This document shows positions 1 through 64,000 of a DNA stretch of 64,000 bases, piece by piece (positions within the stretch are counted from its first letter, which is position 1; each line of letters begins with the position of its first letter). A model generated the notes under the pieces. The model was not told the origin of the DNA. It saw only the letters and a program-made list of their open reading frames with translations, and made no database searches. The DNA comes from Desulfamplus magnetovallimortis. Lineage in GTDB: Bacteria > Desulfobacterota > Desulfobacteria > Desulfobacterales > Desulfobacteraceae. The stretch covers positions 18,110 to 82,109 of the forward strand of contig NZ_LT828555.1 of the NCBI RefSeq assembly GCF_900170035.1, written 5' to 3'. The position numbers and the translations under genes were made by a program.

Positions 1-285
1 TCCGTCTGCTTTCGGGTTTATTTCAAAGGCATGGACTTGTCCCGGTGAGATAAACAACAGGCTACCCCGAGAAAATTCATATGGCTTGAAATCAATGTAA
101 TGCCTGCCCTCTCCCTTTGTAATGTACAACGCAACATAGAATGCTAAACGATGGGGCTCTTCTATGGAATGGGAAAGTTGTTCGTTCCTTGAAAAAAGAT
201 GTTTAAGGGGGAATACCTCAAACTCCAACTTGTCTTTTTTTGATTTATGAAAGGGAATTTGGGGGATATTATCCATACTCACCAT
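1..285 (-). CDS. AraC-type transcriptional regulator, N-terminal part (runs off the window)
   Basis: An open frame on the minus strand runs from an ATG at 285 to the window edge, about 95 codons with no stop. The translation has the layout of the AraC N-terminal cupin sensing domain: a basic start, then FYVALYITKGEG and GSLLFISPGQVHAF, which matches the usual pattern of a beta-barrel with a proline-glycine turn before a VHAF/HxF strand. The DNA-binding HTH part would lie beyond position 1. A second ATG at 276 is possible; AAGGG lies about 9 nt before the ATG at 285. The ligand cannot be told from this part. The family call is inferred from the domain pattern. Confidence 0.7.
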   Translation of the reverse strand, partial: MVSMDNIPQIPFHKSKKDKLEFEVFPLKHLFSRNEQLSHSIEEPHRLAFYVALYITKGEGRHYIDFKPYEFSRGSLLFISPGQVHAFEINPKADG

Positions 286-675
286 CCAATACGGCCCTTA
301 CTGTTTTTTGCCAAATCAGCTTTGCTCTAAAGGAACTATCAGAGACCAGGATATTCTGCACGAAATTTTGAACCAGAGTCTTGTTGGCGTCGGTCAACTC
401 ACTATCTTAGGGGAAAGAGCTCAAACTCGATTTTGTACTTTTTATTTATGGAAGAAAACTCGGGGAATATCGTCCATTATTCTTCAATCCGGGCTACCAC
501 CCTAAAGCGGCGTCCCCTTATTATAAAAGGGATAGCAAATGTTGCGGCTTATGGTGATGGCCTTCATTATTTTTCCAGTTCTTACCATCTCATGCCGGTC
601 TCAATTCCCGGAATTATAGATAAATTGTTCACTTTGATGGATGAAACTTCAAATTGCTGAAAAGACGATTAACAT
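286..675. other. 390-bp intergenic stretch without a recognisable gene
   Basis: Two short overlapping plus-strand open frames (308-505 and 433-660) occur here, but neither has a ribosome binding site or recognisable domains. I read them as chance frames. The stretch separates the AraC-type regulator from the end of the signalling operon. No hairpin terminator is obvious. Confidence 0.5.
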
Positions 676-1296
676 TTATGCCTCATTATTTTTTTTCATA
701 TCAATATACCAATCCTCATCACCATATAGCTTATCTGAGCATTCTGTGCATATGCCATGGGTGAATGACGCATTAGAATGTTTTTGAATATATGCTTCAA
801 GAATGTTCCAGTATCCTTTATCGTCTCTAATTTTTTTACATTGCGAACAAATTGGGAGTATCCCTTTTAATACTTTGATTTCGGCCAGAGCATTTTTCAA
901 TTCGTTCATCAACCGCTGTCGTTCAATTGCATACCGAAGGGTCCGCACAATAGCCGATGCGGAAGGTTCTCCCTTATTCAGATAGTCCTGGGCACCTTGC
1001 TGTACCGCTTCAACTGCAATATTGTGATCTTTATTGCCCGTCATGATCACTATTGGTGTAAGTGGAAATTGTTTATGAAAATCCAAGAATGTATCCAGGC
1101 CGAAACTATCAGGAATGTTAAGATCAAGAATCGCTATATCAATGGTCTGTTTTTTTGCCGTTTCAATGGCTTTATCGAGCCGGTCTGCATTTAAAATTGT
1201 GCTCTTTATCTCCTTAGATGATTCAATGGCTTCTTGTAATAGAAAAAGATCATCTGGATTATCTTCAAGGATTAAAATGTTAATATTTGTTTTCAT
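676..1296 (-). CDS. response regulator: receiver domain plus CxxC...CxxC tail
   Basis: About 206 aa. The N-terminal receiver domain carries the acidic pair in ILEDNPDD, the phospho-acceptor Asp in DLNIPDS, the Thr in MTGNKD and the Lys in LNKGEPS. After a short helical linker the C-terminal 60 residues read LPICSQCKKIRDDKGYW, then a histidine region, then HGICTECSDKLY. This CxxC/CxxC tail is common behind PAS or receiver domains in deltaproteobacteria and may bind zinc or a cluster; it has no known function that I can name. The ATG at 1296 is preceded by AAGGA about 10 nt upstream; a GTG at 1302 is the alternative and would overlap the upstream stop. It is the last gene of the four-gene signalling operon and has no DNA-binding output domain. 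Confidence 0.85.
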   Translation of the reverse strand: MKTNINILILEDNPDDLFLLQEAIESSKEIKSTILNADRLDKAIETAKKQTIDIAILDLNIPDSFGLDTFLDFHKQFPLTPIVIMTGNKDHNIAVEAVQQGAQDYLNKGEPSASAIVRTLRYAIERQRLMNELKNALAEIKVLKGILPICSQCKKIRDDKGYWNILEAYIQKHSNASFTHGICTECSDKLYGDEDWYIDMKKNNEA

Positions 1297-1301
1297 AGGC
1301 A

Positions 1302-1751
1302 CTAATTCCTTCGGGGCAACTTGACCAGTTGGAGCCAGAACCCCTCAATCTGTTTGATAATTTTTGTAAATTGAAGAAAATCAACCGGTTTTGAAATGTA
1401 ACAGTTGGCGTGCATTTTATATACTTTACTGATATCTTCTTCATTCTGGGAAGTTGTCAATACCACAACCGGCAAATCCGTCAGGTACGGGTCTTCTCGT
1501 ATCTCCTTTAACACTTCACGTCCGTCCATCTTCGGTAAATTTAAATCAAGAAGGACAAGATCCGGCCTGGATTTTCCTTCATATTCACCCTGGCAACGCA
1601 GGAATTTCATGGCTTCAACACCGTCTGGGACCACATGGACATCCATCCGTACCTTTGAATCTTCCAAAGCCTCCAATGTCAATTCCACATCATCTTCATT
1701 GTCCTCGACCAGAAGCACTTGAGCAGTTTGTATATTGTCAATAGTTGTCAT
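1302..1751 (-). CDS. single-domain response regulator, Rcp1 type
   Basis: 149 aa, a lone CheY-like receiver. VLLVEDNEDD gives the acidic pair, LVLLDLNLPKMDG the phospho-acceptor Asp, VVLTTSQNEEDI the Thr region and CYISKPVDF the conserved Lys-Pro. The long DLNLPKMDG form and the QIEGFWL ending are typical of the Rcp1 family, phospho-relay partners of kinases with HisKA domains such as cyanobacterial phytochromes. The start overlaps the stop of the upstream MASE3 kinase by 4 nt, so it is probably translationally coupled and probably its phosphorylation target. That pairing is inferred from position. Confidence 0.9.
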   Translation of the reverse strand: MTTIDNIQTAQVLLVEDNEDDVELTLEALEDSKVRMDVHVVPDGVEAMKFLRCQGEYEGKSRPDLVLLDLNLPKMDGREVLKEIREDPYLTDLPVVVLTTSQNEEDISKVYKMHANCYISKPVDFLQFTKIIKQIEGFWLQLVKLPRRN

Positions 1752-3316
1752 TTTTTAATCCTTTCTTTTGGAAGTGTGAAAAAAAAAGTTGATCCATGAT
1801 CTTTTTCAGATTCAACCCATATGTAACCGCCATGACGTTCAACAATTTTTTTGCACAGGGTAAGTCCTACACCCGTTCCGGAATATTCCTGGCGGCTGTG
1901 CAGCCGTTGAAACACAACAAAAATTCTTTCATAAAATTTCGACTCAATGCCAATGCCATTATCTTTTATAAAAAAACAGTAATCATTTTCCTGCTCTTTG
2001 CAACCGATTGAAATGGCAGGTTCTGAACGCTCATTATACTTCAGTGCATTGGATATCAGATTTTGAAATAGGGTGTGGATCTGAGTTGCATCTGCCTCTA
2101 AATTCGGCAACCTGTCAGCAGTGATTATTCCCGCTTTTTCTTGAATCTGCTTCTCAAGGCGGTTCAGCACCATGGTAACGACGTCATTCAAATCCATTGA
2201 TTCAAAGGGATTGTCCTTGGTATTGATCCTCGACAGAGCGAGCAAATCCTGTATCAGAGACTGCATCCTGTGTCCGGCATTGACCGAACGTTTGATATAC
2301 TGCCGGCCTTTCTCATCCAGCTGACCTGTATACCTGGATTCAAGAAGCTGCAAAAAACCAACAATGGCCCTTAACGGTTCCTGAAGATCATGGGACGCGA
2401 CATAGGCAAACTGAGCCAACTCATCATTAGATCGTTCCAATTCTCTGGTACGCTCCCTGACCATTTTCTCAGTTTGGGCATATGCATTCTGATATTTATT
2501 TTCACTGTCTTTTAAAGATTTGAAAAGAACTTGATAAGGACGCGTTAAGCCGGAGTGGACCAATGCTATATACAGCAGGTAAAATGAAATAATTTTAAAG
2601 TAATGGCCAAGTAGATTGGAAAAATCGTAAACGCTGACATAAAAAGTAAATGCCAGTTCTGCACAGATCGTCATCGCAATGGAAAGCGCAAGTAATCGGA
2701 AAACCAACGGATCAAGCATACCTTTTTTCATATAGAGTAGCCTATAGGCTGAACCGAGAAGCATGCATATGGCATATTCACTGAAGATTTTAAACCGGGT
2801 GAGACCGACTCCTTCCATATAGCAGTCCGGAAACACCTGCCAGAAAAAAATTGTCCCCAATAGCAGCATCGTTGCCCCTGTCCAGCATCCAAAAAGTAAA
2901 ACCGGCTGGATTTTTCTTCTGAAAAGCAGAGGGAGCATTAAAAAAGAGACGCTTTCCATGTAGCGGGCCAGTATCCAAAGCTGGGTGGGAAGGTTTGCCC
3001 CCCAATGGGTGCTAAACACCCCCATTCCTTTATATGCCAACGTATGCAGCAGATCGACGATTCCTATAAAAAAATAGGCAATGCCAACAAACACGAGGGA
3101 ATCGGCATCCGTAATATACCGTGTGTTCCACACCAGAAAAAAGAGAGCCCAGGCAACCGCAATTGAAAACAATTCAGCAAAACTATGAAACAGTAAGAAA
3201 TTGTAACGACTTATAATGACAAGACCTACCAGTCCAACGATTCCGATAACTGCCGGAAAAATCCATGTCGATTGTTCAGTCGGATGCTGATATGGAAGCT
3301 TGTGGTTTTGGCGCAT
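1748..3316 (-). CDS. MASE3-domain membrane histidine kinase
   Basis: 522 aa. The first about 270 residues form a multi-pass membrane sensor with the hallmarks of MASE3 (IVDLLHTLAYKGMGVF, ARYMESVSFL). A short coiled coil follows (MVRERTRELERSNDEL), then HisKA with the phospho-accepting His in ASHDLQEPLRAIVGF, then a HATPase_c domain with N box FQNLISNALKYNE, G1 box KDNGIGIE and G2 box GTGVGLTLCKKI. All boxes for activity are present. The downstream Rcp1-type receiver overlaps its stop, and the upstream SBP-PAS kinase ends at its start (3317), so all four genes lie in one operon. The signal sensed by MASE3 is unknown. Confidence 0.9.
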   Translation of the reverse strand: MRQNHKLPYQHPTEQSTWIFPAVIGIVGLVGLVIISRYNFLLFHSFAELFSIAVAWALFFLVWNTRYITDADSLVFVGIAYFFIGIVDLLHTLAYKGMGVFSTHWGANLPTQLWILARYMESVSFLMLPLLFRRKIQPVLLFGCWTGATMLLLGTIFFWQVFPDCYMEGVGLTRFKIFSEYAICMLLGSAYRLLYMKKGMLDPLVFRLLALSIAMTICAELAFTFYVSVYDFSNLLGHYFKIISFYLLYIALVHSGLTRPYQVLFKSLKDSENKYQNAYAQTEKMVRERTRELERSNDELAQFAYVASHDLQEPLRAIVGFLQLLESRYTGQLDEKGRQYIKRSVNAGHRMQSLIQDLLALSRINTKDNPFESMDLNDVVTMVLNRLEKQIQEKAGIITADRLPNLEADATQIHTLFQNLISNALKYNERSEPAISIGCKEQENDYCFFIKDNGIGIESKFYERIFVVFQRLHSRQEYSGTGVGLTLCKKIVERHGGYIWVESEKDHGSTFFFTLPKERIKK

Positions 3317-6124
3317 CTATTTTTCTCCTTGAGGCAGGGTAAAATAAAATATTGAGCCTTTTCCGGACTCTGATTCAACCCAGATGTTTCCACGATGCCG
3401 TTCAACAATTTTTTTGCACAATGCCAAGCCAATTCCGCTACCAGAATAATCTTTTCTTGGGTGGAGGCGTTGAAATATCATAAAAATCTTATCACGGAAC
3501 TCTTTTGAAATGCCAATGCCGTTGTCCTTGACAAAAAAGCGGCATTCATGACCTTTATCCTCATAGCCGATTTCAATTGTCGGTTTTAAAGCCTCATTGT
3601 ATTTCAAGGCGTTGACAATGAGATTCTGGAATAGACCCTGAATTTGACTTTTGTCAACCATCAGAGTTGGTAATCTCGAATAGGTGACGACACCGTTTTC
3701 CTCTGTGATTGTTGATTGCATATGTTCCAGGACTTCTTCTAATACTTTTGTAAGATCCGTTGGTTCAAATGATGTATTGAGTGTGTTCACCCTTGATACT
3801 TTTAACAAATCGCTGATTAGACTCTGCATTCGGTGACCGGCTTTTACGACCCGTTCAATATAATGCCTCCCTTTTTCATCCAGTTGATTTTTGTATTTTG
3901 ACTGGAGCAGTTGTAAAAATCCGATGACTGCCCGCAGCGGCTCCTGGAGATCATGTGATGCCACGTAGGCAAACTGCTCAAGTTCGGCATTTGATTTTTC
4001 CAGGTCAGCAAGTGTTTCTTCCAAAATTATTTCAGCTTGCTTGCGCTTTGAGATATCACGGATAACACTGACAATGCCCAAAGGATTTCCTGCTTCATCC
4101 TTAAGCATGGATACCGTGTGTTCGCTTTGGAAAATCTCTCCATTTTTTCTTTTGGCTCTGAATTCAAATTCTGCAGATTTCCCCTGACCAAAGGCATCCT
4201 CTATTTTTTTGCCGAATTCAACAAAATGATCCTGATCCACATGCAGGATACTTGTGGATTGATCATGGATCTCTTTTTCCGTATATCCGAATATTTTTTT
4301 TGTGGCCTTGTTTACACTGATCAATTCCCTTTGGGGAGAAACGACCAAAACAGCTTCTTCAAGAGCATTATAGATACTTCTCATCCAGAGTTCAGATGCT
4401 TTTAATGATGCCTCCATATCCCGTCTCTGGGTGCAGTCCCTGCCCACAGCATAGGTGACACCCTGATTCGGCATTGGATGAAATGTCCATTCAAGCCATT
4501 TAACAGAACCATCCTTGCAGACGTAACGGTTTGAAAAGTTGATAACTTTTTTCCCTTGTTGTAATTGTTCATGGATCACCTTTTCGGTTTTTTCCCTGTC
4601 GTCCGGATGGACAAAATTCATATAAGGTCTTTGGAGCAATTCTTCCTGGGTGTATCCGAGTATCTGTTCGGCTGCGGGATTAATCAGTCGGAAATATCCA
4701 TTGATATCCGCAATACAGAAAAGATCTGATATCAATGTAAAAAATTTTTCAAATCGCTCTTCTGCCTGCTTTAGCTCTGTTAAATCAATGAATGTTGCCA
4801 GAAAATATTCCTGGAATGTGGAACCCGAAATAATGATATCTCTAAGATCGCCATTTTTGCATGTGACCCGGTATTCTACGGATTGGATATCGGTATTCTC
4901 TTTTTGTGCTTTTTCAACAGCGGTTTCCCAGGTCTTTATGACCCACTTTCTGTATTTCGGATCAGGGTAGGCCAATACCCACCACTCTTCAAGTGTTGGA
5001 ACATCAGATTTGGTATACCCGAAAACTTCAGTAAATTTGAGATTAAAATCAAGAATGACCCCTTTATTATTAACATAGCACAACGGGATGGCTGCAACAT
5101 CGAAAAGTGTTCTGAACTTGTTTTCACTGTCATGCAGGGTTTTTTCCGTCTGTTTTCGCTCACGAATCTCTTCCTGAAGATAGTTAGTTTTACTTGCCAC
5201 TTCCCTTCGCAGGTACCAGATTCCCATAGCCGCTGCCAGGAATAATAACGGAACGAGTATGAAAAAAAGATATTTCAGTATTTGTTTCCAACTGACTCGT
5301 GGTTGGGGCAGGATCGGGCCGAACCATTTATCGTACAATTCATTGTAACTGCCGTTGGCAATAACGATAGCTAGGCCCTCATTCAAAAGTGATAGTAGCT
5401 CCTTGTCGCCTTCATGTACGGCAAAACAGAACTTCTGCTCATATCCGGATAACGGTCTGGAACCTGGTCTGATATTGGTTTCCTGATGTGAATGAATGCT
5501 GACGACATTGGTAATCTTCAGTTTGTTCAGCAGCTGAAAGCCGACCAGTTGCAGCATGAGCACAGCATCATGTTTGCCCGATGAGAGCAGCTGCATCGCC
5601 TGCTCATAATTGTCCGTTAAAATCAATTTGTCGGTTAATTGGTTTTGAACTGCATATTCATGGGCATTGTCCCCTTGCATTACCAGCACTTCTTTTCCTT
5701 TTAAATCACTAACTCTGAATATGGAATTGTCTCCTTTTCGGACAAAAACAGTGCCGTGCAGCCGCATGAAAGGTGCCGTAAAATCCAGCAGTTTATTTCG
5801 TTCTTCAGAGTATGCCACAAGAGGCAGGACATCCAGTTCCCCGTCAATCAACTGCTGCTTGATTTTATGCCATGGACCAACCTTAAAATTAATTTTCCTG
5901 CCCATTGTTGTAACAACTGCTTTTAACAAGTCAACAGAAAAACCGTCTGCAGAACCATTGTCAAGCACCAGTGCAAAGGGAGGGTAATCCAATTCACTTG
6001 CAGACTTAATAATTGGATCAGATAGACTCAATGGGATATTGTTATCTGCATAAGACGAGGATTGATAAATACTGATAAAAAATATCGCCAAAATAAGAAT
6101 AGGGGTTGAATACGATTTAGACAT
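3317..6124 (-). CDS. sensor histidine kinase with periplasmic SBP domain and three PAS domains
   Basis: About 935 aa. After a signal peptide or first membrane helix (ILILAIFFISIYQ), residues about 35-275 form a family 3 solute-binding domain (ELDYPPFALVLDNG, MQGDNAHEYAVQNQL, ELYDKWFGPILP). One membrane helix follows (LFFILVPLLFLAAAMGIWYL), then three PAS domains at about 335-460, 465-585 and 590-710, then HisKA (SHDLQEPLRAVIGFL) and HATPase_c (KDNGIGISKEF, GSGIGLALCKKI). The start at 6124 is chosen because GAGG lies 4 nt upstream. An ATG 51 nt further up (6175) has no ribosome binding site. Such kinases usually sense small amino-acid-like ligands in the periplasm; the ligand here is unknown. 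It heads the operon with the MASE3 kinase and two receivers. Confidence 0.9.
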   Translation of the reverse strand: MSKSYSTPILILAIFFISIYQSSSYADNNIPLSLSDPIIKSASELDYPPFALVLDNGSADGFSVDLLKAVVTTMGRKINFKVGPWHKIKQQLIDGELDVLPLVAYSEERNKLLDFTAPFMRLHGTVFVRKGDNSIFRVSDLKGKEVLVMQGDNAHEYAVQNQLTDKLILTDNYEQAMQLLSSGKHDAVLMLQLVGFQLLNKLKITNVVSIHSHQETNIRPGSRPLSGYEQKFCFAVHEGDKELLSLLNEGLAIVIANGSYNELYDKWFGPILPQPRVSWKQILKYLFFILVPLLFLAAAMGIWYLRREVASKTNYLQEEIRERKQTEKTLHDSENKFRTLFDVAAIPLCYVNNKGVILDFNLKFTEVFGYTKSDVPTLEEWWVLAYPDPKYRKWVIKTWETAVEKAQKENTDIQSVEYRVTCKNGDLRDIIISGSTFQEYFLATFIDLTELKQAEERFEKFFTLISDLFCIADINGYFRLINPAAEQILGYTQEELLQRPYMNFVHPDDREKTEKVIHEQLQQGKKVINFSNRYVCKDGSVKWLEWTFHPMPNQGVTYAVGRDCTQRRDMEASLKASELWMRSIYNALEEAVLVVSPQRELISVNKATKKIFGYTEKEIHDQSTSILHVDQDHFVEFGKKIEDAFGQGKSAEFEFRAKRKNGEIFQSEHTVSMLKDEAGNPLGIVSVIRDISKRKQAEIILEETLADLEKSNAELEQFAYVASHDLQEPLRAVIGFLQLLQSKYKNQLDEKGRHYIERVVKAGHRMQSLISDLLKVSRVNTLNTSFEPTDLTKVLEEVLEHMQSTITEENGVVTYSRLPTLMVDKSQIQGLFQNLIVNALKYNEALKPTIEIGYEDKGHECRFFVKDNGIGISKEFRDKIFMIFQRLHPRKDYSGSGIGLALCKKIVERHRGNIWVESESGKGSIFYFTLPQGEK

Positions 6125-6348
6125 ATTACCTCGCACAAAATTTACAAAAGAAATTATGCTATTCATTATTTTCAAAATTTTAACGATTCAAAGGGGTGTG
6201 TTTGAGCGTAGAAAGTTTAGGAATGCAGATGAAATGTTCAATACATTCCTTTACCATATCAAGATCCAGGAATTCAACAAGAATTGTCAAAATATCAGTA
6301 TGTTATTCCAGATCAACACGTGTAGATTTATCCGTTCATTTGTTATCT

Positions 6349-8076
6349 TTATAAGCCTGCTTCTTGAATGGCTTTCCAAAGATTTCGTCTCCTGTGGTGC
6401 TTTTGCTTCCACCGGCTTAGAATTGTTTGATATTCTTTGGGATTAACTTCCCGAAGAGCGGCTAACCACATGGCATGTGAATCATAATTTGATTTATGGG
6501 CATGTACAGGATCCGGTAAAAAATCAAGCAGATGTTTTACCCAAAACTCTTCTAATAAAGGCGCAAGGGCAACTCCATTTACCTTTTTAAGTCCTTTCAA
6601 TATGGAAGGATTTTGTGGGTCTCCTTCCCGGGGATGATATATGGCCTTAAATAGTGAAGGGTATTTTTTCCTTAAATCGGAAAGTTCAGCAAGAGCAAAG
6701 GTCAGTGTAAACAGATTTGTTTTTTGGTCAATTAACTCTTTTGGGTTATCAGACAATGTTTTCAACCATTCCTTGATTTTTTTAAAAAACCAGGATGAAT
6801 CTTTGTCTTTATCAAGGGTTGCGTCCATCAACCATTTAATCCAGGGGTTTTTTGATTGGTAACTTGCCCTGTGAGCACAACATTCTTTCCATTCTTCGAT
6901 CAATCCAGACACCGCTGACGTGTCAATTATTTCAATGACGCTGACAACCTTATCCCACTCATAAGTGGTTTCGTAGGTTACAATCTGGAATTTAAGAGCA
7001 TTGACCCTTGATGGCATATTGATTTTATCTGCAATGTCCATCCAGTTTTTCATCAACTCAATGATGCTACGATTTGGTGAACTATAAAAATATTTTCGAT
7101 CAGAAATTAAAAGCGATTTTTCCGGATTCCACAGGTTTTTCTCTTCTCTGTCAAGAAAGCTGTTAATCGTTTGCCTGGATAGTTCTTCGGCTTCTGCAAG
7201 CCTGTCATTTTTCAAACTATCCTCAATTAGCGGGATTCCGTATTCCCAGTTTTCATGAAACATGTTACGGCAGGTCTCAAGATAAGAGGTCTGATCAAAT
7301 TGACTTGAAAAAGTATGATACACCTGATGCCATATGCAATACTTATCGTTCAGGCGTTTTTTCCAGACAGGGGTATCTTTATTTTCATTTATGTAATCAT
7401 AAATTTCTTTTTGATCATCTTCAGAAAGGGCATCAATGCAATTAAAATACCCCTGGTTATCCATGCTGATAATCTTTAAATTATCTTCGGTTTCAATTAA
7501 ACTGTTTAAAAAAGTCTCCACTGAATCAGCATTAAGCCATGCCCATTTAACCATACATTCAGTTGCAGATACACTAAAGTAGGCGTCGGAGTATTCTGCC
7601 CCCATCCATTCCGGATACTCCATAATACCTGATTCAACCTCTTGCAGAGCTACTTGAAAGAGCTCTGGCTCATCCTCCTGCATTTGACTGATTCTATCTA
7701 AATAAGGTAACATTTTTACAGCTATCTTTTCCAGGTCTTCAGCAAAATCGTTGCTGCCAAAATACGGTGTTTCCCAATGATTGTCTTGACATACATATTC
7801 CCCATCTTCATCCCCTAATTTTGAGACACATCTATTCCAGGATCTCCATAATTCATCCCATTCCTGGATAAATTTATTATCTGACACAACTTTGGTTGTT
7901 TTGTCAGAGAAGAGTAATTGAGAGGCGATCTCTTCAATATTCTCATTGTTCAGGTCTGAAAGTACCTGTTTTATATGTTTTTTGTCCATTGAAGATAAAA
8001 GACCATCCAGAAGCCGGGCCATCTCATCTATTGTCAGCGCTTCAATAAGTTGTTTCCCAAAGGTTTTTTTTGTCAT
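6349..8076 (-). CDS. large protein of unknown function, acidic, helix-rich
   Basis: About 575 aa, not recognised. It starts with a helical region (TIDEMARLLDGLLSSMD), continues as acidic helices rich in Trp and aromatic residues, and ends in a basic tail (SRWKQKHHRRRNLWKA). No signal peptide, membrane helix or catalytic motif is seen. The middle part (LKNDRLAEAEELSRQTINSFL) resembles helical hairpins of the TPR or SWIM-associated type, but no defined repeat can be claimed. The ATG at 8076 has AGAG about 8 nt upstream and is preferred to an upstream ATG at 8226. The longer version would translate an R2 repeat (8106-8250) and is therefore unlikely. It stands alone between the signalling operon and a repeat-rich stretch. 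Confidence 0.6.
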   Translation of the reverse strand: MTKKTFGKQLIEALTIDEMARLLDGLLSSMDKKHIKQVLSDLNNENIEEIASQLLFSDKTTKVVSDNKFIQEWDELWRSWNRCVSKLGDEDGEYVCQDNHWETPYFGSNDFAEDLEKIAVKMLPYLDRISQMQEDEPELFQVALQEVESGIMEYPEWMGAEYSDAYFSVSATECMVKWAWLNADSVETFLNSLIETEDNLKIISMDNQGYFNCIDALSEDDQKEIYDYINENKDTPVWKKRLNDKYCIWHQVYHTFSSQFDQTSYLETCRNMFHENWEYGIPLIEDSLKNDRLAEAEELSRQTINSFLDREEKNLWNPEKSLLISDRKYFYSSPNRSIIELMKNWMDIADKINMPSRVNALKFQIVTYETTYEWDKVVSVIEIIDTSAVSGLIEEWKECCAHRASYQSKNPWIKWLMDATLDKDKDSSWFFKKIKEWLKTLSDNPKELIDQKTNLFTLTFALAELSDLRKKYPSLFKAIYHPREGDPQNPSILKGLKKVNGVALAPLLEEFWVKHLLDFLPDPVHAHKSNYDSHAMWLAALREVNPKEYQTILSRWKQKHHRRRNLWKAIQEAGL

Positions 8077-8105
8077 ATCTAATCTCTTGTGTGGTTTTGT
8101 ATTAG

Positions 8106-8250
8106 AAAATCTCCATAACATGCTGATATACAACGACTTGCATGCTTCGTTGTGATGCGACAGCAAACATGGGGGGTTATAAGAAAGTTCCCGATTTTTA
8201 AGGGCTTTCATACTTCGTTGTGACAAATTGCTTTGCCATGGCCCTTATAT
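8106..8250. repeat. R2-family palindromic repeat
   Basis: Contains two copies of the CATGCTTCGTTGTG-type motif followed by a TGCCATGGC-type core and the GAAAGTTCC/GACTTTCA stems that define R2. Other copies lie at 10507-10830, 13201-13420, 41475-41630 and 54343-54425. It sits just upstream of the 575-aa unknown gene and spoils the longer upstream start of that frame. Confidence 0.7.
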
Positions 8251-8427
8251 ATTGAAAATCGACACCTATGATCTTGTAAGCCTTGTCAACACTGTCTGAA
8301 TCAGGATTCCCAAGATTAACAAGATAAGGCAAGATTATCTATCCTGAGCATCCTATCCATCCTGGTTATCCTGGTTCAGACAACTGCAATAACTTCGGAA
8401 AAAGCAATAAGATGTCTATTTTGAGTA
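8251..8427. repeat. R1 element, copy A (about 177 bp)
   Basis: An R1 copy with the terminal sequence ATTGAAAATCGACACCT at one end and the matching inverted end TATTTTGAGTA at the other. Inside is a second inverted pair, TGTCTGAATCAGGAT and ATCCTGGTTCAGACA, around a run of CAGGAT/ATCCTG words. The whole element can fold as one long imperfect hairpin. Five further copies are in this window. Confidence 0.85.
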
Positions 8428-8580
8428 TATAGTACTCCAGATAATAAAATTCATTAATTTAATACTATAGGAATTACCTTTTTTAGGGAACAAAAAAAGC
8501 CCACCTACATAGCGCTAAATTCAAACACGTGACATGGAAAAGATCAATATGAAAAATAGGAAAAAAATACAGTAAAAATC

Positions 8581-8680
8581 GGCATCCTTCATATCATACA
8601 GAAAGTACTTTACACTTTCCAGAACAGTATCCCCGAAAAACGGGCATTCTTTTCGGGAAAGTGTAAACTGGGAAATGAAA
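8581..8680. repeat. R3 element, copy a (about 100 bp)
   Basis: Begins GGCATCCTTCATATCAT and continues GAAAGTACTTTACACTTTCC, a GC-rich loop region, then GGGAAAGTGTAAACTGG and AATGAAAG. This is the R3 pattern: inverted GGCATCYTTCAT ends and inner AAGTGTAAA stems. The far end has drifted from the consensus. Confidence 0.75.
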
Positions 8681-8809
8681 GAGGTAGAAGCCGAAAGGAT
8701 TATATCAAAAAATTATTCACAGCTTGGTCTTATTGCAAAAAAATGTGAACTACTGGACTCTTCATGGAAAAACGTGTTATCCGCATCATGGGTAGAAAGA
8801 GTGTTATGA
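8675..8809 (+). CDS. small ORF (44 aa) overlapping the BtuF/BtuD remnant
   Basis: An ATG inside the end of the R3 repeat opens a 44-codon frame with plausible protein-like composition (MKEVEAERIISKNYSQLG, then KKCELLDSSWKNVLSASW). It overlaps the start of the next frame at 8764 in another phase. I do not recognise it. It may be the 5' end of a decayed gene or a chance frame, since its start codon lies in a repeat. Confidence 0.25.
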   Translation: MKEVEAERIISKNYSQLGLIAKKCELLDSSWKNVLSASWVERVL

Positions 8810-9201
8810 CTCCTGGTAATGATTCCTTTCAAAATGAACTAATTTCTCTAAGTGGAGGAATTCCGCCGGATTTCGGCAGATCAGGTTCAGTGATTGAAGT
8901 AACAAAAGACGAGTGGATCAAATTTAATCCCCAGGTTATTTACGGCTGCGGCAATGATATTGATGAGATGAAAAGTGATCTGGGGCTTGCAGTCCTTATT
9001 GTAATTCACGATCTGAACCTTGCCTGTGAGTACTCGGATAATATAGTATTTGTCAATGTCGGAACAGGTACCCTCCATTCCTTTGGAATACCGGAATGCA
9101 CAGTGACAAAAAAGGCCATTGAAGATGTGTATGTAACCCGTGTTATTGTGAAAAAGCATCCAGAGAGCGGACGCCCTTTTGTGTTTATTTCACGATCATA
9201 A
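8764..9201 (+). pseudogene. chimeric remnant: BtuF-like binding protein fused to BtuD/FecE-like ATPase C-terminus
   Basis: 145 aa. Residues about 10-65 read like the C-terminal lobe of a cobalamin/iron-type ABC substrate-binding protein (MTPGNDSFQNELISLSGGI, WIKFNPQVIYGCGND). From residue about 70 the frame changes to the end of the cognate ATPase: IVIHDLNLACEYSDNIVFV is the H-loop region, followed by a typical ATPase C-terminus ending in RPFVFISRS. Walker A, the signature motif and Walker B are missing. The best explanation is a deletion that removed the permease and most of the ATPase and fused the two outer genes. It lies directly upstream of cbiK, which fits an ancestral cobalt/corrinoid or metal-chelate uptake operon. 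No function is expected. Confidence 0.65.
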
Positions 9202-9249
9202 TTATATTGTGTTACCTTATATAAACGTATATGGCGGAAGGATAATAAA

Positions 9250-10083
9250 ATGAATATAATAAAAAAAAGAGAGGATATACCCGTTGTTGTTACAGCTTTT
9301 GGAACAACTGCCAAAGCCTTTAAAACATATGAAAAAATGGATGCCATATTTAAAAGGGAATTGCCGGAACAGCCTGTTTTCTGGGCATATTCATCAAGGA
9401 TGGTGAAACATGCCATGAAACGAAACAGCAATATTGATATCAAGGATCCGGCTGAAGTTTTGTTGATGCTAAAGGAAAAGGGCTATTCATGGGCTGTACT
9501 GCAATCCCTGCATCTCATTGGTGGTCATGAGCTCCACAGGCTTGCTTCAGAAGGAAACAGGGTGGATATCCGACTTTCACTTGGGCTTCCTCTTCTCTCT
9601 TCACCTGAAGATTACATGGAAACAGCCCGTGCAATGGAATCAATTTTCTGTGGAATAAATCCAGCTACTCATACTTCCGGAGCATCTGCAAAGCCCAAAG
9701 CACGAAGCGCTGTGGTTCTTGTGGGACATGGAACAGACCATCCCACATGGACATCATATTTTGCTCTTGAGGCAATAATGAGAGATGTTTATTCTACAGA
9801 CAGTATATTTACAGGAGTTGTAGAAGGTTTTCCGGAGATGGAAGTTACAGTACAAAGGGTAAAACAGGCAGGTTTTTCAAAGGTGTTGCTTGTTCCTTTT
9901 ATGCTTGTTGCTGGAGTCCATTTTCAGGAAGACCTGACAGGGGATGAAGATTCATGGCAGGCAGCATTTGAAAAGCAAGGGATTGAGGTTTCAGCCATAG
10001 GTGACGGCCTTGGAATGCTTGATGGTATCAGTACTATCTTTGTCAGGCATATTAAGGATGCACTGGATGTGATTCCTTTGTAA
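9250..10083 (+). CDS. cbiK: sirohydrochlorin cobaltochelatase, CbiK type
   Basis: 277 aa, the usual length for CbiK. It inserts Co2+ (or another divalent metal) into sirohydrochlorin in the anaerobic cobalamin pathway. VVVTAFGTTAKAF opens the first half; the second half has the metal-site His160 in GHGTDHP and His223 in AGVHFQEDL, plus Glu94 in GGHELHR, the positions expected for class II chelatases. There is no signal peptide, so it is cytoplasmic, unlike the periplasmic CbiK(P) of Desulfovibrio. AAGGA precedes the ATG by 7 nt. It follows the broken ABC remnant and lies about 3.4 kb from a TonB receptor, suggesting an old metal or corrinoid acquisition region. Assignment to this enzyme is firm; the physiological metal is inferred. 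Confidence 0.92.
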   Translation: MNIIKKREDIPVVVTAFGTTAKAFKTYEKMDAIFKRELPEQPVFWAYSSRMVKHAMKRNSNIDIKDPAEVLLMLKEKGYSWAVLQSLHLIGGHELHRLASEGNRVDIRLSLGLPLLSSPEDYMETARAMESIFCGINPATHTSGASAKPKARSAVVLVGHGTDHPTWTSYFALEAIMRDVYSTDSIFTGVVEGFPEMEVTVQRVKQAGFSKVLLVPFMLVAGVHFQEDLTGDEDSWQAAFEKQGIEVSAIGDGLGMLDGISTIFVRHIKDALDVIPL

Positions 10084-10275
10084 TGGTAGGTTCTGATACA
10101 GACAGTGATCTTGTTCCCTTTGGATTTTTTTGAGTGTCAAAACAAGTGTTTCCAGAGTACGATTTTATCATCCCACTGCATCACCAATAAGTTTGCATAA
10201 GCCTCATCCACAAAACACGCTGAAACGATACGTCATTGACGATATAGTGGACAAATTAAAAAGTGAGGAATTGAT

Positions 10276-10494
10276 ATGAAAGACATGATGGAATACAAAG
10301 GATATTATGGCTCTGTTCATTACAGCAATGATGACGAGGTCTTTCACGGTAAATTAGAGTTCATTTCTGCTTTGGTTAATTATGAAGGTGATGATGTAAA
10401 AGGTCTTAAAAGCGCATTCGAGGAAGCAGTTGATGACTATTTATATTTTTGTGAGGAAGAGGGGGGCACAGAAAAGCCATTCAAGGGTAGCTGA
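10276..10494 (+). pseudogene. hicB: HicB-like antitoxin, C-terminally truncated
   Basis: 72 aa matching the N-terminal half of HicB antitoxins (MMEYKGYYGSVHYSNDDEVF, AFEEAVDDYLYFCEEEG, KPFKGS). Family members normally run to about 105-120 aa with a ribbon-helix-helix or HTH DNA-binding end. Here the frame stops right after FKGS, directly before the R2 tandem array. No HicA toxin is found in the 190 bp upstream or downstream. A good ribosome binding site (GAGGA, 6 nt before the ATG) remains. It is either a pseudogene or a stand-alone partial HicB fold; I favour a remnant. Confidence 0.7.
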
Positions 10495-10506
10495 TATTTA
10501 AAACTG

Positions 10507-10830
10507 CCATGGCAGACCCCTCTGCCACAATGAAGCATGAAAGTCCTTAAAAAACCTTGAACTACAGGGACTTTCTTATAACCAACATGGCGGTTCACCG
10601 TCACAATGGAAGTGTTGAAAGTCTATATAAAAACAGCCATTTGCGGGGACTTTCATATAACGTACATGGCGGATAGCCGCCACAATCGAAGAGATGAAAG
10701 TCGTTTTAAAAACAGCCACTTACTGAGACTTTCATATAAACGTACATGGCGGATAGCCGCCACAATCGAAGAGATGAAAGTCGTTTTAAAAACAGCCACT
10801 TACTGAGACTTTCATATAAAAGCTTATAGA
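10507..10830. repeat. R2 tandem array, four units of about 80 bp
   Basis: Units start near 10507, 10585, 10664 and 10744. The last two (10661-10740 and 10741-10820) are identical over 80 bp; the first two are diverged and 78-79 bp long. Each unit holds two hairpins: a CATGGCGGATAGCCGCCA core and a stem of GATGAAAGTC with GACTTTCAT about 30 nt later. The whole unit repeats, so this is not a CRISPR with spacers. The short plus-strand open frame inside it (10606-10806) is not considered a gene. Confidence 0.9.
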
Positions 10831-10872
10831 AACCTTGATTCGTTTGTTTTCATATAATCTATTAAAATTATT

Positions 10873-10922
10873 GGCATCTTTCATATCTCCATCAAAATAG
10901 TTTACACTTTGTGCCCGGGATT
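10873..10922. repeat. R3 half element, overlapping the end of the next gene
   Basis: GGCATCTTTCATATC and TTTACACTTTGTG form one arm of an R3 element. The opposite arm is missing. On the minus strand the AAAGTGTAAAC word of this arm supplies the last codons and the TAA stop of the 154-aa secreted protein. Confidence 0.7.
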
Positions 10923-11366
10923 TTTAGCTTTTGTGGCGCTTTTCCAGAAGGCAAAACCAAAAACAAAGAAGATGGCAGATAATCCCAAAAATGCCTTTTC
11001 CAAATATGAGACATTGGAACTTTCAGAGGTTTTTTTTATGTCTTTTTTATATTTTAAAGTGTCAGTGATGGGTACGTTAAGTTCAAGCCTATGCCCCATT
11101 TCATCCTTTACTGTTACTTTGTAGCTGCCTTGAACATCTGGATAGAAGCAGAATCGGCCATTTCTGTCTGTCCATCCTGATGAGAATGGCAACTTCGAAT
11201 CTGGAGCCATAATTTCGGTTTCAGCGTAACTCATAGGTTCTCCATCACTGAATAGAGCTGTGATAACAACTCCGCCGGCATCAATATTGCCTGTTACCCC
11301 GTGGGCAATAGTTAAAGATGGAAAAAGACAGCAGAGAATCAACAGGACAAAGATATTTACTTTCAA
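10902..11366 (-). CDS. secreted/membrane-anchored protein with carboxypeptidase-regulatory-like domain
   Basis: 154 aa from a TTG start (GAGG 7 nt upstream). A signal peptide (VLLILCCLFPSLTIA) is followed by one small beta-sandwich domain (VVITALFSDGEPMSYAE, TDRNGRFCFYPDVQGSYKVTV) and a C-terminal membrane helix (FLGLSAIFFVFGFAFW) with a short basic tail. Such small proteins often sit beside DUF4198 proteins in metal-uptake loci; here the DUF4198-like gene is its upstream neighbour on the same strand. The very end of the protein (after KNPG) is encoded by an R3 repeat arm, so the natural C-terminus may have been altered. Confidence 0.7.
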   Translation of the reverse strand: MKVNIFVLLILCCLFPSLTIAHGVTGNIDAGGVVITALFSDGEPMSYAETEIMAPDSKLPFSSGWTDRNGRFCFYPDVQGSYKVTVKDEMGHRLELNVPITDTLKYKKDIKKTSESSNVSYLEKAFLGLSAIFFVFGFAFWKSATKAKNPGHKV

Positions 11367-11387
11367 AATATTTCCTCATGTTTTTAC

Positions 11388-11415
11388 CCACCCCTCTCCA
11401 ATCACTTGGAGGGGG
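11388..11415. repeat. R7 short hairpin, CCCCTCTCC type
   Basis: CCCCTCTCCAATCACTTGGAGGGGG forms a stem of about 8 bp. Similar hairpins occur near 27715, 37328, 43472 and 44492, each in an intergenic gap. No T-run follows. Confidence 0.5.
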
Positions 11416-11447
11416 ATAGGGTGAAGTCTTGACGAATACAATATTAT

Positions 11448-11507
11448 TTACCGTGAAAATGACTATCATTTTTATGTTTGGGGGTGATTGATACGCAATC
11501 ATGTCCG
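11448..11507. repeat. R4 element, copy a
   Basis: Starts TTTACCGTGAAAATGA, continues with GTTTGGGGGTGATTGA and ends AATCATGTCCG. The same order of words is seen at 47424-47492 and, inverted, at 24522-24584. Confidence 0.55.
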
Positions 11508-11508
11508 T

Positions 11509-12291
11509 TTAATTTTTAAAAGTCATCGTTGCTTTAAAAGCGTATTCATCTGCCTCATCTTGATTTTCATATGGATAGGAATGATCTGCTTTTACAAGCC
11601 ACACACCTTTCTCAACAAGCTGTATTTTTGCTATCCCATCCTTATCAGTTTTTGTGGTATATGCAAATGTATCTGCCATGTCTGAAAATCCGCTGTATGT
11701 TGCGAAGACCATTCCTCTCCAGGGTTTTCCATCCAAAGTTACCTTGACAGGCAACATTTCACCTTTATCAACTTGTGAAGGGTTAATCATGGGAATGATT
11801 TGAAATCTATCTTTTATATCTTTTTCGGTGAGTTCTTTTTGGTCATTGCTGACATTGACAAAGGCTTTAGAAACTGTTTCGCTCCATCTGGAATGTATAA
11901 CATTTTCTAGTTTGTTTTTTGGTAAGTATTTGTATCCTTTGGTTGTTTTAGTTGAAAAATTTTTTTGGGTCAGGACAACCGTATGAATTCCTGCTTTGGA
12001 AAATTTGATCTTTATGGGTTTATTTCCTTTTTCCTCTTCTGGTATAACATCAATGGCACTCTTTATTCCGTCAGGGTCAATGATCTCAAGTTTTGTATTG
12101 TCGTATGCCTCCCGTCTCATTGCACCATCTCCTGGGAATTTATGACCCCATCCAATGAAAATTGTAGTTTCTTCACCTGGCATGGGATTATAATTTTCCA
12201 TTGTAATTGAAGCATAATGTGCAAAAACCGGACTTGACAATATTGCACACAACAAAATTATGAATAGCACTATACATTTTTTTTTCTTCAT
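11509..12291 (-). CDS. DUF4198-like periplasmic protein
   Basis: 260 aa from the ATG at 12291, chosen because GGAG lies 6 nt upstream and a signal peptide follows directly (CIVLFIILLCAILSSPVFA). The mature protein begins HYASITMENYNPMPGEET, as in the DUF4198 family: His right after the signal cleavage, then a beta-sandwich with GWGHKFPGDG. The second half has a second Ig-like domain (PVKVTLDGKPWRGMVFATYS, DKDGIAKIQLVEKGVWLVKA). Family members are usually linked with nickel/cobalt transport, and the N-terminal His may bind metal. The context (cbiK, TonB receptor) agrees with a role in metal handling, but this is inference. Confidence 0.8.
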   Translation of the reverse strand: MKKKKCIVLFIILLCAILSSPVFAHYASITMENYNPMPGEETTIFIGWGHKFPGDGAMRREAYDNTKLEIIDPDGIKSAIDVIPEEEKGNKPIKIKFSKAGIHTVVLTQKNFSTKTTKGYKYLPKNKLENVIHSRWSETVSKAFVNVSNDQKELTEKDIKDRFQIIPMINPSQVDKGEMLPVKVTLDGKPWRGMVFATYSGFSDMADTFAYTTKTDKDGIAKIQLVEKGVWLVKADHSYPYENQDEADEYAFKATMTFKN

Positions 12292-12444
12292 TGCTTTCTC
12301 CTTAATTTGGCAGATCAATGCCAGGATGTTTTTCTGATTTCTTTTGTTAAAGAACACCAGCATAATAAATACTTAAATACACAGGCTTATTGACTTATTT
12401 GCTCTTCAGTCCACCTTAAAGATGGAAATTTGAATACATTTTTC

Positions 12445-12549
12445 GGCATGCTTCATTTCTCGGTTTACACTTTTCGGAGAGAAAAGTCTGTGTGGCGGGA
12501 ATATCTCAAAAAAAGTGTAAAGTACTTTTGGAGTCATATGAAGGATGCT
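12445..12549. repeat. R3 element, copy c (105 bp)
   Basis: Ends GGCATGCTTCATTT and CATATGAAGGATGC are inverted. Inner stems GTTTACACTTTTC and AAAGTGTAAAGTACTTT are also inverted. The GC-rich centre is between them. Confidence 0.8.
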
Positions 12550-12599
12550 CATTTTTCATGGTAAATTAGTTAACCATATATAAATACGGCGTTTAAAAT

Positions 12600-12657
12600 A
12601 AAAAAAGCCAGGAGTCCTGAAAGTAATCTTTCATATCAGGCCTTCCTGGCTTTATTG
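12600..12657. terminator. bidirectional terminator-like hairpin
   Basis: AAAAAAAGCCAGGA pairs with TCCTGGCTTTATT; an inner stem CCTGA/TCAGG extends it. A-run on one side, T-rich on the other. Confidence 0.6.
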
Positions 12658-12875
12658 TATTTTTATGCAGCTATATTGAAAACAATGCAATTTCAATTGC
12701 AATTTTGGAAGCAACTTTTAGCGCAAGAGTTGAATCTTTGTCAAGAATAAATTCATCATGGTATTCAAATAGTGATATTTTTTGTCTCTATTTTATATGC
12801 AGTGAGTCATCCATATAGGACTTTTTCCTGAAGAGTGCAGCGTTGGCTTATCATAAAATTTTTTTTATCATTCCC

Positions 12876-12904
12876 TTGACAAACAAAATTCGATCGAATA
12901 GAAG
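12876..12904 (+). promoter_or_regulatory. candidate promoter with central palindrome upstream of the TonB receptor
   Basis: TTGACA at 12876-12881 is followed, 17 nt later, by TAGAAG as a weak -10. A perfect 12-bp palindrome ATTCGATCGAAT (12888-12899) lies across the spacer, where a repressor would block RNA polymerase. The hairpin at 13035-13092 lies between this site and the receptor gene. The link to that gene is inferred from orientation and the absence of any other gene. Confidence 0.4.
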
Positions 12905-13034
12905 ATGCAAATATTTTTCATCAAGAAGATGAAGAGAGTATGGATGCAGTATAATGTTACGATGTATAAATAGAATGTGTTGCAGTAATGTGTTAATAAA
13001 TGTGAATTGATTTATTAACGAAAGTTATAATTAA

Positions 13035-13092
13035 AAAGCCACGAAGGCAATAAATCGGAAATCCCGATTGTGTCTTTGTGGCTTTTTTTGTT
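13035..13092. terminator. terminator-like hairpin in the receptor leader
   Basis: AAAAAGCCACGAAGGCA pairs with TGTCTTTGTGGCTTTTTTT, with ATCGGAAATCCCGAT as a small inner hairpin. A T-run follows. It is about 370 nt before the receptor start and could end a leader transcript. Confidence 0.6.
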
Positions 13093-13200
13093 TTTGGAAT
13101 AAATATCATGCATGACACACGAAGTTTGGATGTACATGAAAATCAATTTTTATCTGAACATGATATTTTGCACGATACATGATGTTTTTATTTGTAATTT

Positions 13201-13420
13201 ATATGAAAGTCTCCGTAACAGCCTGTTTTAAAAACGACTTTCATCCCTTCGATTGTGGCGGTAATCCGCATACGCATCAAGCTAAGGTTTTCAAAGCCTT
13301 ATCAGACGGGTTTTTCTAATTTTTGTTGTTAAGATGTTTGATTTTATATTTATAATAAAAACAAAGTCTTATATTCTTAGCTTGATGCGTATGCGGTAAT
13401 CCGCCATGTACGTTATTAGC
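13201..13420. repeat. R2 copy split by the R6 element
   Basis: ATATGAAAGTCTCC and GACTTTCATC form one R2 stem; GATTGTGGCGGTAATCCGC and, after the insertion, GCGGTAATCCGCCATGTACG form the other. The copy is inverted relative to the array at 10507-10830. Confidence 0.8.
13270..13392. mobile_element. R6: 123-bp MITE-like element with 17-bp TIRs and 12-bp target duplication
   Basis: The left end ATACGCATCAAGCTAAG is perfectly inverted at the right end (CTTAGCTTGATGCGTAT). The flanks on both sides are GCGGTAATCCGC (13258-13269 and 13393-13404), while uninterrupted R2 copies have this core once, so 12 bp appear duplicated. The element has no coding capacity. Inside is an A/T-rich spacer. It lies 50 bp upstream of the TonB receptor start. 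Only one copy is seen in this window, and no transposase with matching ends is present. Confidence 0.75.
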
Positions 13421-13457
13421 AATTAATAGTCAATATCTAAAATGTAAGGAGATTTTT

Positions 13458-15284
13458 GTGAAAAAAATTTATTTTTATGGAATAATTTGTTTCTTTTTTT
13501 TGTGTCTGCCTGCAATTGGTGACGATAAGGCGAGTGGCACAGGTGCTCTAACTCTTGAAGAAATCGTTGTTACTGGAACTAAGAGTCAACACACTCTGGA
13601 AGATACCCCGGTTACAACATATCTGGTTACCAAGGAGGAAATCGAGAAATCAAATGCAAAAACTGCAGGAGATGCCCTGAAATGGATTCCTGGTGTGTAT
13701 ATCAAATCAAACGGCTTTGCACGGCAGTCAGTCAACATAAACGGCCTGCCCAATGAATATACCCTTGTGCTGATTGATGGAATACGGCAGACTGGAAGAC
13801 ATGCAAATGCAGTTGATCTTGCAAATATCCCGTCAGACATGATTGAGAGAATAGAGGTTATCAAAGGTCCTTCTGCCCTTCTCTATGGCAGTGATGCAGT
13901 TGCAGGAGTAGTTAATGTGATAACCAGAAAGGTTCCGGAAAAAAGGTATGTTGCAGGTAAAGGCTCCTACGGGACAGGAGATGCAGTGGAGACTCAGTTC
14001 AATTTTGGTGAAACCCTTGGCAAATTCTCTTATACCCTTGGTGCAGGGCATCAGAGTAGCAACCATATGGGTGACGGATATGAATATGATGCCGACAATG
14101 CTGTTGGGAATTTTCAATACCAGATTAATCAGGATAACAGTCTCTCTCTTAACCTTAATATTTATAATGAAAACAGCGATTATCTTGATGATACAAAATT
14201 CAATGGTACCATTGGGATAGATACAAAATTTAGTGAAACCTCAAATCTTAAATTAAATATTTCAGAGCATTTTGCTACCCGTAGGGACATTCGTCCAAAC
14301 CAGTCTCCAAGGGATTGGGATTATGATAATCGTCAGGCATTGCTCCAATACAATCAGATGTTCGGTGATATTCAACTCGTTACCATTGGTGCTGAATACC
14401 GCCAAAACAATCTTGAATCAACAGAGGTTGGAGATCAGGACGAAAATATTGTCAGTAGTTTTTTGCAGGATGAGATTGAGCTTTTCAACTCCTCACTGGT
14501 TCTTGTTATTGGGGGGAGAATTGACCATCACGATCAGTGGGGTACCGAGTTTAACCCCAAGGGAAGTCTTTTATACATGATTAATCCGGAGACCAAAGTG
14601 CGGTTGAACGCAGGGCGTGCTTTTCTTGCTCCTCAGCTTGATGATCTTTACAAACTTCATCCCCACCATCATGTATCATACTGGATAGTGGGAAATCCTG
14701 ATATTGAACCTGAAACATCTGTGGGATACAGCATTGATCTCGAGCATGTGTGGGCAAATTCTCTGCTTGGACGTATCTCATTTTTCAGGAACGATATTGA
14801 TAATATGATTAGTTCAAGGGAAATAGGCACATATGAAACTGGAGAGAGTATTATGCAGTCATATAATATTGATGAAGCATGTGCTCAGGGATTTGAGCTG
14901 GAGGCTCAGTATGCACCCATAAAATCGTTGTTTATGTCTGCTGCTTATACCTATTCTGAAACAGAAGATAAGGCAGTTAAAAAGCAGATCAGGAATATGC
15001 CCAAGCATACAGGAAAATTACGTTTGAGGTATGATAATGAATCCTATGGATACACTGTTTCTTCTGAGCTGGAGTATATTGGCAAGATGTACACAGACAA
15101 AGCACTCACAACAGAGTCAGACGATTTTTTTCTGTTGAACTTTAAAGTAACAAAGACGTTATCTGATCATATCAACATGTTTGCAGGGGTGGATAATGTT
15201 TTTGATGAAGTCACAGCACCGGAAACTTCAAGGTACTTTGATATGGGTGTCTCATACACAGGCGGAGTAAGTTTCAGGTTTTAG
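13458..15284 (+). CDS. TonB-dependent outer-membrane receptor
   Basis: 608 aa from a GTG start (AAGGAG 6 nt upstream). A signal peptide (YFYGIICFFFLCLPAIG) precedes a TonB box-like stretch (LEEIVVTGTKS), the plug domain (VYIKSNGFARQSVNINGL, IERIEVIKGPSALLYGSDAV) and a 22-strand barrel ending in SYTGGVSFRF. Length and the compact plug fit the BtuB/CirA-like small receptors for cobalamin, catecholates, heme or metal chelates. A His-rich loop (KLHPHHHVSYW) could touch a metal. Its neighbours are the TonB/ExbBD genes downstream and cbiK, DUF4198-like upstream, so a cobalt, nickel, corrinoid or heme substrate is plausible; the sequence alone does not decide. Confidence 0.9.
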   Translation: MKKIYFYGIICFFFLCLPAIGDDKASGTGALTLEEIVVTGTKSQHTLEDTPVTTYLVTKEEIEKSNAKTAGDALKWIPGVYIKSNGFARQSVNINGLPNEYTLVLIDGIRQTGRHANAVDLANIPSDMIERIEVIKGPSALLYGSDAVAGVVNVITRKVPEKRYVAGKGSYGTGDAVETQFNFGETLGKFSYTLGAGHQSSNHMGDGYEYDADNAVGNFQYQINQDNSLSLNLNIYNENSDYLDDTKFNGTIGIDTKFSETSNLKLNISEHFATRRDIRPNQSPRDWDYDNRQALLQYNQMFGDIQLVTIGAEYRQNNLESTEVGDQDENIVSSFLQDEIELFNSSLVLVIGGRIDHHDQWGTEFNPKGSLLYMINPETKVRLNAGRAFLAPQLDDLYKLHPHHHVSYWIVGNPDIEPETSVGYSIDLEHVWANSLLGRISFFRNDIDNMISSREIGTYETGESIMQSYNIDEACAQGFELEAQYAPIKSLFMSAAYTYSETEDKAVKKQIRNMPKHTGKLRLRYDNESYGYTVSSELEYIGKMYTDKALTTESDDFFLLNFKVTKTLSDHINMFAGVDNVFDEVTAPETSRYFDMGVSYTGGVSFRF

Positions 15285-15355
15285 TCAGCAAAATGAAAAA
15301 ATTTAATTTTCTTGACTTCACTTGTGGTGTCAAGTAATAGATAATCTTTAATTTT

Positions 15356-15374
15356 GCGGCTGAAGCCGTTTTTT
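15356..15374 (+). terminator. rho-independent terminator after the TonB receptor
   Basis: CGGC, TGAA loop, GCCG, then TTTTTT. Located about 75 nt after the receptor stop. A second small hairpin (AACCCGAAGCATTTGGGTT) follows. Confidence 0.7.
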
Positions 15375-15515
15375 GTAACCCGAAGCATTTGGGTTCTGAA
15401 AGGACAGATTTAAAGATATTTCAAGGCAGAGCCTTGTGACTGTTCAAGTTTATTTGCCGAAGAATCGCTAAAGAACAAAAGAATAATCGGTAAAGAGCAA
15501 AAAAGATAAAACAAA

Positions 15516-15575
15516 AGGCCATGAAGGTCCGTAGCCCTGATGGGGGTTGGATTTTCATGGCCTTTTTTATTTTAA
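15516..15575 (+). terminator. terminator or attenuator hairpin before the DUF3450 gene
   Basis: AAAAGGCCATGAAGGTCC pairs with GGATTTTCATGGCCTTTTTT across a GC-rich loop; a T-run follows. It lies about 95 nt before the start at 15671, so it may act as an attenuator of the ExbB-TonB operon or simply end an upstream transcript. Confidence 0.6.
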
Positions 15576-15582
15576 AAGTATA

Positions 15583-15655
15583 GGTGTTTCCATTTTATTG
15601 CCTGTAAAAGCAATAAGTTATGGAAAAGTATGCCATAAGGGCACTATTTTAAATC
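15583..15655 (+). promoter_or_regulatory. leader motif shared with 24640-24712
   Basis: GTATAGG, a T-rich arm, GCCTGTAAAAGCAATAA, GTTATGGAAAA and a final AAGGGCAC. The order and spacing match the leader of the PKD/Cna gene at 24640 (GTATAGG, CCTGCAAAAGCAGACGG, TTATGGAAAG, GTGCCC). A TCCAT/ATGGA outer stem and a TTATTGC/GCAATAA inner stem enclosing CTGTAAAA can form. No known riboswitch consensus is matched. Confidence 0.4.
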
Positions 15656-15670
15656 TCAGAGGGGAAAAAA

Positions 15671-16441
15671 GTGATTGGTAGATATTTTTTGATGTTCATT
15701 TTGGTGCCTTTTTTCATCACCTGTGCCTATGCGGGCGATACAACTGCGGAAATTGCTGAATCATCGGTTACAAAGTCCATTGAGACCCGTCAGGCAACAC
15801 AGCAGGAGATAGATAAATGGGAAGAGGAAAAACTGCAACTTCAAGCCGAGTATGACAATCTTATGCAGGAGAATGAGCTTCTTGCTGCAACCCAAAAGGT
15901 GCTTTCCTTGGAAGTTGCCCAGCGTCGGGAGAATGTTGAATCATTGAAGGTGCAACAAAATGAAAATGAAGAGATCGAAAGGGAGCTTCTTCCTTTTCTT
16001 GAATCATTATATGCAGAATTGAATGAATTTGTGCTTCAGGATACGCTGTTTCTCAGGGAAGAGCGAAGAGGGCGCATGGCAGGGCTTGCCCGTGTTATGG
16101 AACAGATTGATTTGACCATTGCGGAAAAATACAGAAAGTTGATGGAGGCGCTTTTTATTGAAGCAGAATATGGCAATACCATAGAAGTTACCCGTGAAAA
16201 GATTGACATTGGCGGAAATGGCGAAGAGATTGTGGCCGATATTTTTCGGCTTGGACGCATATCTCTTTTTGCCCTGACCCTGGACAGAAATGAGGCTGCC
16301 TCCTTTAATGTGGCACAACATAAATGGCTTCCGCTGAATCCCATACATATTCCGGCAATTCAATCGGCAGTGGAGATTGCTCAAAAACAGCGTAGTGTCG
16401 AGATACTTGCCATGCCCCTGGGTTCTCTTAAGGTTCAGTGA
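15671..16441 (+). CDS. DUF3450 family protein, TonB-system accessory
   Basis: 256 aa from a GTG start with GAGGGG 6 nt upstream. A signal peptide (FLMFILVPFFITCAYAG) leads into a long coiled coil (about residues 40-110, heptads with KLQLQAEYDNLMQENELLA) and a C-terminal globular part (LMEALFIEAEYGNTIEVTRE, FRLGRISLFALTLDRNEAA). This is the layout of DUF3450 periplasmic proteins that precede the TtpC/ExbB-ExbD-TonB2 operons of Vibrio and relatives. Its stop overlaps the start of the long ExbB by 4 nt (GTGA). It probably helps couple the ExbB complex to TonB in the periplasm. Confidence 0.85.
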   Translation: MIGRYFLMFILVPFFITCAYAGDTTAEIAESSVTKSIETRQATQQEIDKWEEEKLQLQAEYDNLMQENELLAATQKVLSLEVAQRRENVESLKVQQNENEEIERELLPFLESLYAELNEFVLQDTLFLREERRGRMAGLARVMEQIDLTIAEKYRKLMEALFIEAEYGNTIEVTREKIDIGGNGEEIVADIFRLGRISLFALTLDRNEAASFNVAQHKWLPLNPIHIPAIQSAVEIAQKQRSVEILAMPLGSLKVQ

Positions 16442-18051
16442 AAAAGGAATATTTGCACATGCGACCAATGCCTGAAAGATCAGTGTCTATTCATTTTATA
16501 TTGTCTGTTTATATTATGCTGTTTGCTATGTTGATTAATATGTTTTTCTTTCTGCCGTCGGTCTTTGCCGGAGACATGAGAGGAACCCACCTTGCCCTTG
16601 AGGAACAAAAAAGCCGTCTTAGGGCAAAAGCCATTGAGGAGCTTGAAAAAGCACGAGAAGAGGCGAGATTGAAAGCTGAAGAGATCCGCAATGACCGCAA
16701 TGCATTGAAAAATGCTGTTGAAAAACTCAAGCAGGAGAACGAAGAGCTTGCACATAATAATCAGGAGATGGAAAAAGAGATTACAATATTAAAGGAAGAA
16801 GAGACAGCATTATCCCAATCTCTTGAAGAGAGCATTGCCGTCAACAGGGAACTTGCAGGATTGCTAAGAAGCAATGCAAAGGATCTTGAAAACATTCTTG
16901 TTCAGAGCCTGCAAAGCGCCTTGAGTGTAGATATAAATCGCCATGATTTTCTCAAACCCATGATTGACCAGGAAAAATTTCCGTCAATGGCTGATATCCG
17001 TAAAATGGCATCCATTCTTTTTGACGAAATAAGTGCATCCGGCGAGGTTAGGCTTGATAGGGGAATGATCGTGGATCGCCAGGGTGTTGAAAGGGTCGCT
17101 GATCTTCTTATCATTGGTAACTTTACGGCAATATACTCCATTGACATGGATAAAGGCTCTCAAAACAGTACAGAGATAGATAAAGCCTCTCAAAACAGTA
17201 AAGAAAATAACTCTGGTCGGGAAACCGGTTTTTTGCTTTACTCAGATCAGAGCCAGCGTCTCTTTGCCCTTTCAAAACTACCTGAAAAAAATATTGTCAG
17301 GAATCTTGTGGCCTACATGAAGGGAGAGCAGGACGATGTCTATATGGATATATCAAAGGGTGCAGCCATAAGGCAGCTTACCCATCAGTTAAGCCTCAGA
17401 GAGCAGATTCCAAAGGGCGGTCCCATTGTGTGGCCAATAGTTGCTATCCTTGGGATTGCACTTGTTATTTTGGTGGAGAGAATCATCTTCTTTTTAAGAA
17501 AACAGATAAATGCTGACAAATTCATGAAACGCCTTGAACCTCTTGTAAGGGCAAATCGTTGGGATGATTGCAGACGCCTTCTTGAATCTTCCAGAAAACG
17601 ATTGATACCCAAGGTGTTGTTGACAGCAATGGATTTCAGGGATCAGGATCGCGCTGATATGGAGAATGCCCTTCAGGAGGCAATTCTCAACGAGATCCCA
17701 AGAATTGAACGATTTCTTTCAACCCTTGGAATGCTTGCTGCCATTGCACCGCTTTTAGGTCTTCTTGGCACTGTAACCGGTATGATCAATACATTTCATG
17801 CCATAACATCCTGTGGTACCGGAGATCCCAGAATGATGTCAGGCGGTATTTCAGAAGCGCTGGTTACAACCATGCTGGGACTTTCAGTTGCAATTCCTGT
17901 TATGCTTGTTCATACCATTTTAAGCCGTCATGTTGAGACGGAAATCGGGAAAATTGAGGAAAAGTCTGTCTCTTTTGTGAATATGATATTCAAAAATAAA
18001 AATAGTTTTGTTGTACATGGAAAGAAAAAACAGGATGGACAGGATGTGTGA
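16438..18051 (+). CDS. TtpC-like long ExbB/TolQ/MotA family protein
   Basis: 537 aa. After an N-terminal membrane/signal segment (HFILSVYIMLFAMLINMFFF) comes a periplasmic coiled coil (about residues 45-140) and a domain similar to that of the preceding DUF3450 protein. The last 200 residues are a MotA/TolQ/ExbB channel: helix GPIVWPIVAILGIALVILVE, then LSTLGMLAAIAPLLGLLGTV and ALVTTMLGLSVAIPVMLVHT. This matches TtpC, the extra subunit of TonB2 systems. The GTG at 16438 overlaps the previous stop; an ATG at 16459 is possible. A local duplication gives the pair MDKGSQNSTE and IDKASQNSKE at about residues 238-255. Confidence 0.85.
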   Translation: MKKEYLHMRPMPERSVSIHFILSVYIMLFAMLINMFFFLPSVFAGDMRGTHLALEEQKSRLRAKAIEELEKAREEARLKAEEIRNDRNALKNAVEKLKQENEELAHNNQEMEKEITILKEEETALSQSLEESIAVNRELAGLLRSNAKDLENILVQSLQSALSVDINRHDFLKPMIDQEKFPSMADIRKMASILFDEISASGEVRLDRGMIVDRQGVERVADLLIIGNFTAIYSIDMDKGSQNSTEIDKASQNSKENNSGRETGFLLYSDQSQRLFALSKLPEKNIVRNLVAYMKGEQDDVYMDISKGAAIRQLTHQLSLREQIPKGGPIVWPIVAILGIALVILVERIIFFLRKQINADKFMKRLEPLVRANRWDDCRRLLESSRKRLIPKVLLTAMDFRDQDRADMENALQEAILNEIPRIERFLSTLGMLAAIAPLLGLLGTVTGMINTFHAITSCGTGDPRMMSGGISEALVTTMLGLSVAIPVMLVHTILSRHVETEIGKIEEKSVSFVNMIFKNKNSFVVHGKKKQDGQDV

Positions 18052-18683
18052 AGATGGCGCTTTTTGAATCCATAAATTTTTTTTGTAGTACATACTGGTT
18101 TAATATTACCTCTTACCTTGGTTCCGGTGGAGTGGTCATGATTCCCATTTTATCTCTCTCTTTTGTGATGTGGGTATTGATCTTCAATCGTGTAGTTGTG
18201 ATGCGGCGTCTGTTTATAAAGAATATCCCCCGCCGTGAAGCAGGTGAGCTTGTGAGGCAGAACCGTATGCCTGATGAAAAATATAAGGGCGCAAACTCTC
18301 TTCTTGTTCGTGAATTTCTGTCAAGAAGAAGTGGAGAGCCTGCACTTGATGCATTTATTCTTGATGAGATAGTGGTAAGACTTATAGGGGAGATGGACAA
18401 ATATCTTGCCATTATTGCTGTTCTTTCAGGTGTTGCACCACTTCTTGGGCTTCTTGGCACTGTGGTGGGTATGATGACCACATTTGAGGTCATTACCATA
18501 TTTGGCACAGGTAATGCCAGGGCAATGGCCGGAGGAATTTCCGTTGCCCTTATTACCACCCAGACAGGGCTTCTTGTCTCCATTCCGGGACTCTACATGA
18601 GTGGATTTCTGACAAGAAGGGCAACAAATCTGAAGCACCGGATTGCAGCAACAGGCTTTTATTTGAAACGATTCCTTGAATAA
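18048..18683 (+). CDS. exbB: ExbB/TolQ family proton channel subunit
   Basis: 211 aa. Helix 1 is GGVVMIPILSLSFVMWVLIF; helices 2 and 3 are in LAIIAVLSGVAPLLGLLGTV and GISVALITTQTGLLVSIPGLY, the MotA/TolQ/ExbB signature. It forms the proton channel with ExbD and energises TonB. The GTG at 18048 overlaps the previous stop by 4 nt; an ATG at 18054 is an alternative. The operon order, TtpC-like then ExbB then ExbD then TonB then TPR, is that of TonB2-type systems. Confidence 0.92.
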   Translation: MKMALFESINFFCSTYWFNITSYLGSGGVVMIPILSLSFVMWVLIFNRVVVMRRLFIKNIPRREAGELVRQNRMPDEKYKGANSLLVREFLSRRSGEPALDAFILDEIVVRLIGEMDKYLAIIAVLSGVAPLLGLLGTVVGMMTTFEVITIFGTGNARAMAGGISVALITTQTGLLVSIPGLYMSGFLTRRATNLKHRIAATGFYLKRFLE

Positions 18684-18706
18684 CAAAAAAAATGGAAAAA
18701 TAAAAA

Positions 18707-19120
18707 ATGCTTAATATTACAGCAGCCCGAAGATCCGGTAAAAAAAATCTGGAACTCAACATTGCACCATTGATTGATATGGTCTTTATCCTGCTGATCT
18801 TTTTTCTTGTTACCACAAGTTTTGTCAAGGAGACAGGGGTGGATATATCAAGGCCGGCAGCAACAACCGCAATACCCAAAAACGGTAGCACCATACTGAT
18901 CGGTGTCACAAAGAACAATACCATTCATATTGATCGACATGAAATTGACATACGTGCTGTCAGGGCAAATGTGGAACGTGCCCTTGCAGAAAATCCAGAT
19001 TCTTCTGTTGTGATTGTGGCAGACAGAGAGAGTACCACCGGCCTTGTAATCAGTGTGATGGACTACTGCAAACTGGCAGGTGCTGAAATAGTCTCTATTG
19101 CAGCAAGTATTAACAATTAA
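18707..19120 (+). CDS. exbD: ExbD/TolR family subunit
   Basis: 137 aa. A short cytoplasmic start is followed by LNIAPLIDMVFILLIFFLVT, with the conserved membrane aspartate (LIDMVF) that carries protons. The periplasmic domain ends with VIVADRESTTGLVISVMDYC. It lies 23 nt after exbB and 12 nt before tonB. No strong ribosome binding site is seen before the ATG. Confidence 0.93.
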   Translation: MLNITAARRSGKKNLELNIAPLIDMVFILLIFFLVTTSFVKETGVDISRPAATTAIPKNGSTILIGVTKNNTIHIDRHEIDIRAVRANVERALAENPDSSVVIVADRESTTGLVISVMDYCKLAGAEIVSIAASINN

Positions 19121-19132
19121 AATGGGGTGATC

Positions 19133-20203
19133 ATGACTTTTGTCAATTTTAACACAGACTCAGACTCTGTAGTTGTCCTTTCAAATGTCGATTCCACTGC
19201 CCTTTCACATGTCGATTCCACTGCCCTTTCACATGTCGATTCGACTGCCCTTTCAAATGTTGATTCAACTGCCCTTTCAAATGTTGATTCAACTGCCCTT
19301 TCAAATGTTGATTCAACTGATCTTTCACATGTTGATTCAACTGATCTTTCACATGTTGATTCAACAGCTCTTGCATATGTTGATTCAGCTGCCTGCCATA
19401 CTTTCTCACCCAAGGGAGGGATGCAGAGCAATTATTCAGTTTCTGCTACTTACGCTATCTGGATTCTATCAATTATTTTTGCTGCCCTGCTCAATATTAC
19501 ATTGTTCGGACTTATGCCGGAATTGATAAAACAGATGCCCGGGAAAAAGGAGTTGTCCGACTCTTTTTCCAGTGATATTTTTCAGGTTGTCAGGATAAAG
19601 CAATCGGAGTACCTCCCTGAGAAAAAAGAGATTAAGAGAGTGGAACCAGAAGTGGTTAAACCCCGAAAGTTACCTCCGGAAAAAGTTAAAAAGCCCGAGC
19701 CACCAAGGACAATAAAGGTAAAACAGAGGCTTCCCTTTGAACTCAACCCCTCACTTCCTTCATTTTCCAACTCCCTTGCCATGCCTCCTCTTGAGCATTT
19801 CAGTATGGATATGGATGCACCTGTTGTTGTGGAACCTCAATCACTGCCGGAACCCGATTTTGTACCGTCTCAATCGTTGCCTTCTCTGGAAATTCCTCCC
19901 CTTAAAAGTCAGTATGGCATGGGTGAACTTGATGCTCCATTGACGCCTCTTGTAAAAACTCCTCCGGTTTATCCCATGCGGGCCATGCGCAGGGGAATTG
20001 AGGGGGCAGTCAGGATAAGATTCAAGGTTGACACACAGGGCAGGGTAAATGAACCCGAGATAGTAGAGGCAAACCCGGCAAAGATATTTGATGCAAGTGT
20101 ACTTAAATGTGTCATGCAGTGGAGATTCAAACCTGGAACTGTTCAGGGGGTGGCAGTTAATACTCTTGTGGAGACAACCATCAGGTTTCAACTGGAAAAA
20201 TAG
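19133..20203 (+). CDS. tonB: TonB energy transducer with N-terminal octapeptide repeats
   Basis: 356 aa from the ATG at 19133 (GGGG 5 nt upstream; a GTG at 19127 is also in frame). Residues about 16-88 are nine copies of the octapeptide VDSTALSN with Asn/His and Ala/Asp variants, encoded by 24-bp repeats. The single membrane helix follows at about 105-125 (AIWILSIIFAALLNITLFGL), so the repeat block is predicted cytoplasmic. A Pro/Lys/Glu-rich spanning region follows, and the C-terminal TonB domain (VYPMRAMRRGIEGAVRIRF, VLKCVMQWRFKPGTVQG) binds TonB boxes. An N-terminal repeat block of this kind is not a normal TonB feature. The last codons (QLEK, stop) are the first unit of a 21-bp tandem repeat downstream. 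Confidence 0.9.
   Translation: MTFVNFNTDSDSVVVLSNVDSTALSHVDSTALSHVDSTALSNVDSTALSNVDSTALSNVDSTDLSHVDSTDLSHVDSTALAYVDSAACHTFSPKGGMQSNYSVSATYAIWILSIIFAALLNITLFGLMPELIKQMPGKKELSDSFSSDIFQVVRIKQSEYLPEKKEIKRVEPEVVKPRKLPPEKVKKPEPPRTIKVKQRLPFELNPSLPSFSNSLAMPPLEHFSMDMDAPVVVEPQSLPEPDFVPSQSLPSLEIPPLKSQYGMGELDAPLTPLVKTPPVYPMRAMRRGIEGAVRIRFKVDTQGRVNEPEIVEANPAKIFDASVLKCVMQWRFKPGTVQGVAVNTLVETTIRFQLEK
19185..19395 (+). repeat. 24-bp in-frame tandem repeat in tonB
   Basis: About nine units of GTTGATTCAACTGCCCTTTC plus four bases. The first units use GTCGATTCCACTGCC and the middle ones GTTGATTCAACTGCC, so variants are grouped, as expected from recent unit duplication. Because the unit is a multiple of three, long frames are open on all sides; only the tonB frame is considered real. 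Confidence 0.9.
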
Positions 20204-20305
20204 TTGTTTCAACTGGAAAAATAGTTGCTTTAACTGGATAAATAGTTGTTTTGACTGGATAAATAGTTGTTTTGACTGGGAAAATAGTTATCTTAACTGG
20301 AAAAG
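20188..20305 (+). repeat. 21-bp tandem repeat carrying the tonB stop codon
   Basis: Five units of CAACTGGAAAAATAGTTGTTT with small changes run from the last codons of tonB to the start of the TPR gene. Each unit repeats Gln-Leu-Glu-Lys-stop or a variant in the tonB frame, so TAG recurs in phase. The array could have arisen by slippage. Confidence 0.85.
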
Positions 20306-20310
20306 AGATT

Positions 20311-21459
20311 ATGTGCATAATTAAGGCCTCACAAAAATATTTTATATCATTACAAAAGGATTATGTCTCTCCTAAGTCTCTTATGATAGTGATATGGATA
20401 TTGTGTTTAAATATTTATCAATCATTCCCCCTGGAAGTTATCGATTTTGAAATGGGTTCTCTTGTGTATGAAGCATATGCTGAGGAAGAGAAACTACCAT
20501 ATGCAGCCGGAGTATGCGTTAATGAAGCCGGAAAAATGATTAAGGCAGGCAGGATATCAGAAGCCATTGAGCTTCTTGAGTCCTTTAGCTCAAAGGCGAA
20601 AGATGTTTCCGGTGAAAAAGCCATACAGAAAGGTTATTCCCATTACTACATTGATTATATGCTGGGAAATGCTCTGATGATGCTTGAAGAGAATAGTTCA
20701 TCTAAATCAGGTTCAGGGCACGGCGAAAACAAGACGTTAAAAAAAAGTTCAGGTCAAGCCTATAAAAAAAATTCAAAAGATGATTTTACACCATTTTTAA
20801 AAAAAGCATCACAATATTATAATAACGCAGTTAAAAAAAGGGCTGACCTTGCTCCCGCATGGCTGAACCTTGCCCGTTGTCAATATACCCTTGGTGATAT
20901 GGAAAATGCAGGCAAAGCTTTTATAAAGGGGTATGAGGCAAGCGCAAAGGCAGATAGGAAAGCCATGCATCTCTATTATGGTGCAATCTGTTTTTTTCAG
21001 TGTGGAGACAGCAAAAACCAGAAAAAGGCTTCCGAAGTGTTCGGAAAGCTTTTAAGCAGACATCCCAGCGATATAACGCTGGAATGGATTGAAAGTTATG
21101 TCAGCATACTGTTTGCTACAGGTGAAAAGAAAAAAGCGATTAAATACCTTGAAACCCTTGCACAAAAAACATCCGGAAAAAGACAGAGACAGTGGCAGGA
21201 GATGCTTTTGTACCAATACCTGGAGCATAAAATGGAAAAGCGTTCTCTTGCATATGCAAAAACTCTTACCCGTGACAATCCTGTGGAACCAATGTGGTGG
21301 AGAACTCTATTACATATCTATCTTGACCGCAATGACTATAAACAAGCCCTTAATGCCTTGATAATATATGGATTCCTTGCCCCTTTGACAAATGAGGAAC
21401 AAGATTTGATGGAGAATCTCTATCTTAGTCTTGGGATTCCTTTTGATTCTCGCGGATAG
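20311..21459 (+). CDS. TPR-repeat protein of the TonB operon
   Basis: About 382 aa from the ATG at 20311 (AAAGAG just upstream; the TTG/ATG at 20272 lies inside the 21-bp repeat and is unlikely). A hydrophobic signal or anchor segment (SLMIVIWILCLNIYQSF) is followed by helical hairpins with TPR character: AGRISEAIELLESF, ADLAPAWLNLARCQYTLGDM, EVFGKLLSRHPSDITLEWIE, DYKQALNALIIYGFL. A Lys/Ser-rich low-complexity insert lies at about residues 125-160. Periplasmic TPR proteins are the regular last gene of TtpC-ExbBD-TonB2 operons and are thought to act as scaffolds there. The role is inferred from context. Confidence 0.8.
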   Translation: MCIIKASQKYFISLQKDYVSPKSLMIVIWILCLNIYQSFPLEVIDFEMGSLVYEAYAEEEKLPYAAGVCVNEAGKMIKAGRISEAIELLESFSSKAKDVSGEKAIQKGYSHYYIDYMLGNALMMLEENSSSKSGSGHGENKTLKKSSGQAYKKNSKDDFTPFLKKASQYYNNAVKKRADLAPAWLNLARCQYTLGDMENAGKAFIKGYEASAKADRKAMHLYYGAICFFQCGDSKNQKKASEVFGKLLSRHPSDITLEWIESYVSILFATGEKKKAIKYLETLAQKTSGKRQRQWQEMLLYQYLEHKMEKRSLAYAKTLTRDNPVEPMWWRTLLHIYLDRNDYKQALNALIIYGFLAPLTNEEQDLMENLYLSLGIPFDSRG

Positions 21460-21502
21460 ATTATTCACTGGGAATTTTTCAACATTGAATCTGCTTAAAT
21501 GA

Positions 21503-21680
21503 TCAAAGTTAACACCTATGATCTCTTGTAAGCCTTGTCAACACTGTCTGAATCAGGATTCCCAAGATTAACAAAGATAAGGAAGGGTTATCTATCCTGA
21601 GCATCCTATCCATCCTGGTTATCCTGGTTCAGACAACTTCAATAACTTCTGAAAAAGCAATAAGATGTCGATTTTGAGCA
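21503..21680. repeat. R1 element, copy B (about 178 bp)
   Basis: Same orientation as copy A and very similar to it: TGTCTGAATCAGGATTCCC to ATCCTGGTTCAGACA. The end reads GATGTCGATTTTGAGCA and is followed by AATGGCCATTAAC. The same AATGGCCATTAACA word is inserted inside copy D. Confidence 0.85.
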
Positions 21681-21698
21681 AATGGCCATTAACAGATG

Positions 21699-21941
21699 CT
21701 AAACTTCGGCTTGCTTAATTCTTAACAGTTCTGGTGCTTCTTCTTGTATCCTTTCTTTCTTTTTCAATAACTTCACAACATGTAATCCCACTAAACCTCG
21801 AGCTTGTAACTCTTCAGCATTTTCAACCCCAAGGTCAGCAAAAAATATTACTTGCACTACTTTTAAAAATTCAATAGGGATATAGTTCATAATATTTATA
21901 TTAAAGGCGCAATGTGATATTTTAACTTGAATAATTGGCAT
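21699..21941 (-). pseudogene. short open frame between repeats, probable gene remnant
   Basis: 80 aa whose first codons come from the end of an R3 repeat. The C-terminal part (EFLKVVQVIFFADLGVENAE, ARGLVGLHVVKLLKKKERI) has normal protein composition and ends in a charged helix. I do not recognise a family; it could be the tail of a decayed transposase- or nuclease-like gene. It sits between R1 copy B and R3 copy d. No ribosome binding site was found. Confidence 0.3.
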
Positions 21942-22042
21942 CTTTCATTTGCCAGTTTACATTTGCCTGAACACAATTCCGGTTTTTCTGGTGGCCTGTT
22001 CCGAAAAGTGTAAAGTACTTACTGCATGATATGAAGGATTCC
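21937..22042. repeat. R3 element, copy d (106 bp)
   Basis: GGCATCTTTCATTTGCCAG at one end and GCATGATATGAAGGATTCC at the other are inverted. Inner words GTTTACATTTGCC and AAAAGTGTAAAGTACTT pair. Nearly the same as copy j at 60226. Confidence 0.85.
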
Positions 22043-22080
22043 AAATAATTATTATTTTTTAATTTTAACGGAGGCAATTT

Positions 22081-22230
22081 ATGAAGACTTTTACCGTAAA
22101 AAATCCCCCTCATCATTTTCATAATCGGGGGTGGCGCCGTAGAGATAAGGCATTCTTTGTCTCTACGGGCATGAAAGTTTATAAAGTGTCTATTGAAAAT
22201 TATGTATTGTATACGGAGTCAATGTTATGA
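22081..22230 (+). CDS. possible 49-aa leader ORF overlapping the chemoreceptor start
   Basis: ATG at 22081 follows GGAGG at 6 nt spacing, an ideal ribosome binding site, and the stop overlaps the chemoreceptor ATG (ATGA). The peptide is [19 protein letters not shown] onwards, ending VLYTESML. Against it: the DNA includes a CCCCCTCATCATTTTCATAATCG-like word also found near 47506 and a GTAGAGAT/TCTCTAC hairpin, so part is repeat DNA. It may only deliver ribosomes to the downstream gene. Confidence 0.3.
22130..22166. repeat. short perfect-stem hairpin (GTAGAGAT/TCTCTAC type)
   Basis: CCGTAGAGATAAGG and TTTGTCTCTACGG form a stem of about 12 bp. The hairpin at 47314-47335 (GGGCAACC/GGATTGCCC) is of the same general kind. 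Such elements are scattered in many bacterial genomes. Confidence 0.6.
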
Positions 22231-24227
22231 GTTTCAATATCAGAAGCCTTTTTTTTAAAATTTCTACAATTTCACTTCTTGGCATCATCGGGGTTATAAT
22301 TCTTGCGATGATAAATTTTAAGGTTGCTTCAACCACAGGCAAAACTGCCCAATATAGTCAATCTGGCAATGAAATTATGCAAAATGTATTGCAGATCTTT
22401 TTACTTGAAGAAAAATTTATCAATAATAGTGATGAAGCAGTTGCCCAAGAAATTATGTCAAAACTGGATGGTTTGGAGCAATTGCTTGATAAATCTCAAA
22501 ATATTGACAAGTCAAATAGTATCAATAAGATTCTGCTGGAGATAAGAGCTCTTACTGACGCTCATAAATCTGTTTTAAAAGATCTGATTTATGAAGTTCT
22601 GACATTAACAGAGTTGTCAATTGATATATGCAAGCATTTTGATATTAGCACAGATGTTTTAATGATGATTATCAATAAGTTAAATGATGACGAGGCAGAG
22701 CTTGCTTTAACAGTAGATGAGTTACCTCAGATCAAAGCATCACTCAGGGATCAGACAAGCCAGTTTTTAGGTATTTTCCAAAGTGTAGTTGTTGCCCTAA
22801 AAACACTGTTTCTTAATAATGATGGAGAACAGTTTATACAAAAAAGAGATGCCCTTATTGAGATACTCAATGAGAAACGAGTCAATACCAAAGCACAGAT
22901 AAGTGTTGTAAATGAAAAGATATATACAGATTGGTGGTCGCAAATTGAGAAAGAGCTTGATGAGATTACCCCGCTTTTAAATAATATTTATGATCATTGG
23001 CAGAAACGTGAAGAGCAGAAAAGAGAGCTTTTTAAAAACAGCATGTTGATACAAGAAAAGGAAAATTTTCTTCTCAAATCCACTACAGATTCAATGACAA
23101 GCCAACTTTCATCTACAATGACAAACTCAACTGTTTCCATGATAGCTGTAATAGTTCTATTACTCATATCTGGTTCTCTCATTGCATTGAGTATTATGCG
23201 TCCTGTAAGGCAGACAGTGGAGATGATAAAAGATATAGCCCAGGGTGAAGGAGATCTTACAAAGCGACTTTCAATCAGGACAAAAGATGAAATTGGAGAG
23301 CTTTCAGGATGGTTCAATACCTTTTTGGATAACTTACAATCAATTATTAAAGTTATTGCACAAAACGCCCTGTATGTAGATCAATCATCAGGTAAGATAT
23401 TTGGTGTTGCATCTAACCTTGCATCAAATGCAGAATCAACATCTGCAATGGCAAATACCGTTGCTTCAGCATCTGAAGAGATGAGTGTAAATATGCAGAC
23501 TATCTCGGCGTCAATGTCTCAGACAGCTAATAACACTGCTGTAATATCATCTGCTGTTGAGAAAATGACTGAGACAATTATCCTGATATCAAAAAATTCA
23601 GAACATGCAATTGACATCTCTAAAGATGCAGTACAGCAGTCATCACAAGCCTCAAGTAAGATTAATGAGCTGGGTGATGCCGCTAATTCAATAAATATGG
23701 TGGTTGAAACCATTACAAATATTTCTGAACAGACAAATCTTTTGGCATTAAACGCAACGATTGAAGCGGCAAGAGCTGGAGAATCCGGTAAAGGATTTGC
23801 AGTTGTTGCAAATGAGATTAAAGCACTTGCAAATCAAACTTCTGAAGCAACATTGGAGATTCAGCAGAAAATAAGCGGAGTGCAATCAATAACCATGGAG
23901 ACCATTGCAGAAATTGAATCCATTGTTGATATTATAAAAAGTATTAATGAGATTATATCTACAATTAGCCAAACAATTGAAGAACAATCCATTACAACAA
24001 AAGAGATATCCAGCAACATTATCCAGACTTCACAAGGAATCCAGCATGTAAATGAAAATATTGCTCAAGGTACGGTGGTGATTCGCGACATTACAAAGGA
24101 TATTTCCTTAGTAAATGAAGCATCTGGTCAAATCTCGCAAAATAGCAACACTGTTGAAGCCAATGCACAAGAGCTGAAAGATCTTGCAGCAAGGCTTAAT
24201 GAGGTTATTGATGGATTTAAATTTTAG
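22227..24227 (+). CDS. methyl-accepting chemotaxis protein
   Basis: 666 aa. TM1 is at about 12-32 ([20 protein letters not shown]), a periplasmic helical sensor region spans 33-300 without a recognised named fold, and TM2 is near 305-330 ([20 protein letters not shown]). A HAMP domain follows ([20 protein letters not shown]), then the long signalling coiled coil with the hairpin tip [20 protein letters not shown] and the trailing adaptation helix. The tip motif is the conserved CheA/CheW contact. GGAG lies 8 nt before the ATG. There is no neighbouring che gene. The ligand is unknown. Confidence 0.93.
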
Positions 24228-24242
24228 TGGGTAGTGTATTCA

Positions 24243-24495
24243 AAGTGTCAGAAAGGCAGTCTTGACAGTAAGCTCATTTGCCCAACGGTAATCTCGGTTA
24301 CGAAATACCATGAAGTAGTGCTCTTCAACAAATCTGCAAAGATCTTCCATATCTCCTTTCTGATAGACTTTTTTGGCAGCATCCTTTCCTTTGTCCCGTT
24401 CAACAGGTTCCGGCAGAAGCATTTCGTTAATTCTGTCAACATAGAGCCTTTTTGTAAGAGGGTTGGGCAGCTTCAAAACCTGGTCACCATTTTAA
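24243..24495 (-). pseudogene. fragment of the AAA-ATPase-like/PD-(D/E)XK gene
   Basis: About 253 bp nearly identical to 28102-28353 inside the intact gene at 27705-29504 on the same strand; only a handful of substitutions are seen. The frame is still open over 78 codons (KRLYVDRINEMLLPEPVERD, RNRDYRWANELTVKTAFLTL). Both edges of the similarity are abrupt. It is a partial duplication placed just behind the chemoreceptor stop, and it is not expected to be functional. Confidence 0.8.
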
Positions 24496-24521
24496 AAGGC
24501 TGGACTTTATTTGTTAAATAA

Positions 24522-24584
24522 ACGATCATGGCTGATGCTCAGCCACCCCCGTCCATGGAAATTGTATTCATTTCCACGGTAAAA
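24522..24584. repeat. R4 element, copy c (inverted)
   Basis: CGATCATGGCTGATGCTCAG, CCACCCCC, then GGAAATTGTATTCATTTCC and ACGGTAAAA. Read on the minus strand it follows the order of the copies at 11448 and 47424. Confidence 0.55.
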
Positions 24585-24639
24585 TATGAAATCATATAGA
24601 TTTTTATGTATCATAATGCGCTTGTTTTAATGGTATAGG

Positions 24640-24712
24640 AATTCTCATTTTTATCCTGCAAAAGCAGACGGTTATGGAAAGATCTACCCAATGTGCCCTA
24701 AGTTCTTTTAAA
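24640..24712 (+). promoter_or_regulatory. leader motif shared with 15583-15655
   Basis: GTATAGG, then CCTGCAAAAGCAGACGG, GTTATGGAAAG and GTGCCC. The CTGC/GCAG stem with an AAAA loop lies within an outer CAT/ATG pair. It is 45-115 nt before the PKD/Cna gene start, similar to the distance of the other copy from the DUF3450 gene. Confidence 0.4.
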
Positions 24713-24754
24713 CGAACATTATTCAGCAAGCATTCAAGGAGGCATGTAGAAAAA

Positions 24755-26422
24755 ATGAACCGGATGAAAATTGAGCAACAAGGAAATACGAAAATAGCTT
24801 TTATAATTATCATTTTGTTTTGTATATATTATAATGTGTGTGGCGCTGCAGAAATTCTTTATGATGATTTTTCAGATGTTAATTTTAGCAACAATGGACA
24901 GTGGTGGATAGAGGAATATGGAAATAAATTTGACTCATGGAATACTGAGATTGTCAATGGCAGACTTCGCATTTCAGCAACAGGTGATTCTGATGCTTCA
25001 TATCTGAGATTAAGAGTTCCATATGAAATCAAACTTAAAAAATCCATGCGGGCCAAGATACGATTGATCTCAGCAGATTCAAGGGCCGGTATCAGGCTAT
25101 GTGGATATTTGTTAAACATAAGACACTCACCAGAGAATCTTTATAACAGCGATGGGAACGTTTGGGTTGGCGTATATGTTGAGAATACGAATGGAAATTT
25201 TTATAGAGTTGCTATGGTTGCTGAAATAAACAACGCAAATGGGTTCGCAGAAAAAGAATTAATTCCCTGGCAAACTGTAGTCAATAACTTACAGCTAAAC
25301 ACTGACTATGAAGTGAGTGTCAGTTTTGATGACACGACCCGAACAATCACTCTTGGGTGTAATGGAATATTAAGGGAATATACATTTGATGAGTCTTATG
25401 ATATTTATCCTCTAAGTAGCTGTCAGGCGACAGGGCTTAGACTTGATGCCTACGTCAGAGATAATAATGAGCCAAAAACTTTGATAGCTGAGATAGACGA
25501 TGTCTGGGTAAGTGACTATCACGATCCGGTTTTAGAGCAATGTCCAGAAGAAAATGAAAGTACAAATGAGCCTTTAGTTTTTTCAATCGCAGCCAGTGAA
25601 ATTAGCGATTATGCTCCATTTGAAATTTCTTTTTCCTGTGCAATCTCTTCGGGAACCGCACCATATGAATATGAGTGGGATTTCGGAGATGGCAGCGTTC
25701 AAGAAGGAGATCAGGAAACTTCTCACCTATATGATACTCCAGGTGTATATGTAGTCTCCTGTACTGTGACGGACAGCACCGGACAGAGAGATACAGAGTC
25801 CGTTAGCATTGAAGTTCAGGGTGCGCAATCCTCTTCTGTAAAGGGCAAGATTGTCTCCACAGCAGGAAACGAACCGATTGCCAACGCCACAATCAAGCTA
25901 TTTTCAGGGGGTGAAGTTGTTGCTGAAGGCCTGACTTCTTCAAGTGGTTATTTTGATTTTGACTCTTTATCTACCGGAGTATATTCGGCAGAGGTATCAG
26001 CTCCAAATTATGCAACAACAACTGTTGCCCCATTTAATCTTGTTGCAGGTGCAAGTCCGTTCTTGAATGTGGAGATTTCAGCCAATGCTCCGGAGATAAG
26101 GGAACCTGTGACGGTAACTCCGTCACTCATAGTAGCCGGAGCAGGGGAGAAAGTAACCTTTCTTGTTAGTGTATATGACCCTGATGGCGCAGGTGATATT
26201 GAAAGCGTTGTTCTTAAGCACGATCTTCTCAACAGCATATTTGGGTCAGATGGTGTTGAAATGAGCCTTGTTGAAACGGCTTTTAGTGAGAACCCCTATA
26301 TTGCAAACTATCAGTTTAAGACATCTCTTTTTTCCGGTTTGTCTCCCCAGAATTATATTGTTGATGTTGTGGCTCGGGACATTTCTGGGTTTCGGCTTTT
26401 GATACTATCCAATTCAGTGTAA
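24755..26422 (+). CDS. secreted PKD/Cna-type surface protein, 5' part (frameshifted)
   Basis: 555 aa from the ATG at 24755; AAGGAGG lies 12 nt upstream, and an ATG at 24764 is also possible. A signal peptide (KIAFIIIILFCIYYNVCGAA) precedes a concanavalin-like or LamG-like sheet domain (about 30-290), a PKD domain (YEYEWDFGDGSVQEGDQETS, GVYVVSCTVTDSTG) and a carboxypeptidase-regulatory/Cna-B domain (VKGKIVSTAGNEPIANATI). A further Ig-like domain starts near residue 470 and is cut off: after VARDISG the frame enters FRLLILSNSV and stops, whereas the +1-shifted frame continues SAFDTIQFSVIQKR. It is therefore the first part of one longer gene ending at 27513. Confidence 0.8.
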   Translation: MNRMKIEQQGNTKIAFIIIILFCIYYNVCGAAEILYDDFSDVNFSNNGQWWIEEYGNKFDSWNTEIVNGRLRISATGDSDASYLRLRVPYEIKLKKSMRAKIRLISADSRAGIRLCGYLLNIRHSPENLYNSDGNVWVGVYVENTNGNFYRVAMVAEINNANGFAEKELIPWQTVVNNLQLNTDYEVSVSFDDTTRTITLGCNGILREYTFDESYDIYPLSSCQATGLRLDAYVRDNNEPKTLIAEIDDVWVSDYHDPVLEQCPEENESTNEPLVFSIAASEISDYAPFEISFSCAISSGTAPYEYEWDFGDGSVQEGDQETSHLYDTPGVYVVSCTVTDSTGQRDTESVSIEVQGAQSSSVKGKIVSTAGNEPIANATIKLFSGGEVVAEGLTSSSGYFDFDSLSTGVYSAEVSAPNYATTTVAPFNLVAGASPFLNVEISANAPEIREPVTVTPSLIVAGAGEKVTFLVSVYDPDGAGDIESVVLKHDLLNSIFGSDGVEMSLVETAFSENPYIANYQFKTSLFSGLSPQNYIVDVVARDISGFRLLILSNSV

Positions 26423-27513
26423 TACAGAAACGAAGGGTAACCATCGAAAATAAGGAATCATTTTCCGAAAAGGTACAAAATACATTTGAGAATCAAACCC
26501 TTGAGATATACTTTAATGTTGGGCAGGGTTTGTTCGGTCTTGGCTCATCAACATCAACAAAATCATTAGGAAGCTTTAACTCTCTGAATTCAGGTAGCTC
26601 TTCCCTTAAAACTGACACTCCTGTAACTCCTGGAGCTGAAAAGTGCGGTGATTGCTATGTTGAAGTTATGATCTATCGACCTGATAAGAGCCCTTATAAC
26701 ATTGAGCCTTATATTGTGTGTGATTCCGAAAACATAACCATAGAAAACGCTAAATCAGGAGAGTGGACATATGAAACCACAAGCCATTGCGCATCTTCTC
26801 TCGATGTTGAGATTGAGACAAGGGGAGCTGATACAGCAGTTTTGACAGGTAGTGTAAAGGATGCAGAGAGCGGTATCAGCGTTTCAAATGCAAGGGTGCA
26901 ATGGAATCTTGGAGGAGAGACATTTTCCTCTGAAAATGGGTACTTTTCAACCATTGTTGTGGCAGGGGAGGGACTTGTTACAACATCTCTTGCAAATTAC
27001 CAGACAAATCTTAAAGCTAAGGTTCAGCTTGGTTCCGGAGAGACAAAAAAGATATTGGTTTTTGTTGCGCCTGTGGAGTCATCCTGCATTGAAGCTCCTG
27101 ACATGCCGGTTGTCGAGGAGATAGTATCACCAGGGATGGAACCTGATGCTTCCTTCCAGCCATTTGCTGTAAGGGTTGAGGATTCAGATCTTGTCTTTTT
27201 CGCTCTGTTTCCTCCTTATGATGAAAAAGTCAATATCTACCTTGGAATGACAAGCGATGCTCCGGAGCTTTCCCCTTATCTGTTGCTGTTTGATAGTGAT
27301 GATGCTTATGCTCCCATGGCAGGAACGCCTGTTGCCTGGCGCGAGGTCAAAGAGGCTTGTCAGTGGCAGCAGGATGGAGAGTTTATGTCGATTCCTGTGG
27401 AGTTGCTGCCAAAGGGTAAATACACCTTTTACTCCCTTGTAACAGCAGAGCCTGATGGAATGCCGACCTTTGAGATTCGTTTTTTTACACTTGATCTTTC
27501 ATCAATGTACTAA
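26390..27513 (+). pseudogene. 3' part of the PKD/Cna surface protein after a frameshift
   Basis: About 373 codons open from 26392, with no ribosome binding site or convincing start near the beginning. The sequence carries straight on from the upstream frame (SAFDTIQFSVIQKR) and then has another regulatory-like domain (VLTGSVKDAESGISVSNARV, NGYFSTIVVAGEGLVTTSLA) and a C-terminal sheet domain (VFFALFPPYDEKVNIYLGM). A conserved CGDCYVEV stretch and one further Cys (SHCASS) could form disulphides. Restoring one base near 26390 would give a single protein of about 919 aa. Either the gene is inactivated or the read has an error. Confidence 0.75.
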
Positions 27514-27517
27514 TGTT

Positions 27518-27551
27518 TTGCCAGAGGTTGTTTCTGACTCTGGCAACTTTT
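27518..27551 (+). terminator. terminator after the surface-protein gene
   Basis: TTGCCAGAG pairs with CTCTGGCAA, followed by CTTTT. Five nt after the stop codon. Confidence 0.75.
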
Positions 27552-27585
27552 AAGTTGCATGTGTCATTTATAGGGTTTCATTTTT

Positions 27586-27667
27586 TTTGAACCATGATTT
27601 TCATGATTAAGGGATTATCCTGATTGCTCATCATGTTAATCCTTAAATCCTTTAATCATGGTTCAAA
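27586..27667. repeat. 82-bp inverted-repeat element
   Basis: TTTGAACCATGATT at the left is perfectly inverted at the right (AATCATGGTTCAAA). The interior has AAGGGATTATCCTGATT and TTAATCCTTAAATCC words like those of R1. Only one copy is seen here. Confidence 0.6.
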
Positions 27668-27704
27668 ATTTTACTATGGAATCTATTTTTAATGGCTTTC
27701 TCAT

Positions 27705-29504
27705 TTACTCCCTCATCCCACCCCCTTCTCCATGACTGGATAGGGGAACAACAACTTCACTCCAGCAAACCCTGTCAAAACCCAATGCCGTAACCACAAA
27801 GCTTTTGAGCCGAAGCTCCGGATATTTTTTCATAAGGCTTTTGCTGTATTTTCTTGCCTGCTCTTTCCCTTCCTCCATTGCACGCATGACAGAAGGCCGG
27901 CTTGCAATTGCTGATGCTGACAAGCTCCTTGCCTCCTCACCTGTCAAACCTGCATCTGCAAGGCTTACATATTTAAACTCAATGAGAATATCAAAAAGGC
28001 GAAAGTTTCGCATATCCGGCCTTATTATCATGGTAAGGTCGGCAAATTGCCTTTCAATCTCCCTTTCCGAATCCATAATAAAAAGTATATCGTTGTAAAG
28101 AAGTGTCAGAAAAGCAGTCTTGACAGTAAGTTCATTTGCCCAACGGTAATCTCGGTTACGAAATACCATGAAGTAGTACTCTTCAACAAATCTGCAAAGA
28201 GCTTCCATATCTCCTTTCTGATAGACTTTTTTGGCAGCATCCTTTCCTTTGTCCCGTTCAACAGGTTCCGGCAGAAGCATTTCGTTAATTCTGTCAACAT
28301 AGAGCCTTTTTGTAAGAAGGTTGGGCAGTTTCAAAACCTGGTCACCATTTTCTGAACGGCCATCAAGGGTAAGGATTCCAAAGTAATATAAAAAAGAGAT
28401 TAAAAAAGATCTGTCATGGGTTGCATCGGAGAGCATCCTTCTTATGCCGAACTTCTGGCTTATCTGCTGGATTTCAATTTTGTGACTCTGGTGGCTCTGC
28501 TGCATCAGATCAATAATTAGCTGATTTCCCCCTTTTATTTCGGAAATATCCATTGCAAGGTTTTCGTCAAACATGTTTTCCGGAAATCGCCCTGATTTCT
28601 GGAATCGCTTCAGGAAGTAGAGTACAAGTGTGGGGTTATAAACTGGTTCGGTTACATCCTGTGAGAAGAGGTAACCGTTGTAGTAGAGTTTCATTATTTC
28701 AAGGGCATTATTGGAATGAACTTCATTGGCTTTCATTTTTGACAAAACAGCTTGAATCTCGCTTTCTGTAAATCCGCAAAGGTCATTGTAGTCATCTTCA
28801 AAATAGATATTCTCCCCGATATTAAAGCCGCTTGTTATATCGCTCATGACCACAGGAGAAACTCCGGTGATAAATATCCTGTCAAAAACATCGCTTGATG
28901 CCAGGGATTTGATGTTTTTGAAGATGGTTTTCAATATACCCTCTTTTCTCACAAGGGATTCATATCTTTCAATATGGCGGTCTCCGGACATCATAACTTC
29001 ATTGGCAAAATTATCATACTCATCTATTAGAAGATATATAGAGGTATCCATGAATTCCACAGCATTTGCAAGGGATTGAATGGAGCTAAGTGCATTGGCA
29101 GGATCAATATTAATTGGAGGGATATTGTAATTTTGATAGCATATTAAAAACCTTTTGATGCAGTTATTAATATGGTCATAAAGGGATTGCCTGATCTGAT
29201 CAACAGAACCTGATGCGTCAATACATGAAAAATCCCATTTCAGGATAAAGTAGGAGTTATGAAGAGGCGTTGGTTTTTTTCCGATTTCAAGGTGGCCGAA
29301 AAGCTTATCAAAGAGCTCTTTTTTTGCCACATCATAGTAGTTTTCCAGCATGGATAGAAGCAGGGATTTACCAAATCGTCGGGGGCGTAGAAAAAGCTGG
29401 ATGTCATTTGTTTCAAGAATGGCAATTCTGCTTGTGCGATCACAATAAAAATAATGATTCAGTATGATCTTTTTAAAATCACTGTATCCATATGGAAAAT
29501 TCAT
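27705..29504 (-). CDS. AAA-ATPase-like / PD-(D/E)XK nuclease family protein
   Basis: 599 aa from the ATG at 29504 (AGGGG 6 nt upstream, preferred to an upstream ATG at 29543). The N-terminal half is the AAA-ATPase-like domain (PF09820 type): FPYGYSDFKKII, CDRTSRIAILE, then the P-loop FLRPRRFGKSLLLS and the Walker B region IYLLIDEYDNFA. The C-terminal part has the PD-(D/E)XK core (FDILIEFKYVSLADAG) typical of the PDDEXK_9 partner domain. Such proteins are abundant and often multicopy in anaerobes; function is unknown, with a mobile or defence-associated role proposed for some. Part of its 3' half is duplicated at 24243-24495. It stands alone, flanked by repeats. Confidence 0.88.
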   Translation of the reverse strand: MNFPYGYSDFKKIILNHYFYCDRTSRIAILETNDIQLFLRPRRFGKSLLLSMLENYYDVAKKELFDKLFGHLEIGKKPTPLHNSYFILKWDFSCIDASGSVDQIRQSLYDHINNCIKRFLICYQNYNIPPINIDPANALSSIQSLANAVEFMDTSIYLLIDEYDNFANEVMMSGDRHIERYESLVRKEGILKTIFKNIKSLASSDVFDRIFITGVSPVVMSDITSGFNIGENIYFEDDYNDLCGFTESEIQAVLSKMKANEVHSNNALEIMKLYYNGYLFSQDVTEPVYNPTLVLYFLKRFQKSGRFPENMFDENLAMDISEIKGGNQLIIDLMQQSHQSHKIEIQQISQKFGIRRMLSDATHDRSFLISFLYYFGILTLDGRSENGDQVLKLPNLLTKRLYVDRINEMLLPEPVERDKGKDAAKKVYQKGDMEALCRFVEEYYFMVFRNRDYRWANELTVKTAFLTLLYNDILFIMDSEREIERQFADLTMIIRPDMRNFRLFDILIEFKYVSLADAGLTGEEARSLSASAIASRPSVMRAMEEGKEQARKYSKSLMKKYPELRLKSFVVTALGFDRVCWSEVVVPLSSHGEGGGMRE

Positions 29505-29547
29505 AAAATCCCCTTTTGGGCATCTGATTTTTTTTGTGTCCATTAAA

Positions 29548-29725
29548 TACTCAAAATCGACATCTTATTGCTTTTTCAGAAGTTATTGCAGTTGTCTGAA
29601 CCAGGATAACCAGGATGGATAGGATGCTCAGGATAGATAATCCTGCCTTATCCTGTTAATCTTGGGAATCCTGATTCAGACAGTGTTGACAAGGCTTACA
29701 AGATCATAGGTGTCGACTTTGAGTA
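29548..29725. repeat. R1 element, copy C (178 bp)
   Basis: TACTCAAAATCGACATCT at the left is matched by AGGTGTCGACTTTGAGTA at the right, the best-preserved terminal inverted repeat of the family. Inner pair TTGTCTGAACCAGGAT and ATCCTGATTCAGACA. Opposite orientation to copies A and B. Confidence 0.9.
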
Positions 29726-29794
29726 TATTAATAAGTATAGATCGACAAAAGTTTATGTCAAGCTATACTATACTATGCATTTATCTTCTTGGGT

Positions 29795-29860
29795 TTTTTT
29801 GCAATTATCTGAATCAAGATAATCTGGATTGACAGGATAAGGTAGGATGATAGTATCCTG
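29795..29860. repeat. R1 fragment between copies C and D
   Basis: Matches the centre of R1 (TTATCTGAATCAAGATAATC, then GGATTGACAGGATAAGGTAG and ATCCTGAG) without the terminal inverted repeats. Confidence 0.6.
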
Positions 29861-29862
29861 AG

Positions 29863-30065
29863 TACTCAAAATCGACATCTTATTGCTTTTTCAGAAGTTC
29901 TTGCATTTGTCTGAACCAGGATAACCAGGATGGATAGGATGTTGAGGATAGATAATCCTGCCTTATCTTGTTAATTGTCAATGGCCATTAACATTAATCC
30001 TGGAAATCCTGATTTAGACAGTGTTGACAAGGCTTACAAGATCATATGTGTCGCCTTTGAGTGAG
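29863..30065. repeat. R1 element, copy D with a small insertion
   Basis: Starts TACTCAAAATCGACATCT and ends TGTGTCGCCTTTGAGTGA. In the middle the sequence GTCAATGGCCATTAACATT interrupts the ATCTTGTTAATCCTGGAAATCC run. The inserted word contains the palindrome AATGGCCATT, also found directly after copy B. Confidence 0.8.
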
Positions 30066-30144
30066 TATCTTCTCTGGATGATGAGTATCTTTTCTATATA
30101 ACAGGAAGAGCCGGACATCTTGACTGTAATTATAATAAAATTAT

Positions 30145-30171
30145 AAGTGTAAACCGATAAATGAAAGATCC
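30145..30171. repeat. R3 partial arm
   Basis: AAGTGTAAACCGATAAATGAAAGATC, one R3 end only. Confidence 0.5.
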
Positions 30172-30212
30172 CCTTTATTATGAATACAATTTTAGAACCA
30201 ACAGGAATTTTA

Positions 30213-30854
30213 ATGAGTCTTCAAAATGAATGTAAAAGGTGCGGAACATGTTGCGAAAATGGTGGGCCTGCTCTGCATGGCAGTGATATGACCTTGATTG
30301 AAAACTGTCTGATCTCAATTGAAAGCCTTATAGCAATAAGAAAGGGAGAACTTGCCCATGACCCTGTAACCGATAGCCTTAAGCCTGTAAAAAAAGAGTT
30401 TTTAAAGATTGCTGGCAAAAAGGGAACATGGGAATGCCTGTTTTATGAAAAAGTACTTAATGGATGCACAATATACGAAAACCGTCCGCTTGCCTGTTCT
30501 GTTCTGAAATGTTGGGATACAGAAGAGACACTTAAGCTTGCAGGCAGGGATCTTTTATCAAGGCTTGACATTATAAAGGCAGATGATCCCATGAGAAAAC
30601 ATATCAAAAAGCATGAAATGCTCTTTCCTGTGCCTGATTTAATGGGACTTTCCAGCCCGTCCAGCAAGATGGTTAAAAAACTTGAAAAGATCTGTAACAG
30701 GGAGATTGACCATCGCATGAAAATTGTCAATAAGCTGGAGCTTACTGTGGCAAAGGAGCTTTTCTATTTTGGCCGTCCCATTTTTGAATTGCTCCATCCC
30801 CTTGGATTCAGGGTTATGGGGGCAGGGAAGGGAATTAAGCTTGATTTTCTGTGA
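30213..30854 (+). CDS. YkgJ-type cysteine-cluster protein
   Basis: 213 aa from the ATG at 30213 (AGGA 6 nt upstream; an ATG at 30180 has no ribosome binding site). The conserved pattern is CKRCGTCCENGGPAL near the N-terminus and CTIYENRPLACSVLKCW in the middle, the cysteines that bind zinc or an Fe-S cluster in the YkgJ/UPF0153 family. The C-terminal half is helical and ends in a hydrophobic FLFELLHPLGFR-like stretch (FELLHPLGFRVMG). The function of the family is not known. No operon partner; a second YkgJ-type gene lies at 41651. Confidence 0.82.
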   Translation: MSLQNECKRCGTCCENGGPALHGSDMTLIENCLISIESLIAIRKGELAHDPVTDSLKPVKKEFLKIAGKKGTWECLFYEKVLNGCTIYENRPLACSVLKCWDTEETLKLAGRDLLSRLDIIKADDPMRKHIKKHEMLFPVPDLMGLSSPSSKMVKKLEKICNREIDHRMKIVNKLELTVAKELFYFGRPIFELLHPLGFRVMGAGKGIKLDFL

Positions 30855-31190
30855 ACTCTTTTCAGGCAAAGTGCTATATTCAGGCAAATTTCTATAGATA
30901 ATTGTTGTTGTTTTATTTTGATTATGTAAAGTTTGCTTTACTTTGGTTTGTGTTGTTTGACAATATATATTGACATTCATGGAATTTTTTTTCTTTCTGT
31001 TTTTAATCTGAAATGGAAATGTATAATTAAATATTGTTTAAATACAGATAGTTATTTTTTAAATTTGATATTGTAAAAGATTGTGGCACATATCCTGCTA
31101 TAATTGTTTGTCAGTTCTGATGTTTTTGCCAGGAAGTTGACAATAACAATTAAAAGAAGTTGACAATAACAATAGAGAAAGGAGAAAGCC
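30855..31190. other. intergenic stretch with a direct repeat near its end
   Basis: A/T-rich. The only structure is the 21-23 bp direct repeat GAAGTTGACAATAACAAT at about 31135 and 31158, two TTGACA words just before the ribosome binding site of the next gene. A suitable -10 is not clear. Confidence 0.4.
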
Positions 31191-32432
31191 ATGAAAAAGT
31201 ATCTCAACACATTCGTTATTTCGGTAATCGTATCTGTAGCTTTTATTGCACAGAGCAGTTTTGCAGCAACAGTATCTTACACAGATTTTGGCGGGACATA
31301 TGGCATGAACCACGATGGATGGGAAGGCGTTCTGGAACTTGAAGCTGATACTGGTGACTCCATAGAGCAGATTCCACCTGTTTCCGGAACATATACAGGG
31401 GAAGACAATCAGGAGCACTATGTGCATGGTTATATCAGAACTCCAAAATATATGATGCCTGAAAGCTGGGGCCCTGACCATAAGATCGTGTTTTATGTTG
31501 ACTTTGTGGATACCATGTTTGATTCAGAAGATGACCAGGAGTTTGAGGGATATCTTTTTGGCTCAAAAGATACCATGGCAGGAATTACATGGTGGCATGA
31601 GGTTCCGTTTGGATTTTATATGAACAGAGGAGAGCTTGTGGTATCTGATTTTACATCTGCCAATGATTCTCCCCTTGATCTGTCAGATTTTACCGGTACC
31701 TACGCAATGAATCATGACGGCTGGATTGGCACCCTGGAGCTTGAGGCAGGTACTGGTGACTATATCGAGCAGATGCCAAATATCGTTGGTACCTATACTT
31801 CTGAAACCGGAGAAGAGCACAGCGTAAGAGGCTTTGTAAGAACTGACAATTATCCTCTTTCCGAAGAGTTTGGCCCTGATCACAAGATTGAGTTCTATGT
31901 GGATTTCTATGACACTCCAGGTTATGACGATGATCAGAAGTTTGAAGGCTATCTCTTTGGCGGCAGGGATGCAATGGCAGGCGTTACCTGGTGGCACAAC
32001 ACTCCATTTGGTTTCTACTGCATAAAGGATGCTGCTGAAAGAACCGGTAATGATGTCTGTGTAAAAGTAAACCAGGATTTAACCATTGAAATTCCATGCC
32101 TTAACTATGAAAACCAAAGTTTTGAAACCACCCTGTTTACGGTTGAGAATCCTGTGAATGCATTCCTTCCAGTCTGGAAAGTGGAGATTCCCAACCCCCA
32201 TGAAGCCCTTGAACTGCTTCCCTTTCCGGTATCTGACCTGCTCTGGGTATTAAGTGGAGAAGAGCAGAGTGGCTGTCTTAATGAAAACAGCGAGCTGGAA
32301 ATGGAAAATATCCTGACTGTACCATGTGCGGAATTTGCAGGAATCACCTTTGGTTTCAAAATGATCAGGTTTATCCATCCCGACGACCCTGAAGGGCTTT
32401 ACCTTGAGCTTGATTTTGATTCAATCAGATAA
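31191..32432 (+). CDS. secreted protein with two tandem about 115-residue domains
   Basis: 413 aa, AAAGGAG 6 nt before the ATG. A signal peptide ([19 protein letters not shown]) is followed by two homologous domains at about 28-150 and 160-280. Both contain YxMNHDGWxGxLELEAxTGD, an SGTYT/VGTYT turn, a GPDHKI(V/E)FYVDF strand, DDQ(E/K)FEGYLFG and MAG(I/V)TWWH. The remaining C-terminal 130 residues have four cysteines and no homology to the repeats. The WWH and DHK signatures are strictly kept between the two copies, suggesting a binding site rather than a structural spacer. I do not recognise the family. It stands alone, with a terminator about 200 nt downstream. Confidence 0.65.
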
Positions 32433-32519
32433 CCCATGAACGGCCAAATTCAACGGCCACTCCAACGGTGAAAATAATGGTGTATCTTTACACCGTAAAA
32501 TAAATCATAAAGTAACCGG

Positions 32520-32607
32520 AAATAAACCAGAAATAAACCAGAAATAAACCAGAAATAAACCAGAAATAAACCAGAAATAAACCAGAAATAAACCAGAAAT
32601 AAACCAG
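32520..32607. repeat. 11-bp tandem repeat, eight units
   Basis: Eight perfect units of AAATAAACCAG, followed by a degenerate ninth. The unit length is not a multiple of three and no gene crosses it. Confidence 0.95.
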
Positions 32608-32635
32608 AAATAAAAAACTGATCGGATTTACCACA

Positions 32636-32697
32636 CAGCCTGTATCTCATTATTCCATACAATTTAGGAATGAAAAGATACAGGCTGATTTTTTTTG
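32636..32697 (+). terminator. strong terminator hairpin
   Basis: CAGCCTGTATCTCATTATTCC pairs with GGAATGAAAAGATACAGGCTG; ATTTTTTTT follows. It ends transcription from the secreted-protein gene side. Confidence 0.85.
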
Positions 32698-32845
32698 TTT
32701 TTACTGCTTGCAAAATCTATTGCACCATATTCCGGCGCTATATTGTTTATTTGAAATTCCCATTGCAAAAAACAGGGTAAAATGAGATAGTAACAGTTTA
32801 TCTAAAATAACAACAATAACATGGAATTATAAATACTTTTCTATT

Positions 32846-35674
32846 ATGGACAAAATAAATATTCAGGAAATCCTGCCCTTTGTGGAGATGCCGAGCCGCT
32901 ATCTGGGATGTGAGGCAAACAGTGTAAAAAAAAAACTTGAAGATGTTGATATCAAGTTTGCCCTGGCCTTTCCGGATCTGTACGAAATCGGGACATCCCA
33001 TTTTGGAATGCAGATTCTATATACTATTTTAAATGGTGAGAAACATATTGCGGCTGAAAGATTTTTTACGCCTGCACCAGATATGGAGAAAATCCTTCAG
33101 GAGAAAAACTTACCTCTGTTTTCCTTAGAATCCTCCCTTCCCATGAAAGCCTTTGATATTATAGGCTTCAGTCTCCTTTATGAACTTAACTTTACCAACA
33201 TTCTGACAATGATGCATCTTTCCGGTATTCCTTTTTATGCCGCTGAGAGAGATGAAAATTTTCCCCTTATCATTGGAGGGGGGCCATGTACATTCAATCC
33301 CGAACCCCTGGCTGATTTTTTTGATGCCTTTGTCATAGGCGATGGTGAAGAGGTGGTTATAGGGATATCCAATGCCTTTATTGAGTGGAAAAAAAGTGGA
33401 GATGGCGTAAAAAAAAGCCTTCTTAAACGACTTTCCAGCATTCAGGGGGTATATATACCATCATTTTTCAGGGCAACCTTTAAGCCATTTGACACAGGAG
33501 AAAGTGCCGAATCTTCATCGTCACTGTCAGGCGGGAGTACATCCTTGCCTTTGCCTGATAGTAAACCTGCCATGCCATCCTTTGATATGCCTGTTATTCA
33601 ATATCTTGAACCCCTTGAACCTAACCATGAAAAAGTCAGGCGTGCCATTCTTCCTGATATATCAACCACACTTTTTCCCACAGCTCCTGTTGTTCCCTTT
33701 GGAAAACCTGTTCATGACCGCCTTCGCCTTGAAGTTGCAAGGGGTTGCTCCAGGGGATGCCGTTTCTGCCAGGCAGGAATGATATACCGTCCTGTCAGGG
33801 AAAGATCTGTTGACGACCTTGTTGCCATTGCCGAAGAGTCTGTCAAAAATACCGGTTACAGCGATATATCTCTTCTTTCATTGAGTACCGGAGATTATGA
33901 AAACCTTGCCCCGCTTATGGAGTCTCTTCTGGCCGTAAATCCTGGACACTGCACAGCCTTGTCACTGCCTTCAGTAAGGGCCGGCAAACTTGATGCGCCA
34001 TTGATGAAGATCATAAAATCAGTTAAAAAAACAGGTTTTACAATTGCGCCGGAAGCAGGAACCCAGAGGCTAAGGGATGTCATAAACAAAAATATTACAG
34101 AAGAAGATATTTTTAATACTGTCAACAGTGCCTTTGAGCTGGGGTGGCGAACAATAAAACTCTATTTCATGAACGGTCTTCCAACAGAGACAGGGGATGA
34201 CATTGACGGCATTGTTGATATTACAAGAAGGCTTGCATCCTTTAATATCAGCAGTTGGAAGGAGAAACAGCAAAAAAATATTCGCCAAAAAATTTGTGCT
34301 GATATTTCTGGTGAGACTGGCAATTTTGGTGATAAAACAGATAAAAAACAGAGTCATATACAACATAAAAAAGCCAAGGGAAAACTTAAAATTAATGTAA
34401 GTTTTGCAACCTTTATTCCCAAAGCTCACACACCTTTTCAAAGATGTGCCCAGATTACACCTGAAAAAGCAATGGAAAATCTTGATCTTTTAAAGCAGAA
34501 GTTGCGACATCCTGGAATAAACCTTAAGTGGCAGAACCCCTCAATGAGTCTTCTTGAAGGTGTATGGGCAAGGGGAGACAGAAGATTGTCAAAGGTTCTT
34601 GTCTCTGCATGGGAAAAGGGGTGCCGTCTTGATGGCTGGTCAGATATGTTCAGGATGGAACTTTGGAAAAGCGCCTTTGAAGAAAACAACATTGACCCTC
34701 TTTTTTATACAGCAAGGGAGCGGCACAGGGATGAGCCTCTGCCCTGGGATCACATTGACTGTGGACTACCAAAGCAGTTTATGGAAAAAGAGTTTGAGAA
34801 GGCCATAGAGGGAATAGCCACCCCGGATTGTCGGGAGAACGAGTGTAATGGCTGCGGTATATGTGATTTTCAAACCGTAAAACCTGTACTTTTTCCACCC
34901 CATGCCAATAACTTCCAGTCTGACGGAGAAGGGATTTGCGGCAAACACTCTTCAACAAAAAAGGTTCCTTGTGAAAGGGATGAATATTTTGCCAAATTCA
35001 GGCTTTTTTACTCCAAAATGGGTGATGCCAGACATTTTGGACATCTTGAGCTTGCTAAAATAATAAGAAGAGCAATCAGAAGAACAGGCATAAAGGTAAA
35101 GTATTCAGGGGGATTTAGCCCTTCCATGAAAATATCATTTGACAATCCCCTGCCTGTTGGTATGGAGAGCGAAGAGGAGTTTTTCAATATATACGCACAT
35201 ATATCCACCAATCCTGACACTCTTGTGAAGAAAATCAATGCTGTGATACCCCGAAGTATTGTAATTACCCGATGTCTGACAGGAGCAGCGCTTTCTTCCA
35301 TGAACAGAGCCGGAAGCAAAAGTAGGGGTGCAAAAGATAGAATTGTGGAAAATATTGATACAAGTTACAGAATTAATTTGAAAAACTATGAAGTTGCCCA
35401 TGAAGATGTTGATCAATTCATGGCACTTTCTGAATATGTTGTGGAACAGGTAAATTTTAAGGGTATAAAAAGAAGCTGCGATTTAAGGAAAATAACAAGA
35501 GCAATAGACTTTCCTGATCCTTTGAACTCTTCCCTTATTGAAATGACACTTGCAAAAGATGGGGAAAGAACCATAAGACCCGGGGAAATTCTCACGGAAG
35601 TTCTTGAAATTCCTGACCATGTGCTGCGTTCTTCAAATATTGTAAAACTGAAAAGGGGTGCTACATCATGCTGA
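32846..35674 (+). CDS. radical SAM protein, TIGR03960 type fused to a TIGR03936 domain
   Basis: 942 aa. An N-terminal B12-binding-like domain (ALAFPDLYEIGTSHFGMQIL) precedes the radical SAM core with CSRGCRFCQAG near residue 300, which binds the 4Fe-4S cluster. The end (from about residue 710, RLFYSKMGDARHFGHLELAK, KYSGGFSPSMKISF) is the TIGR03936/DUF2344 domain, often a separate gene. A Cys motif (ENECNGCGICDF) lies before it. A basic insert of about 40 residues (SSWKEKQQKNIRQ to KAKGKLKIN) interrupts the core near residue 480. The gene overlaps rng by 7 nt, the usual arrangement for this family, whose substrate is still not defined. The ATG lacks a strong ribosome binding site. Confidence 0.9.
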   Translation: MDKINIQEILPFVEMPSRYLGCEANSVKKKLEDVDIKFALAFPDLYEIGTSHFGMQILYTILNGEKHIAAERFFTPAPDMEKILQEKNLPLFSLESSLPMKAFDIIGFSLLYELNFTNILTMMHLSGIPFYAAERDENFPLIIGGGPCTFNPEPLADFFDAFVIGDGEEVVIGISNAFIEWKKSGDGVKKSLLKRLSSIQGVYIPSFFRATFKPFDTGESAESSSSLSGGSTSLPLPDSKPAMPSFDMPVIQYLEPLEPNHEKVRRAILPDISTTLFPTAPVVPFGKPVHDRLRLEVARGCSRGCRFCQAGMIYRPVRERSVDDLVAIAEESVKNTGYSDISLLSLSTGDYENLAPLMESLLAVNPGHCTALSLPSVRAGKLDAPLMKIIKSVKKTGFTIAPEAGTQRLRDVINKNITEEDIFNTVNSAFELGWRTIKLYFMNGLPTETGDDIDGIVDITRRLASFNISSWKEKQQKNIRQKICADISGETGNFGDKTDKKQSHIQHKKAKGKLKINVSFATFIPKAHTPFQRCAQITPEKAMENLDLLKQKLRHPGINLKWQNPSMSLLEGVWARGDRRLSKVLVSAWEKGCRLDGWSDMFRMELWKSAFEENNIDPLFYTARERHRDEPLPWDHIDCGLPKQFMEKEFEKAIEGIATPDCRENECNGCGICDFQTVKPVLFPPHANNFQSDGEGICGKHSSTKKVPCERDEYFAKFRLFYSKMGDARHFGHLELAKIIRRAIRRTGIKVKYSGGFSPSMKISFDNPLPVGMESEEEFFNIYAHISTNPDTLVKKINAVIPRSIVITRCLTGAALSSMNRAGSKSRGAKDRIVENIDTSYRINLKNYEVAHEDVDQFMALSEYVVEQVNFKGIKRSCDLRKITRAIDFPDPLNSSLIEMTLAKDGERTIRPGEILTEVLEIPDHVLRSSNIVKLKRGATSC

Positions 35675-37257
35675 AAGAACTTGTTGTAAATGCCGCTCCC
35701 CACGAAACAAGGGTGGCGGTACTTGAAAATGGAAATATTGCCGAACTTTTCATTGAACGGGGTGACGAAACCAATATAACAGGAAATATCTACAAAGGAA
35801 GGGTACAGAGGGTGTTGCCCGGAATGCAGGCTGCATTTGTTGATATTGGACTTAACCAGGCAGCTTTCCTTTATGTGGATGATATTTTAGATGATACAAG
35901 TGATGAGATTGCCAAGCGTTTTGAACAGGAAAGCGAGCTTGAGATGGAACTTGAGCTTGATGGAGATGAAAATCAGGAAGCAACGGAGCAGGATATAAAT
36001 GAGGGGGAAATAACTACAGGTTCCAACTGGAAATCATGTGCCACAAGCGAATGCCCCATTGAGGATCTTATCACCGAGGGACAGGAGATACTTGTCCAGG
36101 TGGCAAAATCTCCCATTGGTTCCAAAGGCCCAAGGGTGACAACACACATATCGCTTCCCGGCAGGTTCATGGTGCTTATGCCAACAGTTGACCACATCGG
36201 TATCTCAAGGCGAATTGACAACGATCGAGAAAGAGGGCGCCTGAAGGAGCTTCTTCTCTCTGTTAGACGCGATAATTACGGCTATATATTGAGAACCGCT
36301 GCCGAAGGTATCCAGGAAGAGAGGCTCAGAAGGGAGATTGAGTTTTTAAACAAAACCTGGGAGGATATCCAGAAAAAAAACAAAAAGGCTTCAGCCCCCT
36401 CACTTGTTTACAGGGATCTTACTGTAACGTTTAGAGCAGTTAGAGATCTTCTCACAGATGAGGCAGACAAGCTCATAATTGACTCCAGGGCAGGATATGA
36501 AAACGTTCTGGAATTTCTCGAAAAACTTATGCCAGATCTTAAGGTCTCTGTTGAGCTTTATACAGGCATGGAACCGATTTTTGATGCCTACAACATTGAA
36601 GGCGACATTGCACGGGCACTTAAAAAAAAGGTCTGGCTGAAATCAGGCGGGTATATTGTGATAGAGCAGACAGAGGCTCTTGTGGCAATTGATGTCAATA
36701 CAGGAAGATATGTTGGAAAGCACAACTTTGAGGAGACCATTTTAAAAACCAACCTTGAGGCTGTCAAGGAGATCGCATATCAGATTCGCCTGAGAAACAT
36801 AGGCGGTATCATTATTATTGATTTCATTGACATGAAAAAGAGCCAGCACAAGGAAAAGGTGATGACCCAACTTAACGAGGCCCTTAAAAAAGATAAAAGC
36901 CAGACCAATGTGCTGCCTCTTTCCGAGCTTGGGCTTGTTCAGATGACACGCAAGAGGGTCAGGCGTAATCTGACACGTACCCTGTGCGAGCCATGTTTCT
37001 ACTGCGGTGGAGACGGCATGCTTTTATCCGGAAAATCAATATGCCACAAAATTTACAGGGATCTTATAAACGAGGCAACCGACATGATGGGTAACCGTTT
37101 CACTGTAAAGGTACACCCTGAAATCGCCCAGCTTTTACATGGAGAGGAAAAACACCTTGTCTCTTCCCTTGAAAATCGTTTTGGCACCCCCATTGCCATC
37201 TATCCTGAGCCGCATTATCACATTGAAGAGTACCATATATTTGAAAGTCTTGCCTGA
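35668..37257 (+). CDS. rng: ribonuclease G/E family protein
   Basis: 529 aa. An S1 domain at about 35-130 (GNIYKGRVQRVLPGMQAAFV, GLNQAAFLYVDDIL) is interrupted by an acidic insert of about 45 residues (EQESELEMELELDGDENQE). The RNase E/G catalytic domain follows, with the metal-binding aspartates in VAIDVNTGRY and IIIDFIDMKK and the zinc link CEPCFYCGG. Length and the lack of a long C-terminal scaffold place it with RNase G. It cleaves single-stranded RNA 5' regions in rRNA maturation and mRNA decay. The start overlaps the radical SAM stop (ATGCTGA). Confidence 0.93.
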   Translation: MLKELVVNAAPHETRVAVLENGNIAELFIERGDETNITGNIYKGRVQRVLPGMQAAFVDIGLNQAAFLYVDDILDDTSDEIAKRFEQESELEMELELDGDENQEATEQDINEGEITTGSNWKSCATSECPIEDLITEGQEILVQVAKSPIGSKGPRVTTHISLPGRFMVLMPTVDHIGISRRIDNDRERGRLKELLLSVRRDNYGYILRTAAEGIQEERLRREIEFLNKTWEDIQKKNKKASAPSLVYRDLTVTFRAVRDLLTDEADKLIIDSRAGYENVLEFLEKLMPDLKVSVELYTGMEPIFDAYNIEGDIARALKKKVWLKSGGYIVIEQTEALVAIDVNTGRYVGKHNFEETILKTNLEAVKEIAYQIRLRNIGGIIIIDFIDMKKSQHKEKVMTQLNEALKKDKSQTNVLPLSELGLVQMTRKRVRRNLTRTLCEPCFYCGGDGMLLSGKSICHKIYRDLINEATDMMGNRFTVKVHPEIAQLLHGEEKHLVSSLENRFGTPIAIYPEPHYHIEEYHIFESLA

Positions 37258-37327
37258 TTCATTCCATCCTTCCCATGAACGGAGAGATCAGTTATAAGTC
37301 TGTTTCAATATCCTTTCAAGAATCCTT

Positions 37328-37354
37328 CCCCTCTCTCCATGAATGGAGAGGGGG
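37328..37354. repeat. R7 hairpin between convergent genes
   Basis: CCCCTCTCTCCATGAATGGAGAGGGGG, stem about 9 bp. Lies between the ends of rng and the NifX-type gene; it may help end transcription in both directions, but lacks a T-run. Confidence 0.5.
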
Positions 37355-37397
37355 AGTCAGGATAAGCTATTTCACAGCTCTTTCTGGATAATTCAAC

Positions 37398-37754
37398 TTA
37401 GTGGCTGCATGGAGACCCAGGTTCATGACCGCACACATTTTGTCCGGTCACAAGGGAATTTGTAAGATATGCATTGACAAGATTTTCAGGCTCTTCAACA
37501 GGCGCTCCTGTTATAACCTTTATTCCAGCCTGGGAAAAAAGCTCCTGTGCTTTGTGTCCCATGCCACCTGCAAGCACCACATTGATACCCTTTTCATGAA
37601 GCCAGCGCGGAAGCACTCCCGGCTCATGGGGAGGTGGCTCAAGAACCTCTTTTCCGGTTATTTTATTCTCTTCCACAGTTACAAAACAAAATTCCTTGCA
37701 GTGGCCAAAATGGGCGGTAAGTTTTCCCATTGCCATGGGGATTGCAAATTTCAT
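37398..37754 (-). CDS. NifX/NifB-type (dinitrogenase cofactor) family protein, ORP-like
   Basis: 118 aa. The fold of the NifX/NifB C-terminal family is evident: MKFAIPMAMGKLTAHFGHCK opens it, VVLAGGMGHKAQELFSQAGI is the central turn and KVITGAPVEEPENLV the last strand. A Cys/His tail (QNVCGHEPGSPCSH) may bind metal. Members bind Fe-Mo-S or, in the orange protein (ORP) of Desulfovibrio, a Mo-Cu-S cluster. It ends the minus-strand operon with another NifX-type gene and two ferredoxin-ATPases, the composition of ORP operons. AGGA precedes the ATG. Confidence 0.88.
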   Translation of the reverse strand: MKFAIPMAMGKLTAHFGHCKEFCFVTVEENKITGKEVLEPPPHEPGVLPRWLHEKGINVVLAGGMGHKAQELFSQAGIKVITGAPVEEPENLVNAYLTNSLVTGQNVCGHEPGSPCSH

Positions 37755-37784
37755 GGTTTGTTTCCTTTTTTATTAAGATTCTTT

Positions 37785-38147
37785 TTATACCCAGTGTCCC
37801 TCAACATTTGGAGCCTGTGAAAATTCAAGTTCATCTTGTTTGAATTTTTCAATGGCCTCTTTTACAGTTCCCTGAATGCCGGTCACAACTTTAATACCTG
37901 CCATCTGAAGCACATTAAATGCCTTTGGTCCGCAGTTTCCTGTAATGACAGCCTGAGCGCCGCTCTCTGCAACGGTTTTTCCAGCCTGGATACCTGCTCC
38001 CTGGGGGAGATTGAGGTTCTGGGTATTCTCTTTTACTTCAACTTCCATTGTATCTGTATCAACAATTAAAAAGTTGGCAGCTCTTCCAAATCTTGGATCA
38101 AGAGCCGAGTCAAGGGTTGTTCCGCTTGATGATATTGCAACTTTCAT
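37785..38147 (-). CDS. NifX/NifB-type family protein, ORP-like
   Basis: 120 aa, a compact single domain. MKVAISSSGTTLDSALDPRF is the N-terminal strand and loop, ESGAQAVITGNCGPKAFNVL the cofactor-pocket region and KVVTGIQGTVKEAIEKF the end. It resembles the orange protein of sulfate reducers in size and sequence pattern. GGAG lies 6 nt before the ATG. It is 73 nt after the second ATPase and 31 nt before the other NifX-type gene. The cofactor is not provable from sequence. Confidence 0.88.
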   Translation of the reverse strand: MKVAISSSGTTLDSALDPRFGRAANFLIVDTDTMEVEVKENTQNLNLPQGAGIQAGKTVAESGAQAVITGNCGPKAFNVLQMAGIKVVTGIQGTVKEAIEKFKQDELEFSQAPNVEGHWV

Positions 38148-38219
38148 TTTTTATCTCCTTTATGTGGGTGTGTCTGTAGTTTCATCTCGTGTCTGCTTCT
38201 TTTTTGGGGGGAGTTGGGT

Positions 38220-39200
38220 TCATGTAAGGCGATCCATTCTCTTTTCCATGAATGACAAAACATTCTGCCATACATTTTTCACTGCAACAGAAGCAGGTCC
38301 CTGGGAAAATGTCACAAGGCTTTTACCTGCTTTCATTGACTCTATTACATCCCTGTCAAATGGAATTTCACCTGCAAAGCTAATTCCGTTTTCATGGCAG
38401 AATTTTTTGATTTCATCTGTTGCTTCAGGATTGAGATCTGCCTTGTTGACACAAAGATATACAGCGGCATTCATCTGATCTGCCAGCTTTTTGACCCTTG
38501 CCATGTCATGCATTCCAGATTGTGTGGGCTCTGTCACAATCAAGACAGCATCAGCATTGCTCACAGATGCAATAACAGGGCATCCAATGCCGGGAGGCCC
38601 GTCTGTTATTATCATGGGGATTTTTTCTTTAATGGCCATCTCTTTGGCTTTTTGTCTCAACTGGCTAACGAGAAGGCCGGAGTTCTCTTCAGCAATTCCA
38701 AGACGGGCATGAATCATTGGGCCGTTTGCAGTTTTAGATATATATTTTTCTCCGCATATCTGCCTTTCAAAAGATATTGCGTCTGCTGGACAAAAATGAA
38801 CGCAGACTCCGCATCCTTCGCATGAGACAGGGTCAATCACAAATTTGCCCGATTTGTCTGACACAGTATGAACCGTTCCAGATCCTTTTGATGCAGTATC
38901 GGCCTCGCCAGAAATATTTGAAACAGCATCATGATTGTCAGGCACTTCTGAAACAGCATCAAACTGGCAGCGTTCAAGGCACTCACCGCATCTGGTACAG
39001 AGTGCTTCATCAATCATGGCTTTATGGCCGCCTTCAAAGGACTCCTTTTCCAGCACTTCATGTTCAAGTGTAAGAAAAAGGTTGGCTGCATCAACATCAG
39101 CATCAATTACGATTCTATTAGGGGCAAGGGTGGCAAGGGAAGCTGTCACACTGGTCTTTCCGGTTCCCCCTTTCCCGCTTATCACGGTAAGCTCTTTCAT
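38220..39200 (-). CDS. MinD/Mrp-type ATPase with inserted 4Fe-4S ferredoxin domain
   Basis: 326 aa. The deviant Walker A is VISGKGGTGKTSVTASLA. The ferredoxin insert at about 60-135 has CTRCGECLERC and CEGCGVCVHFC, two 4Fe-4S clusters; between them lies a Ser/Asp/Thr-rich loop (NISGEADTASKGSGTVHTV) absent from the paired protein. The rest is the MinD fold (IITDGPPGIGCPVIASV, LIVTEPTQSGMHDM). Start overlaps the upstream ATPase stop by 4 nt (ATGA). Such pairs occur next to ORP/NifX genes and are thought to load or shuttle metal clusters. Confidence 0.9.
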   Translation of the reverse strand: MKELTVISGKGGTGKTSVTASLATLAPNRIVIDADVDAANLFLTLEHEVLEKESFEGGHKAMIDEALCTRCGECLERCQFDAVSEVPDNHDAVSNISGEADTASKGSGTVHTVSDKSGKFVIDPVSCEGCGVCVHFCPADAISFERQICGEKYISKTANGPMIHARLGIAEENSGLLVSQLRQKAKEMAIKEKIPMIITDGPPGIGCPVIASVSNADAVLIVTEPTQSGMHDMARVKKLADQMNAAVYLCVNKADLNPEATDEIKKFCHENGISFAGEIPFDRDVIESMKAGKSLVTFSQGPASVAVKNVWQNVLSFMEKRMDRLT

Positions 39201-40120
39201 GACATTGTACCCTCCGCCTGTTTTGCTGGATTTTTCTCTTTTATGGCATCTAACCTGGACATAATTTTATCATAAAGCTCCTGGAAGAGCTTTTTCATTT
39301 CAGGCATTTCATCAACAAGTAGCAGACCCTTGGAAGATACCCGTGCAGCTTCGCGGCTGAAAGGAAACTTCTGAAGAATTTCAATGCCTTCCTTTTCTGC
39401 ATATTCATCAATAATAGTATCCGGCATGCTACCTTGAACTGATGATGTTGGCTCAGAAGTATCTGCTCTGTTTATGACAATGCCCGTGGGAACATTGAGT
39501 TTTTTTAGTACCTCAACAGTAAGGGCAAGATCATTGAGGCCAAACGGGGTTGGCTCTGACACAAGTATTGCAAAGTCTGAATCCCGAAGGGTTTCAATTG
39601 CAGGGCAGGAAGTACCGGGCGGAGCATCCACAAACGAAAATTTTTCTGGATTTATCCTCTGCTTTACCTGCTTTATAAGAGGAGGAGACATTGCCTCTCC
39701 AACCCTTAATTCACCCCAGATAAGCTCAATCCCCCGCTGGTTTTTACCCTCAAGAAGGGAGCCAAGCACTCTTTTCCCTTCATTTATGGCTCCTTCAGGG
39801 CATACCATTGCACATCCTCTGCATGAATGGCACATTTCCGGAAAGGTCATTATTTTTCCTGCAATCAGGGCGATGGCACTGAATTGACAAAGCTTTTCAC
39901 ACTCTCCACAAAGGTTGCACAGCTCTTTATCCACAACCGGAATCATGGTGGATATCTCCTGTGTGGTGATGTTTTCAGGCTTTAAATAGATATGGGAGTT
40001 GGGTTCTTCAACATCACAGTCAAAAACCTGAATATCACTTACAGGCGCTATGGCAGCCAGGTTGACTGTTACAGTTGTTTTGCCTGTACCCCCCTTACCA
40101 CTTGCAATTGTCACTATCAT
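39197..40120 (-). CDS. MinD/Mrp-type ATPase with inserted 4Fe-4S ferredoxin domain
   Basis: 307 aa, first gene of the operon. Walker A IASGKGGTGKTTVTVNLA, ferredoxin motifs CNLCGECEKLC and CHSCRGCAMVC at about 65-105, then FVDAPPGTSCPAIETL and ILVSEPTPFGLNDLAL. It is a diverged duplicate of the next gene, and both are kept as a pair in sulfate reducers. GGAGG lies 8 nt before the ATG. The likely role is ATP-driven cluster handling for the NifX/ORP-type proteins; inferred from family and context. Confidence 0.9.
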   Translation of the reverse strand: MIVTIASGKGGTGKTTVTVNLAAIAPVSDIQVFDCDVEEPNSHIYLKPENITTQEISTMIPVVDKELCNLCGECEKLCQFSAIALIAGKIMTFPEMCHSCRGCAMVCPEGAINEGKRVLGSLLEGKNQRGIELIWGELRVGEAMSPPLIKQVKQRINPEKFSFVDAPPGTSCPAIETLRDSDFAILVSEPTPFGLNDLALTVEVLKKLNVPTGIVINRADTSEPTSSVQGSMPDTIIDEYAEKEGIEILQKFPFSREAARVSSKGLLLVDEMPEMKKLFQELYDKIMSRLDAIKEKNPAKQAEGTMS

Positions 40121-40170
40121 TTTGTTATCCTCCAGAAATGAACGAGCATATGCTTAAAAGGTTTGGGAAT

Positions 40171-40198
40171 AATATATAGCAATATCTCATTATGTCAA
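40171..40198 (-). promoter_or_regulatory. candidate sigma-70 promoter of the ORP-like operon
   Basis: On the minus strand TTGACA, 16-nt spacer, TATATT, about 50 nt before the first ATPase start codon. No sigma-54 type GG/GC pair was found in the same gap, unlike some Desulfovibrio ORP operons. Confidence 0.55.
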
Positions 40199-40401
40199 GA
40201 GTTATTTAAGCATCTGCTCTTTATGAAAATGTGGTCAGGAAGATAAAAACGGTATTGAGGGTGGGTGAGGGGAGATTCTGAAAGGGGGAATTACAGATCT
40301 TCCCATTTTTTGTTGTATTTTTTTTCTGAATATTTATACTTATAACAGGGCTTAGAGTTGATACTTGAAATATTATGAATGCTAAAAGGAGGTTCATGTT
40401 T

Positions 40402-41097
40402 ATGAAGAGGCTGTTGATAGTTGTTGTAATGATTTTTAATGTTTTATTTCCGTTTTTATCATTTGCAGTGGAACCCACACCCCATATAACTGATCGTGAG
40501 ATTATCGAAAAGCTTGCAAGATTAGAGGCTGGCCAGGAAGCCCTTTCATCAAGGATAGTTGACTTGAGAGATGAGATGAAATCAAACATTCAATCTCTTA
40601 GAGCAGAAATGAAAGCCAGCAATGAGGCTTTAAGGGCAGAGATGAAAGCCAGCAATGAGGCTTTAAGGGCAGAAATGAAAGCCAGCAATGAAGCTTTAAG
40701 GGCAGAGATGAAATCCAGCGATGAGGCTATTAGGTCAGAGATGAAAGCCGGTTATGATGCTCTTTCGTTAAGAATATCTGATTTGAGAGATGAAATGAGG
40801 TCAAGCAATGAAGCTATTAATAATAGATTGGATGATTCCTACAATACTATGCTTGTCTTTTTCGGATCGATTATCACTTTAATTGTAGCGCTTTTTGCTT
40901 ATATAACCTGGGATCGCCGCACTATGCTGAAACCTGTTGCTGATCAGCTCAATCGTCTTGAACGTGAGGTTGTTATTGATCTTGATTTGAATCATTCAGA
41001 TGGTTCTCTTTTGCGAAGGCAGCTTCAGGCATTGAGACAATTTGCCGGCAAAAATCCTGAATTTGCTGAAATTATGCGTGGTCTGGCATTACTTTAA
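40402..41097 (+). CDS. membrane protein with 11-residue coiled-coil repeats
   Basis: 231 aa from the ATG at 40402 (AGGAGG 9 nt upstream; an ATG at 40396 is 3 nt away from it). A signal sequence (LLIVVVMIFNVLFPFLSFA) precedes a coiled coil of 11-residue repeats, ASNEALRAEMK, at about 65-125, with four nearly identical copies encoded by 33-bp DNA repeats. A membrane helix (MLVFFGSIITLIVALFAYIT) and a short cytoplasmic helical tail follow. The 11-residue (hendecad) period predicts a nearly straight coiled coil. The family is unknown; similar proteins are annotated as hypothetical. It stands alone. Confidence 0.7.
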   Translation: MKRLLIVVVMIFNVLFPFLSFAVEPTPHITDREIIEKLARLEAGQEALSSRIVDLRDEMKSNIQSLRAEMKASNEALRAEMKASNEALRAEMKASNEALRAEMKSSDEAIRSEMKAGYDALSLRISDLRDEMRSSNEAINNRLDDSYNTMLVFFGSIITLIVALFAYITWDRRTMLKPVADQLNRLEREVVIDLDLNHSDGSLLRRQLQALRQFAGKNPEFAEIMRGLALL

Positions 41098-41161
41098 AAA
41101 AATAAAATGGACAAATGAAAATTTCATGTCACTTGATCGTCAATTCATCTCTTCTGTTCAA

Positions 41162-41330
41162 TACTCAAAATCGACACCTATGATCTTTTAAACCTTATCA
41201 ACACAGTCTGAATCAGGATTCCCAAGATTAACAGGATAAGGCAGGATTATCTATACTGAACATCCTATCCATCTCTGTTTCTCTTATGACAGATATGATC
41301 CAAGGGCGATTTTTGTACTCAAAATCGACA
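41162..41330. repeat. R1 element, copy E, degenerate
   Basis: Starts TACTCAAAATCGACACCT and keeps CAGTCTGAATCAGGATTCCC through CATCCTATCC, then diverges. A second TACTCAAAATCGACA occurs at its right edge in direct rather than inverted orientation. Confidence 0.7.
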
Positions 41331-41474
41331 TAAATATCTGTGGAATCAGAGATGGATTGACATATTTTGATTTGTCATTATCTTAATTGATTAATTTCTG
41401 CTGGACATTAGCAGATGAAGTGTCAAAAAAAATTTGTTGATAATACAATGAGTCACGGCTTGTTGAAGATTTTT

Positions 41475-41630
41475 TTTATATGAAAGTCCCCGTAGTTTGG
41501 GGATTTTCATCCATTCGATTGTGGCGGTAATGCCGCCATGGCCGCTATAAGAAAGTTCCTGTTTTTTTAGGGAGCTTAGGGACTTTCATGCTTCGTTGTG
41601 GCAGATAAGTCTGCCATGGCCGTTATATTA
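41475..41630. repeat. R2 repeat, two units
   Basis: ATGAAAGTCCCC, GGTGGCGGTAATGCCGCCATGG-like core (GGCGGTAATGCCGCC), GAAAGTTCC, GACTTTCATGCTTCG and GGCAGATAAGTCTGCCATGG. It ends 20 nt before the YkgJ-type gene. Confidence 0.8.
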
Positions 41631-41650
41631 AAGGAGATGCAGGTAAGAGT

Positions 41651-42445
41651 ATGAACACATCCAGTGATAAAGAGATAAAGTCCGAAGTGATTCCGGAGCA
41701 GATGGGATATGACACAAAATTTAAATTTAAATGCCATAAAGGTGTGAAGTGCTTTACAAAATGTTGCAGAGGTATTGATATCATGCTTACCCCATATGAT
41801 ATTATTACCATGAAGAAACGTCTGGGAATCACTTCTGAAGAGTTTCTTGCAATCTATGCTGATATTCATATTCTTGAAAAGGCTGATCTTCCTGTGGTCA
41901 CCCTGAAACTTCTTGATGATGATCAGAAATCGTGTCCCTTTGTAGAGGATGCAGAGGGGTGCACCATATATGAAGATCGCCCTTCAACCTGTCGGTACTA
42001 TCCACTTGGTATGGGTTCTTTGAGTTATGCAAGTGAAATGAATTCAAGTGATGCATTCTTTTTTATGGTAAAAGAGTCACACTGCCTTGGATTTGAAGAG
42101 CCTAAAGAGTGGAGTGTTGCAGAGTGGAGAGAGGATCAGGGTGTTAACATAAGGGATGAAGTAAATGCTGGCTGGACTGATCTTATAGTGAGAAAAAAGA
42201 CAGTTCCTGCAAGTATAAAGCTTGCTGAACAGAGCAAGAAGATGTTCTTTACTGCCTGTTACGACATTGATAAGTTCAGGCGATTTGTGTTTGAAAGTTC
42301 GTTCTTTGAAAAGTTTACAGTTGACCCAGCAAGGGTTGAAGAGATTAAAGCTGATGATGTTAAACTGCTTCAGTTTGGTTTTGAATGGCTAAAATCCCTT
42401 CTTTTTACAGAAGGCGATATTAAAGTTAACAAAGATAATAAATAA
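41651..42445 (+). CDS. YkgJ-type cysteine-cluster protein
   Basis: 264 aa. KFKFKCHKGVKCFTKCCRG holds the N-terminal cysteines; CPFVEDAEGCTIYEDRPSTC and RYYPLG follow, the UPF0153/YkgJ pattern of a metal or Fe-S binding domain. The C-terminal 110 residues are helical (VAEWREDQGVNIRDEVNAGW, LLQFGFEWLKSL). It is more alike to the deltaproteobacterial YkgJ proteins of about 250 aa than to the shorter one at 30213. AGGAG is 13 nt upstream, rather far. Function unknown. Confidence 0.85.
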   Translation: MNTSSDKEIKSEVIPEQMGYDTKFKFKCHKGVKCFTKCCRGIDIMLTPYDIITMKKRLGITSEEFLAIYADIHILEKADLPVVTLKLLDDDQKSCPFVEDAEGCTIYEDRPSTCRYYPLGMGSLSYASEMNSSDAFFFMVKESHCLGFEEPKEWSVAEWREDQGVNIRDEVNAGWTDLIVRKKTVPASIKLAEQSKKMFFTACYDIDKFRRFVFESSFFEKFTVDPARVEEIKADDVKLLQFGFEWLKSLLFTEGDIKVNKDNK

Positions 42446-42493
42446 TTCATGTCATTCATTTGTCAATGATGTCAAAAGCATTTTCCCGATCAC

Positions 42494-42525
42494 AAGGGGG
42501 CATAACCGAGAGTTTGCCCCCTTTT
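42494..42525. terminator. bidirectional terminator between convergent genes
   Basis: AAGGGGGCA pairs with TGCCCCCTTTT across a 12-nt loop. Lies between the YkgJ-type stop and the ferredoxin-type gene stop. Confidence 0.7.
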
Positions 42526-42532
42526 CATCTTG

Positions 42533-43411
42533 TCAGCTAAGGATTTCACCTCTGGTGCTTACTGTCAAAGTTTGCACGGGGAGATCTACTCCTGCATCTT
42601 CCATTGCCTTTTTTATGATCAAAGGCATACCGGAGCAGCAGGGAACTTCCATTATAAGCACCGTTATGCTTTTTATTCCTGCTGTCTGGAAAATCTGTGT
42701 GAATTTTTCAGCATATGAGTTTACATCGTCAAATTTGGGACAACCCATCATGACAACTTTTCCTTCCAGAAAATCACTGTGAAGGGAGGGGTAGGCAACA
42801 GGCACGCAGTCGGCAGTTACCAGAAGATCAGCTCCTTTCAGAAATGGGGCTGTGGCTGGAACAAGGCGTATCTGCACAGGCCAGTGACCAAGAGCTGACC
42901 CTACAATTTTTTTCTTCTCTCCATTACAATTGCCTGACGGATTATTGCTTTTATTGTAATTTGCTTCATTATTGTGAGCATCACCACCCTGTTTTCGGGC
43001 AGGTGTAAAAGTCTGGATTTGGGTTGAAGGGCATCCGCACCCCATTATGCCTGGCTTATTGGCTATGTTTTTCTGCTCCGGTGCTTTATCGTTTTTTAGC
43101 TCTAAGGATTTATGGCCCTGTTCCAGGGGGCTACCGGTTTGCTCTAAGGAATTATGACCCTGTTCAATTGATTTCAGATATCTCTCCACAGCCTCTTCGT
43201 CAAACTCTTCAGCTTCACGCTCCACAAGTTTCAGGGCATTTTGCGGGCACTCTCCAAGACAAGCTCCAAGGCCGTCACAATATTGATCCTTTACAACTTT
43301 TGCCTTGCCATCAATGATCTGAATGGCACCTTCGGCACATGAAGGGACACAGTTGCCGCATCCGTCGCAAAGCTCTTCATCAATTTCAATTATTTTTCTT
43401 TTAATTTTCAT
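42533..43411 (-). CDS. ferredoxin-type Fe-S protein of the hcp locus
   Basis: 292 aa from the ATG at 43411 (GGAGG 8 nt upstream; an ATG at 43426 lies before that site). Two 4Fe-4S motifs, CDGCGNCVPSC and CDGLGACLGEC, open the protein. A low-complexity linker with QGHNSLEQ/QGHKSLEL repeats follows (about 90-150), including CGCPSTQ. The C-terminal domain (GHWPVQIRLVPATAPFL, LVTADCVPVAYPS, VMMGCPKFDDVNSY, EVPCCSGMPLII) occurs in Fe-S proteins encoded beside hydroxylamine reductase. It is a probable electron carrier or cluster partner for Hcp; inferred from context. Confidence 0.85.
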   Translation of the reverse strand: MKIKRKIIEIDEELCDGCGNCVPSCAEGAIQIIDGKAKVVKDQYCDGLGACLGECPQNALKLVEREAEEFDEEAVERYLKSIEQGHNSLEQTGSPLEQGHKSLELKNDKAPEQKNIANKPGIMGCGCPSTQIQTFTPARKQGGDAHNNEANYNKSNNPSGNCNGEKKKIVGSALGHWPVQIRLVPATAPFLKGADLLVTADCVPVAYPSLHSDFLEGKVVMMGCPKFDDVNSYAEKFTQIFQTAGIKSITVLIMEVPCCSGMPLIIKKAMEDAGVDLPVQTLTVSTRGEILS

Positions 43412-43471
43412 ACTTGTATCCTCCATGATTTGCGAAAAGCTATGTAAGAGTTTTTGATTAACTTAGCCAAA

Positions 43472-43500
43472 CTCCCCCTCTCCAGTAGTGGAGAGGGCTC
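43472..43500. repeat. R7 hairpin
   Basis: CCCCCTCTCCAGTAGTGGAGAGGG, stem about 8 bp, between the HD-domain gene and the ferredoxin gene. Confidence 0.5.
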
Positions 43501-43540
43501 TGGGGTTAATCTGAAAGGGCAAGTTGTTAAAAATCAATTC

Positions 43541-44440
43541 CTATAAAAGTATTTTGTTTGCCTTTTGCCGGCCTGATTGCGTTAAAAATGATTTCTCAAT
43601 TATTCGCCTTATTCTTTCATTATCAGGCAAGGTATTTTCCTGCTGCCCGTATTTTGTTTTTAGCTCTTCTCTCTCTGCCTTTGCCTTTTTTTCCTCTTCA
43701 AGATTTGTTATGAGATCAGCATCGTAAAGAACTTTGAAGTTAAGGGTCTCATTTTCCCTTGGGTGATGATGGTGTCCGACAATATCGCACACCTCACTGA
43801 CAATTTCCTCTTTTGCCCCAAGTTTTTCAAGGATCTCCTTTGCAATGGGCGGGCCTTCAAGTTCCTGATATTTTGGTGCGTTGGAGTTATATTTTCTCTC
43901 TGCCTCCTTTATCCCGATATCGTGCAGATATGCGGCACAGAGAATCACAGATAGGTTGCCATGGTCTGATTTTCCAATAACTGAGGGGTTCTCCGGCTCT
44001 TTAATAACTGAGGGGTTCTCCGGCGCTTCTTTTTCAATAACTGAGGGCTTTTCCGGTTCTTCTTTTGCAATAAGTGTGAGTTTGCCCATCTCTGCTTTTC
44101 CAATATCTTCAGCATATCGTGCAACTCTTGTGGCATGGCCGATTCGCCTGAAATCTGTCTTGAAATAGCGCTTCATCTCAACAGCCACTCTGTCCTTCAG
44201 AAGATCTTCTCTCTGCTTTAAAAACTCTTCAGGAAGGGTTCCAATACATTGTTCAGCAAACTGGCAGTAGGAGGCACAGCCAAAATCCATTTTGGGATTA
44301 ACAATCCTTTTACCGCATATAGAACATCTTCTGGAAGTGTCATCCTTGAAAAACTCAATGGCAGCACCGCATTCAGGGCATTTGCTGTCAAATATTGCAT
44401 CCTTGTTCCAATATTGTGTCTCCTGGCCTGGACATTTCAT
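43541..44440 (-). CDS. HD-domain phosphohydrolase with zinc-ribbon N-terminus, hcp-linked
   Basis: 299 aa, AGGAGGG 6 nt before the ATG. The N-terminal 60 residues have four Cys pairs (DSKCPECGAAIEF, RRCSICGKRIV, CASYCQFAEQC). The HD domain follows with HATRVARYAEDI, AAYLHDIGIKEAE and VGHHHHPRENE. Between the HD motifs lies a repeated low-complexity stretch (EKPSVIEKEAPENPSVI, EPENPSVIGKS) encoded by imperfect DNA repeats. The protein lies between hcp and the ferredoxin-type gene on the same strand, a regular grouping in anaerobes. It is likely a nucleotide phosphohydrolase; the substrate is unknown. Confidence 0.85.
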   Translation of the reverse strand: MKCPGQETQYWNKDAIFDSKCPECGAAIEFFKDDTSRRCSICGKRIVNPKMDFGCASYCQFAEQCIGTLPEEFLKQREDLLKDRVAVEMKRYFKTDFRRIGHATRVARYAEDIGKAEMGKLTLIAKEEPEKPSVIEKEAPENPSVIKEPENPSVIGKSDHGNLSVILCAAYLHDIGIKEAERKYNSNAPKYQELEGPPIAKEILEKLGAKEEIVSEVCDIVGHHHHPRENETLNFKVLYDADLITNLEEEKKAKAEREELKTKYGQQENTLPDNERIRRIIEKSFLTQSGRQKANKILL

Positions 44441-44491
44441 GGGAACCCTCCTTTTTTATCAACGAATAATATCGTATCAGCTTTTTTTTGT

Positions 44492-44524
44492 ACTCCCCCT
44501 CTTCAAATATTGAAAAGGGGGGAG
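44492..44524. repeat. R7-like hairpin between hcp and the HD gene
   Basis: CTCCCCCTCTTCAAATATTGAAAAGGGGGGAG, stem about 10 bp with a mismatch. No T-run in the direction of hcp transcription, so it may stabilise or process the mRNA rather than end it. Confidence 0.5.
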
Positions 44525-44565
44525 AAAAATAAGTGACGTCGTTGTTGCTTTATCCCGAAGTATTA

Positions 44566-46221
44566 TTATTTTCCCTGCATCATGGCTTCAATATCTTTTT
44601 CAACATCACCAATGGGTTTGATATCAAAGTTTTCAACAAGGACTTTCAGTACAGCAGGTGATACAAAAGCCGGCAGAGATGGCCCAAGGCGGATTCCTTT
44701 TACTTCAAGGTGCAGAAGTGCCAGAAGAACCGCAACAGCTTTTTGTTCGTACCATCCAATATCAAAGGATATCGGCAGGTCGTTGATGTGGGCAAGTCCG
44801 AATGCCTCCTTGAGCTTTATGGCAATTACAGCAAGTGAGTAGCAGTCATTGCACTGTCCGGCATCAAGAACCCTTGGAATGCCGCCGATATCTCCAAGGT
44901 TGAGCTTGTTATAACGGTATTTTGCACATCCAGCGGTGAGAATCACAGCATCTTTTGGTAATTTCTCAGCAACTTCAGTAAAATATCCCCTTCCTTTCTG
45001 TCTTCCATCGCATCCTGCCATGACAACAAAGCGTTTTATTGCACCTGATTTAACTGCTTCAATAACCTTGTCTGCCAGTGCAAGTACCTGATTGTGTGCA
45101 AAACCTCCAACAATTTTACCGGTCTCAATCTCCTGGGGTGGCGCACATGTTTTTGCTTTCTCGATTATCGCGGAGAAATCTTTGCTTTTTCCCTCTTCTC
45201 TGTCTGCAATGTGTTTTACACCAGGATATGCTGCAACCCCTGTTGTAAAGATTCTCTCCTGGTATGTGTTTTTGCTCTTGATGGGAATGATGCAGTTGGT
45301 GGTCATGAGGATGACGCCGTTGAATGTCTCAAAATCTTCATTCTGTTTCCACCATGAGCTGCCGTAATTACCTTTAAGGTGTGGGAATTTCTTGAAAGCA
45401 GGATAGTAGTGGGCAGGAAGCATCTCGCCATGTGTATAGATATCCACGCCACTATCTTTTGTCTGTTCAAGAAGCTCCTCCATATCCTTAAGGTCGTGGC
45501 CGCTTATAAGTATCCCTGGCTTGTCACCAACTCCAATATTTACTTCTGTAATTTCGGGGTTGCCGTATGCTGTGGTGTTTGCCTGGTCAAGGGCTGCCAT
45601 GGTTGTAACAGCGCACTCTCCTGCCTTTAGCACAAGTCCGACCATCTCATCAACGCTCAGATCCTGTGTGGTAGATGCAAGCCCTTTAAGGATAAAGTCA
45701 TATATCTCATCATTTTCCACTCCAAGGATAGCTGCGTGATCCGCATATGCTGCAATGCCTTTAAGTCCAAGTATCAGAAGCTCTCTTAATGAGCGGACAT
45801 CTTCATTTTCCGTGGCAAGAACACCAACAGTTGCTGCTTTTTTCTGAAAATCAGCTTCATTATCAGATGTCCAAAGAGCAGCCTCCGCAAGTTTCTCTTC
45901 TCCAAAGCCTTTAATGTTGGCATCAAGTCTTGCTTTCAGTTCCTTTTTATATTGCTGTGCCTGATTTATCCACTGCACAAGATTGTCATCGTCAAAATTT
46001 ACGTTTGTAATGGTTGTGAAAAGTGCCTTGATTACAAAGGAGCCAGCTTCCCTTGTAACATCAACGCCGCCTTCCTTTGCTTTTTGTGCAAGAACGCCTA
46101 TGCCCTTTAGATTGAAAATAAGCAGATCCTGAAGATTGGAAGTTGTGTCGTTTTTTCCGCAAACGCCTTTAACTGTACAGCCGGTTCCTTTGGCTGTCTC
46201 CTGACATTGAAAACAGAACAT
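44566..46221 (-). CDS. hcp: hydroxylamine reductase (hybrid-cluster protein)
   Basis: 551 aa. The N-terminal Fe-S motif is [20 protein letters not shown] plus C21, giving C-x2-C-x8-C-x5-C for the proximal 4Fe-4S cluster of class I Hcp. The hybrid 4Fe-2S-2O cluster ligands lie in [31 protein letters not shown] and [10 protein letters not shown]. It reduces hydroxylamine, and NO to N2O, protecting anaerobes from nitrosative stress. AAGGAGG lies 7 nt before the ATG. It leads the locus with the HD-domain and ferredoxin-type genes and has an FNR-like box at -41.5 of a good promoter. Confidence 0.97.
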
Positions 46222-46290
46222 GGTAAGCCTCCTTATATTTTTGTGTTATTAAAAAAGATCGCAGACCTTCAAAGTTTTTTTGAACATCAT

Positions 46291-46339
46291 GGTGCTTAAT
46301 ATAAATCATCCTGAAAATAAAAAACTTGATCTGGATCAA
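46291..46339 (-). promoter_or_regulatory. hcp promoter with FNR/HcpR-like operator
   Basis: A perfect palindrome TTGATCTGGATCAA (46326-46339) equals the FNR-type TTGAT-N4-ATCAA. On the minus strand a TATATT -10 lies at 46303-46298. If transcription starts near 46291, the box centre is at -41.5, the classical position of a class II CRP/FNR activator. HcpR, of the same family, is the known hcp regulator in sulfate reducers, so it or an FNR homologue is the likely binder. Confidence 0.7.
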
Positions 46340-46542
46340 GAAAAAAACTTTTTTTGGGGGGAAAGATAAAAATTTTAGGTCTTTTTCGTATTAATATTTT
46401 TTGCATCAGGGATGTCATGTTCTGCTGTGGGGAAGAGAAGAGTATGGTGAGGATGAGGGCAGTGTTAGGAAGGGGACTCATTTATAATCTGTCCCCGAAC
46501 CTAAAGCATCAGTGGGGGGAGGTGTTTTAACAAGGCCTTTTT

Positions 46543-47208
46543 TCAAAAAAACTGACCTGTTGAAGCACCTATTGTGCCGAGGAATTTGCTGCGAAGTCTC
46601 TCAAAATGGTTTAAGAGTTGATTTCTTCTTATTGTGACAAGCTCGTTTTTGTCCCCTGAAATTATACATTCCATGATTTTTTTAAGCTCTGTCAGTACCG
46701 CCAGCACTTCATCCCTGTATTCACTTTGGGCAAGTACACTGAACCAGACACGGAATGTCTGGGAATAAAGGCCATCTGAAAGATCTGCAAGCACCGGATT
46801 TCCGGCAGCGTCATGGAGGATGTTTCTCAGGGCAATATCTATCTGTGTCAGTGCTTTGGGGTCTTTGTTATCAAGCAGGCTTTCGCAATCTTTATAAAGG
46901 GTTTTCAGTTGATTGCCGTGGGCGGAGGATAGCTTTTCCTTTGCAAGATTGGTTTCAAAGGATTCAATCTCAAATCTTACCTGATACACATTCATGATGC
47001 GACTGAATTCAATTTCAGTGACCATGCTTCCTGTGCGGGGAATAACCCTTATAAACTGATCCCACTCCAGCCTGCTTAAAACTTCCTTGATGGGAGATCT
47101 GCTCACTTTAAACTCTTCTGCAAGAACTTTCTCGTTCAAAATCTGTCCGGGTTTATACTCTAAATATAGAATCCGCTCGCGTATTGTCTTGTAAATCGTA
47201 TTTTTCAT
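46543..47208 (-). CDS. GntR family transcriptional regulator, FadR/FCD subfamily
   Basis: About 221 aa from the ATG at 47208 (a TTG at 47220 is the alternative). The winged HTH reads YKTIRERILYLEYKPGQIL, EKVLAEEFKVSRSPIKEVLS and LEWDQFIRVIPRTGSMVTEI. The C-terminal FCD helical domain follows (VRFEIESFETNLAKE to SILSGD-like helices), which usually binds a carboxylate and a metal. It is divergent from the racemase-oxidoreductase-TRAP genes, so it most likely represses them until their substrate is present. Target and ligand are inferred. Confidence 0.88.
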   Translation of the reverse strand: MKNTIYKTIRERILYLEYKPGQILNEKVLAEEFKVSRSPIKEVLSRLEWDQFIRVIPRTGSMVTEIEFSRIMNVYQVRFEIESFETNLAKEKLSSAHGNQLKTLYKDCESLLDNKDPKALTQIDIALRNILHDAAGNPVLADLSDGLYSQTFRVWFSVLAQSEYRDEVLAVLTELKKIMECIISGDKNELVTIRRNQLLNHFERLRSKFLGTIGASTGQFF

Positions 47209-47680
47209 TTCCGCACTCAACCGGAGTATAATATTGGTTTCGCCTGTCAGGGCATGGTCTCAATTTCAAAAGATAGATTTCCAGAAAAATATTTTGGCAT
47301 TATCAATTCTGAAGGGCAACCACAAGGGATTGCCCCTACACTGCCTGCCAATTTAATTATCTGGAACAGTAGATTTTCCAAATTGTTCTTAACTAACCCA
47401 GGCTATGAATTAATTCAAGGCTTTTTACCGTGGAAAACGATACAAATTTCTATGTTTGGGGGTCGCTGAATGTCAGCCATGACCGTTTTCCGTGAACATA
47501 ACATACCCCTCATCATTTTCATAATCGTTCATTATTCCTGAAAATAAAACTTGACACCTTGAAAGACCATTGATATTACCATTGGCATTGCAATGATATT
47601 TCACTAATAGTATTATTGAAGTTTTTAAAATCAATTCATGATATTTTTTTGATAAACCTATTAAGATAATGGGTGATAAA
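47209..47680. other. divergent intergenic region with repeats
   Basis: Between the GntR gene and the racemase gene. It includes the hairpin GGGCAACCACAAGGGATTGCCC (47314-47335), an R4 copy (47424-47492) and a word, CCCCTCATCATTTTCATAATCG-like (47506 on), shared with 22106. The promoter and GntR operator must be here but no clear palindrome for them was recognised. Confidence 0.5.
47424..47492. repeat. R4 element, copy b
   Basis: TTTACCGTGGAAAACGATAC, TATGTTTGGGGGTCGCTGA and TGTCAGCCATGACCG, the same order as copy a at 11448. Confidence 0.55.
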
Positions 47681-48415
47681 ATGACGATATTTTCTGTCTC
47701 CAGACCAGAGCAGGCCTGGTATGGTGAGTCTGTTGGCATTTTGATCCTGGATGCATCCTATCCCTGCGTGCCTGGAAATGTCGGTAATGCAACCACATTC
47801 CCTTTCCCTGTCCGGTACGAAAAGATTGAAGGTGCATCCATTGACCGCCTACTGAACCAGCAGGACCCAGCTCTTGCAGTCCCTTTTATTGAGGCAGCTC
47901 TGAGGCTTCAGAAATGTGGTGTAAAGGCCATTACAGGTGCATGTGGATTTATGGCGCTTTTTCAGCAAGAAGTGGCACAGCATGTGGAAATTCCTGTCTT
48001 TCTTTCAACTCTTCTGCAGATTCCCTTTATATATCAAATTACCGGAAAGATGGTTGGAATAATAACAGCAGATGCAGGATGTCTTAAACCCAGACATTTT
48101 GAGGCAACCGGTGTTTCAGGGGATATTCCCCTTGCCATTGCCGGCATGGAAAACCAGACGGAATTCAGGGAAGCTGTTTTAAAGGAAAAGGGAACTCTTG
48201 ATTCTGACAGAATCCAGGATGAAGTGGTTGAGGTTGCAAGAAAGCTTGTCAGTAACTACCCCGATACAGGCAGCATTCTTCTTGAATGCAGTGATCTGCC
48301 ACCATATGCCCATGCTGTGCAGGCAGCCACATCCCTTCCGGTTTTTGATTTTTTTACAATGATAAATTACGTGCATACCACACTTGTTCGCAAACCTTTT
48401 AGCGGATTTATGTAG
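47681..48415 (+). CDS. Asp/Glu racemase superfamily protein
   Basis: 244 aa from the ATG at 47681 (an ATG at 47669 is also possible). The two halves each carry a catalytic Cys region of the Asp/Glu/hydantoin racemase family: AITGACGFMALFQQ in the first and ILLECSDLPPYAHA in the second; SVGILILDASYPCVPGNVGN opens the fold. The substrate is not predictable. It is the first gene of a cluster with an FAD amine oxidoreductase and a TRAP transporter, so it may interconvert the stereoisomers of an amino acid, or of a related acid, that these genes take up and oxidise. Confidence 0.82.
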   Translation: MTIFSVSRPEQAWYGESVGILILDASYPCVPGNVGNATTFPFPVRYEKIEGASIDRLLNQQDPALAVPFIEAALRLQKCGVKAITGACGFMALFQQEVAQHVEIPVFLSTLLQIPFIYQITGKMVGIITADAGCLKPRHFEATGVSGDIPLAIAGMENQTEFREAVLKEKGTLDSDRIQDEVVEVARKLVSNYPDTGSILLECSDLPPYAHAVQAATSLPVFDFFTMINYVHTTLVRKPFSGFM

Positions 48416-48457
48416 AAGAAAAAGATAAAAATGAAACTTTTAGGATGTTCATAAAAT

Positions 48458-48548
48458 GGTAGTGTCATAAACGTGTTGATCTCTTCCTCTGAAGGCCTTA
48501 CTGGATAAGGGTTTGTAGAAAAGTCATCAACAGATTTGGGACACTACC
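48458..48548. mobile_element. R5: 91-bp MITE with 8-bp target duplication (copy 1)
   Basis: The ends GGTAGTGTCATAAACGTGTTGAT and ATCAACAGATTTGGGACACTACC are inverted (about 20 of 23 positions). CATAAAAT flanks it on both sides (48450-48457 and 48549-48556), a perfect 8-bp target duplication. It lies in the gap between the racemase and oxidoreductase genes. No coding capacity. Confidence 0.85.
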
Positions 48549-48574
48549 CATAAAATATTTAAGGAGAAGAGAAA

Positions 48575-49864
48575 ATGGATAACAGAGCCTTAAGTCATGG
48601 GCTGTGGGATATAACAGCAGCGGAATTAAAATCTTTTGAATCAATTAAAGGTGAAAAAAAGACAGATGTTGCCATCATAGGCGGTGGATATACAGGGCTT
48701 TCTGCTGCCCTTCATCTTGCAGAAAAAGGAGCAGATGCACTTCTTCTTGAAGCAAAGCATATAGGCTTTGGAGGGGCAGGGCGAAATGTGGGCCTTGTTA
48801 ATGCGGGACTGTGGCTTATGCCAAGTGAAGTTGTTGACAAGCTTGGAAGTGATGTGGGGGAAGAGCTGATTAAGGTTCTCGGGGCTTCCCCGGATCTTGT
48901 TTTTCATCTTATAGAAAAGCACAATATCAAGTGCGAAGCAGTACGTACAGGGACACTTCATTGTGCCCACTCCAAAGGTGGATATCGTGCTCTTGAACAG
49001 CGTGAAGCCCAGTGGCAGGAACGTGGAGCACCTGTGACACTTCTTGACAGGGAAAAGGCAGCTCCCCTTCTTGGAAGCAATGCCTATCATGGTGCACTTC
49101 TGGACAAAAGAGCCGGAACAGTTCAGCCCCTTGCATATGCCTACGGCCTTGCAAAGGCGGCAAGTGATGCTGGTGCTCATATCTATACAGATTCCCCTGT
49201 TGTTTCCATTAATCGTGACCGAAGTGGCTGGAAGCTCAAAACTCCGGATGGAACTGTTCATGCAAAGGCCGTCATACTTGCTGTGCAGGGTTATGCTGAC
49301 CATGCTTTCAAGAACATGGAAGATAATTTGATTCCCTTCAACTATTTTCAATTTGCAACTCCTCCATTGCCTGAAGATATACGCAAGACAGTTCTTCCAG
49401 GGAAACAGGGTGCCTGGGATACAAACCTGGTTCTTTCATCCTATCGCCTTGACCTTGCGGGACGTCTGATTCTCGGAAGCGTTGGTCAGGTGGATAGCTG
49501 GGGATATACGCTTCATAAAAACTGGGCAGAAAGAACCCTTGAGCGGGTTTTCCCCCAGATAGGGAAAGTCCCTCTTGAGCATGGTTGGTATGGCCGTATT
49601 GCCATGACCCCCAACCATATCCCGAGATTCCATATACTCGGGCCTGATTTTGTATCGGTTACAAGTTATAACGGCCGTGGGATAGGGCCTGGAAGTGTAT
49701 TTGGAAAGCTTCTTGCTGCATATATTAAGAACCCTTCAAGCGTCAATATCCCTTTGCCTGTGTCTGAACCTGCAAAGGTTTTCATGAGAGATATGCGTGG
49801 ACTCTATTATGAGGCAGGAGCAAGGATTTACCATATGGCCCAGCGTCGTACCGGACTGTTTTAG
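48575..49864 (+). CDS. FAD-dependent amine/amino-acid oxidoreductase (DAO family)
   Basis: 429 aa, AAGGAG 7 nt before the ATG. The FAD-binding Rossmann motif VAIIGGGYTGLSAALHLAE starts near residue 32, followed by GADALLLEAKHIGFGGAGRN, the typical DAO family turn. YNGRGIGPGSVFGKLLA near residue 370 is the C-terminal FAD motif. The layout and length match gamma-glutamylputrescine oxidase and D-amino acid or glycine oxidase relatives. No signal peptide. It is likely to oxidise the amine taken up by the TRAP transporter downstream; in an anaerobe the electron acceptor is probably not oxygen. Substrate unknown. Confidence 0.88.
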   Translation: MDNRALSHGLWDITAAELKSFESIKGEKKTDVAIIGGGYTGLSAALHLAEKGADALLLEAKHIGFGGAGRNVGLVNAGLWLMPSEVVDKLGSDVGEELIKVLGASPDLVFHLIEKHNIKCEAVRTGTLHCAHSKGGYRALEQREAQWQERGAPVTLLDREKAAPLLGSNAYHGALLDKRAGTVQPLAYAYGLAKAASDAGAHIYTDSPVVSINRDRSGWKLKTPDGTVHAKAVILAVQGYADHAFKNMEDNLIPFNYFQFATPPLPEDIRKTVLPGKQGAWDTNLVLSSYRLDLAGRLILGSVGQVDSWGYTLHKNWAERTLERVFPQIGKVPLEHGWYGRIAMTPNHIPRFHILGPDFVSVTSYNGRGIGPGSVFGKLLAAYIKNPSSVNIPLPVSEPAKVFMRDMRGLYYEAGARIYHMAQRRTGLF

Positions 49865-49898
49865 ATTCTTATCTTGGGTAAATTAACACTTGAAAATA

Positions 49899-50004
49899 TG
49901 TCATCCTTCATATCTCCACAAAAGTACTTTAAACTTTTTTGGGGAAAGACCCAGAAAAACTGAGCCTGGCTTCTTAAAGTGTAAAGTGGTCATCAAACAT
50001 GCCG
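49899..50004. repeat. R3 element, copy f
   Basis: TGTCATCCTTCATATCTCC and CATCAAACATGCC are the degenerate ends; AAGTACTTTAAACTTTTTTGG and CTTAAAGTGTAAAGTGG the inner stems. Confidence 0.7.
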
Positions 50005-50133
50005 AAAATATATTGGAAAATTTCTGTAATGTGTTAATATGTAACAACTTTCATGCATAGTTGTCATACCCTTGCAATCATGAGGGTTTATTAATCTGGA
50101 GTACTATCGCATCAACATTTAAAGGAGGATAAA

Positions 50134-51186
50134 ATGAAGATTCAAAGCAAAATTAAAAGAACTCTTGTCATTGTGCTGTCAATTGCATGTTTTATAGCAT
50201 GTTTTTCCTTTCCGGCATTTTCAAAGACCTATCGCTGGCAGCCGTCATCATGGCTGCCCTCGGGAATAAGCTGGGATTCCATAGCATACATGTCAGAGTA
50301 TGTTAAAAAGATGTCAGATGGACGAATAATAATGAAGCCAAGTGCTCCCGGAGCCATTGTGCCTGTGGCAGAACAGCTTGAGGCAGTCAGCATGGGCGTA
50401 CTGCAGGCCTGTTTTATCTGGCCCGGGTACTTTCCTGGACAACTTCCTGTGGCCTTTACACATGGTGACTGCATGGCAGCTCCTAAGACAGTTGCTGAGA
50501 TGCGTGAACTTTATGAGCAGTATGAAGATGGACGCATCATGAAAATTCTTAGACAGGAATATGCAAAGCACGGTGTTCATCTTGTGGGTAATGTCTATTG
50601 GCTGCTTGATAATCTCATGATTTCCAAAAAACCACTTAATGGAGTCAAGGATATAGATGGGCTTAAATTCAGATCTTCTGAACTGATTGCACTTCAGTTG
50701 GCAAAACTTGGTGCTGGAACCATATGGACACCGGCTGACGAGATCTACACAATGCTTTCAACCGGTGGTGTGGATGCTATCACCTTTTCCCATGCCGCTG
50801 ACATGGTTGATATGGGATTCCATGAAGTGACCAAATACTGGGTCAAATATCCCACAGCAGTTGGCCCTGCATCTGACGCCTTTATCGTAAATCTGAAAAC
50901 CTGGGAAGGGCTTTCTGACGATCTTAAAGCCATTCTGGAGGCAGCATGCGAAATCGGAACCGCACGTAATATCTTTCAGGCTGAGCTTAATATCTCCAAA
51001 GCCTGGGAGTTAGTAAAAGGTAAAGGTATTGAAATCGTTGAGTGGTCAGAGGAAGATGCAAGAATTCTTGCAGGAACTGCACGCGAGGTTGTGCCTGAAA
51101 AATATATGAAAGATGAAGCATTCAAAGAGATTTTTACCATAACTGAGAAATGGGCTGTTGAGAAGGGTTATTGGGATAAAAAGTAA
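50134..51186 (+). CDS. dctP: TRAP transporter substrate-binding protein, DctP family
   Basis: 350 aa, AAAGGAGG 6 nt before the ATG. A signal peptide (LVIVLSIACFIACFSFPAFS) precedes the DctP fold: SAPGAIVPVAEQLEAVSMGV, the ligand-carboxylate region FRSSELIALQLAKLGAGTIW, then DEIYTMLSTGGVDAITFS. The Arg in KFRSSEL is the usual carboxylate-binding residue. It binds a carboxylate-bearing substrate in the periplasm and passes it to DctQM. The next two genes encode the permease. Substrate unknown; racemase and amine oxidoreductase neighbours suggest an amino acid or a related N-containing acid. Confidence 0.92.
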   Translation: MKIQSKIKRTLVIVLSIACFIACFSFPAFSKTYRWQPSSWLPSGISWDSIAYMSEYVKKMSDGRIIMKPSAPGAIVPVAEQLEAVSMGVLQACFIWPGYFPGQLPVAFTHGDCMAAPKTVAEMRELYEQYEDGRIMKILRQEYAKHGVHLVGNVYWLLDNLMISKKPLNGVKDIDGLKFRSSELIALQLAKLGAGTIWTPADEIYTMLSTGGVDAITFSHAADMVDMGFHEVTKYWVKYPTAVGPASDAFIVNLKTWEGLSDDLKAILEAACEIGTARNIFQAELNISKAWELVKGKGIEIVEWSEEDARILAGTAREVVPEKYMKDEAFKEIFTITEKWAVEKGYWDKK

Positions 51187-51312
51187 TTTAACCATCAAAA
51201 TTAGAAATTTTTACATTTATTTGCTTTGGGGATAGATTAGAACTCTGTCCCCCCCTTCCTGTAAGGATTTTTTTTGTCTGGGTTAGGTTTTTGGATTTTT
51301 AATAACTTCCGG

Positions 51313-51335
51313 ATCAACAGATTTGGGACACTATC
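51313..51335. repeat. R5 solo end
   Basis: ATCAACAGATTTGGGACACTATC matches one R5 end. The other end is absent and no target duplication is seen. Confidence 0.65.
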
Positions 51336-51349
51336 AAAAAGGAAATAGA

Positions 51350-51856
51350 ATGAAGCGTCTCCTTTTTATTATTGATTCCGTGAGCGAGTGGAGTGGAAAA
51401 CTTATCAGTGTTTTCATCTTTTTCCTCGCCTTTTTTTTGTTGTATGATGTCATCATGCGATTTGCTTTCAACTCTCCCACCATATGGTGTCATGAACTTG
51501 CACTCCATTTTTTTGGCGCCTATTCAGTGCTTGCGGGGCCATATGTTCTTCTGCACAATGAACATGTTAAAATAGATATTTTTTACAACCGTTTTTCTCC
51601 AAGGGGCAGAGCAATTATTGATGCATTAACATATCCGATTTTTTTCATGTTTATAGGTTTGCTTCTATGGCATGGTTCAAGCATTGCGATGCGCTCCTTT
51701 GAGCTGAAACAGACTGTCTCGCCGTCTCCATGGGCATCACCTCTTTGGCCTGTTAAGATGACCGTTCCGGTTGCTGCATTTCTCATGCTTGCCCAGGGCC
51801 TTGCTCACTACATAAGAGTCCTCAATTTTGCTATTACAGGGAAGGAGCTGTCATGA
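51350..51856 (+). CDS. dctQ: TRAP transporter small permease, DctQ family
   Basis: 168 aa from the ATG at 51350 (AAGGA just upstream); a longer frame from 51323 would be coded by the R5 solo end. Four membrane helices are seen (LISVFIFFLAFFLLYDVIMR, LHFFGAYSVLAGPYVLL, DALTYPIFFMFIGLLLWHG, KMTVPVAAFLMLAQGLAHY). The motif WPVKMTVP is typical for DctQ. Stop overlaps the DctM start by 4 nt. Confidence 0.9.
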   Translation: MKRLLFIIDSVSEWSGKLISVFIFFLAFFLLYDVIMRFAFNSPTIWCHELALHFFGAYSVLAGPYVLLHNEHVKIDIFYNRFSPRGRAIIDALTYPIFFMFIGLLLWHGSSIAMRSFELKQTVSPSPWASPLWPVKMTVPVAAFLMLAQGLAHYIRVLNFAITGKELS

Positions 51857-53166
51857 CAATTTCAGAGTTAATGCCAATTTTAACCCTAACAGGGGGCTTG
51901 GGCTTTGGTCTTCTTTCAGGATTTCCAATGGCTTTTACCCTGGCCGGAAGTTCAATTGTTACTGCTTTGATTTTCTTTGGACCACATACTCTTCCTTTTA
52001 TTGCAACTAATATTTTCGGCATGATGTCCAGCATGGTTCTAATTGCAATGCCTCTTTTTGTCTTCATGGCATGTGTTCTTGAAAAATCAGGTGTTGCAGA
52101 AGATCTTTACGCTTTTATGTATCAGGCACTTGGGCCGGTAAGGGGTGGCTTATCCATGGGGACGGTTCTCATTTGCGCCATTATCGCCGCCATGTCAGGT
52201 GTAAGTACCACTGCTGTTGTAACCATGGGGATTATCGCCCTGCCCATAATGCTAAAACAGGGATATCATAAAAGTATTGCCATTGGCCCGATTCTGGCAG
52301 GTGGGGCTTTGGGGCTTCTTATCCCTCCGAGCATCTCCCTTATTGTTTATGGTATGGTTGCCAGGGTATCAATTGGAAAACTTTTTGCTGGAGGCATTGT
52401 GCCAGGACTTATTCTTGTTGCTGTTTTTCTGGCATATATAGGAATCCGAAGTTTTCTGCAGCCCGCTTATGCTCCGGCTCTGCCGCCAGAGGAGCGGGTA
52501 TCTTTTCGGGAACTGCTTCTACTTACTAAAGGATTGATACTTCCCATAGGTATTGTGATGGTGGTTCTTGGCACAATTTTCGCGGGGATAGCCTCCCCGA
52601 CTGAAGCTGCTGCTGTTGGCGTTGCAGGTGCTCTGATAAGTGCTGTAATCAACAAAAGGCTTTCCTTGAAAATGCTAAGTGAAGCTTCTGTCCGTACAAT
52701 GGGAATCACCGGTATGATCATGTGGATCCTTTTTGGGGCTACATGTTTTACCAGCATATTTTTCAGAACCGGCGGCCAGGATCTTATCTCCGATCTTTTG
52801 CTCGGGTTTAACAATCCTGTGCTTATTTTTGGCTTTATTCTGGTAACCCTTATCGTGCTTGGCTTTTTTCTTGATGAGATAACCCAGGTTATGATCACCG
52901 TTCCTGTATTTCTGCCCATTATTGTTGAATTGGGCTATGATCCTGTCTGGTTTGGAGTGCTTTTTATGACCCAGGTGCAGATGGATTATCTTACACCGCC
53001 ATTTGGCTTTACCCTGTTTTACATGAAGGGCGTTGCCCCTCCTGAAGTCTCAATGGGGGATATATACAGATCAATTCTGCCGTTTGTCTTGATGCAGCTT
53101 GCTGTTGTTATATTTATTCTTCTCTATCCTGATGTTGTCATGTGGCTTCCCAATCTGCTTTTTTGA
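51853..53166 (+). CDS. dctM: TRAP transporter large permease, DctM family
   Basis: 437 aa, AAGGAG 5 nt before the ATG. About 12-13 hydrophobic segments; DctM signatures are present: GGALGLLIPPSISLIVYG, FAGIASPTEAAAVGVAGALI and QVQMDYLTPPFGFTLFYMK. It is the Na+-coupled translocator of the TRAP system. It ends the racemase-oxidoreductase-dctPQM set; no further gene follows before a repeat-filled gap. Confidence 0.94.
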   Translation: MTISELMPILTLTGGLGFGLLSGFPMAFTLAGSSIVTALIFFGPHTLPFIATNIFGMMSSMVLIAMPLFVFMACVLEKSGVAEDLYAFMYQALGPVRGGLSMGTVLICAIIAAMSGVSTTAVVTMGIIALPIMLKQGYHKSIAIGPILAGGALGLLIPPSISLIVYGMVARVSIGKLFAGGIVPGLILVAVFLAYIGIRSFLQPAYAPALPPEERVSFRELLLLTKGLILPIGIVMVVLGTIFAGIASPTEAAAVGVAGALISAVINKRLSLKMLSEASVRTMGITGMIMWILFGATCFTSIFFRTGGQDLISDLLLGFNNPVLIFGFILVTLIVLGFFLDEITQVMITVPVFLPIIVELGYDPVWFGVLFMTQVQMDYLTPPFGFTLFYMKGVAPPEVSMGDIYRSILPFVLMQLAVVIFILLYPDVVMWLPNLLF

Positions 53167-53284
53167 AAATCAAGGTTCATAAGGAATTTATTTTTAATAA
53201 CTTGCCCATTCATCTCACCCCCAGCCACCTCTTACAGGCTTGCCATGGGGAGCTTGGGTAAGTTAATTAAACCCAATTACAACT

Positions 53285-53450
53285 TCATAGAATTCCGAAA
53301 AACGGGTGGTGTCCCAAATATGTTGATGAGCTCTTCACAAACCTTGATTCAGCAGGGCTTTCACAAAAAGATATCAACACTTTTATGACACTACCGAAAA
53401 ACGGGGAGATTTTCCAAGAAAGTGTAAAGCGAAAAAAGAAACATCCCTTA
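53285..53450. repeat. R3 half element interrupted by R5
   Basis: AATTCCGAAAAACG before and GAAAAACGGGGAGATTTTCC, AAGAAAGTGTAAAGCG and AAACATCCC after the R5 copy match the right half of R3 copy a (CCCCGAAAAACGGGCATTC, GGGAAAGTGTAAACTGG). Confidence 0.7.
53305..53395. mobile_element. R5: 91-bp MITE with 8-bp target duplication (copy 2)
   Basis: Inverted relative to copy 1; same length and about 70 percent similar inside. Ends GGTGGTGTCCCAAATATGTTGAT and ATCAACACTTTTATGACACTACC. GAAAAACG flanks it on both sides (53297-53304 and 53396-53403), a perfect 8-bp duplication. It is inserted in an R3 half element. Confidence 0.85.
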
Positions 53451-53610
53451 TCTTCTATTGAATTTTTCTCTTATACTGAATATTCTTCTACAGCCTGTTG
53501 TTGACATGGCGAGTTGGCGGACATATAACGGCCATAACTTGGCAGGTACAATTTTGTACTAAACCATAAGGCATGGCTTGCAGGATTAAAAATTTAAGGG
53601 AGAAATCAAA

Positions 53611-54306
53611 ATGGTTACATATGAATTCAAGGCATTCCGATCTATTGAAAGTATTGTTGTTATGTTGTTTGTGTTCTCTTTTCTGCTTTTTCCAGGGTGT
53701 ATTGTAAAGGATTATCAGTTGCTTTTTCCTGCCATTGATGGACTGAAAAAAGGTGATTTTCTGATTTTTGAAAAAAACAGCATTGGCAAAGTAACAGAAG
53801 TTATTTACACAGAGCAGGGAGAATATCTTGTATCAATTGATGTGGAGAAGAATTTTGATGCTGCTTTGACAGAATTTTCAAGGTTCGAGATTGTGAACTC
53901 TCCACTCAATGACTCTTCAATGGCAATTGTTATGACACTTGAAGAAAAAGGGGGCACCCCACTTGAGAGAGGTGTTGCTGTCAAAGCTGAAAAACCGGCT
54001 TCGATGGTCTCCTTAGACAGAGTAACTCCTTTGTTTAAAAAAATTGAAAACAGTTTTGATAATTTTGTCAATAATCTTAAAGGTATTCCAGAAAGTGAAT
54101 CCTTCAGGGCAGTTGAAGATAAAATTGACGAATTGAGGCAGGAGATGAAAAATTCCGGAAAGGAGATCCAGGATAATATAAGGAATAATATCATCCCAAA
54201 ACTTGAAAAGCAGATAGAAGAGCTTAAGAAAAAATTTAAGGAGAAAGGCGAACCTGAAAAGGTTGAACCTTTGGAAAAAAAGCTGAAAGAGCTTCAGGAT
54301 GTCTGA
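53611..54306 (+). CDS. lipoprotein with an MCE/MlaD-like domain
   Basis: 231 aa. A signal sequence ends in a lipobox (FSFLLFPGC), then GLKKGDFLIFEKNSIGKVTE and VSIDVEKNFDAAL, the strand order of a single MCE (MlaD) domain, followed by a shuffled repeat of helices. The last 90 residues form a coiled coil (KIDELRQEMKNSGKEIQDN, KLEKQIEELKKKFKEKGE). MCE proteins carry lipids between membranes; the usual Mla ATPase and permease are not next to it, so it is an isolated gene. GGGAG lies before the ATG. Confidence 0.72.
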   Translation: MVTYEFKAFRSIESIVVMLFVFSFLLFPGCIVKDYQLLFPAIDGLKKGDFLIFEKNSIGKVTEVIYTEQGEYLVSIDVEKNFDAALTEFSRFEIVNSPLNDSSMAIVMTLEEKGGTPLERGVAVKAEKPASMVSLDRVTPLFKKIENSFDNFVNNLKGIPESESFRAVEDKIDELRQEMKNSGKEIQDNIRNNIIPKLEKQIEELKKKFKEKGEPEKVEPLEKKLKELQDV

Positions 54307-54342
54307 TTGAGACAGATAGCACCTTACTTAAGGCGTTTGTTA

Positions 54343-54425
54343 GAGAGTCTCCATAACATGCTGATATGCAACGACTTTCATGTTTCGTTGTGATGCGTCA
54401 GCAAACATTGGGGTTTATTATAAGT
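54343..54425. repeat. R2 repeat
   Basis: GAGTCTCCATAACATGCTG, CAACGACTTTCATGTTTCG, TTGTGATGCGTCAGCAAACA. Very similar to the first part of the copy at 8106. Confidence 0.75.
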
Positions 54426-54529
54426 CGGGTTTGATTCAATTCACGGCCATTTTTTTTATGGGCAATCCCCTGCTGTTGCCTTTGTAAAGGTCAGGCACGG
54501 GTTATTGCTCCTACATTTGCCTGATACCT

Positions 54530-56683
54530 TTATTTGTTTTTTGAGTTAAGTACAGATTTAACAGTTTTAAGGAGTATATCTTTGTCAAAAGGTTTTTTGA
54601 TATACTCCTTAAAACCAATTTTAAATGCCTGTTCCTTGGATAGTCTTTTATTGTAGCCCGTGCAGAGTATAATGGGAAGCTCTGGTCTTATTTTCATGAT
54701 TTTTTCAGCAAGAACATCTCCTGTCATATGGGGCATGGTCATGTCCGTGATAATTAGATCAAAGGCATCTGGTTTTTTTGTAAACATCTCCAAAGCATCT
54801 AAGCTGCTTGTTGTTGAAGATACATGATAGCCGTTTTTTTCAAGGAGAAGTTTTCCCACCTTGACAATGGCTGCCTCATCATCCACAAAAAGGACTCTGC
54901 CACTTCCAGAATAGGTTTTCTTCTCAGATAATTCTGTGTTTTGTTTTGAATCAAAAGTTGTTGCTGGAATATAAACTGTAAAAACTGTCCCTTTCCCCAT
55001 TTCACTTTCAACAGTTATACTGCCTTTGTAATTCTCTATAATCCCATGCACAAGGGCAAGACCCATGCCTGTCCCTTCGCCGATCTGTTTGGTTGTAAAA
55101 TATGGTTCAAAAATGGAGTGAATGATTTCAGGGGGGATTCCTGTGCCTGTATCTTCCACAGTAATTTTTATATACTGGCCTGGCTTGAGCTTGATTGGAG
55201 CTCCTTTTGTGCCGGGAGCAATGTTTTCATCCATCATGGTAACGGTAAGTACGCCGCCATGTTCGTCCATTGCGTGGGCTGCATTGGTAAAAAGGTTCAT
55301 GAAAATCTGGTGGATCTGCGTGGGATTTGCCATTGCAAGGCCAGAGCTTTTAATATTGGATTGAATGGCAATTGTTGTTGGAATGGAGGATCTGATGAGC
55401 TTCAGGGTCTCCTTGGCGATAAGGTGTATTTGTACCGGCTGAAGAGTGTCACCTGTCTGGCGGGCAAATGCAAGTATTTGCTTTACAAGCTCTTTTGCCC
55501 TTTTTCCTGCTGTAAATATTTCAGTCAGGTACTCTTCCATGCGGGAGCCTTTTGGTGCATCAAACATTAAAAGCTCTGTAAAACCGAGTATGGAGGCAAG
55601 GATGTTATTAAAATCATGGGCGATCCCACCTGCAAGAAGACCAAGTGATTCCATTCTCTGGGCGCGGGCAAGCTGTCCCCCCATCTGTATCTTTTCAGTT
55701 ATATCCCTGAAAATAATTGCATTGCCGCTGGCTTCTCCTGTATCATTTTTAATGGGAGAACTGCTGAATTCAATTATTTTCTGGGTGCCTTCCCTTGATG
55801 TCAACAATATCTGATCTTCTGATTCCATTTCAGCTTTTGCAAGAGAAGAGCCAGGCTTGCGTGTTATATTAAAAACCTTGTACAGATCTCTATTTAAAGC
55901 ATCTTTGACTTCCCAGCCTGTGAGTGTCTCAGCCATTTTGTTCATCAGAATAATCCGGTCATGCCTGTCTGTGCTTATAACTCCGTCTGTAATGGATTTT
56001 AAAGTGACATCAAGATTTTCGTAGAGCATACGAAATTTTTTTTCACTGTTTTTTAGCTTTTGCTCTGTTGTTTCTCTTTTTCTTATTTCATCAATCAGCC
56101 TGGCATTAACATTCTGGAGCAAAGCGTTTTGCTCTTCCAATGTCTGTTCCAGTTTGTTCTGACTGAATTCTTTTTTAATAAGCATGTCATATGTTTTAAG
56201 ACATGAAACTGCTGTGCTTAACAGTCTTTCAGATGTGAGCTCTGTCTTTATCTTATAGTCATCAATTCTGTAGCGTCGGAAGAGTTCCTGTTCTTTGGCA
56301 TTGCCTGGCTGGCCGGTTCTTATGACAATCCGGATATTCTGGTTGTCAAGGTCGTCACGGATGTAGTTGACAAGTTGAAATCCGGAATCATGGCTCTCCA
56401 TGACTACATCCATAAAAACCATTGCAATATCAGGATGTTGATGGAGTATCTCTTTTGCTTCTGCTTCAGAGTAGGCACTCAGGATTTCAATGGTATGGTT
56501 TTCAAACTCAAAATTACTCAGTGCAAGTCTTGTGACCATATGTATATCAGCTTCATCATCAACAACGAGAATCTTCCAGATATCCGGTTTTTTTTCGTTG
56601 TCGTTTGAGTGAGTGGTGTCATGTTGTAAATGTTCGGGATTCTCATTTGCAAAAAGATCCTCAAAATCACTGCTTACAACCAT
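54530..56683 (-). CDS. hybrid sensor kinase: REC-PAS-HisKA-HATPase-REC
   Basis: 717 aa, no membrane segment. The first receiver (about 38-160) has ILVVDDEADIHMVTR and VFMDVVMESHDSG. A coiled coil leads into a PAS domain (about 230-345), HisKA with GGIAHDFNNILASILGFTEL and HATPase_c with FMNLFTNAAHAMDEHGG, EDTGTGIPPEII and GEGTGMGLALVHGI. The last receiver (about 600-715) reads VLFVDDEAAIVKVGKLLL and LIITDMTMPHMTGD, with the final Lys in YIKKPFDKD. It is a cytosolic relay kinase fed by another kinase through its N-terminal receiver. It is alone on the strand, with grpE and dnaK pointing away. Confidence 0.9.
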   Translation of the reverse strand: MVVSSDFEDLFANENPEHLQHDTTHSNDNEKKPDIWKILVVDDEADIHMVTRLALSNFEFENHTIEILSAYSEAEAKEILHQHPDIAMVFMDVVMESHDSGFQLVNYIRDDLDNQNIRIVIRTGQPGNAKEQELFRRYRIDDYKIKTELTSERLLSTAVSCLKTYDMLIKKEFSQNKLEQTLEEQNALLQNVNARLIDEIRKRETTEQKLKNSEKKFRMLYENLDVTLKSITDGVISTDRHDRIILMNKMAETLTGWEVKDALNRDLYKVFNITRKPGSSLAKAEMESEDQILLTSREGTQKIIEFSSSPIKNDTGEASGNAIIFRDITEKIQMGGQLARAQRMESLGLLAGGIAHDFNNILASILGFTELLMFDAPKGSRMEEYLTEIFTAGKRAKELVKQILAFARQTGDTLQPVQIHLIAKETLKLIRSSIPTTIAIQSNIKSSGLAMANPTQIHQIFMNLFTNAAHAMDEHGGVLTVTMMDENIAPGTKGAPIKLKPGQYIKITVEDTGTGIPPEIIHSIFEPYFTTKQIGEGTGMGLALVHGIIENYKGSITVESEMGKGTVFTVYIPATTFDSKQNTELSEKKTYSGSGRVLFVDDEAAIVKVGKLLLEKNGYHVSSTTSSLDALEMFTKKPDAFDLIITDMTMPHMTGDVLAEKIMKIRPELPIILCTGYNKRLSKEQAFKIGFKEYIKKPFDKDILLKTVKSVLNSKNK

Positions 56684-56875
56684 TCATATCCTCCTGTGAT
56701 CCAAGAAATTCAATAGCAGTTCATCACGTTATAGTTAAATAGCAGTTCATCAAGTTATAGTTATGGGGTAATATTTGGCTGCCTGGTGAACAGGAATCCG
56801 TATTCTAATGGTTTTTTTGCAAATAATCAAAATTTTTCTTGAAATGGTACCTTGCTTCAAGTATAAGAATCACTT

Positions 56876-57043
56876 CCGGCTGTGCTGGCATGATAGTCCT
56901 TGTATGGATATTCTGACCGGTCGCCGCGTAACAGAAGGTCATGAACCTCGTCAGGTCCGGAAGGAAGCAGCGATAAGTGATATCATCTGTGTCGTGGATC
57001 GATCCCGGTTATGCAATATTCTGATTATCTGCCGGCCAGCCGG
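56876..57043 (+). ncRNA. ffs: signal recognition particle RNA (4.5S type)
   Basis: The universally conserved domain IV word GTCAGGTCCGGAAGGAAGCA lies at about 56958-56977, with the AGCAGC strand after it. The 5' CCGGCTGTGCTGGCA pairs with the 3' TGCCGGCCAGCCGG to close the long helix, giving about 168 nt. A run of T (57044-57050) follows as terminator. It is longer than E. coli 4.5S (114 nt), the extra length being an extended stem region. The gene precedes grpE. Confidence 0.9.
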
Positions 57044-57067
57044 TTTTTTTGTTTCTGCAAAAGCCCT

Positions 57068-57148
57068 TTACACTTTCTGGCTTAAGAGTCCAGAAAAATA
57101 GATATGGTATCCCGAAAAATGTAAACCGGCACATGAAAGATGTCAGGT
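57068..57148. repeat. R3 element, copy h, one end truncated
   Basis: CTTTACACTTTCTGGC and AAATGTAAACCGGC form the inner stem; CACATGAAAGATGTC is the remaining end. Confidence 0.65.
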
Positions 57149-57220
57149 TTTGTTTCCCAAAATCATTTTGATTCTGCAAAACAACTTCCCGCCCCCCACA
57201 TTATACCCCTGATTTTTAGC

Positions 57221-57248
57221 TTGACATGACTTTAAACGGTCTTATTTT
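57221..57248 (+). promoter_or_regulatory. candidate grpE-dnaK promoter
   Basis: TTGACA, 16-nt spacer, TATTTT, about 75 nt before the grpE start. No CIRCE element (TTAGCACTC inverted repeat) and no clear sigma-32 consensus were seen. Confidence 0.45.
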
Positions 57249-57325
57249 TCTTTGCAAAATAAATCGGATGTTTTTCATAATTTTAAATTTTATACAGTTT
57301 AATGATATTGCTTCAGGAGAGAATA

Positions 57326-57988
57326 TTGGCTGCAAACGAACAATCCATAAAAGATAAACAGTCTGAAGAGACTTTGGCAGAGAAAAAAGAAGAGACCCCT
57401 GCAGGCAATAGCGATGCGTGTCAGGAAAATGAAACTATTGCTGAGTCAGGTACGGAACAATCTCTTTCTGACGAGTGTGCCTCGTTAAGTGAAGAAGAGA
57501 TCCCTTCTCCCATTCATTCAACCGAGGAACTCACGGCAGCATTGAATGCAGAGAAAGATCGTGTATTGCGGATTTCAGCAGAGTTTGAAAATTATAAAAA
57601 AAGATCTGCCAGAGAGATGGCGGATTTCAGAAAATTTGCCAATGAAACACTGATAAAGAAACTTTTGACGGTTGTTGATAATCTTGAAAGAGCAATTGCA
57701 TCAGCCACTGCCGATGATCAGAATGCAGATAAAAGTTCAATTGTTGAAGGGGTTGAGATGACCCACAGGGATATTTTAAAGCTCCTTGAGTCTTTCAGTG
57801 TAAAGCCGCTTGAAGCACAGGGAAAACAGTTTGACCCTGCATTTCATCAGGCAATAACCCAACAGGAGTCAGATGAATATCCTGATAATACCGTCATTAC
57901 AGAATTTCAGAAAGGATATCTTCTGCATGACAGGCTGATTCGACCATCCATGGTTGTGGTTTCAAAGGCAACATCAAAAAATGAATGA
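57326..57988 (+). CDS. grpE: nucleotide exchange factor GrpE
   Basis: 220 aa from a TTG at 57326, which has AGGAG 6 nt upstream; an ATG at 57302 is in frame but lacks a ribosome binding site. The N-terminal 75 residues are an acidic low-complexity tail. The family core follows: VLRISAEFENYKKRSAREMA, LLTVVDNLERAIASA, and the C-terminal sheet ITQQESDEYPDNTVITEFQK and LIRPSMVVVSKA. It exchanges ADP for ATP on DnaK, whose gene follows 41 nt later. Confidence 0.93.
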   Translation: MAANEQSIKDKQSEETLAEKKEETPAGNSDACQENETIAESGTEQSLSDECASLSEEEIPSPIHSTEELTAALNAEKDRVLRISAEFENYKKRSAREMADFRKFANETLIKKLLTVVDNLERAIASATADDQNADKSSIVEGVEMTHRDILKLLESFSVKPLEAQGKQFDPAFHQAITQQESDEYPDNTVITEFQKGYLLHDRLIRPSMVVVSKATSKNE

Positions 57989-58029
57989 ATAGTCATAAAA
58001 TACGTTAAAACATTTTGGAGGAAAATATC

Positions 58030-59925
58030 ATGGGCAAGATAATCGGAATTGATCTGGGAACTACCAACTCTTGTGTGGCTGTAATGGATGGAGGAGAACC
58101 AAAGGTAATCACAAACTCTGATGGCGGGCGTACCACCCCTTCTGTTGTGGCCATAACTGAAAGCGGAGACCGTCTTGTTGGGCAGACTGCAAAAAGGCAG
58201 GCAATAACCAACCCTGAAAATACAGTGTTTGGTGTAAAAAGGCTTGTTGGAAGAAAGTACAACTCCAAAGAGATTCAGGGAGATATAAGTGTGCTTCCCT
58301 ACAAGATTGAACCTGCTGCCAATGGAGATACCCGCATCAATCTTCGTGGAAAACAGCACAGTCCGGCAGAGGTTTCATCCTTTATTCTGGCCAATATAAA
58401 AAAGACTGCCGAGGATTATCTTGGAGAGCCTGTCACAGAAGCGGTTATAACTGTGCCTGCCTATTTTAATGACAGCCAGCGCCAGGCCACCAAGGATGCA
58501 GGTAAAATTGCAGGTCTTGATGTGAAGCGTATTATAAATGAGCCAACTGCTGCCTCCCTTGCCTATGGTCTGGATAAAAAAGGTGATGAAAAAATTGCTG
58601 TTTTTGACCTTGGCGGTGGAACCTTTGATGTATCCATACTTGAGATCGGTGATGGTGTTTTTGAGGTAAAATCCACAAATGGTGATACTCACCTTGGTGG
58701 TGAGGATTTTGACTTGAGAATCATTGATTATATTGCAGATGAGTTCAAGAAAGATCAGGGAATTGATATTCGTAAGGATAAAATGGCTCTTCAGCGTATG
58801 AAAGAGGCTGCTGAAAAGGCAAAGATGGAGCTTTCAACTGCTGTTGAAACAAGTGTCAATCTGCCCTTTATTACAGCAGATGCAAGTGGCCCAAAACATC
58901 TTGATGTTAAACTTACCCGTGCAAAACTTGAAGCCCTTGTTGCAGATCTCCTTGATAACCTTGCAAAGCCATGTCTCACAGCATTAAAGGATGCAGGATT
59001 AAGCCCCGGAGACGTTGATGAGGTTGTGCTGGTTGGTGGAATGACACGTATGCCGGCGGTTCAGCAGAGAGTTGAGAAAATCTTTGGCAAAAAACCCCAT
59101 AAAGGAGTTAACCCTGATGAAGTTGTTGCCATGGGTGCTGCAATCCAGGCAGGTGTTCTGCAGGGTGATGTTAATGATGTACTTCTTCTTGATGTTACAC
59201 CTCTGTCGCTTGGCATTGAGACCCTTGGTGGTGTTATGACAAAACTTATTGAGAAAAATACCACTATTCCAACCAAGAAGAGTCAGGTCTTCTCAACGGC
59301 TGCCGATAATCAACCGGCTGTTTCCATACATGTTCTCCAGGGGGAAAGGGAGATGGCAGCAGGTAACAAGACCCTTGGACAGTTTGAGCTGTCAGATATT
59401 CCGGCAGCTCCCCGTGGAGTTCCACAGATAGAGGTAACCTTTGATATTGATGCAAATGGTATTGTCTCTGTATCTGCAAAGGATAAGGCAACAGGCAAGG
59501 AGCAGTCCATAAGGATCACTGCTGCAAGCGGTCTGAGCAAGGATGAAATCGACAAAATGGTTAAAGATGCAGAGATGCATGCGGAGGAAGATCGTAAAAA
59601 ACGCGAGCTTGTGGATGCAAGGAATTCTGCTGAATCCATTATTGACCAGACAGAAAAGACTCTTAAGGAGCATGGCGACAAGGTTGATGATGCCACTAAA
59701 AACAGCATTCAGGATGCACTTGCAGAGTTGAAACGTGTCAAGGATGGAGACGATGGAGATGCAATAAAACAGAAGATTGAGGCATTGACCCAGGTTTCCC
59801 ATAAGCTTGCTGAGGCCATGTACCAGCAGGCAGCACAGGATGGATCTGATCAGGCAGGAGGTGCTTCCTCTGCCCCATCTGATGATGATGTTGTTGATGC
59901 TGATTTTGAAGAAGTGAAAAAATAA
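58030..59925 (+). CDS. dnaK: chaperone DnaK (Hsp70)
   Basis: 631 aa from the ATG at 58030 (GGAGG 8 nt upstream), the standard length. ATPase domain motifs: [50 protein letters not shown] and [14 protein letters not shown]. The substrate-binding domain contains [16 protein letters not shown] and the C-terminus ends in acidic [12 protein letters not shown]. It folds and refolds proteins with GrpE and DnaJ; dnaJ is not in this window. Terminated about 240 nt downstream by a strong hairpin. Confidence 0.98.
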
Positions 59926-59954
59926 TGATCTTCTGAAAATAGCTGTCAAATTTT

Positions 59955-60060
59955 GGCATGTTTCATTTGCTGCTTTACATTTTCTGAAGCGAATCTCCGG
60001 TTTTCGGGGGCTTTCCTCAAAAAAAGTGTAAACTACTTTTGGGATGATATGAAGGATGCC
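59955..60060. repeat. R3 element, copy i (106 bp)
   Basis: GGCATGTTTCATTTGC and GATGATATGAAGGATGCC ends with CTTTACATTTTC and AAAGTGTAAACTAC stems. A partial second end (GCGATATGAAGGGTGCC) follows. Confidence 0.85.
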
Positions 60061-60160
60061 ATAATTTTGATGCGATATGAAGGGTGCCAATATCTTTAAA
60101 TACTTTTTTCAAAAGTGGTTTTAATTATTGATGGTTCTTTTAAAACTGTCTTGAAAAGTT

Positions 60161-60200
60161 ATCCCGCTGTGTTCTATACTGCACAGCGGGATTTTTTTTT
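60161..60200 (+). terminator. strong rho-independent terminator after dnaK
   Basis: ATCCCGCTGTG, loop TTCTATACTG, CACAGCGGGAT and nine T. Confidence 0.9.
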
Positions 60201-60225
60201 GGAAAAAAAGCTATTTCCATTTTTT

Positions 60226-60331
60226 GGCATCTTTCATTTGCCAGGTTACACTTTCCTGAACACAATGCCAGTTTTTCTGGTAGTCTGTTCCGGAAAGTGT
60301 AAAGTACTTTCTGCATGATATGAAGGATGCC
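60226..60331. repeat. R3 element, copy j (106 bp)
   Basis: GGCATCTTTCATTTGCCAGG and GCATGATATGAAGGATGCC are the inverted ends; the inner pair is TTACACTTTCC with GGAAAGTGTAA. The best copy of the family. Confidence 0.9.
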
Positions 60332-60451
60332 CATTTTTTTATGGATGGGCTCTCCCTAATGCCCCTTATTTGGAACCTTCTCTCTAATTATCATCTCATT
60401 CAGGCAGAGATGCAGACAATTATCTTTTGTTAAGGTTAGGATATTCTCATT

Positions 60452-62041
60452 ATGATTATAACTGAAATATTGGCAAGAAACAGTCGTGTTTACCCACACG
60501 ACGTTGCCCTGGTTGAACGCTGCCCTGCTGAATCTCTCAGAAGGGAGATAACATGGGCACAATTTTACCGACAATCCAACAGTTTTGCAAACGCATTGGC
60601 TGCCATTGGTATTGGCAAACAATCCCGTGTTGTACAGCTTATGACAAACTCTCTTGAGTGGTTGCCCATATATTTTGGAATTCTTTCTACAGGTGCCTGG
60701 GCAGTTCCTTTGAATTTTCGTTTTGAGGCAGATAAGATAACTCTTTGTACAGAAGTTTCTGAAGCAGAAGTTTTTGTTTTTGGTGAAGAGTTTATTGAAA
60801 GACTTGAAGGGGTAAGATCAATTTTGGAAGCAACAGTACATACCTGGATTTTTACAGGCCCACGGGAGATGTGCCCTGACTATGCAATACCATATGAAAT
60901 ATTTATAAAAAACAGTTATGACGAATATCCTCCTGATATTGAGATTAATATTGAAGATGATGCAGCTCTTTACTTTACTTCCGGCACCACAGGAACACCT
61001 AAAGCTGTCCTTTTGACCCACAGAAATCTTGAGCATGCCTGTTATGTGGAAAACAGTCACCATTTCCAGAAGAGGGAGGATGTTTTCCTTTGCATTCCGC
61101 CACTTTACCATACTGGTGCAAAAATGCACTGGATGGGCAGTTTCATAGTTGGTGGAAAATGCGTTATTTTAAAGGGGGTTCAGCCTCAATGGATTTTTGA
61201 GGCAATTTCAGAGGAACAGGTAACTATTGTATGGCTTCTTGTGCCATGGGCACACGATATCCTGATAGCCATTGAGAGCAACAAGCTGGCTCTTGCAGAT
61301 TACAAGCTGGATCAGTGGCGCCTTTTGCACATTGGTGCCCAGCCGGTTCCGCCAAGTCTTATCCGTGAGTGGAAGGAGTATTTTCCTGAGCATCAGTATG
61401 ATACCAATTATGGACTTACAGAGTGTACAGGGCCTGGCTGTGTTCATCTTGGCATTGAAAACAGCCATAAGGTTGGTGCCATTGGTGTTCCAGGGTTTGA
61501 CTGGGAGTGCAGAATTGTGGATGGAGTTGGCAATATCCTTCCTCCAGGAGAGAGTGGTGAGTTGCTGGTACGTGGCCCTGGAGTTATGAAAGAGTACTAT
61601 AAAAATTGTGAGGCAACCCGTGAGACCATTGTCAATGGTTGGCTTCATACAGGTGATATTGCAAGGTATGATAAGGATGGTTTTATCTGGCTTGTTGACC
61701 GTAAAAAAGATGTGATCATATGTGGGGGGGAAAATATATTTCCCGTTGAGATTGAGCATTTTTTCATGCAACACGGCAAAATACTGGATATTGCAGTTAT
61801 AGGTATTCCTGATGAGCGCCTTGGTGAAATTCCGGCAGGGATCATAAGTGCAAAGCCAGGAGTTGAGCTGACCAAAAAGGATATAAAGGAGTTTGGTTAT
61901 GGGCTGCCTAGATATAAGCGTTTAAGAAAAATTATTTTTGCAGATGTTCCAAGAAATGCCACAGGCAAGATTGAGAAACCCAAGTTAAGACGTTTGTATG
62001 CAAAGGATACCCGAAAAGATATTGACAAGCTTTTGAGTTGA
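60452..62041 (+). CDS. acyl-CoA synthetase (AMP-forming), class I
   Basis: 529 aa. The AMP-binding P-loop motif is ALYFTSGTTGTPKAVLLTH near residue 172. YGLTECTGPG, GWLHTGDIARYDKDGFIWLV and the catalytic Lys region PRNATGKIEKPKLR follow in order, all as in the fatty-acyl/acyl-CoA ligase family. It activates a carboxylic acid with ATP and CoA; the chain length of the substrate is not predictable. The ATG has AGGAT about 11 nt upstream. It is separated from dnaK by a terminator and from uppP by 200 bp, so it is likely a single gene. Confidence 0.9.
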   Translation: MIITEILARNSRVYPHDVALVERCPAESLRREITWAQFYRQSNSFANALAAIGIGKQSRVVQLMTNSLEWLPIYFGILSTGAWAVPLNFRFEADKITLCTEVSEAEVFVFGEEFIERLEGVRSILEATVHTWIFTGPREMCPDYAIPYEIFIKNSYDEYPPDIEINIEDDAALYFTSGTTGTPKAVLLTHRNLEHACYVENSHHFQKREDVFLCIPPLYHTGAKMHWMGSFIVGGKCVILKGVQPQWIFEAISEEQVTIVWLLVPWAHDILIAIESNKLALADYKLDQWRLLHIGAQPVPPSLIREWKEYFPEHQYDTNYGLTECTGPGCVHLGIENSHKVGAIGVPGFDWECRIVDGVGNILPPGESGELLVRGPGVMKEYYKNCEATRETIVNGWLHTGDIARYDKDGFIWLVDRKKDVIICGGENIFPVEIEHFFMQHGKILDIAVIGIPDERLGEIPAGIISAKPGVELTKKDIKEFGYGLPRYKRLRKIIFADVPRNATGKIEKPKLRRLYAKDTRKDIDKLLS

Positions 62042-62247
62042 TATGAAAAATGCCAAAATATCCAATCAGTTTAAACTTGAAGAGGTAGTAGTTTTCTTTC
62101 AAGGTTTGATAGTCGGGTAGAAAATGCCTTGAACCTTTGAAAAGCCTTAAAAGTCACTCGACAATTTAAATTTGAAGAAGCAGTAGGATGAAGTTTCACC
62201 AGACCAAACTTTCAAGGAGCATTAGCTCATAAGGTAAAATATACGAA

Positions 62248-63129
62248 ATGGAAACATATCAGGCAATAATTCTTGGCATACTTCAGGGGTTGACGGAATT
62301 TCTTCCGGTTAGCAGCTCCGGCCATCTGGCATTGGGGCAGCAGACTTTCGGCATTACAGAGCCGACTCTTTTTTTTGATGTGAGTCTTCATATAGGGACA
62401 CTTATGGCAGTTGTGGTTGTTTTTTTTGATGAGATCCGATCAATGTTGCAATCTCTTTTTGCTCTTTTGGGAAAGATATTGAAATTCAACAAAGGTATTA
62501 TGGAAGATACAACCAAAAATACTAATAAGAGTATCAGAGAGGATATCATCAAACAGGATATCATCAAACAGGCTGATATAAAACTTGTTATGCTGATAAT
62601 CGTTGGGTCAATCCCGACAGCAATTTTGGGACTTTTTTTCAAGCAATATGTAGATATTCTTTTTACTTCAATCAATTTTGTGGGATGCATGCTTCTTGTA
62701 ACAGGGACATTTTTGTGGCTGACCCGAAATTTACAGCAATCAGAATCCGGTATTATGGAGATGACCTTCAAACAGGCCATCATAATTGGTATCTGCCAGG
62801 GAGTTGCAGTTTTGCCTGGTATTTCACGATCCGGCTCCACCATATCTGCCTCTCTTTTTATGGGAATTAACAGGGAAACAGCAGGCAGATTTTCCTTTAT
62901 TCTCTCTATTCCAGCCATTGTGGGAGCGGAGTTGTTAAGCCTTAAGGACTTTTTTGATAAGGGTATCTCTTTTGATATCTCAATTCTTTATGGCACTCTG
63001 ATATCCTTTGTTGTTGGATATCTGGCACTGATTGTTCTTTTAAGAATTGTCAGACAGGGTAAATTATATCTTTTTGCGCCATACTGTTGGATTTTGGGGG
63101 CGGTTGCGGTTGTTTGTGGTGTTATGTAG
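62248..63129 (+). CDS. uppP: undecaprenyl-diphosphate phosphatase UppP
   Basis: 293 aa, eight or so membrane helices. The active-site motifs are LQGLTEFLPVSSSGHL near the N-terminus and VLPGISRSGSTISASLFMGI in the second half, both conserved in UppP/BacA. A hydrophilic insertion of about 35 residues (MEDTTKNTNKSIREDIIK) with a short repeat lies between helices 2 and 3. It recycles the lipid carrier of peptidoglycan synthesis and may confer bacitracin resistance. A phosphomannomutase-type gene follows after an R1 element. Confidence 0.95.
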   Translation: METYQAIILGILQGLTEFLPVSSSGHLALGQQTFGITEPTLFFDVSLHIGTLMAVVVVFFDEIRSMLQSLFALLGKILKFNKGIMEDTTKNTNKSIREDIIKQDIIKQADIKLVMLIIVGSIPTAILGLFFKQYVDILFTSINFVGCMLLVTGTFLWLTRNLQQSESGIMEMTFKQAIIIGICQGVAVLPGISRSGSTISASLFMGINRETAGRFSFILSIPAIVGAELLSLKDFFDKGISFDISILYGTLISFVVGYLALIVLLRIVRQGKLYLFAPYCWILGAVAVVCGVM

Positions 63130-63130
63130 T

Positions 63131-63307
63131 TACTCAAAACCGACATCTTATTGCTTTTTTGCAGTTGTTGAATTTGTCTGAATCAGTATAACCAGGATAA
63201 AGAGGATGTTCAGGATAAATAATCCTGCCTTATCCTGTTAATCCTGGACATCCTGATTCAGACAATATTGACAAGGCTCAAGAGGTTATAGGTTGCGACT
63301 TTCAGTA
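63131..63307. repeat. R1 element, copy F (about 177 bp)
   Basis: TACTCAAAACCGACATCT left and TGCGACTTTCAGTA right; inner TTGTCTGAATCAGTAT and ATCCTGATTCAGACA. Same orientation as copies C and D. Confidence 0.85.
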
Positions 63308-63413
63308 GTTATGTTATTTTTCAGAACATTGATGGCTTAGATTCACAGTAGTAAAAGGTAAAAAAATGAATTGGAAGTATTGGAAATAAGAAACTGAAAA
63401 GGAGGAAATATCA

Positions 63414-64000
63414 ATGAATCCCGGAATATTCAGGGAGTATGACATAAGAGGCGTGGCAGGTAAGGATCTTGTACTTGATGATGTAGTTTCAATTGGCAAA
63501 TCCTATGGCACCATGCTTGCACAGCAGGGAAAAACAAAGGTTACAGTGGGAAGGGACTGCCGTGTCACTTCCGATGAGTATTCAAAAGCATTTATTGATG
63601 GCATTTTGTCAACAGGGTGTGATGTTATTGATATCGGGGTTTGCCCAACCCCTGTGCTATATTTTTCAATTCATCACTGCAAAAGCGATGGCGGTGCCAT
63701 GGTTACAGCAAGTCATAATCCGCCTGAATATAATGGTTTTAAACTTATGAGCGGGTATGACTCAATCCACAGCACAGGTTTGCAGGAGATTAGAAAAATA
63801 ATTGACAGGGGAGAATATGTATCAGGAGACGGGACTCTTTCCTCTGTTGATGTTCTGACACCATACAAGGCATATTTAGAGGAAAATATTAGTTTAACAA
63901 AACCTGTAAGAATCGGAATTGATGCCGGTAACGGCACCGGAGGAATAACAGCTCTGCCGCTTCTCAAAGCACTTGGATGTGAAGTTCATGATCTTTATTG
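63414..64000 (+). CDS. phosphomannomutase/phosphoglucomutase, N-terminal part (runs off the window)
   Basis: 195 codons from the ATG at 63414 (GGAGG 9 nt upstream) to the end. GIFREYDIRGVAGKDL opens domain 1; the catalytic phosphoserine loop is GGAMVTASHNPPEYNGFKLM, and the domain 2 start IGIDAGNGTGGITALPLL is visible. This is the alpha-D-phosphohexomutase family in its AlgC/ManB form. It interconverts hexose 1- and 6-phosphates for polysaccharide and cell-wall sugar synthesis. It follows uppP with only an R1 element in between. The remaining two-thirds lies outside. Confidence 0.95.
   Translation, partial: MNPGIFREYDIRGVAGKDLVLDDVVSIGKSYGTMLAQQGKTKVTVGRDCRVTSDEYSKAFIDGILSTGCDVIDIGVCPTPVLYFSIHHCKSDGGAMVTASHNPPEYNGFKLMSGYDSIHSTGLQEIRKIIDRGEYVSGDGTLSSVDVLTPYKAYLEENISLTKPVRIGIDAGNGTGGITALPLLKALGCEVHDLY

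Follow-up and report, generated by a model that had tools for sequence, protein, structure and literature searches.

A recently inserted MITE with IS231-like ends in a REP-like repeat of Desulfamplus magnetovallimortis

Introduction

Upstream of a TonB-dependent receptor gene on contig NZ_LT828555.1 of Desulfamplus magnetovallimortis, a palindromic repeat (R2) is split by a short segment (R6) that begins and ends with a perfect inverted repeat, and the stem sequence of the palindrome stands on both sides of it. This arrangement raises the question of whether R6 is a mobile element that landed in R2 or the remainder of an old double hairpin and, if the former, what moved it, what drew it to this site and whether it matters to the receptor gene. 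An earlier note on the same DNA favoured the insertion of a 123-bp element, with a 12-bp target duplication and recognition of a REP-like hairpin. We address these points using the whole stretch of 64,000 nucleotides that was analysed (the window, in which all unprefixed positions are given), the assembly from which it comes (a 6.68-Mb draft in 108 contigs, 97.3% complete) and the genomes of related bacteria.

Results and discussion

Boundaries of R6 and its target duplication

The 17-bp perfect inverted repeat from which the earlier note started is present at 13270-13286 and 13376-13392. Allowing up to three mismatches, the same 17-mer matches the 64-kb window twice, both times at the R6 ends, against 0.10 matches expected from shuffled sequence. 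Across the ten copies of the element in the genome (see below), a C precedes ATACGC and a G follows GCGTAT whatever the target. Because these outer bases are constant in all ten, R6 is set here at 125 bp (13269-13393, + strand) with an 18-bp terminal inverted repeat (TIR), CATACGCATCAAGCTAAG, whose left copy lies at 13269-13286 (+ strand) and whose perfect right copy lies at 13376-13393 (- strand). The proposed length of 123 bp is thereby corrected, and the boundaries move by one base at each end.

The doubled GCGGTAATCCGC around the element is found where the note had placed it, at 13258-13269 and 13393-13404. The insertion it was taken to indicate is borne out by the copies described below; the duplication itself, however, is 10 bp and not 12 bp, consisting of CGGTAATCCG at 13259-13268 and 13394-13403 (both + strand). 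It appears longer because the C and G that bound R6 adjoin CGGTAATCCG, which on its outer sides has a G before it and a C after it. R6 contains a stop codon in all six frames, and its 40-bp right end (13354-13393, - strand) is conserved in miniature inverted-repeat elements (MITEs) that four further genomes of the order carry.

Ten near-identical copies at ten sites

The genome search that had been suggested for the 17-bp end gave 21 matches in the draft assembly at up to two mismatches (one in the reversed control), which resolve into ten end pairs, each an R6 copy, and one lone end. At up to three mismatches the same ten pairs and lone end were recovered along with twelve dispersed, unpaired ends that differ at three positions (reversed control four). 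Eight of the R6 copies are identical over 125 bp, and those at C8 and C14 are 124 bp long and identical to each other, a degree of likeness that points to recent amplification. An exact direct repeat lies immediately outside R6 in all ten copies, 10 bp long in nine of them and 11 bp in one. Listed in order, these duplications are GGCTGGGGGG, GGGCTGGGGG, GGGTAAGGGG, GGGCAATATCC, CCCCCCAGCC, GGCTTGGGGG, GGCATTACCG, CGGTAATCCG (window), GTCTATACCA and GTGATATCCC. If reverse complements are counted as equal, there are nine different sequences; GGCTGGGGGG and CCCCCCAGCC represent one sequence in this sense, drawn from two members of one repeat family.

Such varied duplications around a single element indicate insertion, not an ancestral double hairpin. 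REP, REPIN and BIME units are dispersed palindromes without terminal target duplications; around R6 the duplications are present and vary in sequence, and it is the target, R2, that is REP-like. The alternative is a BIME or REPIN-like doublet made of two ancestral REP-like hairpins in inverted orientation, with the doubled GCGGTAATCCGC simply belonging to the repeat; it could appeal to an inverted repeat that grows to 31 bp with 87% complementarity if the palindromic targets are included. With R6 present at nine other sites between other duplicated sequences, and with many sampled R2 copies free of any insert, we find the doublet hardly credible.

R6 is short, has TIRs and no transposase gene, occurs as dispersed near-identical copies, and has a target duplication and a paralogous empty site. 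We classify it as a MITE because of its ten near-identical copies, the duplications at ten different sites and the exact empty sites. The locus is a genuine recent MITE insertion in R2, and the element is of a kind already known. A search of 145 genomes, the source genome included, scoring no more than six candidates in each, recovered full-length R6 from the source genome alone.

The interrupted repeat and the choice of target

The assembly contains 328 matches to R2, a REP-like repeat about 80 bp long, at up to three mismatches (none in the reversed control); four of them fall within the 64-kb window. R2 was noted there at 10669-10779 (- strand), 13198-13416 and 41505-41527. The repeat is often tandem, with a period of 79-80 bp, and typically ends in a GGCGG-loop-CCGCC-like hairpin and ATGTACGTTAT. 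The copy hit by R6 is divided into a left part (13198-13268, + strand; outer limit drawn by eye against intact copies) and a right part, CGGTAATCCGCCATGTACGTTAT (13394-13416, + strand; outer limit also by eye). Thirty of the 328 loci were sampled for comparison. Among them, the intact copies L278, L279, L280, L284, L285 and L288 carry GTGGCGGTAATCCGCCATGTACGTTAT uninterrupted and are paralogous empty sites for the insertion. The core occurs once per intact R2, as the earlier note had held, and the doubled stem without the element, which it had named as evidence to the contrary, was seen in none of the sampled copies.

A second REP-like family, CCCCCTCTCC-N-GGAGAGGGGGCTGGGGGGTGAGG, has 35 matches in the assembly at up to one mismatch (loci L308-L327; none in the reversed control). 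A search for R6 inside other R2 copies, likewise suggested earlier, places two of the ten elements in R2, and four are in the second family. The copy at C5, kept outside this count, lies in what appears by eye to be a decayed relative of the second family. The two families together make up about 0.45% of the genome, so that finding six of ten copies in REP-like repeats would arise by chance with p ~2e-12, or with p ~1e-7 (rough) if only 15% of the genome were insertable, in a binomial estimate that uses rounded, author-chosen repeat lengths of 83 and 75 bp and an assumed insertable fraction. For R2 alone, the same estimate for two of ten copies gives 0.0007, or roughly 0.03 with 15% of the genome insertable.

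Long open frames are interrupted by three of the ten copies (C7, C22 and C27), as counted by open frame and not by homology; empty-site frames were shown for five copies, and those at C5 (318 aa) and at C16 (496 aa; an upstream extension of the TonB frame) were judged by eye not to be interrupted genes. The position struck within the repeats also differs: R2 is hit at its axis, the second family at the stem margin. What the targets have in common is a 10-mer that is GC-rich or GG-bearing. They fit the pattern GGGN5CCC poorly: in five of the ten, both halves are rich in G on one and the same strand, and between 0 and 4 of the 5 dyad positions pair. Recognition of a REP-like hairpin, as first proposed, is thus favoured by the strong excess in REP-like repeats and weakened by the stem-edge targets and by the three copies in long frames. 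Taken together, six copies in REP-like repeats and three in long frames fit a GC-rich target better than hairpin recognition, and a preference of R6 for GC-rich sites, which REP-like repeats supply, describes the data better.

A broader proposal, tentative and in our view somewhat doubtful, is that IS231-like MITEs in an order that includes sulfate reducers use the REP-like repeats of their hosts as landing sites at which insertion would cost little. In R2, the insertion would have preserved the outer stem and lengthened what had been a small leader hairpin ahead of a receptor gene.

Related MITEs in Desulfonema magnum

Among 389 genomes of the order, counting that of R6 itself, five contain the pattern of the 40-bp right end at up to three mismatches (reversed control none). 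An exact scan of the genome collection with a degenerate form of this end returned 77 stretches, 75 from Desulfonema magnum 4be13 and two from a Desulfobacterales metagenome genome; viral contigs gave 0 stretches with the right end. Genome G198, with 95 ends, is D. magnum or near-identical to it, as 500-mers around the element from six of eight of its loci recur exactly in the stretches just mentioned. In an alignment of two R6 copies with six of these MITEs, the right end is conserved over 40 bp and the left end little beyond the TIR.

A total of 73 MITE end pairs were obtained from the 77 stretches (72 in D. magnum and one in the metagenome genome), a figure that includes a few pairs twice (nested or overlapping ones, at L237 and L264), each left end having been paired with the next right end. 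Exact duplications flank 61 of the 73 pairs, 45 of them 11 bp and 16 of them 10 bp long, while 11 pairs have no duplication and one has only 4 bp. Target statistics were calculated leaving out the two metagenome stretches. The D. magnum targets are not independent, because many are the same repeat sequence (GGGTTTCTCCC, for example, occurs repeatedly), and it is with this dependence that the following figures are to be read: 15 of the 45 11-bp targets are exactly GGGN5CCC, compared with 0.045% of 20,000 random 11-mers from the same stretches, and 27 of the 45 are GGN7CC, compared with 0.4% of 20,000 random 11-mers, with a mean dyad complementarity around the target centre of 5.7, which drops to 3.7 once that centre is displaced by 2-3 bp.

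Several features of these genomes were recorded in passing. In the D. magnum type genome, MITEs are nested in or beside other MITEs at L118, L209 and L246, and the larger ones at these loci contain an internal GGACGGGGTTTGCAACCCCGTCC palindrome resembling the sites into which such elements insert. At position 2160 of L111, an R6-type end adjoins a direct repeat of about 26 bp, not 10-11 bp, and a second R6-type end is absent. G198 also harbours an IS4-family insertion sequence (IS) in 14 equally scoring copies (L142, L145, L152, L155, L158 and others) with ends CATAGGTGTAAAGTTAAG, several copies of which show GC-rich 10-bp duplications by eye; this IS is a possible cross-mobiliser of the MITEs.

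Candidate transposases

The earlier note had also suggested looking for a transposase gene with the same ends. None was found in the draft assembly of D. magnetovallimortis by profile searches with PF01609 (six matches) and NF033592 (six matches, none above the cut-off) or by the end searches. At the PF01609 loci, the readable sequence contains no R6-like end at up to five mismatches except the lone end on C12; several of these loci contain N, so that some ends are invisible. The mobiliser was thus not located in an assembly that, being a draft, has room for one, and it appears to have been lost from, or to be missing in, the draft genome.

The lone end (L012, position 1500; C12:169597) has no partner and lies near a broken copy of another IS. 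The transposase relic there was rejected as the mobiliser, given that its intact relatives in two genomes end in the TTCGGACAG type. An end of that type separates the lone R6-type end from the relic, and the lone end matches neither terminus of that IS. IS4-family ISs of the genus or family at L328, L193, L194 and L198 were likewise set aside, their ends reading ...CCGGTTA..., and no clear ends were found at the IS4-family loci L185, L332, L335 and L337 of the genus or family.

Complete ISs with R6-type ends are present in other genomes of the same order. A tblastn search with the L141 transposase against 291 genomes (own genome included) gave matches in 49, most of them weak; complete ISs with R6-type ends are among the strong ones. 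L173 in G152 is a complete IS of 1661 bp with ends CATATGCATCAAGCTAAG and target duplication GGGAGTACCG, and L174 in G117 is a complete IS of 1520 bp with ends CATACGCATCAGGCTAAG and target duplication GGGCGATAGCC, the transposase frame of which has one stop. L171 (the same locus as L141) in G122 is an IS of 1666 bp with ends CATATGCATCAAGCTAA, in which TIRs are present without a matching duplication. The ends of these three are one to two mismatches from those of R6, those of the ISs L175, L176 and L177 are more distant, and an end scan of L172 in G250 (51% identical to L141) gave no pair. The L141 and L142 transposases score 226.6 and 194.4 bits, respectively, against NF033592 (transpos_IS4_1; cut-off 115), the L173 and L174 transposases are 47-48% identical to L141, and a Y(2)R(3)E(6)K motif was present in six of six IS loci checked. 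No relative of the L141 transposase with a solved structure was found by sequence at E 0.001. As judged by eye, R6 shares the TIR alone with the complete ISs and not their internal sequence. Relatives of the L173 transposase found by tblastn in plasmids amount to 274 records, haloarchaeal and Bacillaceae ones among them; this tally is led by Klebsiella (110 of 274, with Aeromonas at 44), all at less than 60% identity, and does not decide the subgroup.

These ISs bear on whether R6 was instead cross-mobilised by a transposase with rather different ends, such as that of the 14-copy CATAGGTGTAAAGTTAAG IS of D. magnum or of an unrelated resident IS. The longest R6-type end pair in the D. magnum stretches is no more than 289 bp, with no autonomous copy seen there, and the 18-bp ends of the D. 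magnum IS are four to five positions away from the R6 type while its targets are similar. The lack of R6-type ends in the readable sequence at PF01609 matches of the R6 genome also favours cross-mobilisation. Against this, complete ISs with ends one to two mismatches from R6 exist in the order, and hence a matching lineage does too, which leads us to regard cross-mobilisation as unlikely, though a serious alternative. The reading we prefer is that the IS4-family transposase of ISs with R6-type ends moved R6, presumably by cut-and-paste.

The downstream receptor gene

The nearest downstream gene encodes a TonB-dependent receptor of 608 aa (13458-15284, + strand), which has several TonB-receptor model matches, below the curated cut-off in all of the 25 models listed. 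The frame begins with GTG at 13458, 64 bp from R6. In a search for an orthologous empty site by way of this gene, no orthologue was found in the nine other genomes of the genus, where only distant matches were obtained (the one with the best E-value at 40% identity over part of the protein). Genes at 9250-18051 include those for a CbiK-like chelatase, a NikL-like subunit, the TonB receptor and an ExbB/TolQ-like protein, all below curated cut-offs; judged by these sequence matches, the neighbourhood looks like one for metal or cofactor uptake.

Another suggestion is that R6 was retained as a portable regulatory cassette, acting through an outward promoter or a long leader RNA hairpin on genes such as that of the TonB receptor. 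As RNA, R6 within R2 folds as a single extended hairpin set inside the stem of R2 (-64.7 kcal/mol, z -10.2). Any such insertion into a palindrome gives this fold, and any element with TIRs is expected to fold strongly; the Rfam models gave no match at gathering score between 8000 and 19000. A promoter-like match within R6 (TTAAGA-16-TATAAT, 10/12; 13329-13356, + strand) is directed towards the TonB gene, but such matches are not above chance for the region, numbering two compared with a mean of 3.0 in shuffles. Three of the ten copies break long reading frames, and recency alone accounts for the near-identity of the copies. A regulatory role as the reason for the retention of R6 is, on this evidence, improbable.

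A model for the insertion

The explanation that best covers the observations as a whole, and that we hold with high confidence, is that R6 is a recent MITE insertion moved via its 18-bp ends by an IS4-family transposase of the IS231/ISH8 type. Such a transposase would bind both 18-bp ends of R6 and excise the element, which would then be joined to a target cut with a stagger of roughly one helical turn. Repair of this cut would produce the target duplication of 10 bp, occasionally 11 bp. The preferred target would be a GC-rich 10-11-mer of the GG(G)...(C)CC type, plentiful in REP-like repeats such as R2.

These results place IS231-type ends and their MITEs in this bacterial order. A prior description of IS231-type MITEs in the order was not found in the open-access collection that was searched. 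R6 illustrates cleanly the landing of an IS4-type element in REP-like repeats, given its identical copies and the exactness of its empty sites, and the target rule becomes readable from dozens of duplicated targets in a relative whose genome is closed. For the annotation of the window, R6 should be entered as a recent insertion and not as a conserved leader of the TonB gene.

Comparison with known systems

R6 shows a close likeness to the IS231 subgroup of the IS4 family, for which conserved ends of CAT-------AA--TAA--- and direct repeats of 10-12 bp are listed (Table 1 of PMC2266710). CATACGCATCAAGCTAAG fits this consensus at every stated position, and the R6 duplications (10 bp in nine of ten copies and 11 bp in one) fall within the range. 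Likewise, YREK transposases lie between R6-type ends in the ISs of other genomes. The provisional assignment to IS231 is based on the ends and the duplication length and is to be read beside the ISH8 subgroup, which also has CAT ends and 10-bp repeats.

In 1994, Hallet et al. reportedly gave GGGN5CCC as the target of IS231A. The same pattern is seen in the D. magnum MITEs, whereas the ten targets of R6 fit it poorly. MIC231 is a non-autonomous, gene-carrying cassette of IS231; R6 differs in carrying no gene. Many IS231 elements also carry extra DNA with passenger genes, and cut-and-paste chemistry is described for the transposition of IS231A (PMC2266710). The hosts differ as well, IS231 being almost confined to the Bacillus cereus group according to the same source, while the R6-type hosts belong to the order containing D. 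magnum. The ISH8 subgroup, with its 5'-CAT ends and 10-bp duplications, is there said to have elements in proteobacteria also and to be without apparent target specificity (PMC2266710); the D. magnum MITEs, in contrast, show one.

In its general features R6 resembles bacterial MITEs as characterised in PMC10969869, which are short and gene-less, with TIRs, a target duplication and near-identical copies, and it shows no difference in kind from them. A precedent for its landing behaviour is provided by ISRm22, an IS4-family element confined to REPs: every copy lies in them, with 6-bp duplications at the axis of the palindrome (PMC1525189). Both elements are IS4-type, hit palindromic repeats and share a GC-rich palindromic target; R6 differs from ISRm22 in having six of ten copies in REP-like repeats, 10-bp duplications and insertions that are not always at the axis.
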